Origin: Croceicoccus estronivorus
GTDB lineage: Bacteria > Pseudomonadota > Alphaproteobacteria > Sphingomonadales > Sphingomonadaceae
Assembly: GCF_001625325.1 (NCBI RefSeq)
Contig: NZ_JRQQ01000005.1
Location: forward strand, 62,001 to 126,000
Direction: 5' to 3'
Length of the DNA: 64,000 nucleotides
Part shown: positions 1-64,000 of the stretch, piece by piece
Layout of the letters: every line of letters starts with the position of its first letter
Numbering within the stretch: the first letter of the stretch is position 1
Made by a program: the position numbers and the translations under genes
The notes under the pieces: model-generated
What the model saw: the letters and a program-made list of their open reading frames with translations, nothing else
What the model was told of the DNA's origin: nothing
Databases searched by the model: none

Positions 1-786
1 AACGACCGGGTGCGGGCCGCCGCCGCCAAGGGCAAGCCGCTGGGCCGCCGGGTGCAGATCGGCTTCGACCCTGAAACCGGGGAGGAACTGTTCGAGGAAG
101 AACAGCTCGATTACGAGGTCCTGCCCCAGATCGTCCTGATCGTCGACGAACTGGCCGACCTGATGGTGACGGTCGGCAAGGAAATCGAAGTGCTGATCCA
201 GCGCCTGTCCCAGAAAAGCCGGGCCGCAGGCATTCACCTGATCATGGCGACGCAGCGTCCGTCGGTCGATGTCATCACCGGCGTCATCAAGGCCAACCTG
301 CCAACCCGCATCAGCTTCAAGGTCACCAGCCGGATCGACAGCCGGACCATTCTGGGCGAGCAGGGTGCCGAGCAGCTTCTGGGCAAGGGCGACATGCTCT
401 ACAAACCCAATACAGGCGCACTGGTCCGCGTCCACGGGCCGTTCGTTGCCGACGAGGAAGTGGAGCGTGTGGCCGATCACTGGCGCGCGCAGGGCAGCCC
501 TGAATATATCGATTCCGTCACGGAGGAACCGGAAGACGGCGGCTTCGGCTTCGACGACGAACTCACGGCGAGCGACGACCCAGCCGAGCGCAAGTATCGT
601 CAGGCCTGCCAGATCGTATTCGAGAGCCAGAAAGCCTCGGCAAGCTGGCTCCAGCGGCAGATGGGGGTCGGCTACAACACCGCCGCCAAGTGGGTGGAAC
701 GGATGGAGGCCGATGGTCTGGTCGGGCCCGCCAACCATGTCGGCCGCCGCGACATCTACCGCGACCGCGACGGAAACCCGTTGTAA
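1..786 (+). CDS. ftsK: DNA translocase FtsK, C-terminal part (cut by window edge)
   Basis: Last 261 residues of the FtsK/SpoIIIE motor, which pumps the chromosome terminus through the closing septum and activates XerCD at dif. The frame is open from base 1, so the gene is cut by the window edge and is not shown to be truncated. The fragment begins inside the RecA-like motor. The Walker B strand ends in VDE at fragment residues 48-50 and is followed by the family signature GIHLIMATQRPSVDV. Roughly residues 195-261 form the winged-helix gamma domain that reads KOPS sequences. The membrane anchor and Walker A lie upstream of the window. No terminator is visible in the 65 bases before ald. Confidence 0.96.
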   Translation, partial: NDRVRAAAAKGKPLGRRVQIGFDPETGEELFEEEQLDYEVLPQIVLIVDELADLMVTVGKEIEVLIQRLSQKSRAAGIHLIMATQRPSVDVITGVIKANLPTRISFKVTSRIDSRTILGEQGAEQLLGKGDMLYKPNTGALVRVHGPFVADEEVERVADHWRAQGSPEYIDSVTEEPEDGGFGFDDELTASDDPAERKYRQACQIVFESQKASASWLQRQMGVGYNTAAKWVERMEADGLVGPANHVGRRDIYRDRDGNPL

Positions 787-851
787 CCTCACTGTCCCCG
801 CGTTGCGCTATCGGTGTGCAGCACTTACCTCCTGACTGAAGGAGCGAGCCT

Positions 852-1979
852 ATGCGCATCGGTTGCCCGAAAGAGGTAAAAGTTCACGAATATCGCGTCG
901 GCCTGACGCCGGAAAGCGTCCGAGAGCTTGTCTCCCACGGCCACGAAGTGTGGATTGAAAGCGAAGCGGGGAAAGGCATCGGAGCAGGCGATGCCGACTA
1001 CGAGGCGGCGGGCGGACACATAGCCGACGCGGCCACGATATTCGCGCAATGCGATATGGTGGTGAAAGTCAAGGAACCGCAACCGCATGAACGCGCCATG
1101 CTGCGCGATGGGCAATTGCTCTATACTTATCTCCACCTTGCGCCCGACCCGCAGCAGACAGCCGAGCTGATCGCATCGGGAGTGACCGCATTTGCCTATG
1201 AAACAGTGACCGGTCCGGGCGGGTCGCTGCCACTGCTCAGACCGATGAGCCAGGTGGCCGGACGTATGGCGATCCAGGCAGGAGCCACGGCTCTGGAAAA
1301 GGAACATGGCGGGCGCGGTGTGCTGCTGGGCGGGGTACCGGGCGTCATGCCCGGCAAGGTCGCCGTGATCGGCGGCGGCACAGTGGGGTTCAATGCCGCG
1401 CAAATGGCGGTTGGCCTGGGGGCCGACACGACCATTCTCGATCGCGATCCGGACGTCCTCGAACGGCTGGGCATCCATTTCGAAAGCCGCGCCAGGACCC
1501 GCTTTTCCAATACCGCCAATCTGGCCGACAGCGTGTGCGAGGCGGACCTCGTGATCGGCGCGGTGCTGGTCCCCGGTGCCGCAGCCCCCAAACTGGTGAC
1601 ACGCGAAATGCTCGGCTGCATGAAGCCTGGCGCGGTGCTGGTCGACGTAGCCATCGACCAGGGCGGTTGTTTCGAAACCAGCCATCCGACAACCCATCAG
1701 GACCCGACATTCGTTGTCAACGGGATCGTCCATTATTGCGTCGCCAACATGCCCGGCGCGGTTGCCCGCACCAGCACATATGCGCTCAACAACGTCACCT
1801 TGCCCCATGCCTTGCGCATCGCAGACGCGTTCGACCAGCCGGGGGGATGGAAGGATGCTCTGCGCAATGACCCGCATCTGGCAGCCGGGCTCAATATTCA
1901 TGCTGGCCATGTCACTTACCCGGCCGTTGCAGACGAACTGGGTTACGACCTGTTGCCATTGGCGGAAATCCTCGCCTGA
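852..1979 (+). CDS. ald: Alanine dehydrogenase
   Basis: NAD-dependent L-alanine dehydrogenase (alanine + NAD + water to pyruvate + ammonium + NADH), 375 residues, the usual family length. Residues known from the family are present: Arg15 and Lys74 for pyruvate binding, His95, and catalytic Asp269. A Rossmann dinucleotide fold starts at VIGGGTVG around residue 173. The ATG is preceded by GAAGGAG at a good distance. It stands alone between ftsK and a diguanylate cyclase gene. It allows growth on alanine or ammonium assimilation when NADH is high; which direction matters here cannot be read from sequence. Confidence 0.95.
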   Translation: MRIGCPKEVKVHEYRVGLTPESVRELVSHGHEVWIESEAGKGIGAGDADYEAAGGHIADAATIFAQCDMVVKVKEPQPHERAMLRDGQLLYTYLHLAPDPQQTAELIASGVTAFAYETVTGPGGSLPLLRPMSQVAGRMAIQAGATALEKEHGGRGVLLGGVPGVMPGKVAVIGGGTVGFNAAQMAVGLGADTTILDRDPDVLERLGIHFESRARTRFSNTANLADSVCEADLVIGAVLVPGAAAPKLVTREMLGCMKPGAVLVDVAIDQGGCFETSHPTTHQDPTFVVNGIVHYCVANMPGAVARTSTYALNNVTLPHALRIADAFDQPGGWKDALRNDPHLAAGLNIHAGHVTYPAVADELGYDLLPLAEILA

Positions 1980-2048
1980 AGAGCTTCCGGCACGCAAGGC
2001 CAACAGCGCAAACTTAACCTGTCCGCAACCATATCCGACCTAACAGCA

Positions 2049-3785
2049 GTGAGGATGGGTTTGGGACCGGCCAGATTAGCCTGGGCATGGATTGCCATGC
2101 TCCTTGCGCTCTTTTTCGCGGCCCCGGCTTCGGCGACCACACTGCCGCCATCCTGCCACGCGTTCAGCCTTGAAACCACGACCTACTCTGAGTTGGCCAG
2201 GCAACCCGAGCGCTGGATCTGCCATTCCATTCACTGGACGGACGAGCGCCCGGTCGGATGGCTGCGCTTCGACGCTTCGAGCTGGCAAAGCATCGACTCT
2301 CCCAAGAGCTTCATCACTCGCATTTCCAAATTCGAACAATTGGACGTTTTCGCCGTCAACAGCGACGGCACGATAGACGTCCTTGCCCTCAAGCAGGACG
2401 ATGTGAAGCCACTGGCAGGGGGATCGATCTTCTCCACTCCGCTGCCGGGGATTACGGACGACACACAGGCAATCGTCATTCGCATCGTGCGTCCCTGGAA
2501 TGCCGCTCTGCTGGCCGAAGGAAGGCTTTCGACTGTGGCCGGGGGCGAAGGCTGGCATGCCGGGAAACTGGCGCTCGTCGCCATTCTGATCGGCCTGCTA
2601 CTGGCACCGATGATCTACGATCTGGCGGTCTATATGGTCATCGCCCAGCGATTCGTGCTCTGGCATGCCGTTCTGACGCTATCGATGGCGGCTTATGTCG
2701 CCAGTATGACCGGCCTGTCGTCGCTGTTCTTCGACATGTCCGTCATGACACATGCCATACTCAATGGCATCACTATAGCGGTGGCCGTGGCAGCGGCGGC
2801 GTTCTTTACCGCCGATTATCTTGAGCCGCAGATGTTGAGCCATCGCATGCGCTGGACCCTGCGTCTCGCCGGCGCCATCGTGCTGACTGTATCGGGCACG
2901 GTTTCTTTCTTTCCTCCGTTTCTCAATTATACGGCACAGACCTATTTTTTCCTCGGTTTCCTGCCCCCGTTCGCGGTTCTGTTCGCTGCCATGGCCCAGG
3001 CCCTGCGCCGGGGAAGCCGTGCGGCGAAATTCCAGATCGTGGCGTGGACGCCAATCATCCTGTGCGGGCTCGAACGGATTCCCCGCGGGCTGGGCCTCTA
3101 CGGAGTGCCCGAATTCGTCGATTCCCTGCTCTATTTCACGCTGGTTGCCGAAGTTGTTATTTCGGTGCTGGGCGTGGCCGACCGAATGATGTCATTCAAG
3201 CAACAGCGCGACCGGGCCCGCACCGAAATCCGCATGCTGACCAATCTGGCAGAGCACGATCACCTGACCGGGCTTTACAACCGGCGGGCCATCGAGCCGC
3301 GTTTCACCGCCCTGTGCGAGGAAGGCTTCACGACATTCGCCCTGATCGATCTCGATCATTTCAAGGGGGTCAACGACAAATACGGCCATGCCACCGGCGA
3401 TGCGGTTCTGCGCGCCGTGGCCGAAGCTCTGGCCCCGGACGACAACACTCTGGCAATGCGATTGGGCGGCGAGGAATTCCTTCTGCTGCTGCGCGGGCGC
3501 AAGGCGCGACAGCGCGCAGAACAGCGCAGGCAGGCCCTGCCCCACCATATCGCCACGAGAGTGCCTGGTCTGGCCGGCCCTGTAACTGCTTCCATGGGCC
3601 TGATCGAAGGGGCAATCGAAACCATGGAGGCCAAGACTTTCAATGATCTCTACGCACGCGCGGACAAGCTGCTCTACGAAGCCAAGCTGGGCGGTCGCAA
3701 CCGGACGATCGGCGAGAAACTCACTCTGTTTTCGCCACGCCGAACGGAGCGCCGCCGTGAAAGTGACCGCCGCCGCGCAGCTTGA
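2049..3785 (+). CDS. Membrane diguanylate cyclase with 7TMR-DISM-like sensor
   Basis: Predicted inner-membrane enzyme making cyclic di-GMP from two GTP. It has a signal peptide (about residues 1-27, ending APASA), a periplasmic domain to about 170, then about seven hydrophobic helices (175-385) in the 7TMR-DISM arrangement, a short coiled linker and a GGDEF domain from about residue 400. The active-site signature is RLGGEEF near residue 473, so catalysis should be intact. The product-inhibition RxxD site normally found five residues upstream reads DDNT instead. No EAL domain follows. The start may be GTG at 2049 or ATG at 2055; neither has a well-spaced ribosome binding site. The ligand is unknown. 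Confidence 0.88.
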   Translation: MRMGLGPARLAWAWIAMLLALFFAAPASATTLPPSCHAFSLETTTYSELARQPERWICHSIHWTDERPVGWLRFDASSWQSIDSPKSFITRISKFEQLDVFAVNSDGTIDVLALKQDDVKPLAGGSIFSTPLPGITDDTQAIVIRIVRPWNAALLAEGRLSTVAGGEGWHAGKLALVAILIGLLLAPMIYDLAVYMVIAQRFVLWHAVLTLSMAAYVASMTGLSSLFFDMSVMTHAILNGITIAVAVAAAAFFTADYLEPQMLSHRMRWTLRLAGAIVLTVSGTVSFFPPFLNYTAQTYFFLGFLPPFAVLFAAMAQALRRGSRAAKFQIVAWTPIILCGLERIPRGLGLYGVPEFVDSLLYFTLVAEVVISVLGVADRMMSFKQQRDRARTEIRMLTNLAEHDHLTGLYNRRAIEPRFTALCEEGFTTFALIDLDHFKGVNDKYGHATGDAVLRAVAEALAPDDNTLAMRLGGEEFLLLLRGRKARQRAEQRRQALPHHIATRVPGLAGPVTASMGLIEGAIETMEAKTFNDLYARADKLLYEAKLGGRNRTIGEKLTLFSPRRTERRRESDRRRAA

Positions 3786-3794
3786 CGGGTAGAA

Positions 3795-4214
3795 TCACCC
3801 TGCCACGAAAGGCGCGGCCACTTCAGGTGGAATGCGCAAGGGACGCCCGCTGGCCTTGTCGAGCATCGCCCAGACCGAGCGGGCGCTGACAATGGTCTTG
3901 CCCCGGTTATCGATGAAATCGACGCAGCGGACGAACCGCGCCCCCTGTGGCGGCCCCGGAATCCACGTTCGCGCTGTAACCGTCTCGCCTTCACGGATAT
4001 TACCGCGGTAATCGATCTCGTGCCGGGTGACGAACCAGAGGTAGGCCGCCTGATCTTCCGGCCTCGCCACAGCTTCCCAATGGGCCGTTCCGATGTCCTG
4101 CACCCATTGCAGCCAGACCGTGTTGTTCACATGGCCGTTCATGTCGATATGTTCCGGCCCGGCGGTGAAGGAGAGCGTAAAGCTGTTGCCTTCCGCCACC
4201 GGGTCGCGGTTCAT
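3795..4214 (-). CDS. Acyl-CoA thioesterase, 4HBT hotdog family
   Basis: Single hotdog-fold thioesterase of about 139 residues that hydrolyses an acyl-CoA. The 4HBT active-site region is visible as DMNGHVNNTVW, with the catalytic Asp near residue 24. The ATG at 4214 is chosen because it lies 2 bases after the upstream peptidase stop; an in-frame ATG at 4241 would overlap that gene. The tight spacing implies co-transcription and probably coupled translation with the peptidase. The substrate cannot be inferred. This family includes YbgC-like and 4-hydroxybenzoyl-CoA enzymes. Confidence 0.85.
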   Translation of the reverse strand: MNRDPVAEGNSFTLSFTAGPEHIDMNGHVNNTVWLQWVQDIGTAHWEAVARPEDQAAYLWFVTRHEIDYRGNIREGETVTARTWIPGPPQGARFVRCVDFIDNRGKTIVSARSVWAMLDKASGRPLRIPPEVAAPFVAG

Positions 4215-4216
4215 GG

Positions 4217-6361
4217 TCACTCGTCGGCACCGATCTGCCAAAGGATAAAGGCGAATTCCTCTGCCGTTTCGCGCAGGCTTTCAAACCGCCCCGATTTGCC
4301 GCCATGACCAGCGCCCATATTCGTCTTGAGCAGCAATTCGTTGGAATCCGTCTTCATCTCGCGCAGCTTCGCCACCCACTTGGCGGGTTCCCAATAGGTC
4401 ACCCGGGGATCGTTGAGGCCCGCGGTCACCAGCATCGGCGGATAAGCCTGCGCCCGGACATTGTCATAGGGGCTGTATGACCGGATCAGTTCGAAGGCCG
4501 CCTTGTCTTCGATCGGGTTGCCCCATTCCGGCCATTCGCCCGGCGTCAGTGGTAACGAGGCATCGAGCATGGTGTTCAGCACATCGACGAACGGCACATG
4601 GGCAGCCACCGCACCCCACAGGCCGGGATCCGAATTGATCACCGCCCCCATCAGCTCGCCGCCCGCCGATCCGCCAGAAATGCTGATTTCCCCGGCCCTG
4701 GTATAGCCGCGATCGATCAGCCCCTTGGCCACGTCCACGAAATCGTTGAATGTGTTGGTCCGCTTGTCGAGCTTGCCCGCCTTGTACCAGGCGCGGCCAA
4801 GATCGTCCCCGCCACGGATATGGGCAATCGCGTACGCAAACCCACGATCCACCAGCGACAGCCGCGTGGTCGAGAACCCCGGATCGATGGAAATGCCGTA
4901 TGCGCCATAGCCATAGAGATGCAACGGGCCACCCGGCGCGCGATCCTTGCGATACATCACGCTGACCGGGATCACGGTGCCGTCACGCGCGGGAATTTCC
5001 AGCCGCTCCGTCGCATAGAGCGCAGCGTCATAGCCCGAGGGGATTTCCTGCACTTTCAGTGTTTCGAACCGCTTGTCCGCCAGGTGATAGTCATAAACGG
5101 TGTTGGGCCTGACCATGCTGGCATAGGACAGACGCAGCACATCCACGTCCCATTCCGGATTGTCGTCCAGCCCGGCGCTGTAGCTCGCTTCGGGAAACAC
5201 GATCGGCTCTATCCGGGCCGGATCGTCATATGATCGCACTTCGAGGTGATCGAGACCGCGCAGCCGCCCTTCCACCACGTAGAAGTCCTTGAACAGGTCG
5301 AATCCCGTCAGATAAAAATCGTCCGACCCTTCGATCAGAGTCGTCCACTCGCCCGGCTGGTCGAGCGGCGCAGTCGCCAGACGGAAATTTTCATGCGTGT
5401 CGTTGGCATGGATGTACAGCGTACCGTCACGTTCATCGACATCGTATTCGACGCCTTTCTCACGCGGCCGCACCAGCAGGGGCTCGGCCAGCGGATCGGC
5501 GGCGGGAAGCAGGCGAACCTCGCTCGTCTCGTGGTCGCCTGCGGAAATGATGATCCATTTCTCGTTAGCGGACAGCGAACTGCCGACGCGGAACCCCTCA
5601 TCATCCTCGTGATAGAGTTCGATATCGTCCGCCGTGGGCTTGCCCAGCCAATGCAGTCGCGCATTGTCCGTCCGCCAGTTCTCGTTCGCCAACGAATAAA
5701 TCAGCCCCGTATCGCCCGCCACCCAGACGAGACTGGACAGAGTCCCCGGGATCTCGTCCGGCAAGATCTCGCCAGTGACGAGATTCTTGATCCGGGCAGT
5801 GAAGCGTTCGGACCCGTTGTCATCGACGGCATAGGCCAGCAGCTTGCCATCCTGGCTGACCGACAAGGCCCCGAGGCGGAAATATTCCTTCCCTTCGGCC
5901 AGTGCGACTTCATCGAGGATCAGTTCGTCCGCGCTGCCGTCATCCACCGCACCGACCGGGCGGCGCCACCATTTCTTGTATTCCGCGCCTTCCTCGTACT
6001 CGATCCAGTAAAGATACTGGCCATCCTTCTGCGGCACGGACTTGTCCGCTTCCTTGATGCGCGCCCGCATTTCCCGGAACAGCGATTCCACCTTGTCCTT
6101 GTGCGGTGCCATCCGTGCCTCGAACCAGGCATTCTCCGCTTCGAGATGGGCCAGCACGTCCTTGTCAGTCACTTCGGGATAGCCGGGATCGCGCAACCAG
6201 GCATAAGGATCATCCACGCGGATGCCGTGATATTCGATCGTGTGCGGGCGCTTTTCTGCGACAGGCGGGGCAACAGGGGTGTCGGTCATGGTATCCTTGG
6301 CAAAAGCGGGACGCGCCAGGAAAAGGAGCGCCAGCATCACAAGGGCGACAGGTTTTCTCAT
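4217..6361 (-). CDS. Prolyl oligopeptidase family S9A (oligopeptidase B-like), exported
   Basis: Serine oligopeptidase of 714 residues with an N-terminal beta-propeller and a C-terminal alpha/beta-hydrolase domain. The catalytic triad is visible: Ser565 in GGSAGG, Asp651 in LNDPRVT and His686 in GAGHGGKSGR. The order and motifs fit the oligopeptidase B (PtrB) branch, which cuts short peptides after Lys or Arg. A signal peptide (residues 1-19, ending ARPAFA) points to the periplasm, unlike classic cytoplasmic PtrB. The ATG at 6361 has AAGGA six bases upstream; the ATG at 6367 would place that site against the start codon. It is followed at 2 bases by the thioesterase gene. Confidence 0.92.
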   Translation of the reverse strand: MRKPVALVMLALLFLARPAFAKDTMTDTPVAPPVAEKRPHTIEYHGIRVDDPYAWLRDPGYPEVTDKDVLAHLEAENAWFEARMAPHKDKVESLFREMRARIKEADKSVPQKDGQYLYWIEYEEGAEYKKWWRRPVGAVDDGSADELILDEVALAEGKEYFRLGALSVSQDGKLLAYAVDDNGSERFTARIKNLVTGEILPDEIPGTLSSLVWVAGDTGLIYSLANENWRTDNARLHWLGKPTADDIELYHEDDEGFRVGSSLSANEKWIIISAGDHETSEVRLLPAADPLAEPLLVRPREKGVEYDVDERDGTLYIHANDTHENFRLATAPLDQPGEWTTLIEGSDDFYLTGFDLFKDFYVVEGRLRGLDHLEVRSYDDPARIEPIVFPEASYSAGLDDNPEWDVDVLRLSYASMVRPNTVYDYHLADKRFETLKVQEIPSGYDAALYATERLEIPARDGTVIPVSVMYRKDRAPGGPLHLYGYGAYGISIDPGFSTTRLSLVDRGFAYAIAHIRGGDDLGRAWYKAGKLDKRTNTFNDFVDVAKGLIDRGYTRAGEISISGGSAGGELMGAVINSDPGLWGAVAAHVPFVDVLNTMLDASLPLTPGEWPEWGNPIEDKAAFELIRSYSPYDNVRAQAYPPMLVTAGLNDPRVTYWEPAKWVAKLREMKTDSNELLLKTNMGAGHGGKSGRFESLRETAEEFAFILWQIGADE

Positions 6362-6444
6362 CCTCATTCCTTGCAGGTGGCTGGCGAAACGCGCACGCGG
6401 CCCTATGTTGGATATGGCACTATTACCCGGAGGAGCCTGCCGCA

Positions 6445-8265
6445 ATGCTGATGTCGACCACAAGAGAGGCAAATGGCTCGGAACGGCTCACCGCCTTGAG
6501 GAAGGAACTGTCCCGGCGTGAGCTGGATGGCTTCGTCATACCGATCTCCGATGAACATATGAGCGAGTATGTCGGTGCCTATGCCCAGCGGCTGCAATGG
6601 CTCACCGGGTTCAATGGTTCCGCCGGAACCGCCATCGTGTTTGCGATTCCCGACGAGGCGAAGGGCGCGGTGATCTTCGTCGACGGGCGCTATACTCTCC
6701 AAGTACGCGATCAGGTCGATTCCACCCTGTGGGACTATGCCTCCGTACCGGAAACCAGCCCCGCGAAATGGCTGGGAGAACACGCGCCCGAAGGCGCGCG
6801 GATCGGCTATGATCCCTGGCTCCATTCAAAGGGATGGGCGGATACGGTCGCCGCGGAACTGGCCAGGCGCGGTGCAACGCTGGTGGCGGTGGAAGACAAT
6901 CCCGTCGATGTCGTATGGTCGGATCGACCAGCCCCTTCGCCTGCGCCCGCGTTTGTCCAGGATGACACGCTGGCCGGCCGCTCCAGCCTAGACAAACGCG
7001 CCGAAATCGCCCGTTGGCTGGTGCAGGAGGAACTCGACGCAGTCGTCGTTCCCGCACTCGATTCGATTGCATGGCTGTTCAATATTCGCGGCTCCGACGT
7101 GGACCGGACCCCTGTGACGCTCAGCTTCGCGATTGCCCGTGCGGACGGAACCGCGGATCTGTTCATTGCTCCGGAGAAAGTCACGCCTGAACTGACCGCC
7201 CATTTGGGCAATGCCGTGCGCGTGATGCCTCGCGAAGATTTCGTGCCCGCGCTGAAGGCGCTTGCAGGAAAACGGGTTGCCGTCGATCCGGCCCACGCGG
7301 TCGCAGCGATCTTTACCGCCCTGAACGAGGCAGGGGCGGAAGTGGTGGCCGCTCCCGATCCCTGCACCCTGCCCAAGGCCATCAAGAACGAGGCCGAACA
7401 GGAAGGTCATCGTGCTGCGCAAAGGCGGGACGGGGCGGCCGTGTCGCGCTTCCTCCATTGGCTGGCAACCGAAACGCCGGGCGGCGAGGTCGACGAACTG
7501 GGCGCGGCAGCGCGGCTGCAGGCATTTCGCGAAGAGACGGGCGCGTTGCGCGACCTGTCGTTCGATACGATTTCCGGCAGCGGCCCGAATGGCGCCATCG
7601 TCCATTACCGGGTGAGCGAGGAAACCAATCGCACGCTCCAGCCCGGCAGCGTCTATCTGGTCGATTCAGGCGGTCAGTATCCGGACGGTACGACCGACAT
7701 CACCCGCACCGTCTGGATCGGGCCGGGCACGCCCGATGCCGAAGTAAAGGACCGTTTCACCCGCGTCCTCAAAGGCCACATCGCGCTGGCCCGCGTGACC
7801 TTCCCCAAGGGAACGGTCGGGTCACAGCTCGACACGCTGGCCCGGCAGTTCCTGTGGCAAGCCGGGATCGATTACGCCCACGGCACCGGGCACGGAGTGG
7901 GCAGTTTCCTGTCCGTCCACGAAGGGCCCCAACGGATCAGCAAGACCGGCGGCAATCAGGAACTGCTGCCCGGCATGATCCTGTCCAACGAGCCCGGCTA
8001 TTACAGAACCGACGCATACGGCATCCGGATAGAAAATCTCGTGCTGGTCGAACGGCGCGAGATCGACGGCAGCGAAGGCGAATGGCTCGGCTTCGAAACG
8101 CTGACTCACGTGCCGATCGACCGCGCCCTGATCGATCTTTCGCTGCTCGATGCAGAGGAACGTGCATGGCTCGACACTTATCATGCCGGCGTGCTGGAGC
8201 GGATCGGCCCGCAAATGGAAGGGGCGGCCCGCGCGTGGCTCGAACGCGCCTGTGCGCCGCTTTGA
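6445..8265 (+). CDS. pepP: Xaa-Pro aminopeptidase (M24B), long form
   Basis: Dimetal aminopeptidase P that removes the N-terminal residue before proline, 606 residues, the long three-domain form. Two N-terminal creatinase-like domains precede a pita-bread catalytic domain from about residue 330. All five metal ligands are visible: Asp407, Asp418, His483, Glu516 and Glu530. No signal peptide is seen, so it should be cytosolic. GGAGGAG lies 9 bases before the ATG at 6445; the frame is open further upstream, but that part runs across the divergent peptidase gene. It is divergently arranged with the S9 peptidase, so both genes serve peptide turnover from a shared intergenic promoter region. Confidence 0.94.
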   Translation: MLMSTTREANGSERLTALRKELSRRELDGFVIPISDEHMSEYVGAYAQRLQWLTGFNGSAGTAIVFAIPDEAKGAVIFVDGRYTLQVRDQVDSTLWDYASVPETSPAKWLGEHAPEGARIGYDPWLHSKGWADTVAAELARRGATLVAVEDNPVDVVWSDRPAPSPAPAFVQDDTLAGRSSLDKRAEIARWLVQEELDAVVVPALDSIAWLFNIRGSDVDRTPVTLSFAIARADGTADLFIAPEKVTPELTAHLGNAVRVMPREDFVPALKALAGKRVAVDPAHAVAAIFTALNEAGAEVVAAPDPCTLPKAIKNEAEQEGHRAAQRRDGAAVSRFLHWLATETPGGEVDELGAAARLQAFREETGALRDLSFDTISGSGPNGAIVHYRVSEETNRTLQPGSVYLVDSGGQYPDGTTDITRTVWIGPGTPDAEVKDRFTRVLKGHIALARVTFPKGTVGSQLDTLARQFLWQAGIDYAHGTGHGVGSFLSVHEGPQRISKTGGNQELLPGMILSNEPGYYRTDAYGIRIENLVLVERREIDGSEGEWLGFETLTHVPIDRALIDLSLLDAEERAWLDTYHAGVLERIGPQMEGAARAWLERACAPL

Positions 8266-8316
8266 CCGCATGGAACGGTGCCGCATCTTGCGCTTTGATG
8301 AACACGGTCCGCGTCG

Positions 8317-8355
8317 TGCGACAATTTGCGACAATTTCGCCGGAATGCGACAAAC
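8317..8355 (+). repeat. Tandem TGCGACAATT repeats, candidate response-regulator site
   Basis: Two perfect abutting 10-bp copies of TGCGACAATT lie at 8317-8326 and 8327-8336. A third copy, TGCGACAAAC, is at 8346-8355, and an inverted TTGCGACA is at 8440-8447. Head-to-tail 10-bp half-sites are the usual binding layout of OmpR/PhoB-family regulators, and such a regulator is encoded two genes downstream. The link is inference. The array sits 122-160 bases before the EF-hand gene start. Confidence 0.5.
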
Positions 8356-8366
8356 TTGCGCGACAC

Positions 8367-8386
8367 AAGGACCCTAGAAGGTCCTT
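8367..8386 (+). other. Hairpin in the EF-hand gene leader
   Basis: AAGGACC (8367-8373), loop CTAGAA, GGTCCTT (8380-8386): a perfect 7-bp stem about 100 bases after the pepP stop. There is no real T-tract, so it is at best a weak terminator for pepP. It may simply be part of the 5' leader of the next gene. Confidence 0.3.
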
Positions 8387-8476
8387 CAAGAGTTGCGGCG
8401 GTGCGGTCTCATTTCATCCCCCTCCCCGATGATCGCACATGTCGCAACTCCCCCGAATTTGCGAAGGAGCAGAACA

Positions 8477-9067
8477 ATGCGGACTATTACCAAGATCCTC
8501 CTGGGTGCCGCCGGTGCCGCGACCATGGCCGGCGCCGGCCTCGCTTATGCCGCCCCCGGTATGGGGCGTGGCGACGTCACCCGGGCCGAAGCCCAGGAAC
8601 AGGCATCCCGAATGTTCGAGCGGATGGACGCCAACAAGGACGGCAAGCTCGACAAGGCCGATCGCGAAGCGCGGCAACAGCAGCGGTTCGAACGGCTCGA
8701 CACGGACAAGAACGGCGCCCTGAGCCCCGAGGAATTCGCTGCCAATCGCGGCAAGATGCGTGGCCCCGGCGATCGTGGACCTGGTGACATGCGCGGTCCC
8801 GGCAAGGGCCAGGGCGACAATCCCGATGGCAAGCGTCACCGCATGGGCCATAAGGGCAAGATGGGTCATGGTCCGATGATGCAAGGCATGGACACCAATG
8901 GCGACGGAGCGATTTCGCAGGCTGAATTCGTTGCCGGTCATCTCGCGATGTTCGACAAGGCCGACGCCGACAACAACGGCACTGTCACTGCCAAGGAACG
9001 CAAGGACATGCATCAGAAGATGCGCGACGAATGGCGCGCCAAGCGTGCCGACAAGGCGGTTGACTAA
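8477..9067 (+). CDS. Exported EF-hand calcium-binding protein
   Basis: Protein of 196 residues with a signal peptide (1-27, ending AYA) and four EF-hand loops in two pairs, starting at residues 51 (DANKDGKLD), 75 (DTDKNGALS), 139 (DTNGDGAIS) and 163 (DADNNGTVT). A Gly/Met/His/Lys-rich linker (about 95-135) separates the pairs. The ATG at 8477 is chosen for the signal peptide and the AAGGAG 7 bases upstream. It is followed after 3 bases by an OmpR-family regulator and a sensor kinase, so the three are likely one transcript. A role as periplasmic calcium or metal buffer, or accessory to the sensor, is inference. Confidence 0.85.
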   Translation: MRTITKILLGAAGAATMAGAGLAYAAPGMGRGDVTRAEAQEQASRMFERMDANKDGKLDKADREARQQQRFERLDTDKNGALSPEEFAANRGKMRGPGDRGPGDMRGPGKGQGDNPDGKRHRMGHKGKMGHGPMMQGMDTNGDGAISQAEFVAGHLAMFDKADADNNGTVTAKERKDMHQKMRDEWRAKRADKAVD

Positions 9068-9070
9068 CCG

Positions 9071-9835
9071 ATGACGGGTGCCGCTGCCGCCAATGGGACG
9101 ACCGGTGCCCGCGTCCTGATCGTCGATGATGAACAGGACTTGCGCGAACCCCTGGCCGGATATCTTTCCGGGCAGGGGTTTACCGTGCTGCAAGCCGAAA
9201 GCGCGGCCGACGCCCGCAGCCTGCTGTTGCAGGAGAAGCCCGACATCGTCCTGCTGGACATCATGATGCCCGGTGAGGATGGCCTGTCGCTGTGCCGCCA
9301 CCTGATCGAGACCAAAAGCCTGCCGGTCATCCTGTTGACCGCACGCGGGGAAGCCACCGACCGCATTATCGGGCTGGAAATCGGGGCAGACGACTATGTC
9401 ACCAAACCCTTCGAACCGCGCGAACTGGTTGCCCGCATTCGCAGCGTCCTGCGCCGGGCCAGTCGCCCGGCCCCGGCTGCGGAAGAAGATGCCTGGTACG
9501 AGTTCGAAGGATGGAAACTCGATCCGCTCAAACGCCAGTTGACCGACCCGGAAGGGGCGGCGGTGGCCGTATCGTCGGCGGAATTTCGTTTGCTCAAGGC
9601 CTTTCTCGACCATCCCCGTCAGGTGCTTGACCGTGATCGCCTGCTGGACATGGTGCAGGGCCGCGAAGCCCACCTGTTCGACCGGGCGGTGGACAACCAG
9701 GTCAGCCGCCTGCGCCGCAAGATTGAAAGCGACCGGGGCGATCCCCGTTTGATCCAGACCGTGTGGGGCGGCGGATACCGCTTTGCCGCCGATGTGCGAC
9801 GGTTCCTTCCCGGCAGCTCCAGGGCGGAGACCTGA
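9071..9835 (+). CDS. OmpR-family DNA-binding response regulator
   Basis: Two-domain response regulator of 254 residues. The receiver domain (about 14-130) has the acidic pair in VDDEQD, phospho-acceptor Asp63 in LLDIMMPG and the conserved Lys in YVTKPFEP. The C-terminal winged helix (about 150-245) ends with the family signature WGGGYRF. The gene sits 3 bases after the EF-hand gene and 3 bases before its probable partner kinase. It may bind the tandem TGCGACAATT array upstream of the EF-hand gene, which would make the block self-regulated; that is inference. The signal is unknown. Confidence 0.93.
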   Translation: MTGAAAANGTTGARVLIVDDEQDLREPLAGYLSGQGFTVLQAESAADARSLLLQEKPDIVLLDIMMPGEDGLSLCRHLIETKSLPVILLTARGEATDRIIGLEIGADDYVTKPFEPRELVARIRSVLRRASRPAPAAEEDAWYEFEGWKLDPLKRQLTDPEGAAVAVSSAEFRLLKAFLDHPRQVLDRDRLLDMVQGREAHLFDRAVDNQVSRLRRKIESDRGDPRLIQTVWGGGYRFAADVRRFLPGSSRAET

Positions 9836-9838
9836 CGC

Positions 9839-11218
9839 ATGCGCCTCTGGCCCAGAAGCCTGTTGGGGCAAATGCTCCTGTCGGTGGCCCTTGCGCTGCT
9901 CGTAGCGCAGGGCCTCTCGGGCGTATTGCTGTGGCGGGCGGAGCAACAGAGGCGTGAAACCGCCGTCCTCAACGCCATTGCCTTCCGCGTGATCGGCGGA
10001 ACCGAAGCGGACGGAGATCGCGACAGGGGCCGCTTCGTCGAACACCAGCCGCCCGGCCTGCGCCGCTTGCGGCTGGAGCGCAGCGGCACCCTGCCCATCG
10101 GCCCCGACGAAGTACGACAGCCGAAACGGGAGGCGGCGCTGGCCGCCATTCTGGCCGAACAAGGGGTCAATCCTGCCGATCTGGTGGTTGTGGAACGCCC
10201 GCTGGACAAGGACCCTTTCCTCGCCCGACGCATCGAACACTGGCGGAAATTCGGCGCTTCACCGGATAACTGGCGGCGTACGCTCCTGATCGCAGCCTTG
10301 CAGGAACAGCCCGGTGCGGACTGGATCGTGGCGCGTGTGGCCCTGCCGGACAAACCGCCGAGAGCAACCGGCAGCCTGCTGGCCCAGACCTTGTTGCTCT
10401 ATATCATTCTGGTGGGGCTGCTGGCCCTGTTGCTGCGACGCATAACCCGTCCGCTGGCAGCTCTGACCACTCAAGTGGACCATTTCGCGCGCACCCGCGA
10501 AGCGGATGGCCAGCTGGAGCCACATGGTCCGGAGGACATCAGCCGCCTGATCGCCGCCCACAACGCGATGGAAGACCGGATCACTGCCCTGCTGGGTGAA
10601 AAGGACGTCATGCTCGGCGCGATCGGGCACGACCTCAAGACCCCGCTTGCCGGCCTGCGCATCCGAATCGAAAGTGTCACTGACGAAACGGAACGGCGGA
10701 AAATGGCCGCCACGGTGGAGGATATCACCCGTACACTGGACGACATTCTCTCGCTCGCCCGTGTCGGACGGCCCAGCGACCCGCTGCAAAAGACCGAACT
10801 GTCGGCGCTTGTCGCATCCGTGGTCGAAGATTTCGAGGACATGGGCGAGAACGCCGAACTGGGCGACACCACCCGCATCGTCCTGTCGATCCGCGAAACA
10901 TGGCTGCGCCGGGCCATGCGCAATCTCATTTCCAACGCTCTGCGGTACGGCGGCAATGCCCTGGTCACGCTGAGCAAGGAAGGCAACGAGGCAGTGATCC
11001 GCATCGTCGATGATGGGCCAGGCATTCCGGATGGGGAAATCGCTGGTCTGTTCGAACCGTTCGCACGCGGTGAACCGTCCCGCAACCGCGCAACAGGCGG
11101 AGCCGGGCTGGGCCTCACTCTCGCCCGCGCGATTGCCGAACAGCACGGCGGGCGGCTCCTGCTGGCCAACCGGCCGGAAGGCGGGTTGCAGGCGGAGCTA
11201 AGGTTGCCGCTAGGCTAG
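9839..11218 (+). CDS. Sensor histidine kinase, HAMP/HisKA/HATPase
   Basis: Membrane sensor kinase of 459 residues, the probable partner of the preceding regulator. The first helix (about 8-30) and a second (about 180-200) bracket a periplasmic domain of about 150 residues. A HAMP linker follows (RRITRPLAAL onward). HisKA carries the phospho-acceptor His264 in IGHDLKTPL, and the HATPase domain shows the N box (RNLISNALRYG), DDGPGIP and a glycine-rich GGAGLGL. The stop at 11218 lies 4 bases from the end of the convergent HerA-like gene, with no terminator between. The EF-hand neighbour suggests calcium or another divalent cation as signal, which is not shown by sequence. Confidence 0.92.
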   Translation: MRLWPRSLLGQMLLSVALALLVAQGLSGVLLWRAEQQRRETAVLNAIAFRVIGGTEADGDRDRGRFVEHQPPGLRRLRLERSGTLPIGPDEVRQPKREAALAAILAEQGVNPADLVVVERPLDKDPFLARRIEHWRKFGASPDNWRRTLLIAALQEQPGADWIVARVALPDKPPRATGSLLAQTLLLYIILVGLLALLLRRITRPLAALTTQVDHFARTREADGQLEPHGPEDISRLIAAHNAMEDRITALLGEKDVMLGAIGHDLKTPLAGLRIRIESVTDETERRKMAATVEDITRTLDDILSLARVGRPSDPLQKTELSALVASVVEDFEDMGENAELGDTTRIVLSIRETWLRRAMRNLISNALRYGGNALVTLSKEGNEAVIRIVDDGPGIPDGEIAGLFEPFARGEPSRNRATGGAGLGLTLARAIAEQHGGRLLLANRPEGGLQAELRLPLG

Positions 11219-11222
11219 GCGA

Positions 11223-12821
11223 TCAGCGCATCAGCCCGCCGATGAGATTGCGTGCGAACCGCCCGAGGCCGGGAATGCCGATCGCCTTGCCGATCTCGGT
11301 CGCGACCGTTCCGGCCGCCGCACTGGCCGCGCTGGCCTGAGGATTGGCGCGGCTTTTCTTGCCCGCCAGCTTGCTTGCAAGGATCGAGCCCGCGCTGGCG
11401 GCTGCCGCTCCCGTCGCAGCCTTGACCACCTTGCCGCCAATCCCATCCCACAGGCTGGGGGACTTGCGTTCACGCTTGCGCACTTCGGCTTCGCCCTTTT
11501 CCGCGACTTCTTCTGCCGTAGCTGCGGCATCGGCAATTTTGCGGGCGAGAACCTCTTCCGCGCTGTCGCGGTCGACCAGCGTGTCATATTTCCCATCAAC
11601 CGGGCTGACCGACCGGATAATCGCCCGTTCCTTTGCCGTAACCGGGCCCAGCCGCGACCGTGGTGGTTTGATCAGCGTCCGTTGGACAACAGAAGGGGCC
11701 CCGTCCTCCATCAGGGTCGAAACCAGCGCCTCACCCACTTTCAGTTCCGTGATTGCCGTTTCGACATCGAGATCGGGATTAATCCGGAAAGTGTCGGCAG
11801 CAGCCTTGATCGCTTTCTTGTCGCGCGGCGTGAAAGCGCGCAGGGCATGCTGCACCCGGTTGCCGAGCTGGCCCGCGACATCTTCCGGCACGTCGATCGG
11901 GTTTTGCGTCACGAAATAGACGCCCACACCCTTGGAACGGATCAGGCGGACGACCTGTTCGATCTTGTCCTGCAATGCCTTGGGCGCATCGTCGAACAGC
12001 AGGTGCGCCTCGTCGAAGAAGAACACGAGCTTCGGTTTTTCGGGATCGCCCACTTCGGGCAGGACTTCGAACAGTTCGGCCAGCAGCCAAAGGAGAAACG
12101 TGGCGTACAGCTTCGGGCTGCGCATGAGCCGGTCGGCAGCGAGCACGTTGATATAGCCGCGCCCTTGTTCATCCACTTGGAGGAAATCCTCGATCTCCAG
12201 TGCGGGTTCACCGAAGAACTTGTCCGCACCCTGGCTTTCGAAGGACAGCAACTGGCGCTGGATCGCCCCGACGCTCTGCTTGCTGACATTGCCGAATCTG
12301 GACGTCAATTCCGCCGCATGCTCAGCCGTGTAGGCCAGCATCGACTGGAGATCTCCCATGTCGAGCAGCAGCAGCCCTTCCTCGTCCGCGAACCGGAAGG
12401 CAATGTTGAGCACACCTTCCTGGGTGTCGTTGAGATCGAGCAGACGCGACAGCAACAGCGGCCCCATTTCCGAAACCGTCGTACGGATCGGATGCCCCTG
12501 TTCCCCGTAAAGGTCCCAGAACACCGTGGGGTTATCGGAATAGGCATAGTCGTCCATGCCCAGTTCCTTTGCCCGCGATTCCAGCGAGGCGGCATGCTTG
12601 AACGTCGGCGAACCGGGCATGGAAATGCCTGACAGGTCTCCTTTGACGTCAGCGACGAATACCGGCACGCCATCGGCGGAAAAGCTTTCCGCCAACCCTT
12701 GCAGAGTCACGGTCTTGCCTGTGCCGGTGGCTCCGGCGATCAGCCCGTGGCGATTGGCCCGGCCCAGATTGAGCACCTGCCGTTCGCCATTCGCGCCCAG
12801 CCCGAGGAATATGTCACCCAT
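11223..12821 (-). CDS. HerA-like ATPase, DUF853 family
   Basis: Cytoplasmic P-loop ATPase of 532 residues related to HerA/FtsK motors (DUF853, YjgR-like). Walker A is GATGTGKT at residues 30-37, and Walker B lies in [14 protein letters not shown]. The C-terminus is Ala/Lys-rich with short hydrophobic stretches (about 455-532), typical of this family in Proteobacteria. The biological role of the family is poorly established; a DNA translocase or helicase activity is inferred from the fold. The gene stands alone, convergent with the sensor kinase and divergent from pabBC. Confidence 0.88.
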
Positions 12822-12966
12822 TCATTATGATCCTTGCCGTTACGGCCCCGTTCCGTGTGTGGAGCGCCCGCAAAATTGCGTCAAGCACTGGCCTGATCGC
12901 GTTGAACCTGCATCGCACGGTAATCGAACGGGTTCCTTTTCGTTCGCACGAAGGTAAGGCGGGGCG

Positions 12967-14802
12967 ATGGCCGCGCGAAATATATTTGTCCTGCTCGACG
13001 ATGCCCGAGCGCAAGGCGCAAGCGATGCGCACCTGTTCGAACGGCCCAGTGCACTGTTCATTGCCCGGCGGGCGGAAGAAGTGGCCGATACGCTGGCAGC
13101 GGCCGACGCCGCGCGGCGGGAAACGGGCGGCACGCTTGCGGGTTATCTCGCCTACGAAGCCGGGCTTGCGCTGGAACCCAGACTCGCCTCGCTATGCGCC
13201 CCGCGCACCGGCGCGGATGGGCCGCTGGTCTGGCTCGGACTGTTTGAAACCCATGAAACGATTCCCGCCGCCGCGATTCCGCAATGGCTGGCGGAACGGG
13301 CATCGGCCGATCCCGCACCAGCGATCGGTCCGCTCGAACAGCAATTGTCGCCCGGCGGGTACGCCCACACTTTCGATACCCTGCGCGAAGCCATCGGCGC
13401 GGGCGACATTTATCAGGCCAACCTGACGTTCCCTCTGGCGGGCAGCTATCGCGGCGATCCGCTCGCCCTTTATGCCGCGATCCGCCCAAAGGCCGCCGCC
13501 GGGTATGGCGGGGTGATCTTCGACGGGTCCCACTGGCTGCTGAGCTTTTCGCCGGAACTGTTCGTTTCTCTGAAGGGTGGCTCCGCCAAGGCCAAACCGA
13601 TGAAGGGCACTCGCCCGCGCGCCCGCGATGCCGCGGAAGACTGCGCGTTGTCTGCGGAATTGTCCGGCTCGGAGAAGGACCGTGCCGAAAACCTCATGAT
13701 CGTCGACCTCATGCGTAACGACCTGTCACGTGTGTGCGAAGCCGGCAGCGTGCGGGTCGACGCCCCGTTCGCGGTCGAGAGTTACCCCACTGTCCATCAG
13801 ATGGTGTCGACTATCCGCGCCACGTTGCTGCCGGGCAAGGGCGCCATGGATCTGCTGCGCGCCATCTTTCCCTGCGGATCGATCACCGGCACGCCCAAGA
13901 TTCGGGCAATGGAACTGATCGACAGGGTAGAAGCCCAGCCCCGGGGGCCTTATTGCGGCGCGATCGGGTGGATCGGCCCGGACGAACCGGGCGACGCGTC
14001 CGGGGGATCTAGCCGGGCCGCCTTCAATGTGGCAATTCGCACCTTGCGGCTCACCCCCGGCGAGAACGGGAGCGGTCGCGCGGTACTCGGCGTAGGCTCT
14101 GCGGTCGTGGCGGATTCGCAAAGCGCAGCGGAATGGCGAGAGTGCCTGGTGAAAGGGGATTTCGTGCGCCAGTCTGCTGCCGCTGCCTGTGACCTGATCG
14201 AAACCATGCGCTTCGACCCGGAAAAGGGCATAGAACTGCTGGAACCGCATCTGGAACGGATGAAGGCCAGCGCTGCCGAACTTGGCTTCGCCTTTGATCG
14301 TCACGCCACCCGCAACCAGATCCAGGCACTCTGTTTCGAGCTGGAAAGCCCGGCCAGGATACGCCTCTTGCTGGCGCGCAGCGGGGCGACCGCGCTGGAA
14401 GCGGCGCCATTGCCCACACCGTTTTCCGCACCGATGCGCTGTGCCGTTCTGCCGCTACCCGTCGATACCGGCGACCTGCGCCTGCGCCACAAGACGAGCG
14501 ACCGCGCATTCTATGACCTCGCCTTGGCCACCGCACGCGCTGCCGGAGCGGACGAGGCCTTGCTGCTGCGCGATGACGGTCTGGTGACCGAAGGCAGTTT
14601 CACCAACATCTTCGTTCCGGGCGACGACGGCGTGCTCCTGACCCCTCCAATGGCGCTGGGCCTGCTGCCCGGCGTGCTGCGCCGGTCGCTGATCGAACAA
14701 GGCCGCGCGAAGGAGGCCTCGCTCTCGCTCGACGACCTTTCGGACGGCTTTTTCCTCGGCAATGCCCTGCGTGGGCTGATGAAGGCAGAATTGATCACAT
14801 GA
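12967..14802 (+). CDS. pabBC: PabB-PabC fusion: aminodeoxychorismate synthase component I / lyase
   Basis: Fusion enzyme of 611 residues for 4-aminobenzoate, a folate precursor. Residues 1 to about 385 are the chorismate-using PabB domain, with the conserved lysine at residue 213 in PMKGTRPR. Residues about 395-611 are the PLP-dependent PabC lyase, with Lys509 in RHKTSDRAFYD as the Schiff-base lysine and GLVTEGSFTNIF near it. PabB makes aminodeoxychorismate using ammonia from a PabA subunit not encoded here, and PabC releases pyruvate. The stop overlaps the next gene as ATGA. The fused arrangement is known in Proteobacteria. Confidence 0.94.
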   Translation: MAARNIFVLLDDARAQGASDAHLFERPSALFIARRAEEVADTLAAADAARRETGGTLAGYLAYEAGLALEPRLASLCAPRTGADGPLVWLGLFETHETIPAAAIPQWLAERASADPAPAIGPLEQQLSPGGYAHTFDTLREAIGAGDIYQANLTFPLAGSYRGDPLALYAAIRPKAAAGYGGVIFDGSHWLLSFSPELFVSLKGGSAKAKPMKGTRPRARDAAEDCALSAELSGSEKDRAENLMIVDLMRNDLSRVCEAGSVRVDAPFAVESYPTVHQMVSTIRATLLPGKGAMDLLRAIFPCGSITGTPKIRAMELIDRVEAQPRGPYCGAIGWIGPDEPGDASGGSSRAAFNVAIRTLRLTPGENGSGRAVLGVGSAVVADSQSAAEWRECLVKGDFVRQSAAAACDLIETMRFDPEKGIELLEPHLERMKASAAELGFAFDRHATRNQIQALCFELESPARIRLLLARSGATALEAAPLPTPFSAPMRCAVLPLPVDTGDLRLRHKTSDRAFYDLALATARAAGADEALLLRDDGLVTEGSFTNIFVPGDDGVLLTPPMALGLLPGVLRRSLIEQGRAKEASLSLDDLSDGFFLGNALRGLMKAELIT

Positions 14803-15974
14803 CCCAGCCGCGATTTTCACAGGCGCTTCAGCGAATTGAGGTTTCGCGCACCAATGCGATGACCGACCGCGCAACGGAACTGCGCGAACAGGGCCGCGAC
14901 ATCATCTCGCTGTCGGTTGGCGAACCGGATTTCCCGACTCCGCCGCATGTGGTGGAAGCTGCCAAGGCCGCACTCGACGCGGGGCAGACCCGTTATACGC
15001 CGGTCAGCGGCACAGCACGGCTGAAAGCCGCAGCAGCGCTTCATTTCCAGCGCGATCTCGGCATTGAAACCGAACCCAGCCGGATCATTGTTTCCAATGG
15101 AGGCAAGCAGGCGATCTTCAACGCATTGCTCGCCACGGTCAGCAACGGCGAGGAAGTGATCGTACCGACGCCCTGGTGGGTCAGCTATCCGCAGATCGTG
15201 CGTTTCGCAGGGGGCAAGGCCGTGCCTCTGGTCACGCATGCGCGGGACAATTTCCGTTTCCATGCCGCCGCGCTCGACGCGCTGATCACGCCATCGACCC
15301 AATGGCTGCTGCTGAACAGCCCCGGCAACCCGAGCGGCGCGGTCTATCCGGCGGAAATGCTGCACGCGATCGCCGAAGTGCTGCAACGGCATCCGCGCGT
15401 GATGGTTTTGTCCGACGATATCTACGCCCCCCTCAACTACACGGGCAAACCGCACGCCACTCTGGCAGCGGTCTGCCCGGAACTGGCCGACCGCATCTGC
15501 ACCGTGTCCGGCGTATCGAAGAGCCACGCGATGACCGGGTTTCGCATCGGCGTCGCCACCGGCCCCCAATGGCTGATCGAAGCGATGACACGGCTGCAAT
15601 CGAATTCCACCGGCAATCCTTGCTCAATCAGTCAGGCTGCCGCGGCGGCGGCTTTCGAAGGGCCGCAGGATTTTCTTGTCGGCTGGCGCGAACGGTTCCG
15701 CGAGCGGCGTGACATGGTCGTCGCAGCGATCAACGCCATCCCCGGCCTTTCGACCCCGCTGCCGGACGGCGCCTTCTATTGCTTTGTCGATGCGGCCCCG
15801 TTGATGAACCGCTTCGGCAACGACGAAAAGCTGGCCATGCACTTGCTTGATCATGGCGTGGCGGTGGTAGCCGCCTCCGCGTTTGGCGGCCGCGATGGAT
15901 TCCGCATCAGTTTCGCGGCCGACGACGCCGTTCTGGCAGAAGCGATGAAGCGAATCGCAGGGGCGCTCTCGTGA
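14799..15974 (+). CDS. PLP-dependent aminotransferase, aspartate aminotransferase-like
   Basis: Class I/II aminotransferase of 391 residues (fold type I). The PLP lysine is Lys241 in GVSKSHAMTGFRIG, preceded by NSPGNPSGAVY and the PLP-ring Asp in VLSDDIYAPL. The overall sequence resembles the bacterial class Ib aspartate aminotransferase. The ATG overlaps the pabBC stop by 4 bases and its own stop overlaps the next gene, so translation is probably coupled. Its amino-group donor and acceptor are not determined by sequence; aspartate/2-oxoglutarate is the default expectation. Confidence 0.9.
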   Translation: MTQPRFSQALQRIEVSRTNAMTDRATELREQGRDIISLSVGEPDFPTPPHVVEAAKAALDAGQTRYTPVSGTARLKAAAALHFQRDLGIETEPSRIIVSNGGKQAIFNALLATVSNGEEVIVPTPWWVSYPQIVRFAGGKAVPLVTHARDNFRFHAAALDALITPSTQWLLLNSPGNPSGAVYPAEMLHAIAEVLQRHPRVMVLSDDIYAPLNYTGKPHATLAAVCPELADRICTVSGVSKSHAMTGFRIGVATGPQWLIEAMTRLQSNSTGNPCSISQAAAAAAFEGPQDFLVGWRERFRERRDMVVAAINAIPGLSTPLPDGAFYCFVDAAPLMNRFGNDEKLAMHLLDHGVAVVAASAFGGRDGFRISFAADDAVLAEAMKRIAGALS

Positions 15975-16648
15975 CAACGAACAGCGTATCCGGCATCCCG
16001 ATCCTGTTTGAGGACGGCGAAGCTCTGGTGATCGACAAACCGGGGGGATTGCCGATCGAGCGGCCCCGCGCGGGCGGGCGATGCCTGGAAGATCATTTCG
16101 ACGCACTCAAGCTCGGGTTCCAGCGCGCGCCGATGCCGGTTCACCGGATCGACACCGACACATCGGGCTGCCTGCTGCTGGCACGCAACCCGAAGGCACT
16201 GAAACGGTTTTCCGCTGCGTTCGAAGCCCGCCAGGTGGAGAAAACCTACATCGGCGTTGTCGCCGGCGAACTGGCGGAAGAAAGTGGAACGGTGGAACTG
16301 GCGCTGGCCAAGATCAGTTCAGCCGACGCCGGGTGGAAAATGATTGCGGCGAAGAAAGGCAAGCCAGCGATAACCCACTGGCGGCGGTTGAGCGTGCAGG
16401 ACGGGCTCAGCGTGGTGGAGTTTCGCCCGCTGACCGGGCGCACGCACCAGATCCGCATTCACGCGGCGGCGGGGCTGGGCTTCGCACTGTTGGGCGACCC
16501 GGTGTACGGCACGCCCGATCCACGCGCCAGACGCACCATGCTCCATGCCAGCGCCCTTGCCATTCCGCGTGAGAACAAGCCGCCGGTGATGGCAACGGCC
16601 CCCTTGCCAGCCGACATGCGGGCCCTCGGGCTCGACTGGAACGAATGA
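15971..16648 (+). CDS. RluA-family pseudouridine synthase
   Basis: RNA pseudouridine synthase of 225 residues lacking an S4 domain, the short RluA/TruC-like form. Motif II is HRIDTDTSGCLLLARN with catalytic Asp61. Motif III appears as PLTGRTHQIRIH around residue 155. The start is GTG at 15971, overlapping the aminotransferase stop in GTGA. The target uridine (23S rRNA or tRNA) cannot be assigned from sequence. It lies in the overlapping run pabBC, aminotransferase, this gene, arfB. Confidence 0.9.
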   Translation: MTTNSVSGIPILFEDGEALVIDKPGGLPIERPRAGGRCLEDHFDALKLGFQRAPMPVHRIDTDTSGCLLLARNPKALKRFSAAFEARQVEKTYIGVVAGELAEESGTVELALAKISSADAGWKMIAAKKGKPAITHWRRLSVQDGLSVVEFRPLTGRTHQIRIHAAAGLGFALLGDPVYGTPDPRARRTMLHASALAIPRENKPPVMATAPLPADMRALGLDWNE

Positions 16649-17055
16649 GCGATAGCGCAATCGTCCAACGCGCCCTTTCCCTGGCGGAAGAAAGCTTCAT
16701 CGCCTCTTCCGGTCCGGGTGGGCAGAATGTCAATAAAGTGGCGACGGCCGTGCAATTGCGCCTCGACGTGTTCGCCCTGCGCCTGCCCCCGCCGGTGTAC
16801 CATCGGCTGAAGGCCCTCGCCGGCAGCAAGATGACTGCGAGAGGCGAAATCGTGCTGACCGCGCGATCCCACCGCACGCAGGAAGCGAATCGGGCGGAAG
16901 CACGCGAACGTCTGGCCAGCTTGATCGCCAAGGCAGAAATCGAGCCGGCCCGGCGAAAGAAGTCGCAACTCAACCGCGTGGGCAAACAGAAACGGCTGCA
17001 AGGGAAGAAGGCACGCGGAACGGTCAAGGCCAATCGCGGCAAGGTCGACTGGTAG
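16645..17055 (+). CDS. arfB: Alternative ribosome-rescue factor ArfB (YaeJ-type peptidyl-tRNA hydrolase)
   Basis: ArfB releases peptides from ribosomes stalled on broken mRNA. The protein has 136 residues, the usual size. The catalytic GGQ is at residues 25-27 inside SSGPGGQNVNKV. The C-terminal third is the expected basic tail rich in Lys and Arg (from about residue 100), which enters the empty mRNA channel. The shortness and tail separate it from release factors 1 and 2. The ATG overlaps the previous stop as ATGA, so it closes a four-gene overlapping run. Confidence 0.92.
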   Translation: MSDSAIVQRALSLAEESFIASSGPGGQNVNKVATAVQLRLDVFALRLPPPVYHRLKALAGSKMTARGEIVLTARSHRTQEANRAEARERLASLIAKAEIEPARRKKSQLNRVGKQKRLQGKKARGTVKANRGKVDW

Positions 17056-17178
17056 CCCCCTCTCGCTTGACTTTTGTCCCTTGCTGGCGCAATGGCCGCG
17101 CCTTGACGGGCGGTGCCTTGCGCGCCGCCCCTGTTATTTCGGCCCTAGACCGGCCTTAAGGATATTTAGGAACACGCC

Positions 17179-17346
17179 ATGGCGAAGCCCGCAACCGTCA
17201 AGATCAAGCTGGTCTCCACTGCCGACACCGGCTTCTTTTACGTAACCAAGAAAAATCCGCGCAACATCACGGAAAAGCTCAGCTTTCGTAAGTACGATCC
17301 GGTTGTGCGCAAGCACGTCGAATTCAAGGAAGCGAAGATCAAGTAA
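17179..17346 (+). CDS. rpmG: 50S ribosomal protein L33
   Basis: Ribosomal protein L33, 55 residues, beginning [14 protein letters not shown] and ending FKEAKIK. It shows the family pattern [10 protein letters not shown] and [13 protein letters not shown]. It lacks the zinc-binding cysteine pairs, so it is the zinc-independent (C-minus) type usual in alphaproteobacteria. It stands alone between arfB and lolA. A GC-rich potential stem (17108-17130) lies upstream and may be a weak terminator for arfB. Confidence 0.96.
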
Positions 17347-17399
17347 GGAACCCGACGGGTTCACTAAGAGTTCAAGCCCTCTACGATAACGAAAAGGGC

Positions 17400-18065
17400 A
17401 TGAACCACTTGATGACGTCTTCGAAGAAACTGATTCGCTGGGGTCTTGCCGCGGCTGTTGCCGTGGCGACCGCTGTTGCATTCATCGCACCCGCGATTCC
17501 GGCACAGGCCGCGCAAAGCCCCGATCTTGAGCGCGCCGTAACCGCCTTGCGCGCCATTTCGACGATGCGCGCCAATTTCGTCCAGACCGACCGCAGCGGC
17601 CAGAGCATTTCCGGCGTGCTGACGCTGAAACGGCCAGGCAAGATTCGCTTCGAATACGAAAAAAGCGTGCCGATGCTGATTGTCGGCGACGGGCATGCCC
17701 TGACGCTGATCGATTACGAGGTTAATCAGGTCCAGCGCTGGCCGATCAAGAACAGCCCACTGGGTGCGCTGCTCGATCCGGCCCGTGACGTCAGCCGATA
17801 TGGCAAGTTGATTCCCACCGGGAACCCCAATGTCATCAGCATCGAAGTTCGCGATTCCAAGCATCCCGAATACGGAATCATAACGCTGGTCTTCATTCAG
17901 GATTCCGCTGCGCCCGGCGGCATGGAACTCGTGAGCTGGGTTGCGCTCGATTCCCAAAACAAGCGGACCACTATCCGCCTGTCGAATCAGCGTTACGGCA
18001 TGGCCATCGACAACAGCACGTTCACATTCCGCGATCCCCGCAGAACGGGTCGTCGCTCAAGGTAA
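17400..18065 (+). CDS. lolA: Outer-membrane lipoprotein carrier protein LolA-like
   Basis: Periplasmic chaperone that ferries lipoproteins from LolCDE to the outer membrane, 221 residues. A signal peptide spans about residues 1-38 (ending IPAQA), and the LolA fold follows (MRANFVQTDRSGQSISGVLTL, then GKIRFEYE). The start is uncertain between ATG 17400 and ATG 17412. No ribosome binding site is strong for either, although AAAGGG precedes 17400. The gene follows rpmG after 53 bases. Sphingomonads often carry a LolA-like protein without LolB, and no lolB is seen here. Confidence 0.88.
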   Translation: MNHLMTSSKKLIRWGLAAAVAVATAVAFIAPAIPAQAAQSPDLERAVTALRAISTMRANFVQTDRSGQSISGVLTLKRPGKIRFEYEKSVPMLIVGDGHALTLIDYEVNQVQRWPIKNSPLGALLDPARDVSRYGKLIPTGNPNVISIEVRDSKHPEYGIITLVFIQDSAAPGGMELVSWVALDSQNKRTTIRLSNQRYGMAIDNSTFTFRDPRRTGRRSR

Positions 18066-18118
18066 ACGGATTGGCGCGGGATGTTGCAGCATAACGACCA
18101 GCCGCTGCATTCCGTTCA

Positions 18119-18147
18119 TTGAGCAGCAATCAGCAAGCGCCTATCAA
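18119..18147 (+). promoter_or_regulatory. Candidate sigma-70 promoter for a small RNA
   Basis: TTGAGC (18119-18124) and TATCAA (18142-18147) are separated by exactly 17 bases. Each matches the consensus at 4 of 6 positions. The predicted start is near 18154, 53 bases after lolA ends and ahead of three adjacent hairpins. It is a pattern match only. Confidence 0.35.
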
Positions 18148-18153
18148 TGGTTC

Positions 18154-18278
18154 TGCAAGGCGGATCGAGGCGGGTTTCCCCCCTGTTGCCCCAGCCTCTT
18201 CCCCAAGGCCGCCTTGGACAGCGTGACGAACGCTCGAACGGACCCTCGCCCCCATTGCCCCCGGGGCGAGGGTTTTTC
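18154..18278 (+). ncRNA. Candidate structured small RNA of about 125 nt
   Basis: The lolA-xth gap holds three consecutive perfect stems on the + strand: CCAAGG/CCTTGG (18203-18208 with 18212-18217), AGCGT/ACGCT (18220-18224 with 18230-18234), and the terminator stem CCCTCGCCCC/GGGGCGAGGG (18243-18252 with 18263-18272) followed by TTTTT. Upstream are unpaired C-rich runs (18179-18204) of a kind that could pair with Shine-Dalgarno sequences. A plausible promoter lies at 18119-18147. The other reading is a structured 3' end of the lolA mRNA. I do not recognise a named RNA family. Confidence 0.45.
18243..18278 (+). terminator. Rho-independent terminator after lolA / candidate sRNA
   Basis: A perfect 10-bp GC-rich stem (18243-18252 with 18263-18272), a 10-base loop and five Ts (18273-18277). 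It separates lolA and the candidate small RNA from xth. Confidence 0.88.
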
Positions 18279-18363
18279 GTTTCCCGACAGTTGATCGCAT
18301 GGGTGGACGGCAAGTCGGTTCTCCGGATGGACGCCACCGGAATCTCACCCTAAAGCCATCGGC

Positions 18364-19155
18364 ATGGTCACTATTGCCACCTGGAACATCAACTCGGTCC
18401 GACTCAGGATCGATCAGGTCGAACGCTTCCTTGCCGAACATTCGCCCGACGTGCTTTGCCTGCAGGAAATCAAGGTTGCGGAACCCCTCTTCCCGCACGA
18501 TGCCTTCGAGAAACTGGGCTATGTCCACCGCGCCGTGCATGGCCAGAAAGGCTACCACGGCGTCGCCACTGTCAGCCGCATTCCGTTGCGCGAATTTTCC
18601 CGGCACGATTGGCAGGACAATGGCGAAGCGCGCCATGTCGGTGTCGAACTGCTCGGCCCCGGTCAGGGCATGGTGCTCGAAAACGTCTATATCCCGGCCG
18701 GCGGCGACATTCCCGACCGCGAAGTGAATCCGAAATTCGGCCAGAAGCTCGATTTTCTCGAACGGATGGCGCGCTGGTCCGACGCGATTGATCGCCCGAC
18801 CCTGCTGGTCGGCGATTTCAACATCGCCCCGCTGGAATGCGACGTTTACGATCACAAGGCCCTGCTGAAAGTCGTCAGCCACACACCGATCGAGGTCGAA
18901 GCGCTGGGCCGTCTGGCCGATGCTCATGGCTGGGTCGATCTGGGGCGCAAACATATTCCGGCGCCGGAACGCAACTATAGCTGGTGGAGCTATCGCTCGT
19001 ACTGGCGGCAGAAGGATCAGGGCCGCCGGCTGGACCATATGTGGGCTTCGCCGGAGCTGGCCGCACAATCCACCACTCATCGCTTTGTCGAAGAAACCCG
19101 CCGCTGGGAAAAGCCAAGCGATCACATACCGCTGATTACGGAATTCGACCTGTGA
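18364..19155 (+). CDS. xth: Exodeoxyribonuclease III
   Basis: AP endonuclease and 3'-5' exonuclease of base-excision repair, 263 residues. Family residues are visible: Asn in TWNINSVRLR, the metal-binding Glu in LCLQEIK, Asp/Asn in LVGDFNIAP, and the C-terminal SDHIPLITEF with the catalytic His. The ATG at 18364 begins MVTIATWNIN, the typical start. The stop overlaps the GTG of ribA, so xth, ribA and the acetyltransferase probably form one transcript. Confidence 0.95.
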   Translation: MVTIATWNINSVRLRIDQVERFLAEHSPDVLCLQEIKVAEPLFPHDAFEKLGYVHRAVHGQKGYHGVATVSRIPLREFSRHDWQDNGEARHVGVELLGPGQGMVLENVYIPAGGDIPDREVNPKFGQKLDFLERMARWSDAIDRPTLLVGDFNIAPLECDVYDHKALLKVVSHTPIEVEALGRLADAHGWVDLGRKHIPAPERNYSWWSYRSYWRQKDQGRRLDHMWASPELAAQSTTHRFVEETRRWEKPSDHIPLITEFDL

Positions 19156-20210
19156 GCAGCGGCGCGCGCCGTGTCGCGCAGGCAATCGATGCCTTGCGCC
19201 ATGGCTGGCCGCTGGAAATGGCAGGCGGCCCGGTCCTGCTGCCCGTGGAAACCGCAATCGCCACTGAAGCACAGTCGGCCACGATGCTCATTTCGGCCGC
19301 GCGTGCGGCCACGCTCAAGCTTGCCAACCAGCGTGAAGCGGCGGCACCGCATGCACCTGTCCTGATCCGCGGGGCGGAGCCTTTCGATCTCAGTACCGCC
19401 CGGCCTATCGCGGATCCCGCACTCGATCTGACGGCACCGTTCAAGGGACCGTTCCTGGCCGAACAATTCGCGTGGCGCACCACAGCGGAGGCGGCGATGG
19501 AACTGGCCCGGCTGGCTGGCCTGCTGCCCGCTTTCCTGGTCGATCCGACCCAGGCCGGCGAAGCACATGAACTCGACCCTGCCGACATTGCGGAGTGGAA
19601 GGACACGGCGCGGCTGATCATTGCCACCAGAGCCCGCCTGCCGGTCACGGCCTGCGAAGACACGGAAATCGTCGCATTCCGCAGTGCGGACGACTTGCGG
19701 GAACATGTCGCTCTCGTAATCGGGAACCAATCGGCCGACCGCGCGCCTCTGGTCCGGCTCCATTCGGAATGCCTGACCGGCGACATCCTCGGCAGCCTGA
19801 AATGCGATTGCGGACCGCAGCTGAATGCGGCACTGCGCGCCATGGCAGCGGAAACGCAAACCGGCGGTTGGGGCGTCTTGCTGTATCTCAGGCAGGAAGG
19901 CCGGGGCATCGGCCTGATCAACAAGCTGCGTGCCTATCGCTTGCAGGACCAGGGCTACGATACGGTCGATGCCAATCAACGGCTCGGCCTGCCTGACGAG
20001 GCCCGCGATTTTCCGGTGGCGGCGCGGATGCTCGACCTGCTTGGCGTCCGGGCTGTCCGGTTGATGACCAACAACCCGGCCAAGGTCGAGGCATTGGCCG
20101 CCGAAGGGGTCGAAATCGTCGAGCGGGTGCCCCACCAGTTGCCTGCCAACCCCCACAACGAACGCTATCTCGCCACAAAGCGCGATCGCGCCGGACACAT
20201 TCTGGAATGA
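19152..20210 (+). CDS. ribA: GTP cyclohydrolase II
   Basis: First enzyme of riboflavin synthesis: GTP to diaminohydroxyribosylaminopyrimidine phosphate, formate and pyrophosphate. The product has 352 residues. The catalytic domain occupies the C-terminal half. The zinc cysteines are Cys207, Cys218 and Cys220 in SECLTGDILGSLKCDCG, and RQEGRGIG with NPAKVEAL follow. Residues 1 to about 150 are an extra N-terminal region not resembling a full DHBP synthase. The GTG at 19152 is chosen because it overlaps the xth stop as GTGA; the frame is open further upstream, but there it runs through xth. Four bases overlap the downstream gene. Confidence 0.92.
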   Translation: MSSGARRVAQAIDALRHGWPLEMAGGPVLLPVETAIATEAQSATMLISAARAATLKLANQREAAAPHAPVLIRGAEPFDLSTARPIADPALDLTAPFKGPFLAEQFAWRTTAEAAMELARLAGLLPAFLVDPTQAGEAHELDPADIAEWKDTARLIIATRARLPVTACEDTEIVAFRSADDLREHVALVIGNQSADRAPLVRLHSECLTGDILGSLKCDCGPQLNAALRAMAAETQTGGWGVLLYLRQEGRGIGLINKLRAYRLQDQGYDTVDANQRLGLPDEARDFPVAARMLDLLGVRAVRLMTNNPAKVEALAAEGVEIVERVPHQLPANPHNERYLATKRDRAGHILE

Positions 20211-20710
20211 CCGCAATTGCCACACGTCTGGAAGCTCCCGGTGACGAAGCAGCGATCGAGGCACTGACTCACGCGGCCTTCCACAGCAGCCCGCAAAGTG
20301 ACGGTTCCGAAGCGGAAATCATTCACCGCTTGCGCCAGGACGGCGACCTTGTGCTGTCTTTCGTTGCCGAAAACATGGATCAGGCGATTGTCGGCCACAT
20401 CGCCTTCTCACCCGTGACGATCAGTGACGGCACTCGCGGCTGGTTCGGGCTGGCCCCGGTTTCCGTCATCCCGCTGCGGCAGCGGGCGGGGATCGGTTCC
20501 ACCCTGATCGAGAAAGGGCTCGCCCACCTGAAACGCATAGGCGCCGGGGGGTGCGTTGTTCTGGGCGATCCCGATTACTATGGCCGCTTTGGCTTCACCC
20601 ATGATCCGGGGTTGAACTACCCGGGCCCGCCTGCGAAATTTTTTCAAAGGATCGTCTTCAAGGACCCGGCACCGCACGGCATCGTGCGTTACGCCAAGGC
20701 TTTCGACTGA
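20207..20710 (+). CDS. GNAT-family N-acetyltransferase (YhbS-like)
   Basis: Single-domain acetyltransferase of 167 residues. The acetyl-CoA pyrophosphate loop is RQRAGIGSTLIEKGL around residue 90. The tail DPDYYGRFGF resembles YhbS-type proteins. The ATG overlaps the ribA stop by 4 bases. The substrate is unknown, and neighbours in DNA repair and riboflavin synthesis give no strong clue. The gene ends 3 bases before the convergent beta-helix gene, with no terminator. Confidence 0.88.
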   Translation: MTAIATRLEAPGDEAAIEALTHAAFHSSPQSDGSEAEIIHRLRQDGDLVLSFVAENMDQAIVGHIAFSPVTISDGTRGWFGLAPVSVIPLRQRAGIGSTLIEKGLAHLKRIGAGGCVVLGDPDYYGRFGFTHDPGLNYPGPPAKFFQRIVFKDPAPHGIVRYAKAFD

Positions 20711-20713
20711 TTG

Positions 20714-21697
20714 TCAGCGGCGCTCGAACGGCTTGATCCCCGGTCCAAGGGTATTCTGGCCAATCTGCAATTTGTCACCCGACCAGTCCGCGACGAAAGT
20801 CGTCGTCCATTTGACCGACGGCGCCAGCCGCGCATTGTTGCCTGCAATCACCAGTCCATCGGCGCTATGCTGATGCTTTTCGGCCGCAATCGCGATCAGG
20901 GCCGAATGGTTTTCATGGTCCGGCCCCTGAACAAACCAGTTGTTGGTGATCTGGCCCGTCGAACCGTTCGGCAGGTCGATCATGTAATTGCTCCACCGCC
21001 CCTTCGAATCATCAAAACTGTTCGAGGCGATCTGCACCTGCGCCGATCTGCTTTTGAGATAATGTCCGCCCGCTCCGCGTTCGAAACGGCTGCGGGTAAC
21101 GCGCAGGAACCCGTAATCACCGATATAGAGGGAATGGGCGCACCCTGCGGAATAGTAGCAGGTCCCCAGGTTCGTGAATGTCGATTTGTCGATCACGATC
21201 CGACCGGAGGGATCCGACGCAGTCAGAATTCCTTCCTGACTATCCCTGAACCAGCTCTGCGCGACAGTCAGATTGCCTTTTTCGAGGCGGATTCCGGCAC
21301 CATTGCCATCCGATGATGTCAGGTTCTGGAACACCAGACCCGACACCGAAGCATTATAGCCGCGCAGGACCAGCGCCGCCTTGTCTTCACAGGCCATGCC
21401 TTCAAGGATCGCCGTGCCCGGCTTGGTCGCAAGATAGGACACATCGCCCCCGCTCTGGACAGCACAGTCCTTATAACGTCCCGGCGCAATGGCAATCGTG
21501 CCCTTGCCGCTGCCGATCGCTGAAACGGCATCCTGCAAGCGCACGTAAGTCTTCCCGGTTTCGACCACCGTGTAGGGCCCGTCCTGCGCCTGAGCGAGCA
21601 GGGCACCTGCCGGAATGGCGAGGCCAGCCGCGATTGCGAGCAAGGCGACGAGTGGGCGCGAAGGACGCGATAGTGGGCTGAGGACATGGTTTTTCAT
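20714..21697 (-). CDS. Exported right-handed parallel beta-helix protein
   Basis: Secreted or periplasmic protein of 327 residues with a signal peptide (about 1-37, ending LLAQA). The rest carries short repeating turns typical of pectate-lyase-like beta-helices, for example GAGIRLEKGNLTVAQSWF, IVIDKSTFTNLG, LRVTRSRFERG and VQIASNSFDD. No catalytic residues of a named polysaccharide lyase can be assigned. Two cysteine-bearing loops (around 90 and 180-190) may form disulfides. It may bind or cut a surface polysaccharide, but the sequence does not prove it. An FNR-type box and a CtrA-like motif lie in its upstream region. Confidence 0.8.
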   Translation of the reverse strand: MKNHVLSPLSRPSRPLVALLAIAAGLAIPAGALLAQAQDGPYTVVETGKTYVRLQDAVSAIGSGKGTIAIAPGRYKDCAVQSGGDVSYLATKPGTAILEGMACEDKAALVLRGYNASVSGLVFQNLTSSDGNGAGIRLEKGNLTVAQSWFRDSQEGILTASDPSGRIVIDKSTFTNLGTCYYSAGCAHSLYIGDYGFLRVTRSRFERGAGGHYLKSRSAQVQIASNSFDDSKGRWSNYMIDLPNGSTGQITNNWFVQGPDHENHSALIAIAAEKHQHSADGLVIAGNNARLAPSVKWTTTFVADWSGDKLQIGQNTLGPGIKPFERR

Positions 21698-21721
21698 GTC
21701 GGCAAGCCTATCCGATCTCGG

Positions 21722-21736
21722 TTAACGGGCCGCTAA
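21722..21736 (-). promoter_or_regulatory. CtrA-like motif upstream of the beta-helix gene
   Basis: On the minus strand the sequence reads TTAG, seven bases, TTAACC. This differs at one position from TTAA-N7-TTAA(CC), the binding consensus of the alphaproteobacterial cell-cycle regulator CtrA. It lies 25-39 bases upstream of the beta-helix start codon. A single near-match is weak evidence. Confidence 0.3.
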
Positions 21737-21792
21737 ACATGCAGGAAAGAGCACCGCCCACGCCCATACCCCAGCAGTTTGCGTGAGGAATT

Positions 21793-21806
21793 TTGATCTG
21801 CGTCAA
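21793..21806 (+). promoter_or_regulatory. FNR/FixK-type anaerobox
   Basis: TTGATCTGCGTCAA matches the FNR/FixK consensus TTGAT-N4-ATCAA at 9 of 10 fixed positions. Its centre is 21799.5. A class II (-41.5) geometry predicts transcription from about 21841, with TACCTA (21829-21834) in the -10 position. The gene starting at 21859 has a strong ribosome binding site just after that point. The box could also act on the divergent beta-helix gene. Confidence 0.65.
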
Positions 21807-21858
21807 TTTTTCACCCCTCGCCACGCCATACCTAGGCAGAATCGGAGGAGAGGGGCCC

Positions 21859-22029
21859 ATGATACCCACGCGATACGATTACTACCGTGCGCGAGCACGC
21901 GAACACAGGACCCTTGCGGCCCGCGCCACGGACGCTGACCAGCGTTCGATGCATGACCGCCTGGTCGGTGCCTACACCGAACTCGCGCGCAAATATGCTC
22001 TGCGGCAGACGGTCAGCCTGCGCACCTGA
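21859..22029 (+). CDS. Small conserved-type hypothetical protein, 56 residues, behind an FNR-type box
   Basis: Small basic, probably helical cytosolic protein beginning MIPTRYDYYRARAREHR. It has many Arg and Ala and no signal or membrane segment. The ATG at 21859 follows GGAGGAGAGGGG (21846-21857), a very strong ribosome binding site. The frame is open to 21793, but the longer form would translate the FNR-type box and lacks a binding site. I do not recognise a named family. The box (21793-21806) predicts induction under low oxygen. It is convergent with metH-C, whose end lies 12 bases away. Confidence 0.7.
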   Translation: MIPTRYDYYRARAREHRTLAARATDADQRSMHDRLVGAYTELARKYALRQTVSLRT

Positions 22030-22041
22030 AGCTGGCTTGCA

Positions 22042-24642
22042 TCAATCCAGATTGGGCCGGAGCCACCGCTCCGCCACTGTGACATCCATGCCGCGCCGTG
22101 CGGCATAATCCTCAAGCTGGTCGCGCCCGATACGCGCCACTCCGAAATACTGGCTGTCGGGATGGGCGAAATAGAATCCCGACACGGCCGCAGTCGGCAA
22201 CATTGCCTGGCTTTCGGTAAGAGTAATGCCGGCGTTCGTCCCAGCATCGAGCAAGTCGAACAGGATCGGCTTAAGACTGTGGTCGGGGCAGGCCGGATAG
22301 CCCGGAGCAGGGCGAATACCGCGATATTGCTCACGAATCAGGGCCTCATTCGTCAATTGCTCTCCCGGAGCATAGCCCCATAGCTGCGTCCGCACATGCT
22401 GGTGCAGCCGTTCGGCAAAGGCTTCCGCAAAGCGGTCTGCCAGAGCCTTGAGCAAAATATCCGAATAGTCGTCATGCGCGGCCTTGAACCGTTCCAGATG
22501 CGGTTCGCTTCCATGGATACCGACCGCGAAACCGCCGATCCAGTCTCCCGCAGGATCGATGAAATCGGCAAGACAGAAGTTTGCGCGATCCCGGCTTTTC
22601 TTCACTTGCTGCCGCAGGAATGGCAAACGAGTGCCATTGTCGAGCAGAACATCGTCACCTTCCCGGCGGCAGGGCCAGAAGGCAGCGACACCACGCGCCG
22701 TCAGCCATTTCTCTTCCACGATCCGGTCGAGCATGGCCTGCGCATCGGCATAGAGGCTGCGCGCGCTTTCCCCGACAACGGCATCCTCGAGAATAGCCGG
22801 ATAGGTGCCCGCCAGTTCCCATGCCCTAAAGAACGGGGTCCAGTCGAAATGCTGCCGCAAGTCGGTAAGGTCCCAATCGTCGAACACGTGAACGCCCGGC
22901 TGCGCGGGCGAAGGCGCCTTTTCCGCCATGTCGGCAGCAAAACCGTTTTCGCGAGCTTCCTCCAGCGGGAGCAGGGCGCTCTGCCCCTTGCCTTCACGCG
23001 CTTCCCGAACCTTCTGATAATCGTCGGCAGTATTTTCAACGAAGCGATCACGCTGCGTGTCCGACAACAACTGGCTGGCAACCCCGACCGCACGCGATGC
23101 ATCCAGCACGTGAATCACCGGTCCGTCATAAGCTGGATCAATGCGCAACGCGGTATGGACCTTGCTGGTCGTGGCTCCACCGATCAGCAGGGGAATGTCC
23201 ATTCCCGCCCGCTTCATTTCCTCGGCCACTGTCACCATTTCATCCAGCGACGGCGTAATCAGCCCGGACAGCCCGATGATATCGGCCCCCTGCTCCCGTG
23301 CCGTATCGAGAATGGCTGACCAGGGCACCATCACCCCCAGGTCGATCACCTCGTATCCATTGCATTGCAGGACCACGCCGACGATGTTCTTGCCAATGTC
23401 GTGAACGTCGCCTTTCACGGTGGCCATCACGATCTTGCCCTTGGCCTTGGCGCCTTCTTCCTTTTCCGCCTCGATATAGGGGATCAGGTGGGCCACGGCC
23501 TTTTTCATCACGCGGGCGCTTTTCACCACCTGGGGCAGGAACATCTTGCCGGAACCGAACAGGTCGCCGACGGTGTTCATGCCATCCATCAACGGCCCTT
23601 CGATCACTTCGATCGGGCGGCCGCCGCGTTCCGCCACGGCCAGACGCGCCTCTTCCGTGTCATCCACCACATGCAGGTCTATGCCTTTGACCAACGCATG
23701 TTCGAGCCGTCGGCTCACATCCCAGCCGCGCCATTCCTCAGCCGCCTTCTCCGCCGCCTTGTCCTGGCCCTTGAAGCTTTCCGCCAGGTCGATCAGCCGC
23801 TCGGTCGCATCCGGCCGGCGCATGAGGATCACGTCCTCGCACGCGTCGCGCAGAACGGGGTCGATCGTATCATAGACGTCAAGCTGCCCTGCATTGACGA
23901 TCGCCATGTCGAGCCCCGCAGGGATCGCGTAGTAGAGAAAGACAGAGTGCATCGCCCGGCGAACGGGTTCGTTACCCCGGAAACTGAACGACAGGTTCGA
24001 CAGGCCGCCCGAGAAATGAACGTGCGGACATGCTTCGCGGATTTCCTTTACCGCTTCGATGAAGTCGAGCGCATAACGGTCATGCTCTTCAATCCCGGTG
24101 GCAACGGCAAAGACATTGGGGTCGAAAATGATGTCTTCCGGCGGGAAACCAATTCCCATCAGCAGGTCATAAGCGCGCTTGCAGATTTCGACCTTGCGTT
24201 CTTTCGTGTCGGCCTGACCCGTTTCATCGAACGCCATGACGACCACCGCCGCGCCATAGGCCATGCACTTGCGCGCCTGGTCGAGGAATTGCGCCTCGCC
24301 TTCCTTCATGCTGATCGAATTGACGATCGGCTTGCCGGACACGCATTTCAGACCGGCTTCGATCACGTCCCATCTGGAGCTGTCGACCATTACCGGCACA
24401 CGGGCAATGTCGGGTTCGGCAGCGATCAGCTTGAGAAACGTAGTCATCGCCTGCTCGGAATCGAGCAGGCCTTCGTCCATGTTGACGTCGATGATCTGGG
24501 CACCGTTTTCGACCTGCTGGCGCGCGACTTCGACCGCGGCCGGATAGTCGCCCGCCATGATCAGCTTCTTGAACCTGGCCGATCCGGTTACATTGGTGCG
24601 TTCGCCGACATTGACGAAGCGGGAAGAACTCAGAGCATTCAT
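22042..24642 (-). CDS. metH: Methionine synthase, C-terminal half (folate, cobalamin and activation domains)
   Basis: Cobalamin-dependent methionine synthase lacking the homocysteine domain, 866 residues. The order is: pterin-binding methyl-THF domain (about 10-290, starting [13 protein letters not shown]), cap and B12 domain with VHDIGKN including cobalt-ligand His414, and the SAM-dependent reactivation domain to the end ([18 protein letters not shown]). The ATG at 24642 lies 5 bases after the stop of the gene for the homocysteine half, so both polypeptides must assemble to act. Start choice follows the conserved N-terminus and short gap. The activation domain implies repair by reductive methylation as in intact MetH. 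Confidence 0.94.
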
Positions 24643-24647
24643 TGTAA

Positions 24648-25700
24648 TCAGGCTGCCATCGTAAAGGGTTCGAGGCCCGCGAGGCGGGTGCGGACGGATA
24701 TGGGCGGGACATTGCGCGGCGGCATCCCTGCGACCATTTTCGCAATGGCGGCGATGTGGGCAGGGGTTGTCCCGCAACACCCGCCGACCATGTTGACCAG
24801 CCCTTCCCCGACCCATTCCCGGATCAGGTCCGCCGTGCGTTCCGGCAATTCGTCATACTGGCCGAGTTCGTTGGGCAGACCTGCATTCGGATAGGCCAGG
24901 ATCAAGGCATCGCAATCCTTCGCCAGTTCCGAAAGATAGGGTCGCATCTTGTCAGCCCCGAAGGCGCAGTTGATCCCGATGGTCAGCGGTTTCAGGTGCC
25001 GCAGGGCATACCAGAAGGCCGTGACAGTATGTCCGGAAAGGTTCCGCCCGCTCATGTCGGTAATGGTGAAGCTCATCATCAACGGCACATCACGCCCGGA
25101 TGCGGCAGCCGCTTCGCGGGCTGCGAGCCCCGCCGCCTTGGCGTTGAGCGTATCGAAACAGGTTTCCACCAGCAGGAAATCAACCCCGCCTTCGATCAGC
25201 GCGTCGCATTGTTCGCGATAGGTCGCCTTCATTTCGTCGAACGTGACTTCGCGAAAGCCTGGGTCGTTAACATCGGGAGAGAGCGACAGGGTCTTGTTGG
25301 TCGGCCCGATCGAGCCGGTAACATACCGCCTCCGCCCATCCCCTGCAGTAGCGGCATCGCACGCTTCCCGCGCCAGTCTGGCGGCAGCGATGTTGATCTC
25401 GTGCACCAGATGTTCGCAGCCATAGTCGGCCATGGCGATGCGGGTGGAACTGAACGTGTTGGTTTCGATCATATCCGCACCCGCGTCGAGATAGGCGGTG
25501 TGGATCGCCCCGATCACGTCCGGCCGGGTCAGGCAGAGCAGATCGTTGTTGCCCTTCTGGTCCTTCGCCAGTTGCAGATCGCCGCGGTAATCCTCTTCGG
25601 TCAGGCCGTATTTCTGGATGGACGTGCCGTAACCGCCATCGAATACGAGAATGCGATCCGCGGCGGCGGCGCGAAAGTCTGCTTCGGCGCTGTTCATCAT
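24648..25700 (-). CDS. Methionine synthase, N-terminal half (homocysteine S-methyltransferase domain)
   Basis: Homocysteine-binding zinc domain of MetH as a free protein of 350 residues. The zinc cysteines are seen in [10 protein letters not shown] and in the pair VGGCCGTTP near residue 305. It starts at ATG 25700, overlapping the metF stop by 4 bases (ATGA); a second ATG follows directly. It precedes the metH C-terminal half by 5 bases. Together they make methionine from homocysteine and methyl-THF. Splitting between the Hcy and folate domains is known in alphaproteobacteria. No frameshift is evident, since both halves have proper ends and starts. Confidence 0.93.
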
Positions 25701-26647
25701 GCGCTCCCCTTATCGTTCCGGCCTGCTCTCAGACCCAGCAACTGGCAAATGGCATAGGCCTGTTCGGCCCGGTTGAGTGTGTAGAAATGGAAATCGCGCA
25801 CCCCCCCGTCATAGAGCCTGCGGCACTGGTCCGCCGCAGCCACCGCCGCGACCAGCGCGCGCGGGCCGGGGCGCTCGTCGAGATCCTCGAACATTGATTC
25901 CATCCAGCCGGGAATCTCCGTATTGGCGGACATTCTGCGAATGGCGGCAAAGTTGGTCACCGGCATGATACCGGGAAGGATTGGCGCCGCGATGCCCGCC
26001 GCCAGCGCCCGATCGAGAAAGCGGAAATAGGCATCGTTGGAAAAGAAGACCTGCGTTATCGCCCGGGTCGCACCGGCGTCGAGCTTCCGCTTCAGATTAT
26101 CCAGATCGGCTTCCGCGCTCGCCGCTTCGGGATGGACTTCGGGATAGGCAGCGACCGAAATATCGAAATCGTGTTGCGCCTTCAGGCCAGCCACCAGTTC
26201 CGCCGCATTGGCATAGCCTTGCGGGTGGGGCACGAAAATGCCGTTGTCCGCTGGCGACGGATCTCCTCGCAACGCCACGATATGACGCACCCCTGCCTGC
26301 CAGTACTGGTCCGCGATTTCGGCGATTTCCGCCTTGCTCGCTGCGACGCAGGTCAGGTGTGCCGCGGGGACGAGATCGGTCTCCGTGACGATCCGCGCGA
26401 CCGTGCCGTGCGTCCGTTCGCGGGTCGAACCGCCTGCCCCATACGTCACCGACACGAAATTGGGCCCGAGCGGGGCGAGCTGCGTGATCGCGTCCCACAA
26501 TTGCGCTTCCATCTTCTCCGTCTTGGGCGGGAAGAATTCGAAGGAAACGGCGATATCGCCCGGCAGGCCGGCAAACAGCGGCGTGTCGGCCTGCGGGCCG
26601 TCTTTGCGTGGCGAGTTGGTTTGGGGCATGGAACTGACGTCTTTCAC
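25697..26647 (-). CDS. metF: 5,10-methylenetetrahydrofolate reductase
   Basis: FAD-dependent reductase supplying methyl-THF to the methionine synthase pair encoded downstream, about 310-316 residues. Family motifs include SFEFFPPKTE with the catalytic Glu, VSVTYGAGGSTRERT, HLTCVAAS and ALRGDPP-like ALRGDPS. Start is uncertain: GTG 26647 or ATG 26629, neither with a clear ribosome binding site. The gene lies 12 bases after the regulator stop and overlaps the next gene by 4 bases, so regulator, metF and both metH halves form one operon. Confidence 0.94.
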   Translation of the reverse strand: MKDVSSMPQTNSPRKDGPQADTPLFAGLPGDIAVSFEFFPPKTEKMEAQLWDAITQLAPLGPNFVSVTYGAGGSTRERTHGTVARIVTETDLVPAAHLTCVAASKAEIAEIADQYWQAGVRHIVALRGDPSPADNGIFVPHPQGYANAAELVAGLKAQHDFDISVAAYPEVHPEAASAEADLDNLKRKLDAGATRAITQVFFSNDAYFRFLDRALAAGIAAPILPGIMPVTNFAAIRRMSANTEIPGWMESMFEDLDERPGPRALVAAVAAADQCRRLYDGGVRDFHFYTLNRAEQAYAICQLLGLRAGRNDKGSA

Positions 26648-26659
26648 AAATTCGGATTG

Positions 26660-27679
26660 TTAGAGGGACAACGAGGGGATCGCCACAGGTGGCGGGGTCG
26701 CGGGGCCTGCAGACGCCGATAACGGGCTGCGCATTCCAGTCCAGACCTTGATCGTCAAATCCCCGCCATCCAGCGTTCGGGTCACCGCAGGCTCAAACCC
26801 GGCGTCGAGCAGCATCTGGCACATCGTGTCATCCCCGAAGCCAAGCCGGGCATGAGCATGGACCGTGCGCAATTCTTCTTTCCCGTGGGGGGCGAGATCG
26901 GCAATGGCGATCCGCCCGCCCGGCCGGGCGACACGCGCCGCCTCAGCCAGCACGCGCTCCGGCGCCTGTGCGTAATGCAGCACCTGATGCAAGGTGATGG
27001 TATCGAATGCCCCGTCGGCAAACGGCAGGGCGGTGAAATCTCCCTGCACCAACTCCACGGATTCAGGCGGCAAATCCTGCAGGCGCGCGCGGGCCAGCGC
27101 CAGCATGTCGTGGCTCTTGTCCAACGCCGTCACATGGTCCGCCCGGCCAGACAGCAGTTCGGCAATTCTCCCCGTACCGGTGCCGACATCAAGCAGCGAA
27201 CCAAGATCGCCCCCCAATGCGTCAAGCAGCGCCTCTTCCACCTGGGCAGGATCGCACAACAGTTCCCGCAGCTGATCCCATTGCGCGGCATGGGCCGCGA
27301 AATAGTCCGCAGCGCGGGCCGCCCGCGCATCGCGGATCGTTGCAAGGCGAGCGCGGTCGGTTGCACATTGGGCGGCAAAGGTCGGATCGTCCCGCTCTGC
27401 CGCCGCGAGCAACCGCTCCGTCGCCGTGGCGAGCAGATTATCCTGTGTCCGCCCGCTGCCTGCGGGCAGGCGACTGCGAACGAAAACCCAGCTGCCTTCG
27501 CGATGGCGTTCGGCAAGGCCCGCATCGCACAGAATCTTTACATGGCGCGATACGCGCGGCTGACTTTGCGCGAGAATCTGCACGATTTCCCCCACCGCCA
27601 GTTCCATGCTGGCGAGCAAACGCATGATCCGCAGGCGGCTGGGATCTGCAAGTGCGCGAAGGAGAGGTTCGATCTGCAT
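26660..27679 (-). CDS. ArsR-family regulator fused to a SAM-dependent methyltransferase domain (SahR-like)
   Basis: Protein of 339 residues with an ArsR winged helix (about 5-85; recognition helix around QPRVSRHVKIL) joined to a class I methyltransferase domain (about 130-320; SAM loop LLDVGTGTGRI). No metal-binding cysteines of arsenic or zinc sensors are seen in the DNA-binding domain. It is the first gene of an operon with metF and both metH halves, and a palindrome sits directly in front of it. ArsR regulators of the SAM cycle that sense S-adenosylhomocysteine (SahR) are known in Proteobacteria. I infer that the methyltransferase domain serves as ligand sensor, autoregulating the operon. 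Whether it methylates anything is unknown. Confidence 0.85.
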   Translation of the reverse strand: MQIEPLLRALADPSRLRIMRLLASMELAVGEIVQILAQSQPRVSRHVKILCDAGLAERHREGSWVFVRSRLPAGSGRTQDNLLATATERLLAAAERDDPTFAAQCATDRARLATIRDARAARAADYFAAHAAQWDQLRELLCDPAQVEEALLDALGGDLGSLLDVGTGTGRIAELLSGRADHVTALDKSHDMLALARARLQDLPPESVELVQGDFTALPFADGAFDTITLHQVLHYAQAPERVLAEAARVARPGGRIAIADLAPHGKEELRTVHAHARLGFGDDTMCQMLLDAGFEPAVTRTLDGGDLTIKVWTGMRSPLSASAGPATPPPVAIPSLSL

Positions 27680-27690
27680 CTTACTTTCCT

Positions 27691-27710
27691 ATATAAAGAT
27701 GTCTTTATAT
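27691..27710. promoter_or_regulatory. Palindromic operator of the met operon
   Basis: ATATAAAGA, TG, TCTTTATAT: perfect 9-bp arms around a 2-bp centre, strikingly AT-rich in a GC-rich setting. It lies 12-31 bases upstream of the ATG of the ArsR-methyltransferase gene, where binding would block transcription start or ribosome entry. It is the natural candidate operator for that regulator. Confidence 0.8.
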
Positions 27711-27840
27711 GTACAAGCAAATAAGACGGCTCGCCTTTCATCGGAGATGATTGGAATTGCGCACCACCTGGTGCTGCCCTAGAATCCGCGCGCTTGACCG
27801 CATGCGTTGCGGCCAAAACCGCTGTTGAAGAGGGATAGAT

Positions 27841-28149
27841 ATGAAGAAAATCGCTTATGCCGTTCTCGCCTCCGCCGGCGCGCTCGCCCTTTCTGCTTGC
27901 GGCAGTTCGGATAACGCGTCTGAGGATGCACAGGCCGATACGGTCGAAATGCCTGCCGATGAGGCGATGACTGGTGCAGTTGATGAACCGGTTGCCGACG
28001 CCGATGCGACAAGCGATGCCGCGAAAGCCAGCGAAGACGCGACGGACGCAGCAGGCGATGCCGCAGACGCTGCCGCCGATGCCGCTGGTTCAGCCGCGGC
28101 TGCCGCCGCCGCAGACGCGGCTGCTGCCGCAGACGCCAAGACGGAATAA
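27841..28149 (+). CDS. Small Ala/Asp-rich lipoprotein
   Basis: Predicted lipoprotein of 102 residues: signal peptide with lipobox LSAC (Cys20), an acidic region (about 25-65), then a low-complexity tail of Ala and Asp (about 66-98) likely to form a long helix or stay disordered. GAGGGA precedes the ATG. The residue after the Cys is Gly, so outer-membrane sorting is expected. It is divergent from the met operon regulator and followed by a strong terminator. No known function; similar Ala-rich small lipoproteins are common in sphingomonads. Confidence 0.72.
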   Translation: MKKIAYAVLASAGALALSACGSSDNASEDAQADTVEMPADEAMTGAVDEPVADADATSDAAKASEDATDAAGDAADAAADAAGSAAAAAAADAAAAADAKTE

Positions 28150-28197
28150 GGCTGGCAGCCAATCGCATGCCCATTCCTCCGGGAACGGGTCTTTTTT

Positions 28198-28243
28198 GGA
28201 AAAGGCGGGCAGCCCCTTATGGGCAACCCGCCTTTTCCTTTTT
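28198..28243 (+). terminator. Strong rho-independent terminator after the Ala-rich lipoprotein
   Basis: A perfect 12-bp stem GGAAAAGGCGGG (28198-28209) with CCCGCCTTTTCC (28227-28238), an inner CCC/GGG pairing in the loop, and a T-tract 28239-28243. The A-run on the left arm could let it work in both directions. Confidence 0.9.
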
Positions 28244-28255
28244 CAGGTCAGCGCT

Positions 28256-28480
28256 ATGATCCGCCCCATGCAGTCTCTGTCCCGTCTTGCCCCGCTCGTC
28301 CTGTTGGTCGCCACCAGTCTTCTGGCCAGTTGTCAGAAGGCAGACAACGAGCCCGGCCCAGGCGGTGTCACAGTCGGCGAAGCCCGCGCGCTCGATGAAG
28401 CTGCGGAAATGATTGAAAGCCAGCGGCCCATCGAACAAAAGTCGCGAGAAAGCGCACCGCCCGACACTACCGAGAAGTGA
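28256..28480 (+). CDS. Small lipoprotein, 74 residues
   Basis: Short lipoprotein with a signal peptide and lipobox LLASC (Cys at about residue 26), then an acidic, mostly polar tail ending PPDTTEK. The start may be ATG 28256 or ATG 28268; the latter gives a more typical signal peptide. The ribosome binding site is weak (CAGGTC). It begins 12 bases after the preceding terminator, so it needs its own promoter or read-through. No family is recognised. Confidence 0.6.
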   Translation: MIRPMQSLSRLAPLVLLVATSLLASCQKADNEPGPGGVTVGEARALDEAAEMIESQRPIEQKSRESAPPDTTEK

Positions 28481-28520
28481 AATGATTTACCGCTTCGGTG
28501 AGAATCCGGCGCGATCCGCG

Positions 28521-28796
28521 TCAGCGTATCGCCGTGTTGCGGGCCACTTGAAATAACGCCAGCAGCCCGGCGGAGCCCAGCACGGACACCACAAGAGCGA
28601 ACGGGCCATATTGGCCGGCCAATACATTGCTGCCGCCAATCATCGGGCAGATAACGAGCCCGGAAACGACCGCACCGGTAACGCCAACTATGATATTCGC
28701 CGTGATGCCGTGGGTGTCATCCACACGAAACAGGATCGAGGCAAGCCAGCCCAACGCGCCGCCGGTAACGATCAGCAGAATTACTGCCATGGCCAT
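28521..28796 (-). CDS. GlsB/YeaQ/YmgE-family membrane stress protein
   Basis: Transglycosylase-associated-type inner-membrane protein of 91 residues with three hydrophobic helices. The typical start MAMAVILLIVTGGALGWLAS and the central glycine-rich segment IIVGVTGAVVSGLV are visible. The ATG at 28796 is preceded by AAGGAGTGAGGAG, which decides it over an upstream in-frame ATG. The family is linked to stress and acid response in enteric bacteria; its biochemical role is unknown. Confidence 0.85.
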   Translation of the reverse strand: MAMAVILLIVTGGALGWLASILFRVDDTHGITANIIVGVTGAVVSGLVICPMIGGSNVLAGQYGPFALVVSVLGSAGLLALFQVARNTAIR

Positions 28797-28891
28797 GCTC
28801 CTCACTCCTTCCAAAAATGGAAAGCGCATGAGAGGCAAAAGTTCCTGTTTTGCGATGAAGCGTTAGTCCACGCGCATCGTCTGCCAAGCCG

Positions 28892-29701
28892 TCAACGCCA
28901 GGTGAGCCAGACCACTGCGGCCGTACCGAGAACGATTCTGTACCATGCAAACGGCGCGAAACCGGAGCGGCTGACATAGGCGACGAACGCCCGGATCACA
29001 GCGAGAGCCACGAAGAAGGATACGATAAACCCGATCCCGATTTCGCCCCAGCCAACCCCACCGCCACTCGCGAGTTCGCCACCCTTGTCGGCCAGTTCCA
29101 GAGTGGAGGCGCCGATCATGGTGGGCACTGCAAGGAAGAAGGAAAATTCCGCAGCGGTCCGACGCTCGATCCCCATGGCCAGTGCGCCCATGATCGTCGC
29201 GCCGGAACGGCTGACACCGGGAACCATCGCGCAGCATTGGGCCAGGCCAACGCCGAAAGCCTGCCGCACCGGCAGATCGGCCACTTCGACATATTCGCCT
29301 GTCTTGGCAACTTTCTCGATGCCGAGAATGGCGATCCCGCCAAGGATCAGCGCCCAGGCAACCACGGACGGGCTGCCGAGAAGAATGTCGATATAGTCCT
29401 TCAATGCAAGGCCGAGCACGGCAGACGGAAGAAAGGCAACCAGCAGGTTGCGCAAGAACGCCAGCCCTCTTGCCTCAAGCTTGAGCACACCGATACCTGC
29501 GCGCCAGAACGTCCCCCAGTACTGTACGACGACGGCCAGGATCGCGCCCAGCTGGATTACAACATTGAACAGCGCCCACTGGTGGGCGTTATAGCCGAAC
29601 AGTTCCGTCGCCAGAATCAGGTGGCCGGTGGAAGACACCGGAACGAATTCGGTCAGCCCTTCGACAATGCCGAGCAGGATGGCGGTAAGCGTCAGGTCCA
29701 T
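28892..29701 (-). CDS. uppP: Undecaprenyl-diphosphatase
   Basis: Integral membrane phosphatase (BacA type) that recycles undecaprenyl pyrophosphate for peptidoglycan and other glycan synthesis, 269 residues with about eight helices. Both active-site motifs are present: EGLTEFVPVSSTGHL near the N-terminus and PGVSRSGATIMGAL near residue 165. It also confers low-level bacitracin tolerance in the family. The gene stands alone between glsB-like and M13 peptidase genes on the same strand, with gaps of 64-95 bases. Confidence 0.95.
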   Translation of the reverse strand: MDLTLTAILLGIVEGLTEFVPVSSTGHLILATELFGYNAHQWALFNVVIQLGAILAVVVQYWGTFWRAGIGVLKLEARGLAFLRNLLVAFLPSAVLGLALKDYIDILLGSPSVVAWALILGGIAILGIEKVAKTGEYVEVADLPVRQAFGVGLAQCCAMVPGVSRSGATIMGALAMGIERRTAAEFSFFLAVPTMIGASTLELADKGGELASGGGVGWGEIGIGFIVSFFVALAVIRAFVAYVSRSGFAPFAWYRIVLGTAAVVWLTWR

Positions 29702-29765
29702 AGGTATCCGGTGATGAGGAGTGAGGGGATCAAGTCAAGCGGCGCAACAGCGTTTCAGCCGCTTT

Positions 29766-31916
29766 TCACCAGATGTGGACGCGTTGTTCGGGCGGAAGGT
29801 AAAGCGCATCGTCCGGCGTCACATTGAATGCCTTGTACCAGGCATCCATGTTCCGAACGATCCCGTTGACCCGGTATTGCTCGGGCGAATGAGGATCGGT
29901 CACCAGCCGCTGACGCAATGCATCGTCGCGATTGGACGACCGCCAGACCTGCGCCCAGGCGAGGAAAAACCGCTGATCCCCGGTCAGGCCGTCGATCACC
30001 GGCGCCTCCTGGCCGTCCAGCGACATGCGGTAGGCGCGATAGGCCAGGCTCAGGCCGCCGAGATCACCGATATTCTCACCCAGGGTCAGCTCACCATTGA
30101 CGCAGGTCTTGCCGTCATCGAGCGGGCAATAGGATGCGTACTGTTTCGCCAGTTTCGCGCCCAGGGCCTTGAATGCGGCAAGGTCCTGGTCCGTCCACCA
30201 GTTGCGCAGCAGTCCCGTTCCGTCGGACTTGGAACCCTGATCGTCGAAGCCGTGGCTGATTTCGTGTCCGATCACCGCGCCGATCGCTCCGTAATTGACG
30301 GCAGGGTCGGCTGACGCGTTGAAAAACGGCGGTTGCAGTATTGCGGCGGGGAACACGATCTCGTTCGTCGTGCTGTTGTAATAGGCGTTGACCGTCTGCG
30401 GCAGCATGAACCACTCACTGCGATCGACCGGTCCGCCAAGCTTGGAAAGATCGTCACGCCAGCTCCAGGCCGATGCCGCAATCCCGTTTTCCAGGGGATT
30501 GTCGGGCCGGATCACCAGCCCGTCATACGTCTTGAACTTGTCCGGATAACCGATCTTGGTCGTGAACTGATCGAGCTTGGTCTCTGCCTCCTGCTTGGTT
30601 TCCGGGCCCATCCAGGTGTTGTCGGCAATGCTCTGCGCCAACGCCTTCTTGAGATTACCGACCAGCGCATCCATCGCTGCCTTGTTGGCTGGCGGGAAAT
30701 AGCGCGCGACGTATTCCTTGCCCAGGGCTTCACCCAGTTCGCCTTCAACCGTGCCAATGGCGCGTTTCCAGCGCGGGCGCTGTTCCTCCTGCCCGCGCAG
30801 GGTCTTGCCATAGAAATCGAACGAGGCCTGATCGATCTCATGCGGCAGGACATCTGCATTCCCCGACAGGAAATGCACCGCCATCCACGCCTTCAATGTC
30901 GCCAGAGGGGTTTCCGGCAACAGCTTCAGCATCGCCGGAAGACCACCGCCAATCTTGGCCATGGTTTCCGCATCCAGCCCCAGCTTTTCCTGTTCTTCCG
31001 GACTGGGCGGCAGCTGCGGAACCACGAAGTCCTGCACGTTGCCCACCCCGGCGACATCCAGCATCGTCGCAAGCGGGAAATCACCGGCCAGAGCGCCAAG
31101 CTCGGCCCGGGTCAGTTTATGATATGTCAGATCCCTGTTGCGGGAAACGGCCCGATCCCAATCCAGCTCGGCAAACTTGTATTCGAGATCGTAGACAGCC
31201 TGGGCCACGGCCGCGGGATTCTGATACCCCGCCTTGCCCAGCAACAGCGCCAGATAGGCACGGTATTTTTCCTGAATCTCGCGCGATTTCAGGTCGGTGT
31301 TGAGATAATAGTCGCGATCGGGCAGCCCGAGCCCGCCCGCGCCGACACCCACGACATAACTGTCAGGATTCTTTTCATCCACCATCACCCAGACCCCGAC
31401 GGGGGAAGGGTAGCCCGGCTTGCCGAACAACTCCGCAAGTCCGGCGAGGCTGTTCGCTTCGTAGATCTGCGTCAGATACGGCCAGGCCGGAGCCAGCCCC
31501 GCCGCATCGATCGCATCCTGATCGAGATACGAATTATAGGCATCGACGATCCGCTGATCGAGCGAACCGGCGACGTGCTTTTGCGCCACCAGTTCATCCA
31601 CCAGCGTACGCACGTCTCGGCGGGACTTTTCGCCCAGCATGGTAAAGGCGCCGTAGCGACTGAACTCTGCCGGAATGGGATTGGCCGCGATCCACTTCGC
31701 ATTCACATAGGCGAAGAAATCATCGCCTGGCCGAATTGCCGGGTCGAGCTGGGTCAGGTCGATGCCCCAGCTTCCGAAAGTCATTTCCGGCGCTGCGTCA
31801 TTCGCCGGGGCCGGGGCTGTCGCCGGAGCCTCTTCCTGCGCCATGGCGGGAGCAAGCGGAACACAAACAAGGGCGAGGGCGGCGCAACAGGCCCTGAACA
31901 GCGATTTCTGGGTCAT
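29766..31916 (-). CDS. M13-family zinc endopeptidase (PepO/neprilysin-like), exported
   Basis: Periplasmic zinc peptidase of 716 residues. A signal peptide (about 1-26, ending APAMA) and a Pro/Ala linker precede the M13 N-terminal domain. The peptidase domain carries HEISH with His551, Glu552 and His555, and the third ligand Glu614 in GENIGDLGG. The C-terminal substrate-binding region (VNGIVRNMDAWYKAFNV) is complete. The ATG at 31916 is supported by AGGAAGG upstream and by the signal peptide. It cleaves short peptides on the amino side of hydrophobic residues in the family. A 7-bp stem (29737-29743 with 29758-29764) lies just beyond the stop without a good T-tract. Confidence 0.93.
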   Translation of the reverse strand: MTQKSLFRACCAALALVCVPLAPAMAQEEAPATAPAPANDAAPEMTFGSWGIDLTQLDPAIRPGDDFFAYVNAKWIAANPIPAEFSRYGAFTMLGEKSRRDVRTLVDELVAQKHVAGSLDQRIVDAYNSYLDQDAIDAAGLAPAWPYLTQIYEANSLAGLAELFGKPGYPSPVGVWVMVDEKNPDSYVVGVGAGGLGLPDRDYYLNTDLKSREIQEKYRAYLALLLGKAGYQNPAAVAQAVYDLEYKFAELDWDRAVSRNRDLTYHKLTRAELGALAGDFPLATMLDVAGVGNVQDFVVPQLPPSPEEQEKLGLDAETMAKIGGGLPAMLKLLPETPLATLKAWMAVHFLSGNADVLPHEIDQASFDFYGKTLRGQEEQRPRWKRAIGTVEGELGEALGKEYVARYFPPANKAAMDALVGNLKKALAQSIADNTWMGPETKQEAETKLDQFTTKIGYPDKFKTYDGLVIRPDNPLENGIAASAWSWRDDLSKLGGPVDRSEWFMLPQTVNAYYNSTTNEIVFPAAILQPPFFNASADPAVNYGAIGAVIGHEISHGFDDQGSKSDGTGLLRNWWTDQDLAAFKALGAKLAKQYASYCPLDDGKTCVNGELTLGENIGDLGGLSLAYRAYRMSLDGQEAPVIDGLTGDQRFFLAWAQVWRSSNRDDALRQRLVTDPHSPEQYRVNGIVRNMDAWYKAFNVTPDDALYLPPEQRVHIW

Positions 31917-31979
31917 GGTGGCTACCTTCCTTGAAGGATGACTCTGAACGGTCAATGAAGCACAATACCCTGTGCCGGG

Positions 31980-33845
31980 TTACGCTGCCGTATCTTGAAA
32001 CTGCAACTTGGCGAGGCGGGCGTAGAGGCCACCGGCTGCCGCGAGTTCGGCATGGCGTCCCTGTTCCACGATCTGTCCATCCTGCATCACCACGATCCGG
32101 TCGGCTGCACGGACCGTGGCCAGCCGATGGGCAATGACCAGCGTGGTACGATCCCGCATCAGCCGGTCGAGAGCCTGCTGGACCAGGCGCTCGCTTTCTG
32201 CATCGAGCGCGCTCGTCGCCTCGTCGAGGAGCAGGATCGGCGCATCGCGCAGCACGGCACGGGCAATGGCGATACGCTGCCGTTGACCGCCCGACAGGCG
32301 AGCACCGCCTTCGCCGAGGAAAGTGTCCAGCCCCTGCGGCAGAACCTTCAGGAACTGTTCGGCATTGGCCGCTCGCGCCGCTTCCCATATCGCGTCGTCG
32401 GGGGCATCCCAGTTGCCATACCGCAGGTTGTCCCGCGCACTGGCGGCAAACAGCACACCCTCCTGCGGCACATAGGCAATCCGCTGGCGGATGGCGGCCG
32501 GGTCAGCACTGGTCAGCGGCACCCCGTCGAGCCGGACTGTCCCGGCCTGCGGATCGTAGAAACGCTCCGCAAGCTGGAAGATAGTCGACTTGCCCGCACC
32601 GGAAGGACCGACAATAGCGACCGTCTCGCCCGGTTCGACCACCAGCGTGAAATCCTTCAACGCCGCAGTTTCCAGCCGGGTCGGATAACGGAAGGTCACA
32701 TTCTGGAAAGCGAGGCTGCCCCGCGGCGGCACTGGCAAATCCTGTGGCCGCGCAGGCGGAGCGACGTCCGGTTCGACATGCAACAGTTCGCTCAACCGGC
32801 TGGCCGCGCCCGCACCGCGCAGCAGATCGCCATATACCTCGGTCAACGCGCCGAACGAGCCGGCGACAAGGCCCCCGGTTATGACAAATGCGGCGATCGT
32901 CCCACCGGTAATCGTGCCTTCCGCGACACCAACGGCACCGCGCCACATCAGCAGGGTGATGGCGCCGAACACCATCAGGATGATGATCGCCGTCATGATC
33001 GCGCGAATCAGGATACGCCGCCGCGCCGTTGCGAAAGTCCGTTCGACCGCACCAGCGAAGCGCCCACGCTCACGCGCTTCCTGATTGAAGGCCTGAACGA
33101 TCTTCATCGCCCCGAGGACTTCGGAAACCATGGCCCCGACATCGGCAACCCGATCCTGGCTGGTCCGGGCGACCGAACGCAGACGGCGGCCGAACAGCCG
33201 GAGCGGCACGACAACCAGGGGAATCAGAATCAGCAAGCCGCCTGCCAGCCTCGGCAGCAGGACGAAAAGATAAGCCGTTCCGCCGATCGCGATGATGCAG
33301 TTACGCAACGCCACCGACACGGTCGTCCCTACCACCTGTTCGATCAGCGTGGTGTCTGCCGTCATGCGCGATGCGATTTCGCTCGGGCTGTTTTCCTCGA
33401 AGAAGCCGGGCGCAAGACGCAACAGGTTGGCCTGGACCTTGAGGCGGATGTCCGCCACGACTCTCTCGCCCAGCCAGGATACGAAGTAGAATCGCATCGC
33501 CGTGCCCACAGCGAGCACCGCCACGATCATCAGCAGATACTGGAACCAGCGCCCGATATCCTGCGTATCGCCGCCACTGCCGAAACCGCGGTCGATGATA
33601 AGGCGAAACCCGGAAGGAATCGCCAGAGTCGCTGCTGCCGTGATGCACAGGGCCACGGCGGCAAGAGCAAGCTTGCCCGGGTAGGCAAGGGCCGCCTGCC
33701 ACACCATCCGCAACGGGCCGAGATTGCGCGCGGGCTCACGGCCCTGTCTGCCGTCTTCGTCCGTATCTGCGGGAGGGGAATTGCGGCCGTTGCGGGCGAA
33801 AAGCCCACTGCGGCGGGATTTTGACGGGGTTTGCTCAGAAACCAT
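31980..33845 (-). CDS. ABC exporter, fused transmembrane and ATPase domains
   Basis: Half-transporter of 621 residues, MsbA/ABCB-like. The N-terminal 40 or so residues are polar and disordered. Six helices follow (about 60-340), then an ATPase domain with Walker A GPSGAGKST, signature LSGGQRQR, Walker B ILLLDEATSALD and switch His in VIAHRLATV. It should act as a homodimer. The ATG at 33845 gives the polar start; a ribosome binding site is not obvious. Substrate is unknown: lipid, peptide or drug are all possible for this family. It is divergent from phaZ across 187 bases. Confidence 0.9.
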   Translation of the reverse strand: MVSEQTPSKSRRSGLFARNGRNSPPADTDEDGRQGREPARNLGPLRMVWQAALAYPGKLALAAVALCITAAATLAIPSGFRLIIDRGFGSGGDTQDIGRWFQYLLMIVAVLAVGTAMRFYFVSWLGERVVADIRLKVQANLLRLAPGFFEENSPSEIASRMTADTTLIEQVVGTTVSVALRNCIIAIGGTAYLFVLLPRLAGGLLILIPLVVVPLRLFGRRLRSVARTSQDRVADVGAMVSEVLGAMKIVQAFNQEARERGRFAGAVERTFATARRRILIRAIMTAIIILMVFGAITLLMWRGAVGVAEGTITGGTIAAFVITGGLVAGSFGALTEVYGDLLRGAGAASRLSELLHVEPDVAPPARPQDLPVPPRGSLAFQNVTFRYPTRLETAALKDFTLVVEPGETVAIVGPSGAGKSTIFQLAERFYDPQAGTVRLDGVPLTSADPAAIRQRIAYVPQEGVLFAASARDNLRYGNWDAPDDAIWEAARAANAEQFLKVLPQGLDTFLGEGGARLSGGQRQRIAIARAVLRDAPILLLDEATSALDAESERLVQQALDRLMRDRTTLVIAHRLATVRAADRIVVMQDGQIVEQGRHAELAAAGGLYARLAKLQFQDTAA

Positions 33846-33953
33846 CGCTCGCGCCACTAGGCTTCCTGCACACGATACGCAACGCCCAAGGCGGACTTGG
33901 CAACAGAAGAAATGCCGAAAATCGGGACAGCCTCCGACAAACAATGCCATGCT

Positions 33954-33961
33954 GCATTGCA
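33954..33961. promoter_or_regulatory. GCATTGCA motif upstream of phaZ
   Basis: CTGCATTGCAA (33952-33962) contains GCATTGCA, also found 36-43 bases before phbB (56135-56142). It is close to the CTGC-N3-GCAG pattern described for PhaR regulators in alphaproteobacteria. It lies 72-79 bases before the phaZ start. Confidence 0.35.
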
Positions 33962-34032
33962 ACAAGTCTCATTTCAGGGCAGGATGCCCTCAATCAGATC
34001 AATAATTGTCATTTTGCAGGGGAAGCACGCAA

Positions 34033-35277
34033 TTGCTCTATAACGCATACGAGTTCCAGCGCGCCATTCTGAATGGCGCCAGCGCGATGGCTTCCGTCGG
34101 TGCGGAAATGTTGTCCAATCCCCGGAATCCTTTCGGTTATCTTGGCCTCGGCCCGGTTGCGGCATCCGCACTCGACGTGTTTGCCCATGCCACTGCCCCC
34201 CGCGGCAAACCTGCTTTCGGCATCGAATCCGTCACAGTGGACGACAAGGAGTACCCTGTCTCCGAAACCGTCGTTTGCACCAAGCCATTCGGATCGCTGC
34301 TGCGCTTCAATCACCCCGGGCTCGATGCCAATGCCCCGAAATTGCTGATGGTCGCCCCCATGAGCGGGCACTACGCAACCTTGTTGCGCGGTACACTGGA
34401 GCGCCTGCTGGAACGTGCGGAAATCTACATCACGGACTGGGCCGACGCGAAGAGCGTCCCTCTGTCCGCAGGCCGCTTCGATCTCGACGACTATATCGAC
34501 TACGTGGTCGAGTTCCTCGAATTCATCGGGCCGGGCGCTCATGCCATGGCGGTGTGCCAGCCATCCGTCCCCGCACTCGCCGCAACCGCGGTGATGAACG
34601 AGGATGGCCACCCCTGCCGTCCGGCGAGCCTGACCATGATGGGTGGCCCTATCGACACCCGGGCTTCCCCCACAACGGTCAACACCCTGGCCAAGGAACG
34701 GCCGATAAGCTGGTTCCGCAACAATGTGGTCGCCACCGTGCCACTCCATTATCCGGGTGCCGGTCGCAAGGTCTATCCCGGCTTTCTGCAACTGGCAGGC
34801 TTCATGTCGATGAATCTCGGCAACCACCTGATGAGCCATTACGAGATGTTCAAACATCTCGTCGTCGGGGACGGGGAAAGCGCCGACGCGACCAAGACCT
34901 TCTATGAGGAATACCGCTCGGTCTGCGACATGACCGCCGAATTCTACCTCCAGACGGTCGAACATGTGTTCCAGGAACACTCTCTGCCCAAAGGCAAGCT
35001 GGTTCATCGCGGTCGGAAAGTCGATATCGGCAAGATCACCGACACTGCGATCTTGGCCATTGAGGGTGAGCGGGACGACATCTCAGGCATCGGCCAGACC
35101 AAGGCCGCCATCGATCTGGCCGACAGCCTGCCGGACGCGAAGAAGAAGTATCACCTCGCCATGAAGGTGGGGCATTACGGCATCTTCAACGGCAGACGCT
35201 GGCGCAACGAAATCGCCCCTATCGTCGAAGACTGGATAAAGACGCACGGCCAGGAAGCGCTGAAGGCCGTTGCCTGA
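34033..35277 (+). CDS. phaZ: Intracellular poly(3-hydroxybutyrate) depolymerase
   Basis: Mobilises stored PHB granules in the cytosol; 414 residues, no signal peptide. Catalytic residues of the PhaZ1 family are visible: the nucleophile Cys175 in VCQPSVPAL (Cys instead of Ser), Asp348/349 in GERDDISGIGQT and His381 in VGHYGIFNGRRW. The start is an unusual TTG at 34033. It gives the family N-terminus (M)LYNAYEFQRAIL and has AGGGGAAG about 9 bases upstream, whereas the earlier TTG at 34006 has neither. phbB of the same cycle lies at 56178; phaC is not in this window. Confidence 0.93.
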   Translation: MLYNAYEFQRAILNGASAMASVGAEMLSNPRNPFGYLGLGPVAASALDVFAHATAPRGKPAFGIESVTVDDKEYPVSETVVCTKPFGSLLRFNHPGLDANAPKLLMVAPMSGHYATLLRGTLERLLERAEIYITDWADAKSVPLSAGRFDLDDYIDYVVEFLEFIGPGAHAMAVCQPSVPALAATAVMNEDGHPCRPASLTMMGGPIDTRASPTTVNTLAKERPISWFRNNVVATVPLHYPGAGRKVYPGFLQLAGFMSMNLGNHLMSHYEMFKHLVVGDGESADATKTFYEEYRSVCDMTAEFYLQTVEHVFQEHSLPKGKLVHRGRKVDIGKITDTAILAIEGERDDISGIGQTKAAIDLADSLPDAKKKYHLAMKVGHYGIFNGRRWRNEIAPIVEDWIKTHGQEALKAVA

Positions 35278-35299
35278 CAATCTGTTGGACGCCGCTTGG

Positions 35300-36679
35300 T
35301 CAGCGCACGGCAGATGGGTGGATTTCCGGCGAGATGGAGCCCCGCCTGGACAGGTGGCTTGACTGGGCTAAGCGCAAGTCCGCGCGGCACATGCTCCACA
35401 ATCCGCACTGCATGCCGATGATCACATACATGAAGGGCTGGTAGGCGATGCCAACGAACAAGGCCCCGACAAGGTAAACGATCTGACTTTGCTGAAGCGT
35501 GGTCGCCAATGTGGCCCGCCAGCGCATTCCCGGATCCTCATGGTTTTTCCAGGAACGGCGGATACGCTCCATGTGCCACAATCCGAGCGCATGCAGCCAT
35601 AACCACAGGACAAGGCCCAGCCAGCCTTCCTCACCCAGCATTTCAAAATAGCTGGAATGATAGGCCCGGCCCTGATCGGTGATTTCCTGCGTTTCCACCA
35701 CAGTCGAGCTGCCGTCCGACTGCGTCTCCTTGGTTTCGAAATCGAGACGATTGCCAAGATAGGCGTTGAAGCCCCCGCCAAACGGGTGTTCCGCGACATA
35801 GCCAAGAGTCCATTTCCACACCGCGAGGCGGGTGGAGGCGGATTGGTCCCCCTGGTGGTCGGTGATCGTCGCCATACGCTCGGTATAGCTTTGCGGCAGG
35901 AATGGTATCGCGACCATCAGGGCGACACCGGCAAATGCCATATACAGAAAGCGATGCCGCACGCTGCGCAGCAGCAGCGTGCCCAGCACGGCAATGCATA
36001 CCAGGCCGGTTCGCGCCTGGGTCCCAACCGGAATCAGCAGGCAGGCAAATATCAAGGCCGCGGCGAACAGGCGAACCCGCCAGTCGGGAGGAAAGATCGT
36101 GCCATGTCTGGCAAGCCACAGGATCAGCGGAATCAGACAGATCGCCGCGCAGGAAATGATCGACCCTTCATATATCCCGCTATTGTCACTTACGCCGAAA
36201 AACGACAGCGTTCCATATCCGCCGCCACCGGCTACAGTCTTGATGCCACCATCAATCGCGATAACACCCACTGCCAGCACCATGGTCAACGCAACTGCTT
36301 CGAGCCGCAGCCGGTTGGTGAGGGTAAGCGGCAGGAAAATCGCGAATACCAGCGCCTTCCATACCCATGACCACTTATCGGCCGCTTCGGTCGGGAAGTC
36401 GGCCCAGGTCAGAGACAGGGCGCACAGTATGAGCAGGGCAAGCATCAGGCCCTGGCGGAAAGTGAACCTGCTGCCCACCTTGTTGTCGAGCACGAGCCAG
36501 CCGCCGAATACGGCCACGAATGTTATCAGCGACAGGGGAATGGATGGCAGTATCGCCCAGCCGATCCGCTGCGGCGCAAACAGATCGACATAGATATACG
36601 CCAGCACCCACAGGAAGGGACGCTTGAGGCCGAGCAGGAGGAAGCCTCCCCAAAAGGCCAGCAATGCCAGTTCAAGCAT
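35300..36679 (-). CDS. Putative O-glycosylation/O-antigen ligase, XrtA (exosortase A)-associated
   Basis: Multi-helix membrane protein of 459 residues with about 10-12 segments. The N-terminal block (LKRPFLWVLAYIYVDLFAPQ) matches the DUF5935 region of exosortase A-associated ligases, and the later part is Wzy_C-like with a large loop (about 290-380) rich in charged and polar residues. Members are thought to attach or polymerise glycans on exported products. The ATG at 36679 overlaps the stop of a small upstream gene, so translation may be coupled. It is divergent from an XrtA-type glycosyltransferase. No exosortase gene lies in the window. Confidence 0.82.
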   Translation of the reverse strand: MLELALLAFWGGFLLLGLKRPFLWVLAYIYVDLFAPQRIGWAILPSIPLSLITFVAVFGGWLVLDNKVGSRFTFRQGLMLALLILCALSLTWADFPTEAADKWSWVWKALVFAIFLPLTLTNRLRLEAVALTMVLAVGVIAIDGGIKTVAGGGGYGTLSFFGVSDNSGIYEGSIISCAAICLIPLILWLARHGTIFPPDWRVRLFAAALIFACLLIPVGTQARTGLVCIAVLGTLLLRSVRHRFLYMAFAGVALMVAIPFLPQSYTERMATITDHQGDQSASTRLAVWKWTLGYVAEHPFGGGFNAYLGNRLDFETKETQSDGSSTVVETQEITDQGRAYHSSYFEMLGEEGWLGLVLWLWLHALGLWHMERIRRSWKNHEDPGMRWRATLATTLQQSQIVYLVGALFVGIAYQPFMYVIIGMQCGLWSMCRADLRLAQSSHLSRRGSISPEIHPSAVR

Positions 36680-36830
36680 CGTCGCGTGGCCCCGTGTCGG
36701 CCCCGTGCCGCATTTGCCCGGGCCGTGTGCGGCGCGCAGGCTGGTTGTCGAGATCGGCACGCATGGCCAGCCGCCAGGCGGCAAGCGCCAGCAAAGCGTG
36801 TGTCAGGCCTATTGCGAAATAGTCGATCAA
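36672..36830 (-). CDS. Candidate small membrane protein, 52 codons, coupled to the XrtA ligase
   Basis: Open frame from TTG 36830 to a TGA that overlaps the ligase ATG (ATGCTTGA, 8-base overlap). The product starts with Ile-Asp-Tyr-Phe after the initiator, has one hydrophobic helix (AIGLTHALLALAAWRLAM), then RADLD and a polar Arg/Pro tail. The helix-then-basic layout and the overlap with the next start look like a real small gene. Against it: the start is TTG with only a weak GGGA upstream. I know of no named family. It fills most of the space between the divergent glycan genes. Confidence 0.5.
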   Translation of the reverse strand: MIDYFAIGLTHALLALAAWRLAMRADLDNQPARRTRPGQMRHGADTGPRDDA

Positions 36831-36919
36831 AAGGGGTCGTCCCGGTATCGTGCTGAAAATCCCCTATCAGCATCCGGTTGACGCCGCGTTAAGTTTGTTG
36901 TGGCAGGAAAGGCCGCGCC

Positions 36920-38149
36920 ATGGCTCGAATTCTCCATATCCTCGACCACTCGTTGCCGCTGCATAGTGGCTACACCTTCCGAACGCGCGCGATCATGAAA
37001 GCCCAACAGGCCTCCGGACTGGAAGTTCGTGGCATAACCGGCGTGCGCCATCATGCGGAAGGTCCTGCGACAGAGGAAGTGGACGGGCTGATCTTTCATC
37101 GCACGCCGGGGGCGGCGAGCGGACCAGTGGGATTGAGGGAGTGGCGTGAGATCGGCCTGCTCGCACAGGCCATCGATGCCCTGTGCGAAACATGGCGGCC
37201 GGACATACTCCACGCCCATTCCCCGGCCTTGGACGGATTGGCGGCGATGCGCGTGGCTCGCAAGCGGCAAATTCCGCTGGTTTACGAAATTCGCGCCTTC
37301 TGGGAAGACGCCGCCGTGGGCAACGGAACCGGGCGCGAAGGTTCGGTAAAATACCGCATGACCCGCGCTCTCGAAAACAGAGTGGTCGCTGCGGCCGATT
37401 GCGTGATGACGATCTGTCACGGGTTGCGCGACGATCTCATTTCACGTGGCCACGGAGCCGGTCGGATCGGAATCATGCCCAATGGAGTCGATCTGGCCCT
37501 GTTCGGAACGCCCGTGCCACGCGACGCCGCATTGGCGGATGAGTTGCGGCTGGGAACAGGCCCGGTGATCGGCTTCATCGGCAGCTTCTACGACTATGAA
37601 GGGATCGACGATCTCATCACGGCCATGCCCGCCATTCTGGCCGAACATCCCGATGCCCGCCTCCTGCTTGTCGGCGGCGGCCCCATGGCGGATGCCTTGC
37701 GCAAGCAGGCTGAGGCATCGCCCGCCCGGCTCGCCATTCGCTTCGTCGGACGCGTGCCGCATGACGAGGTGGAGCGGTATTACGCATTGGCCGACATCAT
37801 GGCCTATCCCCGCAAGGCCAGTCGATTGACCGAACTGGTAACGCCCCTGAAGCCACTGGAAGCCATGGCTCAGGGCAAGCTCGTCGCCGCATCCGATGTC
37901 GGCGGCCACCGTGAATTGATGGAACACGGCGTAACCGGCACCCTGTTCGCCCCTGACGATCCCTTGGCCTGCGCCGCCGCCCTGTGCGATTTGCTTGCCC
38001 ATCGGGAGGATTGGGACGCCATGCGCGCAAGAGCGTCAGCCCATGTTCGCCAGAACCATGACTGGGCCCGCAACATCGGTCGTTATCAGGATGTTTACCA
38101 AGCCTTGTTAGGCGAAGGAACCATGGTAGGCCTGCCGGTTGCCGCCTGA
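36920..38149 (+). CDS. Glycosyltransferase family 4, XrtA/PEP-CTERM system type (TIGR04063-like)
   Basis: GT-B fold glycosyltransferase of 409 residues. The N-terminus MARILHILDHSLPLHSGYTFRT is characteristic of exosortase A-associated transferases. The donor site shows the retaining-family pattern from LTELVTPLKPLEAMAQGK around residue 310 (two glutamates flanking the nucleotide sugar) and GGHRELM. It is cytosolic or membrane-peripheral and builds part of an exopolysaccharide or protein-linked glycan. AGGAAAGG precedes the ATG. It is divergent from the ligase gene, so the shared 240-base region carries promoters for both. Confidence 0.9.
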   Translation: MARILHILDHSLPLHSGYTFRTRAIMKAQQASGLEVRGITGVRHHAEGPATEEVDGLIFHRTPGAASGPVGLREWREIGLLAQAIDALCETWRPDILHAHSPALDGLAAMRVARKRQIPLVYEIRAFWEDAAVGNGTGREGSVKYRMTRALENRVVAAADCVMTICHGLRDDLISRGHGAGRIGIMPNGVDLALFGTPVPRDAALADELRLGTGPVIGFIGSFYDYEGIDDLITAMPAILAEHPDARLLLVGGGPMADALRKQAEASPARLAIRFVGRVPHDEVERYYALADIMAYPRKASRLTELVTPLKPLEAMAQGKLVAASDVGGHRELMEHGVTGTLFAPDDPLACAAALCDLLAHREDWDAMRARASAHVRQNHDWARNIGRYQDVYQALLGEGTMVGLPVAA

Positions 38150-38206
38150 TGCGGTTGCAGCGCGAGTCGCGCCACCATTGCAAGCAAGTTGGGGGTTCCA
38201 GCCAAA

Positions 38207-39388
38207 GTGGTGCAGAAAACGCAGAAGACAGCCGGGAAAAGGGCCAAGGCTCCGATCAGCGCTCATCCGCTTTTCGCAGTACTCGTCGCGACATGGTTTG
38301 CCGCCCTGCTTGGCCTAGGCACATTGGTTCTGCCCGCAAGAGCGCTGGAAAGTCTTGTCGGAGCGACAGGAATTGCATCCATCGTCCATGCGGCTGCGCC
38401 GCCGCTGGGTACAACCGCGAGAATCGCGATCACATTGGCCGCGACTTTGGCCGGTGCGCTGATCGGCCTTCTGATCGCACGCAGGATCGCGTCTTCCCAG
38501 GCCGAAGACGCAGGGTACACGCCCGCTTCGCATGCGTCCGACAGCATGGCAGCGACCACCCGCCAACCGCTCTATGCACGTGAAGAACTCGGCAGCGAAT
38601 CGTTCGACAGCTATGCCGAAGACGAACGCCACCAGCGCCCCGCCGAAGACACGATAGAAACCCTCTCCGACGAACAGGCAACGCCGGTCGAAACTGCCGA
38701 TACAACCGACGCCGACTGCCCGACCCTCCCCGTCCCGGTGGACGGGGCAGTACAGGAACTGGCCAGTGCAATGCCGGACGATGCTTCTCCGATAGCGCCG
38801 CCATCTCCGGAACCGGATCACTTCACTGCAGAAGCGGCACCGGGTGAGATGCATGCCGATGCGCCTCGGGTATCCCGCCGCAGTAGTGTTGCTTCCTTTA
38901 CCGGCAGCCCCGTGACCGAACGTCCGTTGAACCGGCTCGGCATGGTTGAACTGGTCGAGCGGCTGGCCCATGCCATTCAGGAACGGCAGACAGGAAGCAA
39001 CCCGGCCACCGCGTCCGCCACTCTGGATGAAACCGGGGGCGAATCCGGAATGGGAAGCGCCAGGCGGCCGTTTGCGTTCCGCGAAGCGACCTCCTCCCCC
39101 ATCCACCGCTGGAACGACGAGGAGGCTGATCTCGATCGGGAAGAAGACCGGGAGGAGACGGGTTACAGCTCCCTGCTCAGCCTGCAGAAATCTCTCGCGC
39201 CGAAACCCGGCCATTTTCAAGCGGACAGCCCCCAGAGCCCTCTTGCGGCGCGGGATGCGCTCCGGACGCCCGAACAAGACATTCCAAGACAGTCACGAAC
39301 AATCGATCCGGCAATCGATCCGGAAGGCGCAGAAGACGCCTTGCGGGATGCCCTGGCCAAATTGCAGAAAATCAGCGGCGCGGCCTGA
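38207..39388 (+). CDS. Hypothetical two-helix membrane protein with long acidic cytoplasmic tail
   Basis: Protein of about 393 residues that I do not recognise. Two hydrophobic helices near the N-terminus (FAVLVATWFAALLGLGTLVL and AITLAATLAGALIGLLIA) are followed by about 290 polar, acidic, probably disordered residues. One short conserved-looking helix, LGMVELVERLAHAIQERQ, lies near residue 250, and a second helical end is DALRDALAKLQKIS. The start is uncertain: GTG 38207 or 38210 after GGGGG, or TTG 38189 without a binding site. It lies between the glycosyltransferase and gltB on the same strand. A hairpin follows at 39428-39453. Confidence 0.62.
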   Translation: MVQKTQKTAGKRAKAPISAHPLFAVLVATWFAALLGLGTLVLPARALESLVGATGIASIVHAAAPPLGTTARIAITLAATLAGALIGLLIARRIASSQAEDAGYTPASHASDSMAATTRQPLYAREELGSESFDSYAEDERHQRPAEDTIETLSDEQATPVETADTTDADCPTLPVPVDGAVQELASAMPDDASPIAPPSPEPDHFTAEAAPGEMHADAPRVSRRSSVASFTGSPVTERPLNRLGMVELVERLAHAIQERQTGSNPATASATLDETGGESGMGSARRPFAFREATSSPIHRWNDEEADLDREEDREETGYSSLLSLQKSLAPKPGHFQADSPQSPLAARDALRTPEQDIPRQSRTIDPAIDPEGAEDALRDALAKLQKISGAA

Positions 39389-39427
39389 CCGGCAGGAAAC
39401 CTCGCCGGGATTGCCGGCGAAACGGCC

Positions 39428-39453
39428 TGAAACCCTTGTCAAGAGGGGTTTCA
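39428..39453 (+). terminator. Weak terminator-like hairpin before gltB
   Basis: TGAAACCC (39428-39435) pairs with GGGTTTCA (39446-39453), with a further CTT/AAG pairing inside. It has no T-tract, so it is a weak terminator for the upstream membrane-protein gene or a leader structure. Confidence 0.35.
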
Positions 39454-39606
39454 TTCGCCTTCGCGGTTGCAAAAACTCGTTCCTGCCGCCATGGGGGAAA
39501 TTCGCGCTCCCTCGCTGCAATTTGCGGCGAGGTGATTCGTGCGTTTCCTTGCCGAGGGGTGCTGCAGGGGATGCAGTATCCCGGCTTTTGACAGGACGAG
39601 AATTTG

Positions 39607-44247
<4,641 letters not shown>

Positions 44248-44263
44248 GGATCAGGTTCAGAAT

Positions 44264-45697
44264 ATGGGCAAGGAAACCGGATTTCTCGAATACGAGCGCC
44301 ACGACCGCGGCTATCTCGATCCGAAGGAGCGGGTGAAGAACTACAAGGAGTTCGTCATCCCTCTGGCGGAGGGCGAGCTGCGCACGCAGGCCGCACGCTG
44401 CATGAATTGCGGCATTCCGTACTGCCATAACGGCTGTCCGGTGAACAATATCATCCCCGACTGGAACCACCTCGTCTATGAAGACGACTGGCGCGATGCG
44501 CTGGAAGTGCTCCATTCGACCAACAATTTTCCGGAATTCACCGGCCGCATCTGCCCCGCCCCGTGCGAGGCAAGCTGCACGCTGAACATCATGGACACGC
44601 CGGTTACGATCAAGTCGATCGAATGCGCGATCGTCGATCGCGGATGGAAGGAAGGCTGGATCGAACCGCAGGTGCCGTCCAAGCGCACCGGCAAGTCGGT
44701 GGCCGTGATCGGGTCCGGCCCGGCGGGCATGGCCTGTGCGCAACAGCTGGCCCGTGCCGGCCATTCGGTCACCCTGTTCGAGAAGAATGACCGTATCGGC
44801 GGCCTGCTGCGTTACGGCATTCCTGACTTCAAGATGGAAAAGCACCTCCTCGACCGGCGCAAGAAGCAGATGGAAGCGGAAGGCGTGACTGTCCGCGCGT
44901 CAACCGAAGTCGGCGTCGATGTCTCCTTCAAGTCGCTCAAGGAAAATTTCGACGCGGTCGTCCTTTCCGGCGGCGCGGAAGATCCCCGCCCGCTGCAGAT
45001 CCCCGGTGCGGAACTGCCGGGCGTGCATTTCGCGATGACGTTCCTGGCCCAGCAGAACAAGCGCAATGCGGGCGATGATGAAAAGACGGCAGCGCCCAAC
45101 GGCTCGCTGCTGGCGACTGGCAAGCATATCGTGGTGATCGGCGGCGGCGACACCGGCTCCGACTGCGTCGGCACGTCCAACCGCCAGGGCGCCGCCAGCG
45201 TCACTCAGCTGGAAATCATGCCCAAGCCGCCTGAGAAGGAAAACAAGGCACTGACCTGGCCCGATTGGCCGCTCAAACTGCGCACCTCGACCAGCCACGA
45301 CGAAGGCTGCGAACGCGATTGGGCCGTCTTGACGAAGCGCGTTCTCGGCGAAAACAAGGTCACCGGGCTCGAATGCGTCCACGTCGAGTGGAAAGAGGGC
45401 AAGATGGTGGAAGTGCCGGGCAGCGAATTTACGCTGAAGGCCGATCTCATCCTGTTGGCGATGGGCTTCCTCGGGCCGCGCAAGCAAGGCATGATCGACC
45501 AGTCCGGCGTTGCGCTGACCGATCGCGGCAATGTCGATGCCAATGTCGTCGACTACAAAACGAGCGAAGACATGGTCTTTTCCTGCGGCGACATGCGCCG
45601 GGGGCAAAGTCTGGTCGTCTGGGCCATTCGCGAAGGGCGCCAGTGCGCCCGCGCAGTGGACGAAGCTCTGATGGGCGTCAGCGAACTGCCCCGCTAA
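44264..45697 (+). CDS. gltD: Glutamate synthase, small (beta) subunit
   Basis: Electron-input subunit of GOGAT, 477 residues, passing electrons from NADPH through FAD and 4Fe-4S clusters to GltB. N-terminal cluster cysteines are in [14 protein letters not shown] and CPAPCEASC (about 45-110). An FAD-binding fold starts at [14 protein letters not shown], and an NADPH-binding fold is at [14 protein letters not shown] near residue 290. The gene lies 16 bases after gltB, and a strong terminator follows 25 bases after the stop, so gltBD is a two-gene operon. Confidence 0.97.
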
Positions 45698-45721
45698 CCA
45701 TACGGTTCCAACCGATAAGAA

Positions 45722-45750
45722 AAGGGCGCCCTGGCCGGGGCGCCCTTTTT
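45722..45750 (+). terminator. Rho-independent terminator of gltBD
   Basis: A perfect 10-bp stem AAGGGCGCCC (45722-45731) with GGGCGCCCTT (45738-45747), a 6-base loop and Ts to 45750. It lies between the gltD stop and the convergent rnk-like gene and may serve both. Confidence 0.92.
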
Positions 45751-45775
45751 CATGTCTGGTGAGAGCGCGGCCCTC

Positions 45776-46201
45776 TCACCTGGCGGCCGGGACCACTTCG
45801 ATGATGCGAAAGATGCGTTCATGGCTGTCGCGATCCTTCCAGCGAATTGACTGACCCTCTCGCAACCCGATGAGCCCCGCACCCACGGGCGTGAGGACAG
45901 ATATCCGTCCTGCTTCCAGGTCCGCCTGATGGGGATAAACCAGTTGCGCAACACGCTCTGTCCCGGCGGTTTCGTCAGAAAAGCGTACCGTCGCCCCCAT
46001 GGCCACGACATCTTTCGGCAAACGGGCGTCGGGTACAATCTTGGCCCGGTCGATTTCTGCCATCAGCATGGCAGCCAGTTGCGGCTGACGGCTTTCCATG
46101 CGCATCGCGAGTTCCGACAGCGTATCGGCATCGCTTTCGCACAACTTGATCGGCGGACGGCTGCTCGGCTTGCGGGCAGGAGCAGTTGATGCATTTTCCA
46201 T
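45776..46201 (-). CDS. rnk: Rnk-like GreA/GreB C-terminal domain protein
   Basis: Protein of 141 residues with a short basic N-terminus, a helical segment (about 18-60) and an FKBP-like GreA/GreB C-terminal domain (ATVRFSD to the end; VLTPVGAGLIGLREGQSI). This is the layout of Rnk, called regulator of nucleoside diphosphate kinase, which can bind RNA polymerase. The ATG at 46201 has AAGGAAAGG upstream. A promoter-like TTGACA-N17-CATCCT lies about 200 bases upstream, so the mRNA would have a long leader with two potential hairpins. Confidence 0.85.
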   Translation of the reverse strand: MENASTAPARKPSSRPPIKLCESDADTLSELAMRMESRQPQLAAMLMAEIDRAKIVPDARLPKDVVAMGATVRFSDETAGTERVAQLVYPHQADLEAGRISVLTPVGAGLIGLREGQSIRWKDRDSHERIFRIIEVVPAAR

Positions 46202-46230
46202 GGAGGTCCTTTCCTTGCACGAGGAAGGCT

Positions 46231-46250
46231 GCCGACGCAGTGGCGTCGGC
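46231..46250 (-). other. Leader hairpin just upstream of rnk
   Basis: A perfect 8-bp stem GCCGACGC/GCGTCGGC with a 4-base loop lies 30-49 bases before the rnk start. Immediately after it, CCTTCC can pair with the ribosome binding site AAGGAAAGG. The leader could therefore control translation, but no known RNA family is recognised. Confidence 0.4.
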
Positions 46251-46399
46251 TCGGGCCTAGTGCGATGAATATGGAGAGTTTGAACTTCGCCCCGGGCTGC
46301 GCAGGACAGAAACAAGGCTACCCGGGGCTATAGGCCCACGGGAAGCTGACTCGCGTGACAGCGAAATCGCAAGGATGCAGCGGTCTGTTTCACCAAGGC

Positions 46400-46428
46400 A
46401 GGATGACTGCGAAGTGAGCGCTTGTCAA
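46400..46428 (-). promoter_or_regulatory. Candidate promoter for rnk
   Basis: On the minus strand TTGACA (46428-46423), 17 bases, CATCCT (46405-46400). The -35 is a perfect match and the -10 is weak. Transcription would start near 46393, giving a leader of about 190 bases. Confidence 0.4.
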
Positions 46429-46461
46429 AGCAAGTCATCCACAAGCTGCACCGGCCGGGTC

Positions 46462-47145
46462 TCAGACCCGCCAGTCGATTGGCTCTCGGCCATGTTCCTC
46501 CAGAAAGGCATTTGCCTTGCTGAACGGCTTCGAGCCGAAAAAACCGCGATGTGCGGAAAGCGGGCTGGGGTGCGGGGAACGCAGGATCAGGTGCCTGCTA
46601 CCGTTCTGCAAGCAGGGAATCCGTGCCGCCTTTGCCTGCGCGTGACTGCCCCAGAGGATGAACACGCACGGCTCCTCCCGTGCCGCAACGGCAGCCACGG
46701 CAGCATCGGTTATCGCATCCCAGCCTTTTCCTGCATGCGATCCGGCCTGTCCGGATTCCACCGTCAGCGAATTGTTGAGCAGCAGCACGCCTTGCCGTGC
46801 CCAGCCTTCGAGATTCCCGTTCGCGGGCGGATCGATTCCCAGATCGGCACGCAGTTCCTTGAAAATGTTCACCAGCGACGGCGGTGGACGAACACCCTCC
46901 GGCACGGAGAAGCTCAGTCCATGGGCCTGTCCCGGTCCATGGTAGGGGTCCTGCCCGAGAATGACGACCTTGACCTTGTCGATCGGGGTCAATTCCAGTG
47001 CCCGCAATCGGGTGCCGCGCGGCGGGAAAATCTGCTTGCCGGCCGCTTCTTCGGCACGCAGCCAACCGCCGAGCCGTCTCGCCTCCGGCGTGCTCAATGC
47101 GGGAGCCATGGCAGGTTGCCAGCTTGGAGGAATGGCGTCGCTCAT
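46462..47145 (-). CDS. ung: Uracil-DNA glycosylase, family 1
   Basis: Removes uracil from DNA to start base-excision repair; 227 residues. Water-activating Asp66 is in GQDPYHGPGQAHGLSF, and the uracil-pocket segment is LLNNSLTV. The DNA-intercalation loop with His192 is HPSPLSAHRGF. The ATG at 47145 (MSDAIPPSWQ) gives the normal length; an open frame further upstream is not supported by homology, and the ribosome binding site is weak. It is divergent from the RNase D gene. Confidence 0.94.
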   Translation of the reverse strand: MSDAIPPSWQPAMAPALSTPEARRLGGWLRAEEAAGKQIFPPRGTRLRALELTPIDKVKVVILGQDPYHGPGQAHGLSFSVPEGVRPPPSLVNIFKELRADLGIDPPANGNLEGWARQGVLLLNNSLTVESGQAGSHAGKGWDAITDAAVAAVAAREEPCVFILWGSHAQAKAARIPCLQNGSRHLILRSPHPSPLSAHRGFFGSKPFSKANAFLEEHGREPIDWRV

Positions 47146-47341
47146 CACTGCTTGCCTAACCGCAACCTGGCGCCCATGCCAGCGGCAGGGGACGGTTTCG
47201 TCCACAGGTTGGGTGAAAAGGCCGCCATGCCGGCCCATGTTATCCTCGAAACCCGCCGATCGGGCGATTTTCAGCCCGCAAAGCGGGGCAAAGGGCAAAA
47301 ACCGGTTCCCACTCTTTCGCATCATGCTCTAGGGAGCAGTC

Positions 47342-47959
47342 ATGGCTGTCCATTTTCATGAAGAAGACCTGCCCGAAGGCGTGCTTGCGCCCGGCCCGGT
47401 CGCTATCGATACCGAGACCATGGGCCTCATTACCCATCGCGACCGGCTATGCGTCGTCCAGATCAGCGACGGGCAGGGGGACGAACACCTCGTCCGCTTC
47501 GCACCAGGCAGCAGTTACGATGCGCCCAATCTCAAGGCTGTACTGGCCGACCCGGCGCGGCTGAAGCTGTATCACTTCGCCCGGTTCGATCTTGCGGCAA
47601 TCCAGCATTACCTGGGCGTGATGGCTGCCCCGGTGTTCTGCACCAAGATCGCCAGCAAGCTCACCCGGACCTATACCGACCGGCATGGCCTGAAGAACCT
47701 CGTCAACGAATTGCTGGGCAAGGAAATTTCCAAGCAGCAGCAATCGAGCGACTGGGGCGCACCGGAACTGACCGATGCCCAACGCGAATATGCGGCATCC
47801 GACGTCCGCTTTCTGCACCGGTTGCAAGCGATCTTCGTGGAGCGTCTGGAACGCGAAGGGCGGACCGAAATTGCCCAGGCCTGTTTCGACTTTCTTCCGG
47901 CACGGGCCATGCTGGACCTTGCCGGTTGGCCAGAGCACGATATTTTCAGTCACGAGTAA
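47342..47959 (+). CDS. Ribonuclease D-type 3'-5' exonuclease, short form
   Basis: DEDDy exonuclease of 205 residues for RNA 3'-end trimming. Exo motifs are visible: AIDTETMGL (I), YHFARFDLAAI (II) and YAASDVRFLH (III, with the Tyr). It lacks the HRDC domains of full-length RNase D, so it is the short form common in alphaproteobacteria. The ATG follows AGGGAG. It is followed after 21 bases by lptC and probably shares its transcript, a familiar neighbourhood in sphingomonads. Confidence 0.9.
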   Translation: MAVHFHEEDLPEGVLAPGPVAIDTETMGLITHRDRLCVVQISDGQGDEHLVRFAPGSSYDAPNLKAVLADPARLKLYHFARFDLAAIQHYLGVMAAPVFCTKIASKLTRTYTDRHGLKNLVNELLGKEISKQQQSSDWGAPELTDAQREYAASDVRFLHRLQAIFVERLEREGRTEIAQACFDFLPARAMLDLAGWPEHDIFSHE

Positions 47960-47980
47960 GGAGCGCGGCGCGGCCGGCGC

Positions 47981-48628
47981 ATGAGCAAGCAAGCCGACAT
48001 CATTCGCGACCACAGGCGGGTATTTGCCGCCCCCAATGGGGCGCATGACCGGCTTGTCGGATGGCTGACCAAGGTCTTGCCCGCAGCCATCGGCGTATTG
48101 GCCGCTCTCATGCTGCTTTTCCCGCTCGCACCGCGCGGCGACATCAGTTTCCTGCTGGACCGCAACGATGTCGCGATCGTGAAGGATCGCCTGCGGGTCG
48201 ACAATGCGATGTATCGCGGGGTGGACAACAAGGGCAGGCCCTTTTCCCTGATGGCGGGGCGTGCGGTGCAACGCAGCTCACGCGAGGCAATCGTCCGCAT
48301 GGACGATCTCAAGGCCAACATCCTGCTGTCGGATGGACCCGCGATGCTGGCGGCCGCGAATGGCCGCTACGACATTGACAAGGAAACCGTCGCAATCGAC
48401 GGGCCGGTTCAGTTCACTGCCGCCGATGGCTATCGCATGACAGCGCGCGATGTTACGGTGGATCTCGAAGCACAGAAGCTGACCGGCGAAGGCAAAGTCG
48501 AAGGGGCGATTCCCGCCGGTACATTCAGTGCCGATCACATTTCCGCCGATCTTGGCGAACGTATTGTCGCACTCTACGGCAATGCCCGCCTGCACATGAC
48601 ACCCGGCCAGTTGAGGATGCCGCAATGA
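47981..48628 (+). CDS. lptC: LPS export bridge protein LptC
   Basis: Single-pass inner-membrane protein linking LptBFG to the periplasmic LptA bridge, 215 residues. One membrane helix (about 28-50, LPAAIGVLAALMLLFPL) is followed by a periplasmic beta-jellyroll of the OstA/LptC kind. The stop overlaps the lptA ATG by 4 bases. LptB, the ATPase usually encoded after lptA, is not found in this window. Confidence 0.88.
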   Translation: MSKQADIIRDHRRVFAAPNGAHDRLVGWLTKVLPAAIGVLAALMLLFPLAPRGDISFLLDRNDVAIVKDRLRVDNAMYRGVDNKGRPFSLMAGRAVQRSSREAIVRMDDLKANILLSDGPAMLAAANGRYDIDKETVAIDGPVQFTAADGYRMTARDVTVDLEAQKLTGEGKVEGAIPAGTFSADHISADLGERIVALYGNARLHMTPGQLRMPQ

Positions 48629-49152
48629 AGCTGACGCGCCACGCCTGTACCTCGCTCCGCTATGCCGTCACCGGTTTCGTGCTGACGCTGGTTGCCATGG
48701 GGGGCATCCAGCTTTCCGCCCAGGTTCTCAAAGGCCATGATTCCAAGGCGCCGGTCAACTATGCGGCGGACCGTATCGAGTTGCAGGACCGGCAGGATCG
48801 CGTCGTTTTGTCCGGCAATGTCGACATCACACAGGGCAACCTGCGCATGCAGGCGGCCCGGACCACTGTCGAATATACCAATGCGGGATCGCTCAAGATC
48901 CAGCGGATTACCGCCACAGGCGGCGTCAACGTGACGCGCGGCACCGAAACGGCCAAAGGCAATGTCGGGGTCTATGACTTCAACAGCCGCGTCATCACGC
49001 TGGTCGGCAATGTCGCTCTCAGACGCGGCAGCGATACGCTGAACGGCCAGCGGCTGGTGATCGACCTCGACACCGGGGTTTCGAGCATCGACGGCAAGGC
49101 CGGCGGCGCAAGCGGCGGGCGAGTGAGCGGAAGCTTCTCCGTCCCCAGCTAG
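48625..49152 (+). CDS. lptA: LPS transport periplasmic protein LptA (OstA-like)
   Basis: Periplasmic bridge protein for LPS, 175 residues. A signal peptide (about 1-32) and the OstA-type jellyroll are visible (PVNYAADRIELQDRQDRVVL, GNVDITQGNLRMQA, TAKGNVGVYD). The start overlaps lptC (ATGA). In related genomes lptB commonly follows; here the next genes look phage-derived. A 7-bp hairpin (49177-49183 with 49192-49198) lies 25 bases after the stop without a T-tract. Confidence 0.9.
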   Translation: MKLTRHACTSLRYAVTGFVLTLVAMGGIQLSAQVLKGHDSKAPVNYAADRIELQDRQDRVVLSGNVDITQGNLRMQAARTTVEYTNAGSLKIQRITATGGVNVTRGTETAKGNVGVYDFNSRVITLVGNVALRRGSDTLNGQRLVIDLDTGVSSIDGKAGGASGGRVSGSFSVPS

Positions 49153-49226
49153 AGAGCAACCGCCGGAAACGGCTGTGCGCCGGCGTTTCTCCCGGCGCGC
49201 AAGCGGCACGGACAGAAACCATTTTC

Positions 49227-49248
49227 CTACACGCCTAGCGATGTGTAG
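49227..49248. repeat. Small inverted repeat upstream of the phage-like pair
   Basis: CTACAC (49227-49232) and GTGTAG (49243-49248) around a 10-base spacer, 41 bases before the first phage-like gene. It could be a promoter operator or chance; no duplicate copy was noticed beyond the insert. Confidence 0.25.
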
Positions 49249-49288
49249 CTGGATTCGGGTCTTCGCTTGTTGCTCAAAGGACCCGGCC

Positions 49289-49732
49289 ATGTCTCTTTCC
49301 TATCCGATCGCTACTCCCGCAGGCTACGCTCCGGCCTTCGCTCTCGGTTTCGCCGACAACACCGGCGAGCTGTCGCTGGTCGCGCAGAGCGCGCCACTCC
49401 CGGTACAAATCATGAACGATAGTGGAAATGCACCTGCATCCGAGCCTGTGGCAGGGGATGCAAACGGCCCGGAGACGGTCGGCCCGTTCAACCCCCGACC
49501 GGGCGCTCCAGTCATGTTGACCTTGTCTGGGGATTGGGAAGGCTCGGTCCAGCTGCTGCGGTCGGTACTCGATCATGCCCCGCCACAGCCGACGACACTG
49601 GCGGGGGAGCCATGGGCCCATTTCACCGGCAACGCCTGCGAACCCGTCTGGATTGAAAGCGAAACCGGGGCGCGGCTCCATCTCGCCATCACTGTCACTT
49701 CCGGAACGCTCAGCTACAGGATCGCGCAATGA
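49289..49732 (+). CDS. Phage/GTA tail-associated-like protein, 147 residues
   Basis: Short protein without signal or membrane segment. Its C-terminal half (MLTLSGDWEGSVQLLRSV, then PWAHFTGNACEPVWIESETGARL) reads like the repeated beta-sandwich units found beside tail-fibre genes of phages and gene-transfer agents; that similarity is from memory and needs a search. AAAGGA lies 7 bases before the ATG at 49289. It overlaps the next gene by 4 bases, so both are one unit. It sits where lptB would be expected after lptA. Confidence 0.55.
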   Translation: MSLSYPIATPAGYAPAFALGFADNTGELSLVAQSAPLPVQIMNDSGNAPASEPVAGDANGPETVGPFNPRPGAPVMLTLSGDWEGSVQLLRSVLDHAPPQPTTLAGEPWAHFTGNACEPVWIESETGARLHLAITVTSGTLSYRIAQ

Positions 49733-50352
49733 CCGCCATTGATTTCGCCGCTCGCGGCCTCGCCGCACGAGCGCTCGCCCAGCTTCGCCGGAATATCTTC
49801 ACACGGCAGAGCCATCCTGCCCCCGGTGCCGACCGCATTCCGTTCTGGAACAACGATGCCGGGGCCGTTTCCTGGCTGGAGGCGGGCAATGGGCTTTCCC
49901 TTGAGGACAATGTCCTGTCCACGACCGGGCCTGGCTGGACGCCAATCGGGGCGGCTGCGCCCAACGGCGCGCCGTTTGTCGAATTCACCGACATTCCACA
50001 GGGCCATAGCGATCTGTTCATTGAGCTGAATGGCATCAGCCATGATGGGCCAAGCCAGACTCTCGACATTGCGGTCAGCGACGGCGCGACCTTTTCAGCC
50101 GGCGTCCCGATCAGCGGTGCGCTGGGCACTGGGGCCCATGTCGGTGCGGGCTTCGCAATCCCCGGATACACCAGAGACGTTACCAGCCTGACTGTCCGGC
50201 TGGACAGCCTGTCCCCCAGTCCGTCCCTGAACGGCAATGGCAACGGATATTTTCGCATTATCGCCTGCACCGGCGGTATCCGGGGCCTGCGTTTCCAATG
50301 GGCAGAGGGCGCCAGTTTCGACGCCGGCAGCATTGCGCTCCATGCGCGTTAA
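49729..50352 (+). CDS. Phage tail-fibre-like beta-rich protein, 207 residues
   Basis: Protein starting MTAIDFAARGLAARALAQLRR, then a beta-rich region (FVEFTDIPQGHSDLFIELNG, TLDIAVSDG, DVTSLTVRLDSL, GYFRIIACTGGI) like a jelly-roll of tail-fibre or receptor-binding proteins. No signal peptide or catalytic motif is seen. The ATG overlaps the previous stop (ATGA). It ends tail-to-tail with holA: both stop codons share the bases TTAA (50349-50352). Function is not established; a surface-binding module of a phage remnant or gene-transfer agent is the leading guess. Confidence 0.55.
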   Translation: MTAIDFAARGLAARALAQLRRNIFTRQSHPAPGADRIPFWNNDAGAVSWLEAGNGLSLEDNVLSTTGPGWTPIGAAAPNGAPFVEFTDIPQGHSDLFIELNGISHDGPSQTLDIAVSDGATFSAGVPISGALGTGAHVGAGFAIPGYTRDVTSLTVRLDSLSPSPSLNGNGNGYFRIIACTGGIRGLRFQWAEGASFDAGSIALHAR

Positions 50353-51392
50353 CGCTTCGGCGATGCGGCCCTGGCGATTTCGGCAAGTTCCTGCGCCAGC
50401 AGGACTTCAGACGCCTGATTATTGGACAACAGCGTGCGGTGTAGCGCGACCAGCCGCTGCACCAGGCGTTCCAGCCGCTTGCCCCGCCAACGGCGCAATT
50501 GCGTGGCAAGGTCGCGCTTGTCCCGGAAGAATACCCGCCGCGCGCGTGTCTCCTGTTCCAGCAGTTCGGCAATATCGGATTGGGGGCCGATCTTGGCGGC
50601 GAGTTGGGCCAATTGCGCCACCCGCCGTTCGAAAGCGAGCAGCAACCCGACCGGGTTGAGCGACATGTCACGCATGCGTTTCAATTCACCCGAAAGACGC
50701 CCGGTTTCACCCGACAACACGGCATTGACGAGTGGCATGAACCCATCTTCTTCCGTCTTCGCCCCGATCGCGTCCAGCGCTTCGGCATCCGCCGTGCGCG
50801 GGGCCTGCGGACTGGCATCGAGATATGTGGCCAGCTTCGTCACTTCCGACTGTGCCAGCCGCACATCCAGCCCGGAGGCACGCGCAATCCGTTCGGCCAG
50901 ATCGCCGCCCAGCCGCACCCCGGCTGCGTCAGCCATCTGGCGGACCGATGCCGTCACCGATCCCAGGTCGGGCGGATAGAACATCGCCACCAGGCAATCG
51001 TCCCGATTCGCCAGCAGTTTTGCCGTACGTGACTTGTCCGTGGCGGACGTGGCGACCACCAGAACCGGGCAGGCAGCCCCATCGCCAGAATCCTTGGTTT
51101 CCAGCAGGATCTTGAGCGCATCGTGCGCTTCATCCCCGGCGGCCCTGATGAAGATATGGCGACTGTCCCCAAACAGGGAATTCGATCGCGCTTCATCGCC
51201 CAGCCGGACAGGATCGCGCCGGAGATCGGCCCCCCCCATCTCCACCCGTTCCCCCGGATCGTCCAGCATGGTCACGACTTTGGCGGCAGCGGCGGATGCG
51301 CCTGCTTCATCCTGTCCGCAGAAAAAGAAAACCGTGCATTGCCGAACCGCCTTGGGTGCGGTTGCGGCGAAATCGCGCTGGGTCGCCTTCAC
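50349..51392 (-). CDS. holA: DNA polymerase III delta subunit
   Basis: Wrench subunit of the clamp loader that opens the beta clamp, 347 residues. The fold is recognised from the N-terminal CTVFFFCGQDEAGAS, the central LVVATSATDKSRTAKLL and the C-terminal helical collar (NPVGLLLAFERRVAQLAQLA, RLERLVQRLVALHRTLLS). Like other delta subunits it lacks a P-loop. The ATG at 51392 is 3 bases after the lptE stop. It is the last gene of leuS-lptE-holA, a standard order in Proteobacteria. Confidence 0.92.
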   Translation of the reverse strand: MKATQRDFAATAPKAVRQCTVFFFCGQDEAGASAAAAKVVTMLDDPGERVEMGGADLRRDPVRLGDEARSNSLFGDSRHIFIRAAGDEAHDALKILLETKDSGDGAACPVLVVATSATDKSRTAKLLANRDDCLVAMFYPPDLGSVTASVRQMADAAGVRLGGDLAERIARASGLDVRLAQSEVTKLATYLDASPQAPRTADAEALDAIGAKTEEDGFMPLVNAVLSGETGRLSGELKRMRDMSLNPVGLLLAFERRVAQLAQLAAKIGPQSDIAELLEQETRARRVFFRDKRDLATQLRRWRGKRLERLVQRLVALHRTLLSNNQASEVLLAQELAEIARAASPKR

Positions 51393-51395
51393 GGC

Positions 51396-51908
51396 CTACT
51401 TCCCGGCGTTCAGACGCAAGGCAAGGCGGGTTACGATACGGTCAGCGATATCGCGAGCCAGGTTTTCACGCGCGGTCTGTTCCGCAGCGATTGTCGCATA
51501 TTCGGAACTGACGACATCGACGCCCGCATCCGAACCCGAAGTCGCATCCAGCAGGACTTCACCGCTGGCCGCGTCGACCAGTTGATAGCGTGCCTGCAGG
51601 GCAAAACGTTCCCGCCCGATGGTATCGTCGCCCAGAAGGCCCAGGCCAGTCAGGTCTTCGTCCAGCTTCACATGCAGAATATATTGTCCTGCCGCATCGC
51701 CCGTGCCGCCGGGTGCAAGCCGATCGCGCAAGGCATTGCGGACCAGCCAGCCCGCGCGCCCTTCGATTGGCGCAACTTCCACCCCGGCCAGCCCGCGGGC
51801 AATCGCCCCCTTGCTGCCGCCTGCATACATCGGCTGCAGACCACAGCCCGAAACCGCCATGCTCAGGGTTGCACATGCAACCAGCAGCAAGGGCGAAAGA
51901 CGCCTCAT
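51396..51908 (-). CDS. lptE: LPS assembly lipoprotein LptE
   Basis: Outer-membrane lipoprotein that plugs the LptD barrel, 170 residues. Signal peptide and lipobox VSGC (Cys22) are followed by GLQPMYAGG, the usual start of the mature protein. The rest shows the LptE pattern of VEVAPIEGRAGWLVRNALRD and a C-terminal ERLARDIADRI-like helix. It overlaps the leuS stop by 4 bases and precedes holA by 3 bases. With lptC and lptA on the opposite strand 2 kb away, the window encodes three parts of the Lpt bridge. Confidence 0.9.
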   Translation of the reverse strand: MRRLSPLLLVACATLSMAVSGCGLQPMYAGGSKGAIARGLAGVEVAPIEGRAGWLVRNALRDRLAPGGTGDAAGQYILHVKLDEDLTGLGLLGDDTIGRERFALQARYQLVDAASGEVLLDATSGSDAGVDVVSSEYATIAAEQTARENLARDIADRIVTRLALRLNAGK

Positions 51909-54436
51909 GCGACGATATTGACCAACCGGTCGGGCACGACGATCACCTTGCGCACTTCTGCACCATCAAGGATACGCTGCACTTTCTCCGACGCCAGCGC
52001 AAGCGCCTCCAGCTCCGCATTCGGCAGGCCCTTCGCAACGGTCAGCGTATCGCGCAGCTTGCCTTTCACCTGCACCGCGACCGTCACTTCATCCTCAACC
52101 AGCAGTGCAGGATCGACTTCGGGCCAGGCGGCTTCGGCCACCAGTCCTTCACCGGCAATCGCGACCCAGCCCTCTTCCGCCAGGTGGGGCATCATCGGCG
52201 AGACGAGCTGCACCAATGTCCTGATCGCGGTACTGCGGCTTGCGGAAGGCTTGGCCTTTTCAATGGCTGATGTCAGCTCGTAAAGCCGGGCCACCGCCTT
52301 GTTGAAACCAAGCCCTTCGATATCGTCGGCAATGGCTGCAATCGTCTGATGGGTCTTGCGATCAAGCGCCTTGTCCTCGCCTTCGGCCCCGGCATCGTAT
52401 TGGCCGAACAGGCGCCACAGACGCTGAACATATTTGCCGCATCCCTCGATCCCCGATACCGACCACGGCAGATCGCGTTCCGGCGGGCTGTCCGACAGCA
52501 TGAACCAGCGCACTGCGTCGGCCCCGTACTGGTCGATGATGTCATCGGGATCGACGACGTTCTTTTTCGACTTGGACATCTTGATGACCCGACCGATATC
52601 GACCGGAGATCCATCGGCCTGCAACACGGCGCCTTCACCGCTGCGATCGACTTCTCCGGGGCTGAAATAGATCGGCTGGCCATTCGCAGGATCGACGCGG
52701 GAATAAGTCTCGTGCGTCACCATGCCTTGCGTGAACAGGCTGGCGAACGGTTCGGCAAAATCGATCAGGCCGATATGCTGCAAGGCCCGCGTCCAGAAAC
52801 GCGCATAGAGCAAGTGCAGGATCGCATGTTCGATCCCGCCGATGTACTGTTCGACCGGAAGCCACTTGGCCAGTTCGTCCCGGTCGAACGGCTTGTCGGC
52901 CGGCTGGCTGGCGAACCGCAGGAAATACCACGAACTGTCGACAAACGTATCGAGCGTGTCGGTTTCCCGTTCCGCCTTCGCGCCGCATTTCGGGCAGTCG
53001 ACATGCTTCCAGGTCGGATGCCGCACCAGCGGATTGCCCGGCGTTGCGAAATCGACATCCTCGGGCAGGACGACCGGCAACTGATCCTTCGGCACCGGCA
53101 CGACACCGCAGGTTCCGCAATGGATGAACGGAATCGGCGTGCCCCAGTATCGCTGGCGCGAAACGCCCCAGTCACGCAAACGCCACACCGTCTTGCCGTG
53201 GCCCCAGCCTTCGTGATCCGCGCGGTTCACGACCGCGACTTGCGCGTCTTCAATCGAAAGGCCGTTGAGGAAATCGGAATTGACCAGCACCCCGTCACCC
53301 GGCTCAGCCTCGCCATTGGCGAACGGTTTGGCCGCATCGGCCTCGCTCGGCGCGATAACGCGCGGGATCGGCAGATCGTATTTGGTGGCGAAGTCGAAGT
53401 CCCGCTGATCGTGGCCAGGCACGGCCATAATCGCACCCGTGCCGTATTCCATCAGCACGAAGTTCGCGATCCACACCGGCAGTTCGTGCCCGGTAAACGG
53501 ATGGGTGACTTTCAGGCCCGTATCGTAACCAAGCTTTTCCGCGGTTTCCAGTTCCGCAGCCGTGGTCCCGCCCGCGCGGCACTGTTCAATGAAGGCCGCA
53601 GCCATATGGTCGGTATCGGCCAGGGCATGCGCAATCGGATGTTCCGCCGCCACCGCGACGAAGCTTGCCCCGAAAATCGTATCGGGCCGGGTCGTATAGA
53701 CCTCGATTTCCTCGTCGAAATTGCTGCCCCGGAAATGGAACTGTAGCCCGGTGCTTTTCCCGATCCAGTTTTCCTGCATCAGCCGGACCTTGTCCGGCCA
53801 GTTTTCGAGGCCGTCCAGCCCGTCGAGCAGATCCTGCGCGAAATCCGTGATCTTGAGGAACCATTGGCTGAGCTTGCGCTTCTCCACCAGCGCGCCCGAA
53901 CGCCATCCGCGTCCGTCGATCACCTGTTCATTGGCCAGCACGGTCTGGTCGACCGGGTCCCAGTTGACCGCGCTTTCCTTGCGATAGACCAGGCCTGATT
54001 CATACAGGTCGAGGAACAGCGCCTGCTCCTGGCCATAATAATCCGGCTCGCAGGTGGCGATTTCCCGGCTCCAGTCGAGCGCGAAGCCGAGACGCTTGAG
54101 CTGCGCCTTCATGTTGGCGATGTTTTCCCGCGTCCAGCCGCCGGGATGAACGCCCTTTTCCATCGCCGCATTTTCCGCCGGCATACCGAAGGCGTCCCAC
54201 CCCATAGGGTGAAGCACTTCGAAGCCCTGCATCCGCTTGTAACGGGCAAGCACGTCACCCATCGTGTAATTGCGGACGTGGCCGATGTGGATGCGCCCCG
54301 ACGGATACGGGAACATCTCCAGCACGTAGCTTTTGGGCTTGGGGCTGTTGCTGTCTGCCTCGAAGCATTGGGCTTCGGCCCAGGCATGCTGCCAACGCCC
54401 GTCGGCCTGCGACGGGTCAAAACGGTTTTCGCTCAT
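51905..54436 (-). CDS. leuS: Leucine--tRNA ligase
   Basis: Class I aminoacyl-tRNA synthetase, 843 residues, bacterial type. HIGH is at residues 50-53 in GRIHIGHVRNY. The zinc-binding CGTCGVVPVP and the CP1 editing domain (TTRPDTIFGASF) are present. KMSKS starts at Lys619. The C-terminal tRNA-binding domains are complete. The ATG at 54436 has AGGA upstream; an in-frame ATG at 54460 overlaps the preceding stop. It is the first gene of leuS-lptE-holA, 23 bases after the DUF3576 lipoprotein gene, which may be in the same transcript. Confidence 0.97.
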   Translation of the reverse strand: MSENRFDPSQADGRWQHAWAEAQCFEADSNSPKPKSYVLEMFPYPSGRIHIGHVRNYTMGDVLARYKRMQGFEVLHPMGWDAFGMPAENAAMEKGVHPGGWTRENIANMKAQLKRLGFALDWSREIATCEPDYYGQEQALFLDLYESGLVYRKESAVNWDPVDQTVLANEQVIDGRGWRSGALVEKRKLSQWFLKITDFAQDLLDGLDGLENWPDKVRLMQENWIGKSTGLQFHFRGSNFDEEIEVYTTRPDTIFGASFVAVAAEHPIAHALADTDHMAAAFIEQCRAGGTTAAELETAEKLGYDTGLKVTHPFTGHELPVWIANFVLMEYGTGAIMAVPGHDQRDFDFATKYDLPIPRVIAPSEADAAKPFANGEAEPGDGVLVNSDFLNGLSIEDAQVAVVNRADHEGWGHGKTVWRLRDWGVSRQRYWGTPIPFIHCGTCGVVPVPKDQLPVVLPEDVDFATPGNPLVRHPTWKHVDCPKCGAKAERETDTLDTFVDSSWYFLRFASQPADKPFDRDELAKWLPVEQYIGGIEHAILHLLYARFWTRALQHIGLIDFAEPFASLFTQGMVTHETYSRVDPANGQPIYFSPGEVDRSGEGAVLQADGSPVDIGRVIKMSKSKKNVVDPDDIIDQYGADAVRWFMLSDSPPERDLPWSVSGIEGCGKYVQRLWRLFGQYDAGAEGEDKALDRKTHQTIAAIADDIEGLGFNKAVARLYELTSAIEKAKPSASRSTAIRTLVQLVSPMMPHLAEEGWVAIAGEGLVAEAAWPEVDPALLVEDEVTVAVQVKGKLRDTLTVAKGLPNAELEALALASEKVQRILDGAEVRKVIVVPDRLVNIVA

Positions 54437-54459
54437 GAGTCCTAGTCGTCCGCGCGGCA

Positions 54460-54930
54460 TCAGCCGGCGATGGCCGAACGCCGCAGTTCACGCGCCTTGG
54501 TAAGAATGATGTCTTCCAGCTTCTGCACCGTCGCCGCTTCGACCGGAGCTTCCACCCATGTGCCGCCGCCGACAGCGACCTGGCGGCTCGCCGCGACGCG
54601 CAGCGCATCGGCGCGCAAGTCCTGGTCGAGGATGGTCACCGAAACCTTCATCCGTTCAGCCGGGTTGCGGGGGTTGGCGTACCAATCCGTCACGATCACC
54701 CCGCCATTGCTGTCAGTCTGCAGCAACGGCATGAAGGACAGTGTTTCCAGGCTGGCCTTCCAGAGATAGGCATTGACGCCAATCGTGGTGACCCGGGCGG
54801 CGGCGATATCCGCCTTGGGCCGTTCCTTCTTGCCGCAGGCGCCCAGACTGGCGAGCGCGGCAGCGACAAGCACGGCCTGGCCCGCACGGCGGGCGAAATG
54901 AGTACGAGGTTTGCTGCTGGCAATGGTCAA
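54460..54930 (-). CDS. DUF3576 lipoprotein
   Basis: Lipoprotein of 156 residues: signal peptide, lipobox SLGAC (Cys32), then the DUF3576 domain (GVNAYLWKASLETLSFMPL, DWYANPRNPAERMKVSV, ALRVAASRQV, ILTKARELRR). The family is restricted mostly to alphaproteobacteria and its function is unknown. It precedes leuS by 23 bases on the same strand. The ATG at 54930 is the only good start; the binding site is weak. Confidence 0.88.
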   Translation of the reverse strand: MTIASSKPRTHFARRAGQAVLVAAALASLGACGKKERPKADIAAARVTTIGVNAYLWKASLETLSFMPLLQTDSNGGVIVTDWYANPRNPAERMKVSVTILDQDLRADALRVAASRQVAVGGGTWVEAPVEAATVQKLEDIILTKARELRRSAIAG

Positions 54931-55304
54931 GGCCGTATTCCCGTATCTTATGGAGCGGAAGCCATAAGGGCACCGCCGGTCATCGGTTCGCCTCTATACC
55001 CCACGAGCGGGCCGCGGCAAGGGTGCACAAAGAAGGAAGCGCCCAAATTCAGCGCAGAGGGCAGTCCCTACGGCCACTTTGTCCGCGCGTTTTTGTGGGC
55101 TGGGCGCAACACTTGCAAAAAAGCGGCGTCATTCGGCCTTAAAAAGTGGAAATGTGTAAGAGAATCCCTATCATGGATTTTGAAGTAATAATTGTGCGCA
55201 GGAATCCTGCCGATTCGGCTATGGCTTTCCGGGGATGACGCACACAGAGTTGTTCGGGGAGCGGCTATTCCAACAGGGTAGTCGGATTGAGGCAAGGTTT
55301 AGTT
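54931..55304. other. 374-base gene-free region between divergent genes
   Basis: This stretch separates the DUF3576 lipoprotein (minus strand) from the predicted outer-membrane protein (plus strand). It holds an A-rich segment (55116-55150), a short quasi-palindrome GCAGGA-A-TCCTGC (55198-55210) and TTGAAG-N17-AATCCT (55180-55208), a weak promoter candidate for the plus-strand gene. No tRNA, terminator or convincing small gene was seen. The AT content is locally higher than in the flanking genes. Confidence 0.5.
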
Positions 55305-56069
55305 ATGGGCAAGAATCGCAAGGCATGGCTACGCAGCGGAAGTTCCGCCGCAATGCTGCTCGGTTGCGTGTCTCTTGCACTCGCCCTGCCGACCGCCGGC
55401 CTGGCGCTGAGCGGCATGGACCAGAGCACTGTCAGCCTTGCGGCACGCGGCAGTTTCGCGTCCTTCACCCCCGCATCGGTTGATCCGCGTCTGGCCAAGC
55501 TCGTTTCGGACCATGGCAGTTCGGCCGGTCGGCTGATGCGTTTCACCCCGGCAGGTGCAGCGAACCGTCCTGATCGCTCGGTAACCGTTGCGGTCCGGGT
55601 CGATGATGAAACCGCCCGCGCCATTTCCGTGCGTCAGGCGATCGCCGCCGTACAGGGCGAGCCCGGTCAGGGTATCGTGAGAATCGCCCCGACCCGGTAC
55701 AATCTTGGAATGGCCCGTGGCTATCGCAGCTTCGCCCAGCCACTGACCCAACAGCCGACCGAACTGCGCAAGATCGACATGCCCGATCTTTCGACCTTCA
55801 AGCCCGGCACTTCGGATTCCCAGGCCAAGCCGAGCCGGTTCAGCGCCCGCGTCGCGCTTGAGGAAAATGGCAACACCGGTCGCGCACCGCGTACATTCGA
55901 AGCCGTGAATGCCCAGCATTTCGATCTCGGCGGCAGCTATCGCGTCGCTCGTAACTTCGATGTGACTGCTGGCGTACGTTACTCGCAGGAACGTGATCGG
56001 CTGGCCCCATTGACTGACGGCACGCAGGACAGCCAAGCCGTTTACGTCGGAACCCAGTTCCGCTTCTAA
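55305..56069 (+). CDS. Predicted outer-membrane beta-barrel-type protein, unknown function
   Basis: Exported protein of 254 residues: basic start and signal peptide (about 1-33, ending AGLA). A middle region (about 35-170) has no recognisable domain and is rich in Ala, Pro and Thr. A C-terminal part ends in alternating beta strands (HFDLGGSYRVARNFDVTAGVRYS) and the final GTQFRF, with the terminal Phe typical of outer-membrane barrels. That signal suggests insertion by the Bam complex. The barrel seems too short for a porin, so it may be a partial barrel or an anchor. The ATG at 55305 fits the signal peptide; AAGGTT lies upstream. Confidence 0.62.
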   Translation: MGKNRKAWLRSGSSAAMLLGCVSLALALPTAGLALSGMDQSTVSLAARGSFASFTPASVDPRLAKLVSDHGSSAGRLMRFTPAGAANRPDRSVTVAVRVDDETARAISVRQAIAAVQGEPGQGIVRIAPTRYNLGMARGYRSFAQPLTQQPTELRKIDMPDLSTFKPGTSDSQAKPSRFSARVALEENGNTGRAPRTFEAVNAQHFDLGGSYRVARNFDVTAGVRYSQERDRLAPLTDGTQDSQAVYVGTQFRF

Positions 56070-56134
56070 CGCCTTTCTCAGGCAGCAAGAAATTCGTCGC
56101 TGGACGCGCTTCTGCGCGCTTGCCCGGCAATGGC

Positions 56135-56142
56135 GCATTGCA
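56135..56142. promoter_or_regulatory. GCATTGCA motif upstream of phbB
   Basis: The same 8-mer as in front of phaZ (33954-33961), here 36-43 bases before the phbB start. The shared motif suggests common control of PHB synthesis and breakdown genes, for example by PhaR. Chance occurrence has not been excluded. Confidence 0.35.
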
Positions 56143-56177
56143 TAAGCTCCCCTCGGGTCCAACAGAAGGGAGCCTTT

Positions 56178-56900
56178 ATGACACGGGTAGCTATCGTTAC
56201 GGGCGGCACGCGCGGCATTGGCGAGGGTATTTGCCTCGCGCTTCAGGAACAGGGGCGAACAGTCGTCGCAAACTATGGCGGCAACGAAGAAAAGGCGCGC
56301 GCTTTCACCGAACGAACCGGCATTCCCGCCTATAAGTGGGACGTAGGCGACCACAAGGCGACGATTGCGGGATGCAAGAAGGTGGAAGAGGAAATCGGCC
56401 AGATCGATATCGTGGTGAATAATGCCGGCATCACGCGTGACGGGGTCCTCCACAAGATGAGCTGGGAAGACTGGGACGAAGTTATCCGAATCAACCTTGG
56501 TGGCTGCTTCAACATGGCAAAGGCCACTTTCCCCGGCATGCGCGAACGTGGTTGGGGCCGGGTCGTCAATATCGGCTCGGTCAACGGACAGGCCGGGCAA
56601 TACGGGCAAGTGAACTACGCCGCAGCCAAGTCCGGCATCCACGGGTTTACCAAAGCTCTGGCGCAGGAGGGTGCGAAATTCGGCGTGACCGTGAATGCGA
56701 TCGCGCCCGGCTACATCGACACGGACATGGTGGCCGCAGTGCCGCAACCCGTGCTGGAAAAGATCATTGCCAAGATTCCCGTTGGTCGCTTGGGCCACGC
56801 AGATGAAATCGCACGCGGTGTCGCTTTCTTCACTGCTGATGACGCCACTTTCGTGACCGGTTCAACGATGTCCATCAACGGCGGGCAACACATGTATTAA
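56178..56900 (+). CDS. phbB: Acetoacetyl-CoA reductase
   Basis: NADPH-dependent short-chain reductase making (R)-3-hydroxybutyryl-CoA for PHB, 240 residues. The cofactor loop is TGGTRGIG. The catalytic Ser lies in NIGSVNGQ and the YxxxK pair in NYAAAKSG. The C-terminal GSTMSINGGQHMY is typical of PhbB rather than of FabG. The ATG at 56178 has GAAGGGAG upstream. The stop shares one base with the next ATG (TAATG). phaC and phaA are not nearby; phaZ is 22 kb away in this window. Confidence 0.93.
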   Translation: MTRVAIVTGGTRGIGEGICLALQEQGRTVVANYGGNEEKARAFTERTGIPAYKWDVGDHKATIAGCKKVEEEIGQIDIVVNNAGITRDGVLHKMSWEDWDEVIRINLGGCFNMAKATFPGMRERGWGRVVNIGSVNGQAGQYGQVNYAAAKSGIHGFTKALAQEGAKFGVTVNAIAPGYIDTDMVAAVPQPVLEKIIAKIPVGRLGHADEIARGVAFFTADDATFVTGSTMSINGGQHMY

Positions 56901-57211
56901 TGGCGATGGGCGGTTCAGTTCCGCCCACCGCTTCACCCTTGGGCGGCGGCGTCATTGCCGCCGCCATTATCGGAATTCGCGTGACAACGCCTTACCATCC
57001 GCCTGTTAAACGCTCTGTCGAAATCGCTGGCCACAAGACTTCCATAAGTCTTGAGCCCTTGTTCTGGGACATGTTGAAAAGCGCGGCGCTCAGAGAAGAT
57101 ATGCCTCTGAATGCCCTGATAGCGCGAATCGATGCCGAGCGTATTCAGTCGGCAACGCCGCCTGGGCTGGCGGGAGCCATCAGATTGTGGCTCGTCGCGA
57201 ACACGCGGTAA
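56900..57211 (+). CDS. Ribbon-helix-helix (RHH_4) protein coupled to phbB
   Basis: Small protein, 103 residues from ATG 56900 or 76 from GTG 56981. The ribbon-helix-helix region (KRSVEIAGHKTSISLEPLFW, then LKSAALREDMPLNALIARID) matches the RHH_4 pattern of alphaproteobacterial small DNA-binding proteins. The first 27 residues are Gly/Ala-rich and may be untranslated; family lengths favour the shorter form. The ATG overlaps the phbB stop by one base, which would couple their translation. Targets are unknown; a role in PHB control is inference from position only. Confidence 0.75.
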   Translation: MAMGGSVPPTASPLGGGVIAAAIIGIRVTTPYHPPVKRSVEIAGHKTSISLEPLFWDMLKSAALREDMPLNALIARIDAERIQSATPPGLAGAIRLWLVANTR

Positions 57212-57217
57212 GCGAAC

Positions 57218-57460
57218 TCAGTAATTTCCCGGCGGATCGCTGGCCGGAAAGCTTTCATCGCCGGTTTCCTCGACTTTCGTCCACGGCTCGTCATTTGGAT
57301 CGCGCATGGCGCTCGGCCCTGCATCCCTGACCTGAGTCGAATTGCCTGGCGCGCCCTGGTCTTTCGCAAAGGCAGCCGGCGATCCCGGCTTGGCCTTGCG
57401 CCATGCGCCGAAGGCAAGCGCCCCGGCAACTCCCATGACCGCCATTTTCAATATGCGCAT
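57218..57460 (-). CDS. Small membrane-anchored hypothetical protein, 80 residues
   Basis: One hydrophobic N-terminal helix (MAVMGVAGALAFGAW) followed by a polar tail ending DESFPASDPPGNY. The tail motif ESFPASDPP occurs at the ends of many small sphingomonad and rhizobial proteins of unknown role. AAGGAG precedes two adjacent ATGs (57463 and 57460); the second has the better spacing of 7. It is convergent with the RHH gene, 6 bases away, and encoded just upstream of a 120-base gap before murA ends. No function is known. Confidence 0.68.
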   Translation of the reverse strand: MRILKMAVMGVAGALAFGAWRKAKPGSPAAFAKDQGAPGNSTQVRDAGPSAMRDPNDEPWTKVEETGDESFPASDPPGNY

Positions 57461-57580
57461 CATTTGGCTCCTTATCGTTTGCAATGCATCAACGTGCCTG
57501 CAGCAATAAAGGTCCGAAAAAGGCCGCATTTGCGTGCGACCAGGCAGTCATACCCGTCGCAAAAACGCGCGTTCCTACGG

Positions 57581-58864
57581 TCAGCCGTCACCCACCCGTT
57601 CAACACAGGCACCGAGCAGCGAGAGCTTTTCCTCAAGCCGCTCATACCCGCGATCGAGGTGATACAGGCGATGGACCTGAGTCTCTCCTTCGGCGGCCAG
57701 CCCGGCAATGACGAGGCTCATCGACGCCCGCAGATCCGTAGCCATGACTTCCGCCCCGGTGAGCTTCGCAACACCATGCACAATAGCGGTACGGCCCGAA
57801 GTCTCGATATGCGCGCCCATCCGGTTCAGTTCCGGAACATGCATGTAACGATTTTCGAAAATCGTTTCCGTCAGGACACTGGTCCCTTCCGCCCGGCAGA
57901 GCAGCGCCATCAACTGGGCCTGCATGTCGGTCGCAAAGCCGGGATAGGGCGCTGTCGACAATGTTACAGGCCGAATCGGCCCATCCGCCGCCACATGCAG
58001 TCCACCAGCCACCGGCTCGACCGAGACTCCGGCCTCGCCCAGAGCCTGTACGGTGGCTTCCATTTCCTCGAAGTTCGCCCCTTTCAGAGTCACTTCACCG
58101 CCCGTTATCGCCGCCGCGCAGGCATAGCTGCCCGCTTCGATCCGATCGGACATCACCCGGTAAGTCGCACCGTGCAGCCGCTCGACACCATGAATGGTCA
58201 GTTCCGACGTGCCGATCCCTTCGATCTCCGCCCCCATTGCCACCAGAAGCCTGCACAAGTCGACAATCTCAGGTTCCCGCGCGGCGTTGTGCAGCGTGGT
58301 CTTCCCCCGCGCCAACACAGCGGCCATCAACGCATTTTCCGTTGCCCCGACCGAAACGACCGGAAAGCTGTACCGCCCCCCCGGCAACCCGCCATCAGGG
58401 GCAATCGCCCGAACATAACCCGACGCGAGTTCTATCTGGGCGCCCATGGCTTCCAGTGCCTTCAGGTGCAGATCGATGGGGCGATTGCCGATCGCGCACC
58501 CGCCCGGCAGGGAAACGGTCGCCTCACCAGCCCGAGCCAGCATCGGGCCGAGGACAAGGATCGAAGCTCTCATTTTCCGCACGAGGTCGTAAGGCGCGGT
58601 AGTGGAGGTCACGCGGGTCGCCTGAAGGGTCATCACGCGCCCGAAATCTTCGGGCCGGGCCCCTGCAATGGCCGTCGATACCCCGAATTGCGTCATCAGG
58701 TGCTGGAACCCGTCGATATCCGCCAGACGCGGCAGATTGCGCAATGTCAGCGGCTCGTCCGTCAACAATGCACATGGAAGCAGGGTCAGCGCGGCATTCT
58801 TCGCACCGGAAACGGGGATCGTGCCGGATAGCCGCTTGCCCCCTTCGATAATGATCTTGTCCAT
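57581..58864 (-). CDS. murA: UDP-N-acetylglucosamine 1-carboxyvinyltransferase
   Basis: First committed enzyme of peptidoglycan synthesis, moving enolpyruvate from PEP to UDP-GlcNAc; 427 residues, usual length. The catalytic loop contains Cys123 in [10 protein letters not shown], the fosfomycin-sensitive form. Typical segments include [11 protein letters not shown] near the N-terminus and [14 protein letters not shown] near residue 315. The ATG at 58864 is divergent from galU across 83 bases. Confidence 0.97.
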
Positions 58865-58947
58865 GCATGGCGTTTAGCGGGATTTCAGGCCGGAGCAAGG
58901 CAGAGCGCGGTTGACGTCGCACCCTGTCACTCCGTACCCATCGTTGC

Positions 58948-59823
58948 ATGACGAAACGCAAGCCAATCAAAAAAGCCGTCTTTCCGGTCGCCGGCCTTGG
59001 CACCCGCTTCCTTCCCGCAACCAAGGCCATCCCCAAGGAGATGCTGCCGATCATCGACCGCCCGCTGATCCAGTATGCGGTGGACGAAGCGCGCGAGGCA
59101 GGCATCGAGCAGATGATCTTCGTCACCGGGCGGGGAAAAAGCGCGATCGTCGAACATTTCGACATCGCTTTCGAACTCGAAACCACAATGCACGAGCGCG
59201 GCAAGGATCTGAACGCGCTGGAGCCCACACGCGCCATCCCCGGCGACATCATTACGGTTCGCCAGCAAGTTCCGATGGGTCTGGGCCACGCGATCTGGTG
59301 CGCACGGGCAATCGTTGGCGACGATCCCTTCGCAATTTTTCTGCCCGACGAACTGATGATCGGATCGCCCGGCTGCATGAAACAGATGGTCGAAGCCTAC
59401 AACGAAGTGGGCGGCAACCTCATCAGCGTGCTTGAAGTCCCTCGCGAAGATGTATCCTCTTACGGCGTGATCGCTCCCGGGCAGGAGAATGGCGCCCTTA
59501 CGGAAGTTCTCGGCCTCGTCGAGAAGCCACCGGTCGATCAGGCTCCCTCGAACAAGATCATTTCAGGCCGCTATATTCTGCAACCGGAAGTCATGCGGAC
59601 ACTGGAGAATCAGGAAAAGGGTGCGGGTGGGGAAATTCAGCTGACCGATGCCATGGCGCGCATGATCGGCACGCAACCTTTCCACGCCGTGACCTTCGCA
59701 GGACGCCGCTTCGATTGCGGCAGCAAGACCGGTTTTGTCGAAGCCACAATCGCGCTTGCGCTTGAGCGAGAGGACATGGGCGCGGAAATTCGCGCCATCG
59801 CCGAACGTCTGCTGGCAAATTAA
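58948..59823 (+). CDS. galU: UTP--glucose-1-phosphate uridylyltransferase
   Basis: Makes UDP-glucose for LPS, exopolysaccharide and glycans; 291 residues. The nucleotide-binding start is VFPVAGLGTRFLPATKAIPKE, and EKP in LVEKPPVDQ marks the sugar site. No Shine-Dalgarno sequence is visible before the ATG. A TTGACG at 58911 would place a transcription start almost at the start codon, so the mRNA may be leaderless. It probably supplies substrate for the glycan genes near 36 kb. A bidirectional-looking terminator follows. Confidence 0.95.
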   Translation: MTKRKPIKKAVFPVAGLGTRFLPATKAIPKEMLPIIDRPLIQYAVDEAREAGIEQMIFVTGRGKSAIVEHFDIAFELETTMHERGKDLNALEPTRAIPGDIITVRQQVPMGLGHAIWCARAIVGDDPFAIFLPDELMIGSPGCMKQMVEAYNEVGGNLISVLEVPREDVSSYGVIAPGQENGALTEVLGLVEKPPVDQAPSNKIISGRYILQPEVMRTLENQEKGAGGEIQLTDAMARMIGTQPFHAVTFAGRRFDCGSKTGFVEATIALALEREDMGAEIRAIAERLLAN

Positions 59824-59890
59824 GCTCTGCTGCGGCACCCGTGCGCACCATGGGACGCCGTCCGCCCTCAAGGCGAAGGGGGTTAGCCAA

Positions 59891-59927
59891 ACGAAAAGAC
59901 CCGGGACTTGCCCGGGCCGTTTTTCGT
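59891..59927. terminator. Bidirectional terminator between galU and the M23 peptidase gene
   Basis: CCCGGG (59900-59905) and CCCGGG (59911-59916) form a short GC stem flanked by ACGAAAA on the left and TTTTTCGT on the right. The A-run and T-run allow termination for both convergent genes. Confidence 0.8.
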
Positions 59928-59955
59928 CACAGATTTCGTTGGGAAGATTGCCCGC

Positions 59956-60615
59956 TTATTCAGGACCGCCCTGGCCACCTTCGCTACGTGCAAGGGCAAA
60001 AGCCTGCTGGGTAGTTGTTTCGAGCATGTAAGGGATCGGATTGACCGCGACGCCATCGACGCGCACTTCATAATGCAGGTGCGGACCGGTCGAACGGCCG
60101 GTCGAACCGATGTAGCCGATCAGATCGCCCTTCTTCACCTTCTGGCCAGCTTTGACAGTATAGCCGGAAAGGTGCCCGTAACGGGTTTCAAGCCCAGCAC
60201 CATGCTCGATCTGTACATAGTTGCCATAGCTGCTGAACCACTGCGCCATGTCGACCGTGCCATCGGCCGTCGCATAGACGGGCGTTCCCGTCGCGCCTGC
60301 CAGATCAACACCCTTGTGTGCGCGGCGACCGCCGAGCACGGGATGCGTGCGCATGCCGAAATCACTGGTCAGCGTTACGCCTTCCACCGGCATGCGTGAC
60401 GGTATGGCAACCTTCACAGCCGCGGCAGTCATACCTGCGGGCTGATCGAGGTGCTGCCAATCGGCAAAGAGTTCGCGGAAGTTGGCATCGCCATCCCCCA
60501 TGGAGGATTGCGTAACCCCATCCTGGGCAAGGGCGGGAGACGCCGCCATAGTCATGAACGCGCCGCAAGCAGCAAGAACTGCGGCAGTGAACTTCTTTGC
60601 GATCGGGAAGACCAT
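59956..60615 (-). CDS. M23-family metallopeptidase (LytM-type), exported
   Basis: Periplasmic peptidoglycan peptidase or septal activator, 219 residues. A signal peptide (about 1-31) is followed by a LytM domain. The zinc-site motifs HxxxD (AHKGVDLAG) and HxH (GPHLHYEVRV) are both present, so the enzyme should be active. There is no LysM domain or coiled coil. The ATG at 60615 is preferred to the TTG at 60627. The mRNA leader can form two hairpins, one at the ribosome binding site. The gene lies 146 bases after the DUF455 gene. Confidence 0.9.
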   Translation of the reverse strand: MVFPIAKKFTAAVLAACGAFMTMAASPALAQDGVTQSSMGDGDANFRELFADWQHLDQPAGMTAAAVKVAIPSRMPVEGVTLTSDFGMRTHPVLGGRRAHKGVDLAGATGTPVYATADGTVDMAQWFSSYGNYVQIEHGAGLETRYGHLSGYTVKAGQKVKKGDLIGYIGSTGRSTGPHLHYEVRVDGVAVNPIPYMLETTTQQAFALARSEGGQGGPE

Positions 60616-60617
60616 GT

Positions 60618-60658
60618 CTGGACGCAACGTCCTCTTTTATCGGCACTTTTCAGTGCCG
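60618..60658 (-). other. Two hairpins in the M23 peptidase leader
   Basis: Minus strand, 5' to 3': CGGCACT-GAAA-AGTGCCG (60658-60641), a 7-bp stem with a stable GAAA tetraloop, then an A-rich spacer. Next is GGACG-TTG-CGTCC (60633-60621), whose 5' arm overlaps the GAGG ribosome binding site. This looks like a translation-control leader; no known family is assigned. Confidence 0.4.
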
Positions 60659-60683
60659 CGCTAACCCGTTTCCGGCCCACGGA

Positions 60684-60703
60684 TGTGACCCGGTGTGACA
60701 TTT
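60684..60703. repeat. Tandem TGTGAC half-sites upstream of the M23 gene
   Basis: TGTGACCCGG (60684-60693) and TGTGACATTT (60694-60703): two direct TGTGAC half-sites at a 10-bp period, about 70-90 bases before the M23 start. The spacing fits an OmpR-type regulator; it could also be chance. Confidence 0.3.
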
Positions 60704-60761
60704 TCGAGAACGTTCGGAACCCCCCCGCCGTCTCGTGAGTTCGTTGTAGGGGGAACGATTC

Positions 60762-61556
60762 CTAAGTGGCAATGCCCGCGTAGAATTCGCGCGATAAACC
60801 GGCTGCAAGACGCGCCGAGTCGTTGAACGGTGGTTTCAGGCCGTTACGAAAGTGGCATTTCACGAGTTCTTTCCAATGGAATTCCGGGCTTTTCCTTGAT
60901 TCAGCGCAAACAGCGACAAAATGCCTTGTGCCAATCCGGACATGCCGAATTTCATCGTCAAGGATTCGCTCAAGGATCCGGGCGCCATGCTCATCGCCCT
61001 GACTGCGAACGCGTTCCAGCATTGGCGGTGTTACATCGAGCCCGCGCGCTTCGAGCACCATGGGCACGATCGCCAGCCGGGCGCTGACGTCATGGGCGGT
61101 TTTCTCCGCAGCCTCCCACAAACCGCCATGTACGGGGAGCGCGCCATAGAAACTGCCGAGCGCCCCCAGTTTGCGTGACAGCAATGCGAAATGCATCGCT
61201 TCGTCGGCTGCGACGGACAGGAAATCGGTGACGAAATCACGCCCCCTCTCCCGTCCGAAACGTCCCGCCATGTCGAGCGCGAGGTCGATGGCGACGAATT
61301 CGATGTGGGCGAGGGCATGCCAGAAAGCGATTCTGGCCCGCTCGGAACCGCCCCGTCCCCGTTTCGGCATGCGGTTGGGCGCCATCCACTCGGGCTTGTC
61401 CGGCCGGGCCGGCACATCGGGCATTGCCACATCGAACTGGAAATCGAGCCGGCCCTGCCGCCATTCGCGCGCCACTGCCCGCGCAGCCATGGCTTTGCGC
61501 AGCGGATCAGCAGTCAGCAGGGCTCCGCGAATGGCGAAGGCGACGGAACGACTCAT
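60762..61556 (-). CDS. DUF455 ferritin-like protein
   Basis: Protein of 264 residues with an all-helical ferritin-like core. Metal-binding ExxH-type motifs are visible: AHIEFVAIDLALDM, ADEAMHFALL and LDDEIRHVRIG, consistent with a di-iron site. The family (DUF455) is widespread in Proteobacteria and related in fold to MiaE-like and rubrerythrin-like proteins, but its reaction is unproven. It starts at ATG 61556, 27 bases after the bcp stop on the same strand, so bcp and this gene may be co-transcribed from the glnE side. Confidence 0.85.
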   Translation of the reverse strand: MSRSVAFAIRGALLTADPLRKAMAARAVAREWRQGRLDFQFDVAMPDVPARPDKPEWMAPNRMPKRGRGGSERARIAFWHALAHIEFVAIDLALDMAGRFGRERGRDFVTDFLSVAADEAMHFALLSRKLGALGSFYGALPVHGGLWEAAEKTAHDVSARLAIVPMVLEARGLDVTPPMLERVRSQGDEHGARILERILDDEIRHVRIGTRHFVAVCAESRKSPEFHWKELVKCHFRNGLKPPFNDSARLAAGLSREFYAGIAT

Positions 61557-61583
61557 GGATGGGCAGATCCGCTCTATGGCCTG

Positions 61584-62057
61584 CTAAAGCGCCTGGGCCG
61601 CTTCGAGCACGGCGGCGACATGCCCCTTGACCTTCACCTTGCGCCAGACACGGGCAATTTTGCCCTCTGCATCGACAAGATAGGTCGTGCGTTCCATCCC
61701 CATATAGGTCCGGCCGTACATGTTCTTTTCCACCCAGATGCCAAGCGCATCGGCCAGGCCATTCTCAACCGGATCGGAAGCAAGCGGGGCAGCGAGAGAA
61801 TGCTTTGCAATGAACTTCTGATGCTTGGCAGGCGGGTCCTTGCTGACACCCAGTAATGCCACGCCGGCCTGCTCGAAATCGGCAGCGGCTTCCGTGAAGT
61901 CCTTGTTTTCCGTCGTGCAGCCGGGCGTGTCGTCTTTCGGGTAGAAGAACAGCACCAGGGGTTTGCCGCGAAAATCGGAAGGCTTCACAGTCCCGCCATC
62001 GGGCGTTTCCAATGTAACGTCCGGCACGAGGTCTCCGGTGTCGGGGCGATCAGTCAT
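61584..62057 (-). CDS. bcp: Thioredoxin-dependent peroxiredoxin Bcp (1-Cys form)
   Basis: Peroxidase reducing hydrogen and organic peroxides, 157 residues. The peroxidatic Cys47 is in DDTPGCTTEN. The resolving cysteine found five residues later in E. coli Bcp is Lys here, so it behaves as a 1-Cys type. The ATG at 62057 overlaps the glnE stop by 8 bases, and the frame upstream of it is not needed. Translational coupling to glnE is likely. Confidence 0.94.
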   Translation of the reverse strand: MTDRPDTGDLVPDVTLETPDGGTVKPSDFRGKPLVLFFYPKDDTPGCTTENKDFTEAAADFEQAGVALLGVSKDPPAKHQKFIAKHSLAAPLASDPVENGLADALGIWVEKNMYGRTYMGMERTTYLVDAEGKIARVWRKVKVKGHVAAVLEAAQAL

Positions 62058-64000
62058 CTGCAATCTCCAATGTCTCTTCAAAAACGCTATTCCACGCAGC
62101 GGCGACGCAATGTCGCGCTTCCGCGAACTTGTGCAAGAGAGCCTCTTCGCTGTCACACCCGCAACTTCTTGCCAAGACGGCTCTGGCTGCAGGGGCAGGG
62201 ATGGCCGCATCGGGCGCCAACAGACGCGACGCGACCAGCAGGCGAGTCAGCAGGTCGTGGGCATCGCGCAGGCTGGCCGGAAGTAAGCCCTCTGCAATCA
62301 AGGCATCCAGAGCCTCGCCAAGTGCGGGCGCGAACCCCGTGCGTTCCCGCAATTGCAGATAATGAATCAGGAATTCCACATCGACGAGCCCGCCGCGGGC
62401 AAGCTTGGCATCTAGTGGTCCCTTGGGCGCCTTGTGCGCTGCCATCTCCGCCCGCATTTTCAACACGTCCTGCTTCAACGTCGCCGGATCACGCCGCGTG
62501 GACAATACACCTTTCACAATGTCGTCCAGCGCAGCCTTGCCTTGCGCCGTGCCATAGAGCGGGCGCGCCCGGGTGAGGGCCATGTGCTCCCATGTCCAGG
62601 CATTTTCCCGCTGATATCGGGCAAAGCTGTCCAGGCTGACCGCCAAAGGCCCCTGGGCACCCTGGGGCCGCAACCGGGTATCGACTTCGTAAAGCGCGCC
62701 TTCCGCGGTCGGTACGCTGAGCGCCGCACTGACACGCTGGGCAAGCCGATTGAAATAAAGCGTTGCTCCCAGCGGTCGGCCTCCATCTGAATCCCCCCCC
62801 GTGCCATCGGTAAAGAGGTACACGATATCGAGATCCGATGCGTGGGTGAGCACTCCGCCGCCGAACCGCCCCAGCCCCATCACCAGAAGACTTGAGCCCG
62901 GCACGTGCCCATGGGTTGCGGCGAATTCCTCACACGCGGCATCGGCACAAACCTGCAACGCCGCCTCCGCCGTGCGGGACAGGGCCGCCGCGATATCGAG
63001 CGGATCGTGCGCGGCCTCGATCAGTTGGACACCCAGAGCGAACCGCACCTCGCCCACAACCCTGCGCACCCGGTCGAGTACCGCCTGATAATCGTCACCC
63101 GCCTCACGCCGGGCCATGCGCGCCGCCAGTTCTTCCACCGGGCCAGGCAAGTCGAGCGCCGTCGTGTCGATCAGGGCATCGAGCAGATCGGGCCGCCGGA
63201 CCAGTTCCTCGGCCAGAGGTGGGGCCAGCGTCAGCACGCTGACAAGCTGATCGAACAGCCCCGGCCGCGCCTCCAGCAGGCGAAAAAGGTTAACTCCTGT
63301 CGGTAATTTAACCAGAAAGGTTTCCCAACGCAGCACGGCCGCATCCGGGTCGCCCGCTCCGGCCAGTGTTTCCAACAGAGCCGGCGAAATGGCATCAAAC
63401 GCCGCGCGGGCCGCATCGCTGCGTAATGCGCGAATGCGCCCGTCGGTCCACCCCGAAACCCGCTCGGCCAGTTCAGCCGGACGGGCAAACCCGAGTTCGT
63501 CGAGCTGCGTGACCAGCGCCTTGCCTTGCAGAACCGGGGACCCGCCATCGGCTGCCTGCGTCGTCTGCTCCAGCAAGGCGTCGAACCGGCTGCCGACAGT
63601 CTCGGTAATATCGGCCAGTTCCGCAAGCAGCGCGGCCCCGTCCGGCAAACCATCGAGTCGCGCCACACTGTCAATCGCCGTCGGATCTTTGGGCAGATTA
63701 TGCACCTGATGGTCTGACACCATCTGCAAGCGGTGTTCGACGACGCGTAGCCGATCATAGCTTTCGCCCAGAAGCCGGGCGTCTTCTGCCGCGATAATCC
63801 CTTCCGCAGCCAGCGCATCCAACGCCGCCCGCGTGCCGCGCAAGCGCAGGGAAGGCCTGCGCCCTCCGTGGATCAGCTGATGCGTCTGGGCGAAAAATTC
63901 AACCTCGCGTATCCCGCCGCGTCCACGCTTGAGATCGAATCCCGGCCCCGGCACCGTCGGCCCGCCGTAATGCGAACGAATGCGCGAAATCAGCCGCCCG
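62050..64000 (-). CDS. glnE: Bifunctional glutamine synthetase adenylyltransferase/deadenylylase, C-terminal part (cut by window edge)
   Basis: GlnE tunes glutamine synthetase by adding or removing AMP. About 650 C-terminal residues are visible and the frame is open to base 64000, so the N-terminus lies outside. The fragment starts at the end of the first (deadenylylase) nucleotidyltransferase domain (KRGRGGIREVEFFAQ), then a helical middle. It continues with the second, adenylylating domain (LVMGLGRFGGGVLTHASDLDIVYL, with the GG...DLD metal motif) and ends with a second LARGGLVDVEFLIHYL. It couples to GltBD in nitrogen assimilation. bcp follows with an 8-base overlap. Confidence 0.96.
   Translation of the reverse strand, partial: GRLISRIRSHYGGPTVPGPGFDLKRGRGGIREVEFFAQTHQLIHGGRRPSLRLRGTRAALDALAAEGIIAAEDARLLGESYDRLRVVEHRLQMVSDHQVHNLPKDPTAIDSVARLDGLPDGAALLAELADITETVGSRFDALLEQTTQAADGGSPVLQGKALVTQLDELGFARPAELAERVSGWTDGRIRALRSDAARAAFDAISPALLETLAGAGDPDAAVLRWETFLVKLPTGVNLFRLLEARPGLFDQLVSVLTLAPPLAEELVRRPDLLDALIDTTALDLPGPVEELAARMARREAGDDYQAVLDRVRRVVGEVRFALGVQLIEAAHDPLDIAAALSRTAEAALQVCADAACEEFAATHGHVPGSSLLVMGLGRFGGGVLTHASDLDIVYLFTDGTGGDSDGGRPLGATLYFNRLAQRVSAALSVPTAEGALYEVDTRLRPQGAQGPLAVSLDSFARYQRENAWTWEHMALTRARPLYGTAQGKAALDDIVKGVLSTRRDPATLKQDVLKMRAEMAAHKAPKGPLDAKLARGGLVDVEFLIHYLQLRERTGFAPALGEALDALIAEGLLPASLRDAHDLLTRLLVASRLLAPDAAIPAPAARAVLARSCGCDSEEALLHKFAEARHCVAAAWNSVFEETLEIADD

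Follow-up and report, generated by a model that had tools for sequence, protein, structure and literature searches.

In all likelihood, a 56-codon gene of Croceicoccus estronivorus is driven from a class II site of FnrN/FnrL, a regulator sensitive to oxygen. As judged from sequence, the small gene would join a known regulon as a new, well-supported target, ordinary in its mechanism; we infer binding, activation and oxygen dependence from the established biology of Fnr proteins. When oxygen falls, [4Fe-4S]-FnrN would dimerise and bind the box at about -41.5, where the bound protein would contact RNA polymerase and replace a good -35 element. The small gene, monocistronic by its arrangement, would then be switched on to give a 56-residue helical hairpin.

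The box and the gene lie in a stretch of 64,000 nucleotides that we analysed as a whole (the window; Table 1). The box, TTGATCTGCGTCAA, has a single mismatch to TTGATN4ATCAA, as had been claimed from the letters of the window, and its centre is 21799.5. Arithmetic from this centre agrees with the transcription start that the original prediction had derived from a -41.5 geometry, and the ribosome-binding site and ATG that it had named are both in place, at the head of an open reading frame whose product is MIPTRYDYYRARAREHRTLAARATDADQRSMHDRLVGAYTELARKYALRQTVSLRT. On the other side of the box, the product of the divergent gene matches PF13229 with E 2.4e-7 (31.0 bits vs a cut-off of 25.9).

Table 1. 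Features around the box in the window.
Feature	Coordinates	Strand	Basis
Fnr/FixK box TTGATCTGCGTCAA, predicted FnrN-binding site centred at -41.5	21793..21806	+	Sequence, orthologue conservation, PMC7713065 consensus
-10-like hexamer TACCTA, 22 nt after the box, weak alone	21829..21834	+	Position recurs in pooled orthologues
Predicted transcription start	21841	+	Arithmetic from the -41.5 geometry
Ribosome-binding site GGAGGAG	21844..21850	+	Sequence; orthologues purine-rich before the start
56-aa small basic protein, predicted two-helix hairpin, ATG at 21859	21859..22029	+	Open reading frame, AlphaFold2, dN/dS
Divergent gene with right-handed beta-helix match	20714..21697	-	PF13229; control by the box not convincing

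Orthologues of the small gene and their upstream regions

We searched a profile of seven members (A1) against 397 genomes of the same family. Among at most 16 best first-look candidates per genome, an orthologue group stood out in 12 of the 397 at E <= 6e-24, with the next match at 6e-8. All four genomes of the same genus carry the gene, and the carriers include Sphingobium sp. SYK-6 (G144) and Sphingosinicella microcystinivorans DSM 19791. Eight loci came from a named collection: six lie in genomes already counted and two are new (L030 and L031). Strong matches at the level of the order (246 genomes) occurred only in the window's genome and SYK-6, and at the level of the class (385 genomes, at most 17 best candidates in each) only the window's genome matched at E 1e-6. 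Thus, the orthologue group looks narrow. With dN/dS of 0.06–0.34 over nine orthologue pairs, the small gene is clearly under purifying selection.

The original prediction had staked itself on finding the box at the orthologues, and an exact TTGAYN4RTCAA was indeed present 46–67 nt before the start in 14/14 (the 12 genomes plus the two new loci), some of which are close relatives, so that 14 orthologues are not 14 independent events. When seven upstream regions were aligned, the eight core bases of the half-sites were all invariant, vs two other non-coding columns. An exact box arose in only 1 of 20,000 mononucleotide shuffles of the orthologues' 150-nt upstream regions. Moreover, a composite pattern (the box, 30–60 nt, then an M-I-P start with ATG) was found in 7/397 genomes, every one an orthologue; five Sphingosinicella-type orthologues begin with TTG and have their box 63–67 nt away, which makes them invisible to this pattern.

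Among the neighbours listed for comparison, the carriers fall into three gene neighbourhoods, with the box present in each: (i) in the window and in three other genomes (G189, G061 and G133), the beta-helix gene is divergent and metH lies on the opposite side; G093 has the same region with the beta-helix gene 3.4 kb off and, by eye, a different divergent frame; (ii) SYK-6, G390, L030 and L031 have crtI upstream in common, within a run of crtY, crtI, a TIGR00730 (LOG-like) gene and crtB in SYK-6, whose CrtB scores under the NCBIfam cut-off and above the Pfam cut-off for PF00494; and (iii) in the Sphingosinicella group (five genomes), the small gene follows a TonB-receptor gene and a short reverse frame, and a choice-of-anchor I gene lies downstream. 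In SYK-6 and L031, crtB ends inside the box, its stop codon falling on the first half-site (L100:6731-6744 and L031:3939-3952), and this overlap may help to conserve TTGA there. Because the box is present in such differing neighbourhoods, it goes with the small gene: the two evolve as a single unit. That the box stays despite the change of neighbours also means that the protein very probably takes part in the low-oxygen response.

Promoter geometry and the regulator

If the box spans -48 to -35, a hexamer 22 nt after it falls at -12 to -7, the place expected for the -10 element of a class II promoter. Using a -10 matrix, we scored 25 offsets after the box in 11 non-redundant promoters of the 14 (the near-duplicates G390, G276 and G307 were excluded). 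In the pooled promoters, offset 22 was the best of the 25, and 0/3000 shuffles scored as high at any offset. The first context (five sequences) shows offset 22 by itself, with 2/3000 shuffles as high at any offset. The crtB context (three sequences; 1090/3000 shuffles at any offset, 53/3000 at offset 22) and the Sphingosinicella context (three sequences; 627/3000 and 27/3000) do not single out offset 22 when taken alone. In the window itself, TACCTA at offset 22 is a weak hexamer of -0.9 bits; a higher score, 3.9 bits, belongs to CAGAAT at 21837-21842, whose offset of 30 does not suit class II. Upstream of ccoN in the same genome, we saw by eye no good hexamer at offset 22.

Which protein would read the box? 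PF13545 gave three matches in the window's genome, one FnrN/FnrL-like and two that read as GntR- and Lrp-type, and PF00027 gave two, the FnrN/FnrL-like protein and a 649-residue frame. The FnrN/FnrL-like protein contains CETCLVRNRAIC, a later Cys and ETVSR; four cysteines and an ExxSR recognition helix are therefore present, and the four cysteines of FnrL are the ligands of its cluster. We call it FnrN/FnrL-like because its best NCBIfam hit among the eight matches listed, FnrL (NF045989), scored 238.5 bits, below the cut-off of 300. At E 1e-20, 11/12 orthologue genomes encode a protein of this kind, with CX2CX7C, one more Cys and ETVSR. An FnrN-like match at E 1e-20 was also found in 18 of the 26 genomes without the small gene among the 38 chosen genomes. 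The regulator is thus widespread, and its presence does not mark the small gene. The one orthologue genome in which we found no FnrN-like protein, G093, is a 94% complete draft whose sole PF13545 match reads as GntR-type.

As a positive control, an exact box was recovered between ompW and ccoN of the window's genome (G000:C11:236619-236632; L040, L139). Frames read as ccoO, ccoQ and ccoG follow this ccoN, with no ccoP among the frames listed. Two more exact boxes of the same genome have neighbours that were named by eye: one (G000:C23:281304; L045) is in front of a TetR-like gene, with an amidohydrolase-like gene running divergently from it, and the other (G000:C3:38490; L002) is in front of a long repetitive surface-protein-like frame.

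Among the closest published systems is the FnrN/FixK regulon of Sphingopyxis granuli TFA, for which the available part of PMC7713065 derives the consensus TTGAc/t-N4-g/aTCAA from FnrN- and FixK-dependent genes and places most box centres near -41.5 (class II). The likeness extends from the consensus and the class II position to the divergent ccoN/ompW pair and several monocistronic targets (PMC7713065). The same part of that paper reports 96 further boxes from a genome-wide search, predictions that the authors did not count as targets, and its Table 1 holds no target recognisable as the small protein; SGRAN_3843 is listed there as an 'Uncharacterised protein'. For Sphingomonadales, the portion of PMC4999443 at hand reports FnrN alone, with targets such as cco, hemA and hemN, and its text mentions redox targets only. 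The motif in its introduction, TTGANCNNGATCAANG, differs at three positions from the window's box plus the two bases that follow.

Alternative readings of the box

Could the box be a chance near-match to a short palindrome? In the window, sequences with at most two mismatches to TTGATN4ATCAA number 20 vs a shuffle mean of 16.2, about what chance predicts and no enrichment, so the box alone proves nothing. Exact TTGAYN4RTCAA occurs at 12 places in the genome vs 3 for the reversed pattern, and several of the 12 fall within long frames, so part of them are probably due to chance. The comparison of orthologues, however, makes such an origin very unlikely for this box, and we give it practically no probability: the box is kept in every orthologue although spacer and flanks change, and the reversed form of the composite pattern was found in 0/397 genomes.

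Granted that the box is real, it might control the divergent beta-helix gene as well as the small gene, as the original prediction had suggested. The divergent arrangement recurs in four genomes (the window's, G189, G061 and G133), and the S. granuli authors suggest, in the part of PMC7713065 that was available, that a single box may serve ompW and ccoN. With beta-helix starts chosen by eye, however, the distance from the box varies over 64–118 nt without fixed phase (95 nt in the window, 118 in G061, 78 in G133 and 64 in G189), which argues against a phased second promoter, and in G093 and the other contexts the neighbours are different and the box is still there. Control of the beta-helix gene by the box is thus unsupported, and we consider shared use unlikely. 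Alternatively, a different Crp/Fnr protein of the DNR/NarR or FixK type could read a real box, and the signal would then be nitric oxide or nitrate instead of oxygen. Regulators of these types recognise nearly the same site, judging from the available parts of PMC2908626, in which FNR, FixK and DNR sites are treated as shared, and PMC4999443. In line with such a reader, G093 has the box and no FnrN that we could find, and the one distant relative with a box (L086) lies in a genome (G494) that gave no FnrN-like match at E 1e-20 and encodes an ETLSR Crp/Fnr-type protein beside a frame read as narG. In the window's genome, by contrast, the FnrN/FnrL-like protein is the sole Crp/Fnr transcription factor found, the other PF13545 matches reading as GntR- and Lrp-type, and we regard a different reader as improbable there. 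FnrN/FnrL thus remains the preferred candidate for the protein that would act at the box.

The protein and its possible role

AlphaFold2 predicted a hairpin with helices at 5-22 and 26-55 (mean pLDDT 89.6). Fifteen positions are invariant in the 14 orthologues: M1, I2, P3, Y8, R12, E15, H16, L19, A20, R29, M31, H32, A38, Y39 and A43. The small protein contains no cysteine and, by eye, no transmembrane segment. The original description of a small helical protein of no recognised family holds, given the predicted hairpin, the purifying selection and searches of Pfam and NCBIfam that gave nothing over cut-off for the small protein (PF04404 only, E 0.086, 13.3 bits vs 25). No entry of the PDB matched in Foldseek at E 0.001 or better (best E 1.6). 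A plasmid collection gave no match at E 0.01, and a plasmid origin was set aside on this ground. In a literature search for a named relative, no paper could be tied to the small protein, and the part of PMC6472365 that was available contains nothing on the small gene.

Two likenesses were considered and rejected. The iron site of encapsulated ferritins is built from Glu and ExxH ligands; the corresponding Foldseek entries were insignificant, and the conserved residues of the small protein are R29-x2-H32, not E-x2-H. Profile matches to designed proteins that bind haem (haem maquettes) had E 0.02-0.06 over short stretches and were taken as generic helix matches.

By profile, the protein belongs to a wider, unnamed group of sphingomonad hairpins, in which R12, A20 and H32 are present in 39/39 aligned members and Y8 and Y39 in nearly all. 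None of these 39 members matched a Pfam or NCBIfam family at E 0.01, and one matched PHROGs (E 0.0014). The distant set consists only of those profile matches that have loci; L016 and L020 were excluded as frame artefacts, and L011 is the same as L060, so that its 46 loci are 45 genes. Alignment A4 took 25 of these 46. The 25 aligned members share H32 with the orthologues and differ in having no M-I-P start and in mostly missing H16. Similarly, an exact box precedes only one of the 46 distant loci (L086) and is missing before the other 45. EcfG-type general-stress promoters were rejected as their common signal: 2/46 loci match, against a single match on the other strand and none for the reversed pattern. 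The group is multi-copy in some sphingomonads (five matches at E 0.001 in genome G391 of g77). At the exceptional L086 (G494:C2:91242-91355; L140), a perfect TTGATCATGATCAA precedes the gene by 51 nt and, by eye, TAAATT follows this box after 21 nt; a Crp/Fnr-type gene adjoins L086 tail to tail.

What might the protein do? With no match to an enzyme or named family and no transmembrane segment by eye, we judge the likeliest reading to be a cytosolic protein that works as an adaptor or regulator by contacting other proteins, which we hold only tentatively. FixT, a small protein from the low-oxygen network of alphaproteobacteria, is likewise linked to a low-oxygen regulator and offers a possible model for feedback. 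It is an Fe-S-binding receiver domain according to the title of PMC7078487, whereas the small protein lacks cysteine and is predicted to fold as a helical hairpin. A far more speculative idea is that the small protein founds a family of hairpin adaptors that has no name yet, and that the branch of this family under FnrN control adjusts the respiratory chain at low oxygen or acts back on FnrN or some other sensor. One possible means would be the binding of metal or haem by the conserved H16 and H32.

The small gene has its box in all three neighbourhoods, which suggests that the protein's role depends centrally on expression at low oxygen. As a probable FnrN target, the gene would add a small protein to the low-oxygen regulon of bacteria that are usually considered aerobes.
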